Positions 1 to 13,996 of a stretch of 13,996 nucleotides of DNA are shown here, piece after piece. Origin of the DNA: Rhizobacter sp. Lineage in GTDB: Bacteria; Pseudomonadota; Gammaproteobacteria; Burkholderiales; Burkholderiaceae_C. Below the pieces are notes generated by a model. It saw only the letters and a program-made list of their open reading frames with translations. It made no database searches and was not told the DNA's origin. A program made the translations under genes and the position numbers. The first letter of the stretch is position 1, and the number at the start of each line of letters is the position of its first letter. The stretch is taken from positions 1 to 13,996 of the forward strand of contig JANXVK010000598.1 of NCBI GenBank assembly GCA_025351675.1. Direction: 5' to 3'.

Positions 1-50
1 TGAGTGTGCGGCGCGGTCGGTCGATGGTCAAAGCGCCATGAAAACATATT

Positions 51-66
51 CGACCGCCCGGTCGGT
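51..66. promoter_or_regulatory. Candidate TetR-type operator palindrome
   Basis: A perfect inverted repeat with 6-base arms (CGACCG / CGGTCG, positions 51-56 and 59-64) and a 2-base spacer sits in an AT-rich patch of an otherwise GC-rich region. Palindromes built on GACCG/CGGTC are common operators of TetR-family repressors. It lies just downstream of a leftward promoter-like sequence, where a bound repressor would block transcription. That a TetR protein binds here is inference; no regulator gene is visible in the window. Because the catabolic genes run toward this site and not away from it, it probably controls a gene beyond the left edge. Confidence 0.4.
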
Positions 67-68
67 AA

Positions 69-97
69 ATAATACGATGACAGGCTGGCGCCCGCAA
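69..97 (-). promoter_or_regulatory. Candidate sigma70-type promoter reading leftward
   Basis: On the minus strand a TTGCGG hexamer (92-97) is followed after exactly 17 bases by TATTAT (69-74). This matches the sigma70 layout with a good -10 box and a fair -35 box. The surrounding AT-rich stretch stands out from the neighbouring coding DNA. Transcription would start near position 60, inside the palindrome at 51-66. The only leftward reading frame I see that starts in the window is a TTG at 31-29, followed by nine sense codons (TIDRPRRTL) to the edge. That is too short to call a gene. No rho-independent terminator is visible between the VOC gene stop (165) and this promoter. Confidence 0.4.
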
Positions 98-164
98 GTC
101 GCCCCGCCAAGGGATTACCCGCGATGCAGGTTTTGGGGAACGCGACCGCGCAGGGCGCGACGGG

Positions 165-542
165 CTACAGCGTCTCGGACGCGTCGAAATCGAGCTCGAC
201 CTTGGCCCCGTTCGGGTCGTAGCAGAACAGCTGCCACGTGCCCGCGCCGACCTGCTGACGCAGGTCGTACTTCGTGCCGCTGGCATCGAAGCGCGCCTTC
301 ACGGCGCGCAGGTCGCGCGCGCTGAAGGCCATGTGGTCGATCACGCCGGCGCGTTGCGTCGGCACCGGGCGGTCGAAGTACATGTGCAGCACCGCCTGCG
401 GTCCGCCGGCGTAGAGCCACGCGCCGGGGAAGCCGAGGTCGGGCCGGTGGCCGACCGTCAGGCCGAGCAGGTCGACGTAGAACGCGAGCGTCTTCGTTTC
501 GTCTTCCGCGATCACGGTGAAGTGGTTCATGCCGAAAATCAT
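165..542 (-). CDS. VOC-family (glyoxalase/bleomycin-resistance/dioxygenase fold) protein
   Basis: A 125-residue cytoplasmic protein of the vicinal-oxygen-chelate superfamily, which includes lyases, isomerases and ring-cleavage dioxygenases that use a divalent metal. The sequence opens with the typical first strand and helix (MNHFTVIAED, then LAFYVDLLGL at about 19-28). It has a second half-module starting at IDHMAF (68-73) and ends in the usual 'DPNGAKVELDF' strand (109-119). H7, H70 and E116 fall where metal ligands usually lie, so a bound metal is plausible. The length is normal for a single-domain member. The ATG at 542 has AGGAG (551-555) eight bases upstream; a second Met at residue 5 is a less favoured start. 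It is the last gene of the leftward cluster, 25 bases after the oxidoreductase gene. The substrate cannot be told from sequence; a role in breaking down or detoxifying a pathway product is inferred from position. Confidence 0.85.
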   Translation of the reverse strand: MIFGMNHFTVIAEDETKTLAFYVDLLGLTVGHRPDLGFPGAWLYAGGPQAVLHMYFDRPVPTQRAGVIDHMAFSARDLRAVKARFDASGTKYDLRQQVGAGTWQLFCYDPNGAKVELDFDASETL

Positions 543-550
543 CTCGGTCG

Positions 551-555
551 CTCCT
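551..555 (-). promoter_or_regulatory. Ribosome binding site of the VOC gene
   Basis: AGGAG on the minus strand, 8 bases before the ATG at 542. It lies in the 25-base gap after the oxidoreductase stop codon and favours the first Met over the Met at residue 5. Confidence 0.6.
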
Positions 556-567
556 GTCGAAAGTCGG

Positions 568-2031
568 TCATGCGGTCAGGATCAACGCGCCGATCGTGCC
601 ACGCGACTCGAGCCGCGCGTGCGCCTGTGCGGCCGCGTCGAGCGTGAAGCGTTCGATCGGCGGCAGTTTCAGCGTGCCGCCGGCGAGCGCGCCCCACACG
701 CGTTCCGCGCGCTCGGCGAGCTGCGCGGGCGTGGCCACGAAGTCGAACACGACCGGGCGCGAAAAGGTCAACGACTTGGCGACGAGCGCGTCCGGCGGCA
801 ACGGTGTCAACGGGCCACTGGCCTGGCCGAGGCTGACCCAGTGGCCGCGGCGCGCGAGCGCGGCGAGGTTCTCGTCGCGGGCCGCGTCGCCGAGGCCGTC
901 GATCACCAGATCGGCGCCGCCGCAGGCGCGCTGCACCGCATCGGCGAAGCGGTAGTCGCTGGTGACGATCACATGCTCGCAGCCATGGGCACGCGCGACG
1001 CGCGCTTTCGCGTCGCTCGACACCGTGCCGAGAACGACCGCGCCGAGCCGCCGCGCCCATGCGCACACGAGCAGACCCACGCCGCCCGCGGCCGCGTGCA
1101 CGAGCACCCGCGTGCCGGGCCCGACGCGACCCAGATCGCGCAGCAAAAAGTCGGCGGTGAGGCCCTTGAGCAGCAGGGCCGCGGCCGTGTCGACCTCGAT
1201 CGCCGCGGGCAGCCGCACGACCCAGTCGGCGGGCACGCTGCGCACCGTGCAATACGCGCCGGGCACCGGCCCGAGGTAGGCCACGCGGTCACCGGGCAGA
1301 AGGCCGCCGACGTTCGGGCCGACATCGAGCACGGTGCCGGCCGCCTCCATGCCGGGCACGCCGGGCAGCGGCAGCAGCGCCGGCATCCAGCCGCGACGCA
1401 GGTAGACGTCGAAGAAGTTGACGCCGATGGCGCGCTGCTGGATGCGCACTTCGCCGTCGCCGGGCGCCGCGGCTTCGGTGGATTCGGCTTGCAGCGCCTC
1501 GGCCTCGCCGTAGCGATGCACCACGACTCTGCGCATCGGCAACGCGAGAGCCGATGGCATCACCGCGCCGCCGCGCGGCTGCAGATCCTCGCCCTTTTGC
1601 AGATGCCGCCGCAGGTTCGCGAAGCCCGCCTCGTAGACGCCTTGGGCGACCATGTCGTGCAGCTCGCGTTCCATGCCGGGCGGTGTCGAGAAGGTCGATT
1701 CCCAGTGCCAGAAGGTGCGGTTGCCGTCGGTCACGGTTTTCAGCGTCACGGTCGAGACGTAGCGCTGCAGCGGCACCGTCGCCTCGACGATGCAGTAGGT
1801 GCTTTTGTGCTCCCGATCCGACAAGGTCAGCAACTGTTCGCGGATGCGGTTGCCGTCTTTCAACGTGAAGCTGCGCACGCAGCCGACCTGGTCGCTGCGT
1901 TCGTCGCCTTCGATGCGGCTGTTGTCGACCACGTCGTGCCACTCGTCGTGGCTGTTGAAGTCGCGCAGTACCGCCCAGACGCGCTCGATCGGCGCGTCGA
2001 TGATGGTCGAGCGGACGACCTTCTGCAGCAT
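568..2031 (-). CDS. SRPBCC domain fused to zeta-crystallin-type NAD(P)H:quinone oxidoreductase
   Basis: A 487-residue two-domain protein. Residues 1 to about 150 are an SRPBCC (START/polyketide-cyclase-like) ligand-binding domain closely resembling the product of the preceding gene, sharing RDFN, EWH, DSRIE/NSRIE, VGC, TDG and EREL positions. Residues from about 158 form a full medium-chain reductase of the quinone oxidoreductase group: GVNFFDVYLRRG (203-214), PGMEAAGTVLDVG (226-238), and the nucleotide-binding AAAGGVG loop (313-319). No catalytic-zinc motif is visible, as expected for this group. The ATG at 2031 starts 2 bases after the upstream stop, with no strong Shine-Dalgarno, so translational coupling is likely. 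An internal ATG at 1560 would give a stand-alone 330-residue reductase, but it lacks a well-placed ribosome site (GAGGA is over 20 bases away). I therefore favour a true fusion. Expected reaction: NAD(P)H-dependent reduction of a quinone or enone; the substrate is unknown. Confidence 0.85.
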   Translation of the reverse strand: MLQKVVRSTIIDAPIERVWAVLRDFNSHDEWHDVVDNSRIEGDERSDQVGCVRSFTLKDGNRIREQLLTLSDREHKSTYCIVEATVPLQRYVSTVTLKTVTDGNRTFWHWESTFSTPPGMERELHDMVAQGVYEAGFANLRRHLQKGEDLQPRGGAVMPSALALPMRRVVVHRYGEAEALQAESTEAAAPGDGEVRIQQRAIGVNFFDVYLRRGWMPALLPLPGVPGMEAAGTVLDVGPNVGGLLPGDRVAYLGPVPGAYCTVRSVPADWVVRLPAAIEVDTAAALLLKGLTADFLLRDLGRVGPGTRVLVHAAAGGVGLLVCAWARRLGAVVLGTVSSDAKARVARAHGCEHVIVTSDYRFADAVQRACGGADLVIDGLGDAARDENLAALARRGHWVSLGQASGPLTPLPPDALVAKSLTFSRPVVFDFVATPAQLAERAERVWGALAGGTLKLPPIERFTLDAAAQAHARLESRGTIGALILTA

Positions 2032-2033
2032 GC

Positions 2034-2474
2034 TCAACGGCGGCCGAAGTGGCGCTTCAATGCATCGAACCCGCTCTGAAAGACGCCACTCCCGATCGAC
2101 TCCGTCAACTCGCGCTCGCGCGCTTCGGGGCAATCGAACTCGGCGCTCCATTCGGCAAAGCAGCGCGCGCCGTCGGTCACCGGCGTCAGCTTCAGGGTCG
2201 CGACATAGTTGGTCACGCCCATCGGGCTCTCCAGAATCTCGTAGCTGCAGCTGTAGTCGTAGTCGGACAGCGCCAGCAGCTTCTCGCGGATCATCGCGCC
2301 GTCGCGCAGATGAAAGTGGCGGATGCAGCCCACGCGGTCACTCGGCTGGCTGTTCTCGATGCGCGAATCGGCGATCGCCGGGTGCCACTCGGGCAGCGCG
2401 TTGAAGTCGCGGATGCGCGCCCAAACGCTGTCGGCGCTGGCGTCGATGACGCTGGAGGCGTAGACATGAACCAT
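2034..2474 (-). CDS. SRPBCC-family (polyketide cyclase/START-like) protein
   Basis: A 146-residue single-domain protein of the SRPBCC superfamily, whose members enclose a hydrophobic ligand in a deep pocket under a long C-terminal helix. Visible hallmarks are the N-terminal strand and helix (SSVIDASADSVWARIRDF, about 7-24), the EWHPAI segment (29-34), VGCIRHF (48-54) and a long amphipathic C-terminal helix (about 118-143). The length is normal. The ATG at 2474 is preceded by AAGGAG (2484-2489), which lies inside the 3' end of the flotillin gene. Its stop is 2 bases before the start of the next gene, which begins with a paralogous domain, so this pair looks like a tandem duplication. It has no signal peptide or membrane segment, so it is cytoplasmic. 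The ligand and any catalytic role are unknown; ligand carrier, cyclase or hydratase are all possible. Confidence 0.85.
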   Translation of the reverse strand: MVHVYASSVIDASADSVWARIRDFNALPEWHPAIADSRIENSQPSDRVGCIRHFHLRDGAMIREKLLALSDYDYSCSYEILESPMGVTNYVATLKLTPVTDGARCFAEWSAEFDCPEARERELTESIGSGVFQSGFDALKRHFGRR

Positions 2475-2480
2475 CGCTGG

Positions 2481-4196
2481 CTACTCCTTCTTCGCGGGCG
2501 ACGAATGCGACGGCGCCGGTGGCAATGCCGCCTGCGCGCCGCTGACGCTGCCGACGAGCCGCTGGATGTCGCCGCCCTCGATGCCGATCTCGCGCAGCAA
2601 CTGGTCGACCAACGGCGCCTGCGCGCGAAAGCGCAACGCCGAGTTGACGATGCTGTCGGAGAAGTTGCTGCCGTGCCCGCCGTCGCCATGGCCGTTGCCG
2701 CCGCCGCTCGAGCCGCCGAGCCCGTCGACCTGCAGGATCTTGATGCCCTCGATCCGCTCCATCGGCTTGACCGATTCGCGGATGATGCCCTCGGCCTTCT
2801 CGACCAGCCGCATCCGCAGGGCCGACATGCGGGCCTCCGGGCTCAGCATGTTGTGCGCCGCGTTCATCAGCTGCAGCCCCTCGGCCTCGATCTCGGCACG
2901 CAGCCGCATCGCCATCGACCTGATTTTGTCCGCGTCGGCATCGGCCTCGGCCTGGGCGCGCACTGCATCGCCACGGTCGACGCTCGCGGCCTTCTCGGCC
3001 TGCGCGGCCGAGGTCAATCGCAGCGCATCGCGCTCGGCGACCTGCGCGGCGCCGATCAGGTCGATCGCCTTCTTGCGCTCGGCCATCTCGACCTCGCGCG
3101 CGGTGAACACCTTCTCTTCGGCCGCGATCGCGAGTGCCCTGGCAATCTCCGCCTCGGCCTGCGCTTCGCTCTGCGCCTTGCTCTCGCGGGCGATCGCGAT
3201 CGAGCGCTGCTGCTCGGCCAGCTCCATTGTCATGCGGCGTTCGATCTCGGCGGCTTGAACCGCGCGCTCCTTGCCGATGCGCTCCTGCTCCAGCGTTTGC
3301 TCCGAGCGGATGCGCGCGGTATCGATCGTCTGCTTGGCGGCGATCTGCGCGCCTTCGGCGGCCTGTTCGCGCTGCGCACGTTCGGTCGCCACTTCAGCGC
3401 GTTGGCGAGCGCGCGCGATCTCGACCTCGCGTTGCTGGTTCAGGCGCGCGTACTCACCCTCGCGGTCGATCTCGAGCGAGAGTTTCTCGGCTTCGAGGTT
3501 CTTGTTGCGAATCGCGATCAGCGTGTCCTGCTCGACGTCGTTGCGCTGCTTCTTGCGGTGCTCGATCTGCTCGGTCAGGCGCGTCAGGCCTTCGGCGTCG
3601 AAGGCGTTGCTCGGGTTGAAGTACTCCATGCCGGTCTGGTCGAGCTGGGTCAGCGAGGCGGCTTCGAGTTCCAGGCCGTTCTTGGTCAGGTCTTCGGCGA
3701 CCGTCTCGCGAACGCGCTTGACGTAGGCGCCGCGCTTCTCGTGCAATTCTTCCATCGTCATCTCGGCGGCGGCGGTGCGCAGCGCGTCGACAAACTTGCC
3801 TTCGACGAGTTCCTTCAGCTGATCCGGCTCCATCGTGCGCAGGCCGAGCGTCTGCGCCGCGTTCGCAACCGAGTCGGGGTTCGCGGCGACGCGCACATAG
3901 AACTCGGCGATCACGTCAACACGCATGCGGTCCTTCGTGATCAGCGCCTTGTCGCGGCCGCGGCTCACTTCGAGCCGCAGCGTGTTCATGTTGACCGGGA
4001 TCACGTCGTGCACGATCGGCAGCACGAACGCGCCGCCGTCGAGCACGACCTTCTGGCCACCCAGGCCGGTGCGCACGAACGCGCGCTCTTTCGAGCTGCG
4101 CAGGTAGAGCCAGTGCATCAGCCACACGCCGATGGCGACGACGATCGCGACGACGATCAGGCCGAGGATAAAACTGCCGAACTGTGAGCCTGACAT
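2481..4196 (-). CDS. Flotillin-like SPFH/band-7 membrane protein (YqiK type)
   Basis: A 571-residue membrane scaffold protein. Residues about 8-30 are one hydrophobic anchor segment, followed by an SPFH/band-7 domain (about 31-215; 'VRTGLGGQKVVLDGGAFVLP' at 41-60 is typical of flotillins). A long Glu/Ala/Arg-rich coiled coil (about 205-480) carries the repeated A-E-A heptads of the family. The C-terminus has a Gly/His-rich stretch (GGSSGGGNGHGDGGHG) and an Ala/Pro/Ser tail. Flotillins oligomerise at the cytoplasmic face of the membrane and organise lipid microdomains. The frame stays open upstream of 4196, but the ATG at 4196 is chosen because a strong AAGGAG lies 6 bases before it and the membrane anchor follows at once. 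Bacterial flotillins usually sit beside an NfeD-like gene; none is seen here. Its place inside a transport and catabolism cluster suggests, by inference, a role in organising the importer or in membrane protection. Confidence 0.9.
   Translation of the reverse strand: MSGSQFGSFILGLIVVAIVVAIGVWLMHWLYLRSSKERAFVRTGLGGQKVVLDGGAFVLPIVHDVIPVNMNTLRLEVSRGRDKALITKDRMRVDVIAEFYVRVAANPDSVANAAQTLGLRTMEPDQLKELVEGKFVDALRTAAAEMTMEELHEKRGAYVKRVRETVAEDLTKNGLELEAASLTQLDQTGMEYFNPSNAFDAEGLTRLTEQIEHRKKQRNDVEQDTLIAIRNKNLEAEKLSLEIDREGEYARLNQQREVEIARARQRAEVATERAQREQAAEGAQIAAKQTIDTARIRSEQTLEQERIGKERAVQAAEIERRMTMELAEQQRSIAIARESKAQSEAQAEAEIARALAIAAEEKVFTAREVEMAERKKAIDLIGAAQVAERDALRLTSAAQAEKAASVDRGDAVRAQAEADADADKIRSMAMRLRAEIEAEGLQLMNAAHNMLSPEARMSALRMRLVEKAEGIIRESVKPMERIEGIKILQVDGLGGSSGGGNGHGDGGHGSNFSDSIVNSALRFRAQAPLVDQLLREIGIEGGDIQRLVGSVSGAQAALPPAPSHSSPAKKE
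2484..2489 (-). promoter_or_regulatory. Ribosome binding site of the SRPBCC gene
   Basis: AAGGAG on the minus strand, 9 bases before the ATG at 2474. It is embedded in the last codons of the flotillin gene, just before its TAG stop (2481-2483). Confidence 0.6.
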
Positions 4197-4201
4197 GGGG
4201 G

Positions 4202-4208
4202 TCTCCTT
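4202..4208 (-). promoter_or_regulatory. Ribosome binding site of the flotillin gene, overlapping the upstream stop
   Basis: The minus strand reads TAAGGAGA: the TAA stop of the TIM-barrel gene (4209-4207) overlaps the AAGGAGA ribosome site. The ATG follows after a short C-rich spacer. This fixes the flotillin start at 4196 and suggests coupled translation of the two genes. Confidence 0.75.
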
Positions 4209-5037
4209 ACCGCTTGATTTGTGTGAAGCGCCGCGTGGTCTCGGTGAGCGCCACTTCGACGGGCAGACGCTCCATCGAACTCGCGCCGTAGAAACCGTGG
4301 CAGGCCGGGCAGTGCGCGAGCACGTGCTGTGCGTTTTCCGGGGTGGCGATCGGGCCGCCATGGCAGAGCACGATAACGTCGGGATTGACCGACTTTGCCG
4401 CCGCGGCCAGAACGTTGATGCGTTCGATGCAGTCGGCGAGCGTCAGCGCTGTTTCAGCGCCGATCGCACCGCCTGTCGTCAGGCCCAGGTGACAGACGAC
4501 GATGTCGGCACCGGCGCCGGCCATCGCGCGTGCTTCGGTCTCGCAGAACACGTACGGCGTGGTCAGCAGATCGAGCGCACGCGCACGCTCGATCAACTCG
4601 ACTTCGAGCCCGTAGCCCATGCCGGTCTCCTCCAGGTTCGCGCGGAACCTGCCGTCGATGAGCCCGACTGTCGGGAAGTTCTGGATGCCCGAGAAGCCGA
4701 GGTCGATCAGGCGTCGCAAAAATTGCTCCGGCATCATGAACGGATCGGTGCCGTTCACGCCCGCCAGCACCGGCGTGTGCTTGACCACCGGCAGCACCTC
4801 GCGCGCCATCTCGCAGACGATCTCGTTCGCGTTGCCGTAGGCCAGCAACCCCGCGAGCGAGCCGCGCCCGGCCATGCGGTAGCGGCCCGAGTTGTAGATG
4901 ACGATCAAGTCGACGCCGCCGGCCTCTTCGCACTTGGCCGACAGGCCGGTGCCGGCGCCGCCGCCGATGATCGGTCGACCGGCGGCGATCTTCGCGCGAA
5001 AGCGGTCGAGCAGGGTGGAGCGTGCGATGCGTGGCAT
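4207..5037 (-). CDS. TIM-barrel protein of the phosphoenolpyruvate hydrolase-like family (Tm-1 partner)
   Basis: A 276-residue cytoplasmic TIM-barrel protein of the 'phosphoenolpyruvate hydrolase family / TIM-barrel signal transduction' group (COG5564 type). Family-like segments are [14 protein letters not shown] (47-60), GVNGTDPF (93-100), [13 protein letters not shown] (117-129), CHLGLTTGG (182-190), CHGGPI (225-230) and [12 protein letters not shown] (248-259). The length is normal for a single barrel. In plants this domain is the C-terminal half of Tm-1-type proteins; here it is a separate gene 23 bases after the gene carrying the Tm-1-like half, so the two probably act together. The annotated name comes from distant similarity to phosphoenolpyruvate-mutase-type barrels; actual activity on phosphoenolpyruvate is not established by the sequence. 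There is no strong Shine-Dalgarno before the ATG at 5037. The family call is firm, the reaction is not. Confidence 0.88.
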
Positions 5038-5060
5038 GGTGCGTCAGCGTTGAAAATGGA

Positions 5061-7292
5061 TCAGGCGTGCCGCGCGCTGGCGGCTGGTCGGGCGATCTCG
5101 CGCCAGGCCGCGACCAGCGCGTCGGCGAAGGCGTCGTCGTTGATGTGCAGCGGCAGGCGGATCAGCTTGCGATCGGCGCCGCCGCGAAAGTTTTGCTCGA
5201 TCGCCGCGAACAGCGCGCGGTCGGCCTCGGGGTCGTGGAATGGCTGGCCCGGTTTGTCGATCGCCGAGACGCCACCCTCGGGGATCAGGAAGCGCACCGG
5301 CCCGCGCATCGCATTCAGCTTGGCCGCAAGAAACAAGCCGATCGCGCGGTTCTCGTCGGCGGTAGTCCGCATCAGCGTCACGGTCGGGTTGTGGCGGTAC
5401 AGCTGGCGCGCCTTGAAGCGCTCGGGCACCGTCTGCCAAGCGCCGAAGTTGACCATGTCGAGCGCGCCGCACGAGCCGACGTACGGCAGTGCATGGCGCG
5501 CGAACACATCGAGGCGCGTCGCCCCGGCCGAGAGCGTACCGCCGGCGATCTCGTCGGCGATCTCGGTGGTCGAGACATCGATCGCGCCGATGAGCAGCCC
5601 TGAATCGGCGAGCTTTTCCATCGACTGACCGCCGACGCCGGTGGCGTGGAAGACGAGACAGTCGTAGTCGGCCTCGAGCCGCTTCGTCACCGCCTGCACG
5701 CACGGCGTCGTGACGCCGAACATCGTCAGGCCGAGCGCCGGCTTGGTCGTGTCGGATTCGGGCGCCGGGTGCGCGATCATTCCGGCCAGCGCGTGCGCGG
5801 CGTTCGCGAGCACTTTTTCGCTGATGCGGTTGATGCCCTGGACGTCGGTGACCGAATACATCATGCAGATGTCGCTTGGGCCGACGTAGGGGCGCGTGTC
5901 ACCGCTGGCCATCGTCGAGACCATCACCTTCGGGCAGCCGATGGTCAACGCGCGCATCCCTTGCGTGGCCATCGAGGTGCCGCCCGAGCCGCCGGCGGAG
6001 ATGATGCCGCCGATGTCGCGACGGGTCCGCACGAAGGCCTCGAACGCCATTGCCATCGCCGCGGTCGCGTTGCCGCGGTCGTCGCTGAAGACCGCCGCCT
6101 CGCCCTGCGGGTGATGGTGTGCGACTTCGCGCGGGTGCACGCTCGCGGACGAAGTCTTGCCCGACGTGGAGAGGTCGACCGTGACGACGCGCAAACCGAG
6201 CCGCTCCAGGCACTGGCGGATGAAGAAAAGTTCGCGACCCTTGGTGTCGAACGTGCCGGCGACATAGGCGGCGCGCACGCTGCTGGCGGCGACCGGGAAG
6301 TCGAAGACCCGCGGCGCGGCGGCGGGTGCGGGCGCAGCTGCGGGTGCCGGCGCGGGCGGCGCGCGCAGGATGTCGGTGGCGGGTGCGGCGGTGCCGCCGG
6401 CGTTCCAGCGTGTGAAGCCGCGCACGCTGTGGGGCGCGAGGTCGTCCATCGTCGGTGCGCCCTCGCCGTGCGCGCGGAGCACCGTGAACACCTGGGTCGG
6501 TGTCGGTGCGGCGGCCGCGTCGTTTGGCGCCGGCCCGTCGGCCTCGTCATCGGGCCCGCCCGATCGCACGCCCAGCAACCGTTCCTGCAGTTCGCGGTCG
6601 GCGGCGAGCTGCGCGGCGGGCAGCTCCTGCGCGATGCGGCCGTTCACCATCACGCCGATGCGGTCGGCCACCGTCATCGCGACGCCGAGGTTCTGTTCTA
6701 TCAACAGGACCGAAATCTCGCCCTCGGCCGCGAGGTCGCGAAGCGCTTGCGCGACCTGCTCGACGATCACCGGCGCGAGGCCTTCGGTCGGCTCGTCCAT
6801 CACCAGCAGCTTCGGGTTCAGCAACAGCGCGCGGCCGATCGCGAGCATCTGCTGCTCGCCGCCCGAGAGCTGCGCGCCGCCGTTCGACTTGCGCTCGGCG
6901 AGGCGCGGGAACATCGTGTAGATGCGGTCGATTTCGCGCCGGTTGCGCGCGACCAGCCGCAGTGTCTCGTCGACCGAGAGCGAGGGCCACACGCGCCGGC
7001 CCTGCGGCACGTAGGCGATGCCGCGCCGCGTGATCTCATTCGGCGCGCGGCCGAGAATCTCTTCGCCGAGCAGCCGCACGCTGCCGTGCGCCGGCACCAG
7101 CCCGGTGATCGCGTTGCACAGCGTCGTCTTGCCCATGCCGTTGCGGCCGACGATGCCGAGCACACCGCGGTCGATCGTCAGGTTCACGCCTTGCAGCGCG
7201 TGGGCACGGCCATAAAACACGTCGAGGCCCTCGACTACCAGCATCGGACCGCGGCTCTTCGCCTCGTCGCGATCGCGCGAGAACAACCCCAT
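5061..7292 (-). CDS. Fusion of LivF-type ABC transporter ATPase with Tm-1-like (UPF0261) domain
   Basis: A 743-residue fusion. Residues about 17-243 are a LivF-type ATPase: Walker A GRNGMGKTT (49-57), Q-loop Gln97, signature LSGGEQQ (142-148), Walker B LLVMDEP (162-168), and IEQN (198-201) where the H-loop His is Gln, as is usual in LivF. A low-complexity linker (about 244-340) with an Ala/Pro run follows. Residues about 341-738 are a full Tm-1-like/UPF0261 domain: AYVAGTFDTKGREL (342-355), the Gly-rich ISAGGSGGTS (431-440), VFHATGVGGQSME (547-559). The nucleotide-binding fold and the plant homologue's role in inhibiting tobamovirus replication are known for the Tm-1 family; its role in bacteria is not. 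The ATG at 7292 overlaps the livG stop by one base (TGATG), which suggests translational coupling. The ATPase half should drive the importer encoded just upstream, tethering the Tm-1 half to the inner membrane (inference). No frameshift or stop separates the halves. Confidence 0.9.
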   Translation of the reverse strand: MGLFSRDRDEAKSRGPMLVVEGLDVFYGRAHALQGVNLTIDRGVLGIVGRNGMGKTTLCNAITGLVPAHGSVRLLGEEILGRAPNEITRRGIAYVPQGRRVWPSLSVDETLRLVARNRREIDRIYTMFPRLAERKSNGGAQLSGGEQQMLAIGRALLLNPKLLVMDEPTEGLAPVIVEQVAQALRDLAAEGEISVLLIEQNLGVAMTVADRIGVMVNGRIAQELPAAQLAADRELQERLLGVRSGGPDDEADGPAPNDAAAAPTPTQVFTVLRAHGEGAPTMDDLAPHSVRGFTRWNAGGTAAPATDILRAPPAPAPAAAPAPAAAPRVFDFPVAASSVRAAYVAGTFDTKGRELFFIRQCLERLGLRVVTVDLSTSGKTSSASVHPREVAHHHPQGEAAVFSDDRGNATAAMAMAFEAFVRTRRDIGGIISAGGSGGTSMATQGMRALTIGCPKVMVSTMASGDTRPYVGPSDICMMYSVTDVQGINRISEKVLANAAHALAGMIAHPAPESDTTKPALGLTMFGVTTPCVQAVTKRLEADYDCLVFHATGVGGQSMEKLADSGLLIGAIDVSTTEIADEIAGGTLSAGATRLDVFARHALPYVGSCGALDMVNFGAWQTVPERFKARQLYRHNPTVTLMRTTADENRAIGLFLAAKLNAMRGPVRFLIPEGGVSAIDKPGQPFHDPEADRALFAAIEQNFRGGADRKLIRLPLHINDDAFADALVAAWREIARPAASARHA
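6312..6362 (-). repeat. Ala/Pro low-complexity linker coding repeat
   Basis: This stretch encodes residues 311-327 of the fusion protein, almost only alternating Ala and Pro. It separates the ATPase and Tm-1-like domains and looks like a flexible or extended tether. Length variation between strains would be expected here. Confidence 0.7.
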
Positions 7293-8116
7293 CAGTGCTT
7301 GCTCCCCATGTAGATCGCTTGAACTTGTGCGTCGTTCTCGATCTCGCCGGGTGTGCCGGTGCGCAGCACCCGGCCGTTGTGCATCACCGTCACGCGCTCG
7401 ACCACGCGCAGCGCGATGTCGAGGTCGTGCTCGATCAGCACGAAGCTCATGTGCGCGGGCAGCGAGGTCAGCAGCGCGACGAGCTCGCGGCGCTCAGCCG
7501 GCGAGAGTCCGGCGGCCGGCTCGTCGAACAGGATCAGGCGCGGCGCGCCGGCCAGCGCCATGCCGATCTCGAGCTGGCGCTGCTGGCCGTGCGCGAGGTC
7601 GGCGACGCGCGTGTCGGCGATGTGGGTCAGGCGCGCGCGCTCGAGGAGGTCGTTGGTCGCGGCCGTCGACGCATGGCCCGCCCGCGGCCGCACGAAGCTG
7701 AAGCGTCCGCTGGCGACACCGCGCACCGCGAGAAACAGGTTGTCGCGCACCGTCAGCTCGCGGAACAGCAGCGACGATTGGTAGGTGCGCCGCAATCCCT
7801 TGCGGATGCGCTCGTGCGGCGCCAGTTCGGTGATGTCTTCACCGAAAAAGTGAATGCGGCCCGCGGTCGGCGGGAAGTCGCCGCTGATCGCGTTGAACAG
7901 CGTCGTCTTGCCGGCGCCGTTCGAGCCGAGGATCGCGTACTTCTGGCCGGCGGCAACGTTCAATGTCACGTCGTCGACGGCGCGCAGCGCGCCGAACGCC
8001 CGCGTCACGCCGCTCAGGGTCAGCGCGTCACCGGAGAGCAACTGCCCGCCCGAGTTCGTGCTGGCGACGGCGGCGCCACGCGGCGCCGCCGTTTTGAGCG
8101 AGGTGATCGAGGCCAT
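7292..8116 (-). CDS. livG: ABC transporter ATP-binding protein, LivG type
   Basis: A 274-residue cytoplasmic ATPase of the branched-chain amino-acid/HAAT importer family; together with the LivF-type partner it would power substrate uptake. It shows Walker A GSNGAGKTT (64-72), Q-loop Gln113, signature LAHGQQR (174-180, a variant common in this family), Walker B LILFDEP (194-200) and H-loop His230 (IEHD). The first 30 residues are an Ala/Ser/Gly-rich extension ahead of the ATPase fold (ALTLSGVTRAFG, 31-42). No strong Shine-Dalgarno precedes the ATG at 8116, so a slightly later start is possible. It follows the binding-protein gene by 30 bases and its TGA overlaps the start of the fused ATPase by one base. 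The gene symbol gives the family role; the transported substrate is unknown. Confidence 0.92.
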   Translation of the reverse strand: MASITSLKTAAPRGAAVASTNSGGQLLSGDALTLSGVTRAFGALRAVDDVTLNVAAGQKYAILGSNGAGKTTLFNAISGDFPPTAGRIHFFGEDITELAPHERIRKGLRRTYQSSLLFRELTVRDNLFLAVRGVASGRFSFVRPRAGHASTAATNDLLERARLTHIADTRVADLAHGQQRQLEIGMALAGAPRLILFDEPAAGLSPAERRELVALLTSLPAHMSFVLIEHDLDIALRVVERVTVMHNGRVLRTGTPGEIENDAQVQAIYMGSKH

Positions 8117-8146
8117 CGTCGTGCTGCGCGTTTGTCGCCGAGCCGC

Positions 8147-9400
8147 CTACTTGCGGCAATCTGGCACGTCACGCGTGCCCATGCCCATCTTCTTGAACTC
8201 GGCATCAGAGAGGCCGAGTGTCTGCGAGATGTTCGGCACCGATTTGACAACCTTGTTGTAGAACGAACCGTCGGCCGCTTTCGAGACCTCGGTGATGTAG
8301 GTCGTGCCTACGCCGTTGCGGTTGCCGTCGATCCTCACTTCGCCGGCCGGGCCCTTGAAGTCGGTCTTCTGGAGTGCCGCGCGGTACGCCACCTGGCCGC
8401 CCGAAAGGTCGCCCTTGACGGCGTCGAGCGCATCGAGCGTCGCCTTGGTGTTGATGTAGTAGAGGTAGGCGAAGAGCGACGGGCTCGGGAATCCATCCTT
8501 GAAATTGGCCTTGTAGTCGGCGACGAACTTCTTCCACTCGGGCGTGTCGATCGAGTCGGCCATCGGGCCTGCCGACATCGTGCCGAGCAGTGACTCGCGC
8601 CGCTTTCCCTTGAAGTTGAGCACGGTCTGGTCGACCGTGATCGAGCCGCCGATCATCGGCTTGTCGCCACCGGTCTGCTCGTACTGCGTCAGGAAGTTGA
8701 CGGCGTCGGAGCCGCCGAGCACGACCAGCAGCGCATCCACGTCCTTCGGGATCTTCGCGATCACCGAGGCGTAGTCTTTCGTGCCCAGCGGCACCCAGGC
8801 CTTGTCGAGCACCTTGCCGCCCTTGGCGCAGTAGCTCGCCATGAAGCCCTGCACTTGCGAGTACGGGAAGCCGTAGTCTTCGGCGATCAGGTAGAGCTTC
8901 TTGTAGCCCTTGGCGAGCGCGTGCTCGCCCAAGCCCACCATCCATTGCGCGCCTTCGGTGTTGAAGCGATAGAAGTTCGCGGCCGGGTCGGCCAGCGTCG
9001 CACCCTGCGCGCCCGACGAGCCGTTGACGAAGGTGACGTTCGGCTGGGTCTTGGCGTAGTTCTTGACCGCGATGCCTTCGTCGCCCGAAAGCGGGCCGAT
9101 CATGATCTGGACCTTGTCCTGCTCGACCGCCTTGCGGGTCGAGCTGACGGCCTTGTCGGGCGTGGCATCGGACGAGACCTTGATGAACTCGATCTTCTTG
9201 CCGCCGGCCATGCCGTTGTGCTGTTTGAGCGCCAGATCAGCGCCGCGCATGCCGTCTTGCCCGGGCGCCGCGAACGGGCCCTCGAGGGAGGCCAGCAGGC
9301 CGATCTTCAACGTCTCCTGTGCCTGCGCGAACCCGACCACCGCGAACGCTGCAGCGGCGCCGATGAGGCTGCGCGTGAATACCTTGCCGTACTTGTTCAT
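8147..9400 (-). CDS. Periplasmic substrate-binding protein of a Liv/HAAT-type ABC importer
   Basis: A 417-residue extracytoplasmic binding protein (periplasmic-binding-protein type 1 fold, LivK/AmiC-like) that captures the substrate and delivers it to the two permeases. A signal peptide is clear: a basic N-region (MNKYGKVFTR), a hydrophobic Ala/Val-rich core and an FAQA-type cleavage site near residue 27. The mature protein begins with the family's LKIGLLASLEGPFA, then GADLALKQHNG, a hinge-region 'IMIGPLSGDEGIA' segment, and the central LYLIAEDYGFPYSQVQGF. No lipobox Cys is present, so it should be soluble in the periplasm. The ATG at 9400 overlaps the preceding permease stop (ATGA) and has AGGAA (9407-9411) six bases upstream. 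Ligand class in this family ranges over amino acids, amides, urea and aromatic acids; the sequence does not settle it. Confidence 0.92.
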   Translation of the reverse strand: MNKYGKVFTRSLIGAAAAFAVVGFAQAQETLKIGLLASLEGPFAAPGQDGMRGADLALKQHNGMAGGKKIEFIKVSSDATPDKAVSSTRKAVEQDKVQIMIGPLSGDEGIAVKNYAKTQPNVTFVNGSSGAQGATLADPAANFYRFNTEGAQWMVGLGEHALAKGYKKLYLIAEDYGFPYSQVQGFMASYCAKGGKVLDKAWVPLGTKDYASVIAKIPKDVDALLVVLGGSDAVNFLTQYEQTGGDKPMIGGSITVDQTVLNFKGKRRESLLGTMSAGPMADSIDTPEWKKFVADYKANFKDGFPSPSLFAYLYYINTKATLDALDAVKGDLSGGQVAYRAALQKTDFKGPAGEVRIDGNRNGVGTTYITEVSKAADGSFYNKVVKSVPNISQTLGLSDAEFKKMGMGTRDVPDCRK

Positions 9401-10581
9401 GTCTCGTTCCTGCTCTTGGTTGATGAATGCGGTCTGTGCCGCGGTTGAGTGACCTTGTTCGACGCGAGGCGCAGGCGCAGGCGCAGCTTCTGCCAGAGAC
9501 CCAGCAGCCCGTCGGGAGAGAAGAGGACGATGGCGAGGAAGACGCCGCCGATCAAGAGATTGAAGCGTTCGCGGTCGACCAGATCGATCGCGAAGTTCTG
9601 CAACAGCACGAACACGATCGCGCCGATGAACGCGCCGATCGGGTGCCGCATGCCGCCGAGCACAGCGATGATCAGGATGTTGATCATCGCGCCGGTACCC
9701 ACGGTGCCGGGCGAGATGCGGCCGTTGTACCAGACCATCAGCACGCCGCCGACCGCGGCCAGAAAGCCGGTGACCGCATACGCGGCGACGCGGTGCGCGG
9801 TGACGTTGAAGCCGAGCGCCTGCATCCGCCGCGGGTTGTCGCGGATGCCCTGGAGGGCGACGCCGAACGGTGCGCGGATCAGGTGCTTCACGAAAAAATA
9901 GCCGCCCGCCGCGCACGCGAGCACGAGAAAGTAGAACGCCATCGGCTGCGCGAAATCGATGTCGAACACGGTCGGCGCAGCGATCTTGCTGAAGCCCTGG
10001 AAGCCGTTGAACAGCGTGTAGTTCTGCTGCGCGAGGTAGAAGAACGCGACGCCGACCGCAAGTGTGATCATGATCGTGTAGATGCCCTCGGTGCGGACCG
10101 AGAGCCAGCCGATCGCGGCGGCGAAAACGGTCGCGAGCAGCAGCGCGAACACGATTGCCAGCCACCACGGCCAACCCAGGCTGATCGCGGCATTGCTGCT
10201 CGTGCCGAAGATCGCGAGCAGGTAGGCGGCGAAGCCCGCGACCGTCATTTGCGCGAGCGAGACCATGCCGCCGTAGCCGCCGAGGAAGGTGAGCGAGAGC
10301 GCGATCAGCCCGAGCGCGAGCGACTGCGCGCCGATCTGGAAGGTGAAGAACGGCGTCGCGAAGAACGGGTAGGCGAGCACGAACGCGGCAACGATCGCGT
10401 GGCGCCAGCGCAGCGCGCGGAGCTGGGTCATGACCCAGGTCCACGGCCGGGTCGAGGGCCTCGGCGCGGCATCGGCCGGGTGCTGTGGCAGTGCCAGGCA
10501 GCCGCTCCCGCGCGCATCGCGTGCCGCCGTCGCGGCCGCCGCCGACGAATTCATCGCGCGCCGCCACCGCGCCGCGCTCAT
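9397..10581 (-). CDS. livM: ABC transporter permease, LivM type
   Basis: A 394-residue inner-membrane permease of the HAAT/branched-chain amino-acid importer family. Several hydrophobic segments are visible (about 62-80, 86-102, 109-126, 139-160, 168-184, 214-231, 264-284, 297-310, 315-333, 341-355). The LivM signature region FLGGYGGMVSLAQMTVAGFAAY (99-120) and the cytoplasmic coupling loop LIRAPFGVALQGIRDNPRRMQALGFN (234-259) are present, the latter contacting the ATPases. The ATG at 10581 makes an ATGA overlap with livH. It gives an unusual Ala/Arg-rich N-terminal tail of about 60 residues before the first membrane segment; Met51 (10431) would give a more typical N-terminus but lacks a ribosome site. 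The C-terminus ends in a basic tail with an RLRLRLRL run. The stop overlaps the binding-protein start. Confidence 0.9.
   Translation of the reverse strand: MSAARWRRAMNSSAAAATAARDARGSGCLALPQHPADAAPRPSTRPWTWVMTQLRALRWRHAIVAAFVLAYPFFATPFFTFQIGAQSLALGLIALSLTFLGGYGGMVSLAQMTVAGFAAYLLAIFGTSSNAAISLGWPWWLAIVFALLLATVFAAAIGWLSVRTEGIYTIMITLAVGVAFFYLAQQNYTLFNGFQGFSKIAAPTVFDIDFAQPMAFYFLVLACAAGGYFFVKHLIRAPFGVALQGIRDNPRRMQALGFNVTAHRVAAYAVTGFLAAVGGVLMVWYNGRISPGTVGTGAMINILIIAVLGGMRHPIGAFIGAIVFVLLQNFAIDLVDRERFNLLIGGVFLAIVLFSPDGLLGLWQKLRLRLRLASNKVTQPRHRPHSSTKSRNET
9407..9411 (-). promoter_or_regulatory. Ribosome binding site of the binding-protein gene
   Basis: AGGAA on the minus strand, six bases before the ATG at 9400, inside the 3' end of the permease gene. 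It supports the start that gives a clean signal peptide; the same frame stays open far upstream without a coding reason. Confidence 0.6.
9467..9486 (+). repeat. Short hexamer repeat in the livM 3' end
   Basis: AGGCGC is repeated just over three times in tandem. In the coding strand this makes the alternating Leu-Arg run near the C-terminus of the LivM permease. It is a possible slippage site but shifts by whole codons. Confidence 0.5.
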
Positions 10582-11525
10582 GTGCTCTTGCCCATCAGCC
10601 CGCGCGGCTTGAACGCGAGCGCGACGACCATGATCACGAAGGTGAACACGACGCTGTAGGTCGGTGCGTAGGCCAGCCCGAACTGTTCGGCCAGGCCGAT
10701 CAGCAGCGCGCCGATCGCCGCGCCGACGACGCTGCCCATGCCACCCACGATCACGACGACCAGCGACGCAAGCAGGTAGCGCGTGTCTTCGCCCGGAGAG
10801 ATCGACAGCGCAGTGCCGCCGACCACCCCGGCCAGACCGGCGAGGCCTGCGCCGATCGCGAAGGTCAGCGCGAACACGAGCTGGACGTTGACGCCCGAGG
10901 CGGCCAGCATGCCGCGGTCATCGACGCCGGCGCGGATCATCATGCCGATGCGCGTGCGCGCCAGCAGCAGCCACAAACCGACGCCGATCACGATCGCAGC
11001 GAGCAGGACGAACAGCCGATAAGTCGGAAACTTGGCCACCAGCGGCAGTACCGTCGAGCCGTAGATCCACGATGGCGGGTCGAAGGTGTAGATCTCGGCG
11101 CCCCAGATCCAAAGCATGATGTCGGCGAGCACGATCGACAGGCCGATCGTCACCAGTGTCTGCCGCAGGTCCTGCCCCTGCATGTGGCGGAACACCAGCA
11201 ACTGCAGGATCAGACCGAGGATCGCCGACGCGAGAAAGCCCGCGATCACCGCGAGCACCCACGAACCGGTGTGCTCGCCGACGAACCAGCCGACATACGC
11301 GCCGAACAGGTACAGCGAGCCGTGCGCGAGGTTGACGTTGCGCATCAACCCGAACACGAGCGTGAACCCGCTCGCGACGAGGAAGTAGAGCGATGCGAGT
11401 GTGAGCCCGTTCAGCAGAGTCTTGAAGAACAGCGGGGGGTTGTCGGGGATCGCCCACGCGGCGAACACGACGACCGGGCCGCCGAACAGCAGCCACAGCG
11501 CCCACTGCTTGCGCGTCAACCTCAT
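10578..11525 (-). CDS. livH: ABC transporter permease, LivH type
   Basis: A 315-residue inner-membrane permease, partner of LivM in the importer. It begins with an N-terminal hydrophobic segment (8-26) and shows the family's NGLTLASLYFLVASGFTLVFG (39-59) and NLAHGSLYLFGAYVGW (65-80) segments. More membrane helices follow (about 89-112, 124-142, 170-188, 215-238, 252-280, 290-305). The ARTRIGMMIRAGVDDRGMLAASG loop (189-211) is the likely ATPase contact. The length is normal, slightly long at the N-terminus. The ATG at 11525 overlaps the TGA of the amidohydrolase gene (ATGA), and its own stop overlaps the livM start in the same way. There is no separate Shine-Dalgarno, so translation probably depends on re-initiation. 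The coupling to an amidohydrolase gene suggests that transport and hydrolysis serve the same compound (inference). Confidence 0.92.
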   Translation of the reverse strand: MRLTRKQWALWLLFGGPVVVFAAWAIPDNPPLFFKTLLNGLTLASLYFLVASGFTLVFGLMRNVNLAHGSLYLFGAYVGWFVGEHTGSWVLAVIAGFLASAILGLILQLLVFRHMQGQDLRQTLVTIGLSIVLADIMLWIWGAEIYTFDPPSWIYGSTVLPLVAKFPTYRLFVLLAAIVIGVGLWLLLARTRIGMMIRAGVDDRGMLAASGVNVQLVFALTFAIGAGLAGLAGVVGGTALSISPGEDTRYLLASLVVVIVGGMGSVVGAAIGALLIGLAEQFGLAYAPTYSVVFTFVIMVVALAFKPRGLMGKST

Positions 11526-12805
11526 GCGGCGCGGCCCCAAGCGCGTTGTGATGCGATGTCGGGCGCCTTGACGAACACGCCGTCTTTCATCACCGCAAGC
11601 AGCCGTTTCGGGTCGCGCAGAATCGCCAGGTTCGCGAGCGGGTCGCCGTCGACCAGCAGCAGGTCGGCAAGGTAGCCGTCTTTGACGACCCCGAGCTCGT
11701 CGGGCTTCATCATGATCTGCCCGCCGTACAGCGTGGTCGAGCGGATCGCCTCCATGGGTGTGAAGCCGAGGTACTTGACGAAGAACTCGAGATCGCGCGC
11801 GTTCTGGCAGTGCGGCGTAAACGCGAAACCGTAGTCGCCGCCGGGCAGCACGCGGATGCCGCGCTTGTGCATCTTCGAGAGCGATTCGAGTGCGGCGTCC
11901 CACTCGGTTTGGTAGCCCATCTCGACAGCCATCGCGTTGGTGATGCCGAATGGCTCGGCCTCGTGCAGCATCGCGTACAGGATCGCGATGCCCGGCGCGA
12001 CAAACACGCGGTCTTTCGCGGCCTCGAGCATGTCGAGCGCCTCGTTGTCGACGAAGCTGGCGTGGTAGATCAGGTCGATGCCGTGGCGCAGCGCCTGCTT
12101 CACGCTCTCGGACGAGCGCGCGTGCGCGATGCCGCGCTTGCCGCGCATCTTCACTTCGCGCATCGCCGCGGCCACTTCCTCGTCGAGCATCCAGGTCGTC
12201 TCCGCCGGCGACTGCGGCGTGAAGTTGTCGCCCGACAGGTTGACCTTGATCGAATCGACGCCGTACTTGAGAAACAGGCGAACCGCTTTGCGCATTTCGT
12301 CGGCGCCGCTGATGTTCACGCCGAAGCTGAACTCGGGGAAGGGCAGGTGCGGCAGCGTCTCGTCGCCCAGCGCGCCGAGCACCGTGATCTCCTGGCTCGC
12401 CGCGAGGTAGCGCGGGCCCGGGATCTGGCCGGCGTTGATTGCGTTGCGGATCACCACGTCGAGGCGCGGTTTCGCGCAGGCGGCGCCGACGCACGAGGTG
12501 AAGCCGGCTTCGAGGTAGCGCTTCGCAACCTTCGCGCACCACAGCACGTGCTCTTCGAGCGGCATGGTCTGGATCGCGGAGAGCGTTGCCGCATCGTTCC
12601 ACGAGAAGTGGGTGTGGGCCTCGCACATGCCGGGCATCAGCGTCGCGCCGGCGCCGTCGATCACGGTCGCATTGCCGCTGCCGATCGGGGCTGTGCTGCG
12701 GCCGACCTGGCGGATGCGGTTGCCCTGCACGAGCACGCTGCCGCTGTACGGGTTCTGGCCCGTGCCGTCGAGGATCCGGACGTTGGTGAAAAGGATGTCG
12801 GTCAT
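11522..12805 (-). CDS. Metal-dependent amidohydrolase (imidazolonepropionase/prolidase-like group)
   Basis: A 427-residue cytoplasmic amidohydrolase (COG1228-like). Expected metal-site residues are all visible: H64 and H66 in EAHTHFSW, a Lys candidate for carboxylation (K187 in DSIKVNLSG), H228 (IAHAR), H248 (IYHASF) and D324 (PGGDYGF). The N-terminal beta-sandwich (ILFTNVRILDGTG, 4-16) and C-terminal segment (YLADLLLVDGDPLANL, 378-393) complete the composite-domain architecture. Related enzymes hydrolyse cyclic amides or N-acyl/Xaa-Pro peptides; the substrate here is not known. The ATG at 12805 is chosen for its GAGGAG seven bases upstream; a TTG at 12820 is in frame but less likely. No signal peptide is visible. 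It is a clear paralogue of the preceding gene, sharing long blocks such as KPRLDVVIRNAIN, and its stop overlaps livH. Confidence 0.92.
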   Translation of the reverse strand: MTDILFTNVRILDGTGQNPYSGSVLVQGNRIRQVGRSTAPIGSGNATVIDGAGATLMPGMCEAHTHFSWNDAATLSAIQTMPLEEHVLWCAKVAKRYLEAGFTSCVGAACAKPRLDVVIRNAINAGQIPGPRYLAASQEITVLGALGDETLPHLPFPEFSFGVNISGADEMRKAVRLFLKYGVDSIKVNLSGDNFTPQSPAETTWMLDEEVAAAMREVKMRGKRGIAHARSSESVKQALRHGIDLIYHASFVDNEALDMLEAAKDRVFVAPGIAILYAMLHEAEPFGITNAMAVEMGYQTEWDAALESLSKMHKRGIRVLPGGDYGFAFTPHCQNARDLEFFVKYLGFTPMEAIRSTTLYGGQIMMKPDELGVVKDGYLADLLLVDGDPLANLAILRDPKRLLAVMKDGVFVKAPDIASQRAWGRAA

Positions 12806-12812
12806 CGTCGTG

Positions 12813-12818
12813 CTCCTC
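12813..12818 (-). promoter_or_regulatory. Ribosome binding site overlapping the stop of the upstream amidohydrolase
   Basis: The minus strand reads TGAGGAG: the stop of the first amidohydrolase (12819-12817) overlaps GAGGAG, which lies seven bases before the ATG at 12805. This sets the start of the second amidohydrolase and implies that both paralogues are translated together. Confidence 0.7.
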
Positions 12819-13996
12819 AAGCGGCCCAGCGCGTGGTCGTGCGTGCGTTGCGCACGGCAGGCGCGCGATGGAACTCGCCGTCCTTCATCACTGCGAGGAT
12901 GCGCGCCTTGTCCTGCAGCACCGTGATGTCGGCGAGCGGGTCGCCGTCGATCAGCAGGATGTCGGCGAAGCAGCCTTCACGGATATAGCCGATCGTCTTG
13001 CCCATCTTCATCATCGGCCCGCCCCAGGCGGTGGCCGAGAGCAGCGCTTCCATCGTGCTCATGCCGACGTACTTGACGAAATATTCGAGGTCGCGTGCGT
13101 TCGTGCCGTGCGGCGTCCACGCGAAGCCGTAGTCGCCGCCGGGCAGGATGCGAACGCCGCGCTTGCGCAGCGCGCGCATGCTTTCGAGCGCCGCGTCGAG
13201 CTCGCGGTGGTAGCCCATCTTCTTCGTGACCTCGGGCGTCAGGCCCCATTCGCTCGCGTGGTGGCAGGTGTTGATCAGCCACGCCAAGCCCGGCGCGATG
13301 AAGTGCTCGGTCTTGTGGGCTTCGAGCAGGTCGAGCGCTTCGGTGTCGGTGAAACTCGCGTGATAGATGACCTCGATGCCCTGCTTGACGCATTGCTTGA
13401 CGGCCCAGCACGAACGCGCGTGCGCGGCGACGCGCTTGCCCCAGGCCTTGGCCTCTTCGACGCAGACGCGGATCTCTTCCTCGGTGAACTGGCTCATCTC
13501 GCTCGGCATGCCGGTGATCGACTCGCCCGAGAGGTTGATCTTCACGGAATCGACGCCCCACTTGGCCATCATGCGGACACAGCGCCGCATCTCTTCGGCG
13601 CCGCGGACGATCGCGCCGAACGCGAACTCGGCTTGCGGCAGATGCGGCTGGGTCGAGTCGCCCAGTCCGCCCGGCACCGTGATCTCCTGGCCGGCGGCGA
13701 GGTAGCGCGGACCTTGAATCGTGCCGTCGTTGATCGCGTTGCGGATCACGACATCGAGCCGCGGCTTGGCGGCGGCGGCGCCGACGCAACTCGTCCAGCC
13801 CATGTCGAGGTACTTCTTCGCGACCTCGGCGCACCACAGGATGTGCTCTTCGGGTGGCATGCGCTGGATCGCGTCGAGGCTCGGCTGGTCGTTCCACGAA
13901 AAGTGGGTGTGCGCCTCGACCAGGCCCGGCATGAGGAAGGCACCGGCGCCGTCGACGACGCGGGCACCGCCGACGGGTGCCGCCCGCATGCCGTAG
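12817..13996 (-). CDS. Metal-dependent amidohydrolase, N-terminus beyond the window
   Basis: A partial gene: the frame is open to the right edge (codons for Tyr and Gly precede the first visible Met at 13989). By comparison with its paralogue, about 35-45 N-terminal residues are missing, so the Met at 13989 is not the true start. The catalytic core is complete. Counted from the visible Met these are H27 and H29 (EAHTHFSW), K150 (DSVKINLSGE), H190 (AAHARS), H210 (IYHASF) and D286 (PGGDYGF). The visible N-terminal part lacks the opening beta strands, which must lie outside. It shares the same fold family and probably related chemistry with the second amidohydrolase, but residues around the pocket differ (for example INTCHHASEWGL versus LYAMLHEAEPFGI), so the two may prefer different substrates or steps. 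The next gene starts 11 bases after its stop. Confidence 0.92.
   Translation of the reverse strand, partial: YGMRAAPVGGARVVDGAGAFLMPGLVEAHTHFSWNDQPSLDAIQRMPPEEHILWCAEVAKKYLDMGWTSCVGAAAAKPRLDVVIRNAINDGTIQGPRYLAAGQEITVPGGLGDSTQPHLPQAEFAFGAIVRGAEEMRRCVRMMAKWGVDSVKINLSGESITGMPSEMSQFTEEEIRVCVEEAKAWGKRVAAHARSCWAVKQCVKQGIEVIYHASFTDTEALDLLEAHKTEHFIAPGLAWLINTCHHASEWGLTPEVTKKMGYHRELDAALESMRALRKRGVRILPGGDYGFAWTPHGTNARDLEYFVKYVGMSTMEALLSATAWGGPMMKMGKTIGYIREGCFADILLIDGDPLADITVLQDKARILAVMKDGEFHRAPAVRNARTTTRWAA

Follow-up and report, generated by a model that had tools for sequence, protein, structure and literature searches.

A 13,996-nucleotide stretch of Rhizobacter sp. DNA (the window) encodes a 743-residue protein in which the LivF-type ATPase of an importer is joined to a UPF0261, or Tm-1-like, domain. 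This joined protein is made by many bacteria of soil and water and is conserved across genera, with the conserved positions of its UPF0261 half intact. We tentatively read it as the LivF of a LivFGHM importer of the branched-chain/aromatic type with a tethered MarK-like kinase that would phosphorylate the incoming substrate. Modification of the substrate on entry had been listed by the sequence-only reading as one possible meaning of the Tm-1 half; it stands as the meaning we prefer, with phosphorylation as the proposed chemistry.

The fusion occupies positions 5061 to 7292, as that reading had placed it, on the minus strand, which had been left unstated; the plus-strand reading of the same interval is interrupted by a stop. 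Its frame opens with an ATG at 7292, where the start codon overlaps the LivG stop, and contains a single stop, at its end. The features of the window are listed below.

165..542, minus strand: VOC/glyoxalase family protein (ORF call, domain match)
568..2031, minus strand: SRPBCC domain joined to a zinc-type/quinone oxidoreductase, a second fusion (domain match)
2034..2474, minus strand: SRPBCC protein, Polyketide_cyc2 (ORF call, domain match)
2481..4196, minus strand: flotillin, Flot and Band_7 (start set by eye to the ATG of MSGSQF)
4207..5037, minus strand: TIM-barrel PEP_hydrolase-like protein, "TBST", PF09370 (Pfam; PDB 2p10)
5061..7292, minus strand: LivF-UPF0261 fusion, 743 aa (ORF call; Pfam ABC_tran, UPF0261 and UPF0261_C)
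5085..6284, minus strand: UPF0261/Tm-1-like half of the fusion, residues 337-736, putative small-molecule kinase (Pfam, fold search)
6285..6566, minus strand: Ala/Pro-rich linker of the fusion, residues 243-336, 94 aa (structure prediction: disordered)
6567..7244, minus strand: LivF-type ATPase half of the fusion, residues 17-242 (Pfam; best solved relative 1ji0)
7292..8116, minus strand: LivG-type importer ATPase (ORF call, Pfam, NCBIfam)
8147..9400, minus strand: periplasmic binding protein, Peripla_BP_6 (start set by eye to the ATG of MNKYGK)
9397..10581, minus strand: LivM-type permease (ORF call, Pfam, NCBIfam)
10578..11525, minus strand: LivH-type permease (ORF call, Pfam, NCBIfam)
11522..12820, minus strand: amidohydrolase 2 (mechanical ORF; translation more likely begins with the ATG at 12805)
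12817..13989, minus strand: amidohydrolase 1 (5′ end probably cut by the window edge; several relatives are ~430 aa long)

The Pfam domains ABC_tran (residues 33-169), UPF0261 (342-508) and UPF0261_C (517-733) were all matched above their curated cut-offs, which, together with the ORF call, confirms the single uninterrupted frame joining two complete domains. The UPF0261 half belongs to its family (PF06792 and PF23189, 205 and 295.3 bits against a gathering score of 27) and also exceeds the cut-offs of NCBIfam NF002673 and NF002674. The ATPase half contains GRNGMGKTT, LSGGEQQ and LLVMDEP, which we take to be the Walker A, signature and Walker B motifs; all three are conserved, and the earlier description of a complete LivF-type ATPase holds. 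With these motifs, and with LivG, LivH, LivM and a binding protein as neighbors, the half is of the LivF type, but as it misses the NCBIfam equivalog cut-offs of UrtE (TIGR03410, 211.8 versus 285.8) and E. coli LivF (NF008626, 155.3 versus 441), it is neither of these itself. The LivF proteins of branched-chain amino acid/aromatic-type importers have the same motifs and the same company, and the fusion differs from an ordinary LivF by ~500 extra residues, comprising the linker and the UPF0261 domain. No Pfam match was found in the fusion to the PPDK_N and PEP-utilizers domains of the two-component dikinases (HpeHI/PpsAB).

The fusion is real and no assembly artefact. Among 140 neighborhood loci, 96 were fused and 44 contained a standalone UPF0261 gene, a proportion biased toward the fused form, as 80 of the loci (L009-L088) were the best 80 of at least 561 relatives, picked for their likeness to the window protein. 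All 96 fused loci, which represent 90 distinct proteins, carry the two halves in one frame uninterrupted by a stop codon, ruling out a sequencing or assembly error that joined two genes. The two observations that the sequence-only reading had named as speaking against a true fusion, a stop or frameshift between the halves and two separate genes in relatives, were thus not made: none of the 44 standalone loci, nor L228, has its own LivF gene immediately in front of UPF0261, and we found no close relative with two genes split at the junction.

In a sample of the phylum searched with the family model, the fused form was present in at least 15 of 397 genomes, and any UPF0261 in 50; in the order, with the same model, these numbers were 9 and 22 of 300 genomes, and in a sample of relatives 5 and 8 of 60, the window's own genome being counted each time. 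The other three carriers among the 60 relatives are G003, whose contig ends 63 bases upstream so that the junction cannot be judged, and G058 and G007, which are standalone, the latter with a TetR-UPF0261-TBST set lacking LivF. That similar fusions might already exist in databases was borne out: among at least 7998 candidates, 119 of the 120 protein matches listed have both ABC_tran and UPF0261, one of them (P0001) being the window's own protein or nearly so, and the sole exception, P0075 (595 aa), lacks ABC_tran. In the scan that gave at least 561 relatives, most named carriers are Burkholderiales, Reyranella and Azospirillum being among the small remainder, and the fused form also occurs in genomes from further families of the phylum.

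The UPF0261 domain is physically joined to an importer protein, as first proposed, and the fusion lies inside the importer operon. We analyzed 53 fused neighborhoods with full flanks (56 loci minus three duplicates). LivH, LivM, the binding protein, LivG, flotillin and both SRPBCC queries were each found in all 53, TBST in 51 (it was not seen in the fused operons L186 and L188), both amidohydrolases in 47, the oxidoreductase in 45 and VOC in 26; because the two SRPBCC queries cross-match, as do the two amidohydrolase queries, the counts for both members of a pair do not prove that two genes are present everywhere. Only two of the neighborhoods (L067 and L081) contain a further LivF-like gene within the stretch covered, so that the fusion is normally the sole LivF found in the operon (51/53). 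The annotated plasmid of Variovorax paradoxus VAI-C has the same gene order, preceded by a fumarylacetoacetate hydrolase (FAH) and an alpha/beta hydrolase gene. The best solved relatives of the binding protein are 4zpj, 4ey3 and 4evq, of which the last two presumably stem from studies of aromatic acids of plant origin. Amidohydrolase 2 is similar to arginine carboxypeptidases, an Xaa-Pro dipeptidase and an ochratoxinase, and both amidohydrolases score below the NCBIfam cut-offs and name no substrate. Taken together, the amidohydrolases, the SRPBCC-oxidoreductase, the VOC gene and, in Variovorax, the FAH gene suggest a cyclic or aromatic substrate.

The standalone UPF0261 proteins form two large groups, A and B, along with some divergent sequences. 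Group A sits with the fusion and, in the tree, with Tm-1; all 26 of its loci contain TBST and 15 contain a divergent sugar-type ABC importer gene, with regulators of the TetR (L149, Sinorhizobium meliloti pSymA) and GntR (R. johnstonii pRL9) types. In group B, 7 of 14 members have two upstream same-strand genes in common, one for an aldehyde dehydrogenase and one TctA-like; both queries were taken from one of these seven. TBST is present in 26 of all 44 standalone loci, an SRPBCC gene in six, and a same-strand flotillin in none.

To follow the history of the joined form, we used a careful tree of 87 UPF0261 domains, which leaves out 19 divergent standalone sequences of a quick tree; in both, the 42 loci L009-L050 are represented by 10, those with a number divisible by four. 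All 59 fused sequences fall into a single clade (bootstrap 99, SH-aLRT 95), which they share with two standalone ones, L144 and L228, the latter from the window's genus; neither of these two has a LivF beside it. The joined form is best read from the trees as one gain followed by two later losses (L144 and L228); the careful tree requires three changes and the quick one two. Repeated independent fusion was set aside in its favor. The AU test rejected a clade restricted to fused sequences (p 0.0017), the outcome that later losses in L144 and L228 would produce, although long branches (L144) lower the certainty here. The two lineages without the LivF half would imply that tethering is dispensable in some lineages.

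The Ala/Pro linker noticed between the halves was recovered at residues 243-336. It varies from 70 to 134 aa among the fused proteins and is much less conserved than the halves (45% identity to the window protein, against 79% and 77%), and a loosely defined R-W-N-like motif recurs in it in 85 of 91 proteins. In the full-length model (mean pLDDT 76.0, pTM 0.41), both halves are mostly confident and the linker is predicted to be disordered, with pLDDT below 50 throughout except at residue 302; a weak loop (pLDDT below 50) also lies within the UPF0261 half at residues 461-485. The UPF0261 half modeled alone reached a pLDDT of 82.7 and a pTM of 0.64, and overlaying it whole on Tm-1 and on PDB 9mpy gave an rmsd of 7 to 9, which leaves the placing of its two domains relative to each other uncertain. 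There is no confident packing between the halves of the fusion: the model allows tethering without showing a contact between them.

These data bear on a simpler explanation, that the fusion serves only co-production and a 1:1 stoichiometry, the UPF0261 half being an ordinary cytoplasmic enzyme that gains nothing from nearness to the importer. We consider this rather unlikely. It would agree with the length, predicted disorder and poor conservation of the linker, with the two lineages that lack the LivF half, and with the untethered UPF0261-TBST pairs of the standalone loci, 15 of them beside the divergent sugar-type importer; it fits less well with a joined form that has been kept across beta- and alphaproteobacteria, in every one of the 53 neighborhoods with LivG, LivH, LivM and a binding protein, and with a linker motif that recurs in most proteins.

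We next asked how well the fused UPF0261 half is preserved, using as reference 42 non-fused sequences (26 of group A, 14 of group B, 9mpy and L157; L197 was left out of the count) and choosing the positions blind to the fused ones. The window protein keeps all 46 positions conserved at 95% or more in the reference, the 59 fused sequences keep 43 to 46 of them, and Tm-1 keeps 42. At the 90% level, it keeps 58 of 61 positions, the lost ones being T450, I487 and A570. In this alignment, the conserved positions by themselves locate no active site in the fused half. Retention of all 46 positions goes beyond the needs of a ligand-sensing remnant, which makes it clearly improbable, in our view, that the UPF0261 half carries out no chemistry and senses the substrate or ATP, regulating the importer ATPase or anchoring TBST or flotillin; the association of TBST, part of the same protein in plants, with the UPF0261 half also argues against such a role. 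C-terminal regulatory domains do occur on ABC ATPases such as MalK and MetN, an aromatic ligand is bound by UPF0261 in 9mpy, and tomato Tm-1 has been crystallized in helicase complexes (PDB titles), all of which would suit a sensor.

A catalytic role is suggested by the nearest solved bacterial relative of the Tm-1-like half. The fold search led to 9mpy, the acetovanillone-bound structure of Saro_1862, a UPF0261 protein from Novosphingobium aromaticivorans that is 34% identical to the fused half. The L157 protein is 69% identical to Saro_1862, and its locus has the order IclR regulator (divergent), UPF0261, biotin carrier, biotin carboxylase, carboxyltransferase and HAD phosphatase; Saro_1863, the next locus tag in N. 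aromaticivorans, is likewise an IclR regulator according to the available part of PMC12352068. Fifteen genomes were matched in a search for Saro_1862-type genes, and the analysis covered the regions of 12 of them and that of G302, leaving out G783 and G765. Close genes of this type were found in five genomes (L157 and L216-L219, 66-100% identical to L157). In all five loci, the biotin carrier and biotin carboxylase genes directly follow UPF0261, and in four the carboxyltransferase and HAD phosphatase genes follow too, the fifth, L217, meeting the contig end. No dikinase match above 70 bits was seen in these five loci.

This order is that of the Hpe pathway, composed of the kinase HpeHI, the carboxylase HpeCBA and the phosphatase HpeD as described in the accessible text of PMC9618137, and it places UPF0261 in the slot that a kinase occupies in acetovanillone breakdown. 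The accessible text of a 2026 paper (PMC13101465) describes a very similar pathway in N. aromaticivorans that is begun by a single-component kinase, MarK. We infer, with good support, that the Saro_1862-type UPF0261 is an ATP-dependent kinase starting acetovanillone breakdown, and Saro_1862 itself is probably MarK, an identification of our own. The "unknown bacterial function" that the sequence-only reading had assigned to this domain can therefore be narrowed, by gene order and the acetovanillone structure, to a putative aromatic-compound kinase. Among the twelve window proteins examined by domain, no biotin-dependent carboxylase or phosphatase was found, which argues that the substrate and the next step of the fusion operon differ from those of Saro_1862. 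We know of no kinase activity for this or any other fused protein.

UPF0261 need not be a kinase in every case. In two loci, L167 and L178, a UPF0261 protein of divergent sequence adjoins a complete two-component dikinase; that of L178 belongs to a phenol operon with PpsA-like, PpsB-like, CBS, UbiX and phenylphosphate carboxylase beta (TIGR02724, over cut-off) genes. These two proteins keep 31 of the 46 positions, with E577, H634, N635 and N718 changed in both, which would fit a loss of catalysis where another kinase serves (n = 2). That UPF0261 is in general some other ATP-dependent or accessory factor of aromatic breakdown, such as a helper of PpsAB/HpeHI-type dikinases, with MarK lying elsewhere, would agree with the dikinases of L167 and L178 but is very unlikely, given the absence of a dikinase match in the five Saro_1862-type loci, the UPF0261 gene directly before the carboxylase genes there, and the positions lost in L167 and L178, as if (in these two cases) their own chemistry had been given up.

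In the tethered-kinase reading that we prefer, LivHM would bring the compound in, and the fused UPF0261 half would phosphorylate its hydroxyl (phenol or enol) at the inner face of the membrane, trapping the compound in the cell. The flexible linker could let the kinase reach the transporter exit while LivF pairs with LivG, and the neighboring TBST would then act on the phosphorylated product; we propose TBST as the next enzyme because UPF0261 and the TIM barrel are encoded by paired genes in other loci and share a single polypeptide in plant Tm-1. The fuller claim of an importer ATPase with a built-in substrate kinase, coupling uptake and phosphorylation on one polypeptide within a flotillin-containing membrane assembly as the ABC equivalent of vectorial phosphorylation, is at present doubtful. 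Phosphotransferase systems dependent on PEP, like other systems that couple uptake with modification, also alter their substrates at the membrane on entry; here, import would be ABC-driven and phosphorylation a second, tethered ATP-using step, and we claim no homology.

The proposed system differs from its known relatives. Saro_1862 is standalone and has no importer, and its close orthologues precede biotin-carboxylase and phosphatase genes, not TBST. In plant Tm-1, UPF0261 is joined to TBST (available part of PMC5028733), whereas in the window its fusion partner is LivF and TBST follows as a gene of its own; with TBST separate at 4207-5037, the fusion is not a Tm-1 in the plant sense. The kinases HpeHI and AcvAB resemble the proposed chemistry in that ATP-dependent phosphorylation of a phenol comes first (accessible portions of PMC9618137 and PMC12167813), but they are two-component ATP-grasp/swivel dikinases with Pfam domains other than UPF0261 and no importer attached.

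As reported in the available part of PMC5028733, UPF0261 is a domain of the tomato virus-resistance protein Tm-1, is found in bacteria, archaea and fungi, has co-evolved with TBST and is fused to it in plants; in that text, "ABC" and "transporter" occur 0 times. Pfam describes UPF0261 as uncharacterised. No description of an ABC-UPF0261 fusion was found among the open-licence papers listed, and within this scope the earlier statement that the role of the joined protein is not described holds. Existing database records include both halves as well as their fused arrangement; the role proposed for the Tm-1 half is new. Gene order and 9mpy give UPF0261 a testable biochemical role, that of a small-molecule kinase, and the fusion predicts that phosphorylation is tied to import by the same protein, linking uptake to the first breakdown step. 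By extension, if the coupled-importer reading is true, the ancestor of plant Tm-1 would be a small-molecule kinase of bacteria that had as its partner a TIM-barrel enzyme using the kinase product. The result would also correct database records: the names in use include "UPF0261 family/ABC-type branched-subunit amino acid transport system" and the misnomer "ABC transporter permease", carried by 7 of the 120 matches listed.

A flotillin gene was found in all 53 of the neighbourhoods in which UPF0261, the Tm-1-like domain, is fused to the LivF-type importer ATPase, and no same-strand flotillin was seen among the 44 loci with a standalone UPF0261. Two genes of the window are considered here:
2481-4196, minus strand: flotillin gene
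568-2031, minus strand: SRPBCC (Polyketide_cyc2) domain and zinc-type/quinone oxidoreductase in one gene, a second fusion within the LivF-UPF0261 operon

The flotillins of L181-L185 and L187 are ~940-973 aa long, and that of L182 (L182:4509-7409) contains long arginine- and glutamate-rich stretches. The SRPBCC-oxidoreductase fusion is also found in Variovorax (L200). Downstream of the alphaproteobacterial fused operon of L182 lie molybdenum-hydroxylase genes (CO dehydrogenase family; FAD and 2Fe-2S subunits; L182:2306-3610), which occupy the place held by the oxidoreductase in other fused operons.

At L153 and L155, standalone UPF0261, its usual TIM-barrel partner TBST and SRPBCC immediately follow a pair of permease genes together with a gene for a double ABC ATPase. 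These transporter genes look like a nucleoside/BMP-type importer, which would be a third importer type tied to the UPF0261-TBST module.

The close orthologues of Saro_1862 (L157 and L216-L219) lie in clusters ordered UPF0261, biotin carrier, biotin carboxylase, carboxyltransferase and HAD phosphatase, apparently encoding a form of the Hpe acetovanillone pathway in which the kinase has a single component. Divergent UPF0261 genes occur within a phenol (phenylphosphate synthase/carboxylase) operon (L178:4393-12840) and adjoining a two-component aromatic-type dikinase (L167:8275-14051); both proteins retain just 31 of the 46 positions conserved in non-fused UPF0261.

In Brucella, according to PMC2364660, a UPF0261 gene differs in vaccine strain S19 from its counterpart in virulent strains, and the same gene is reported there as a hit of an earlier mutant screen.
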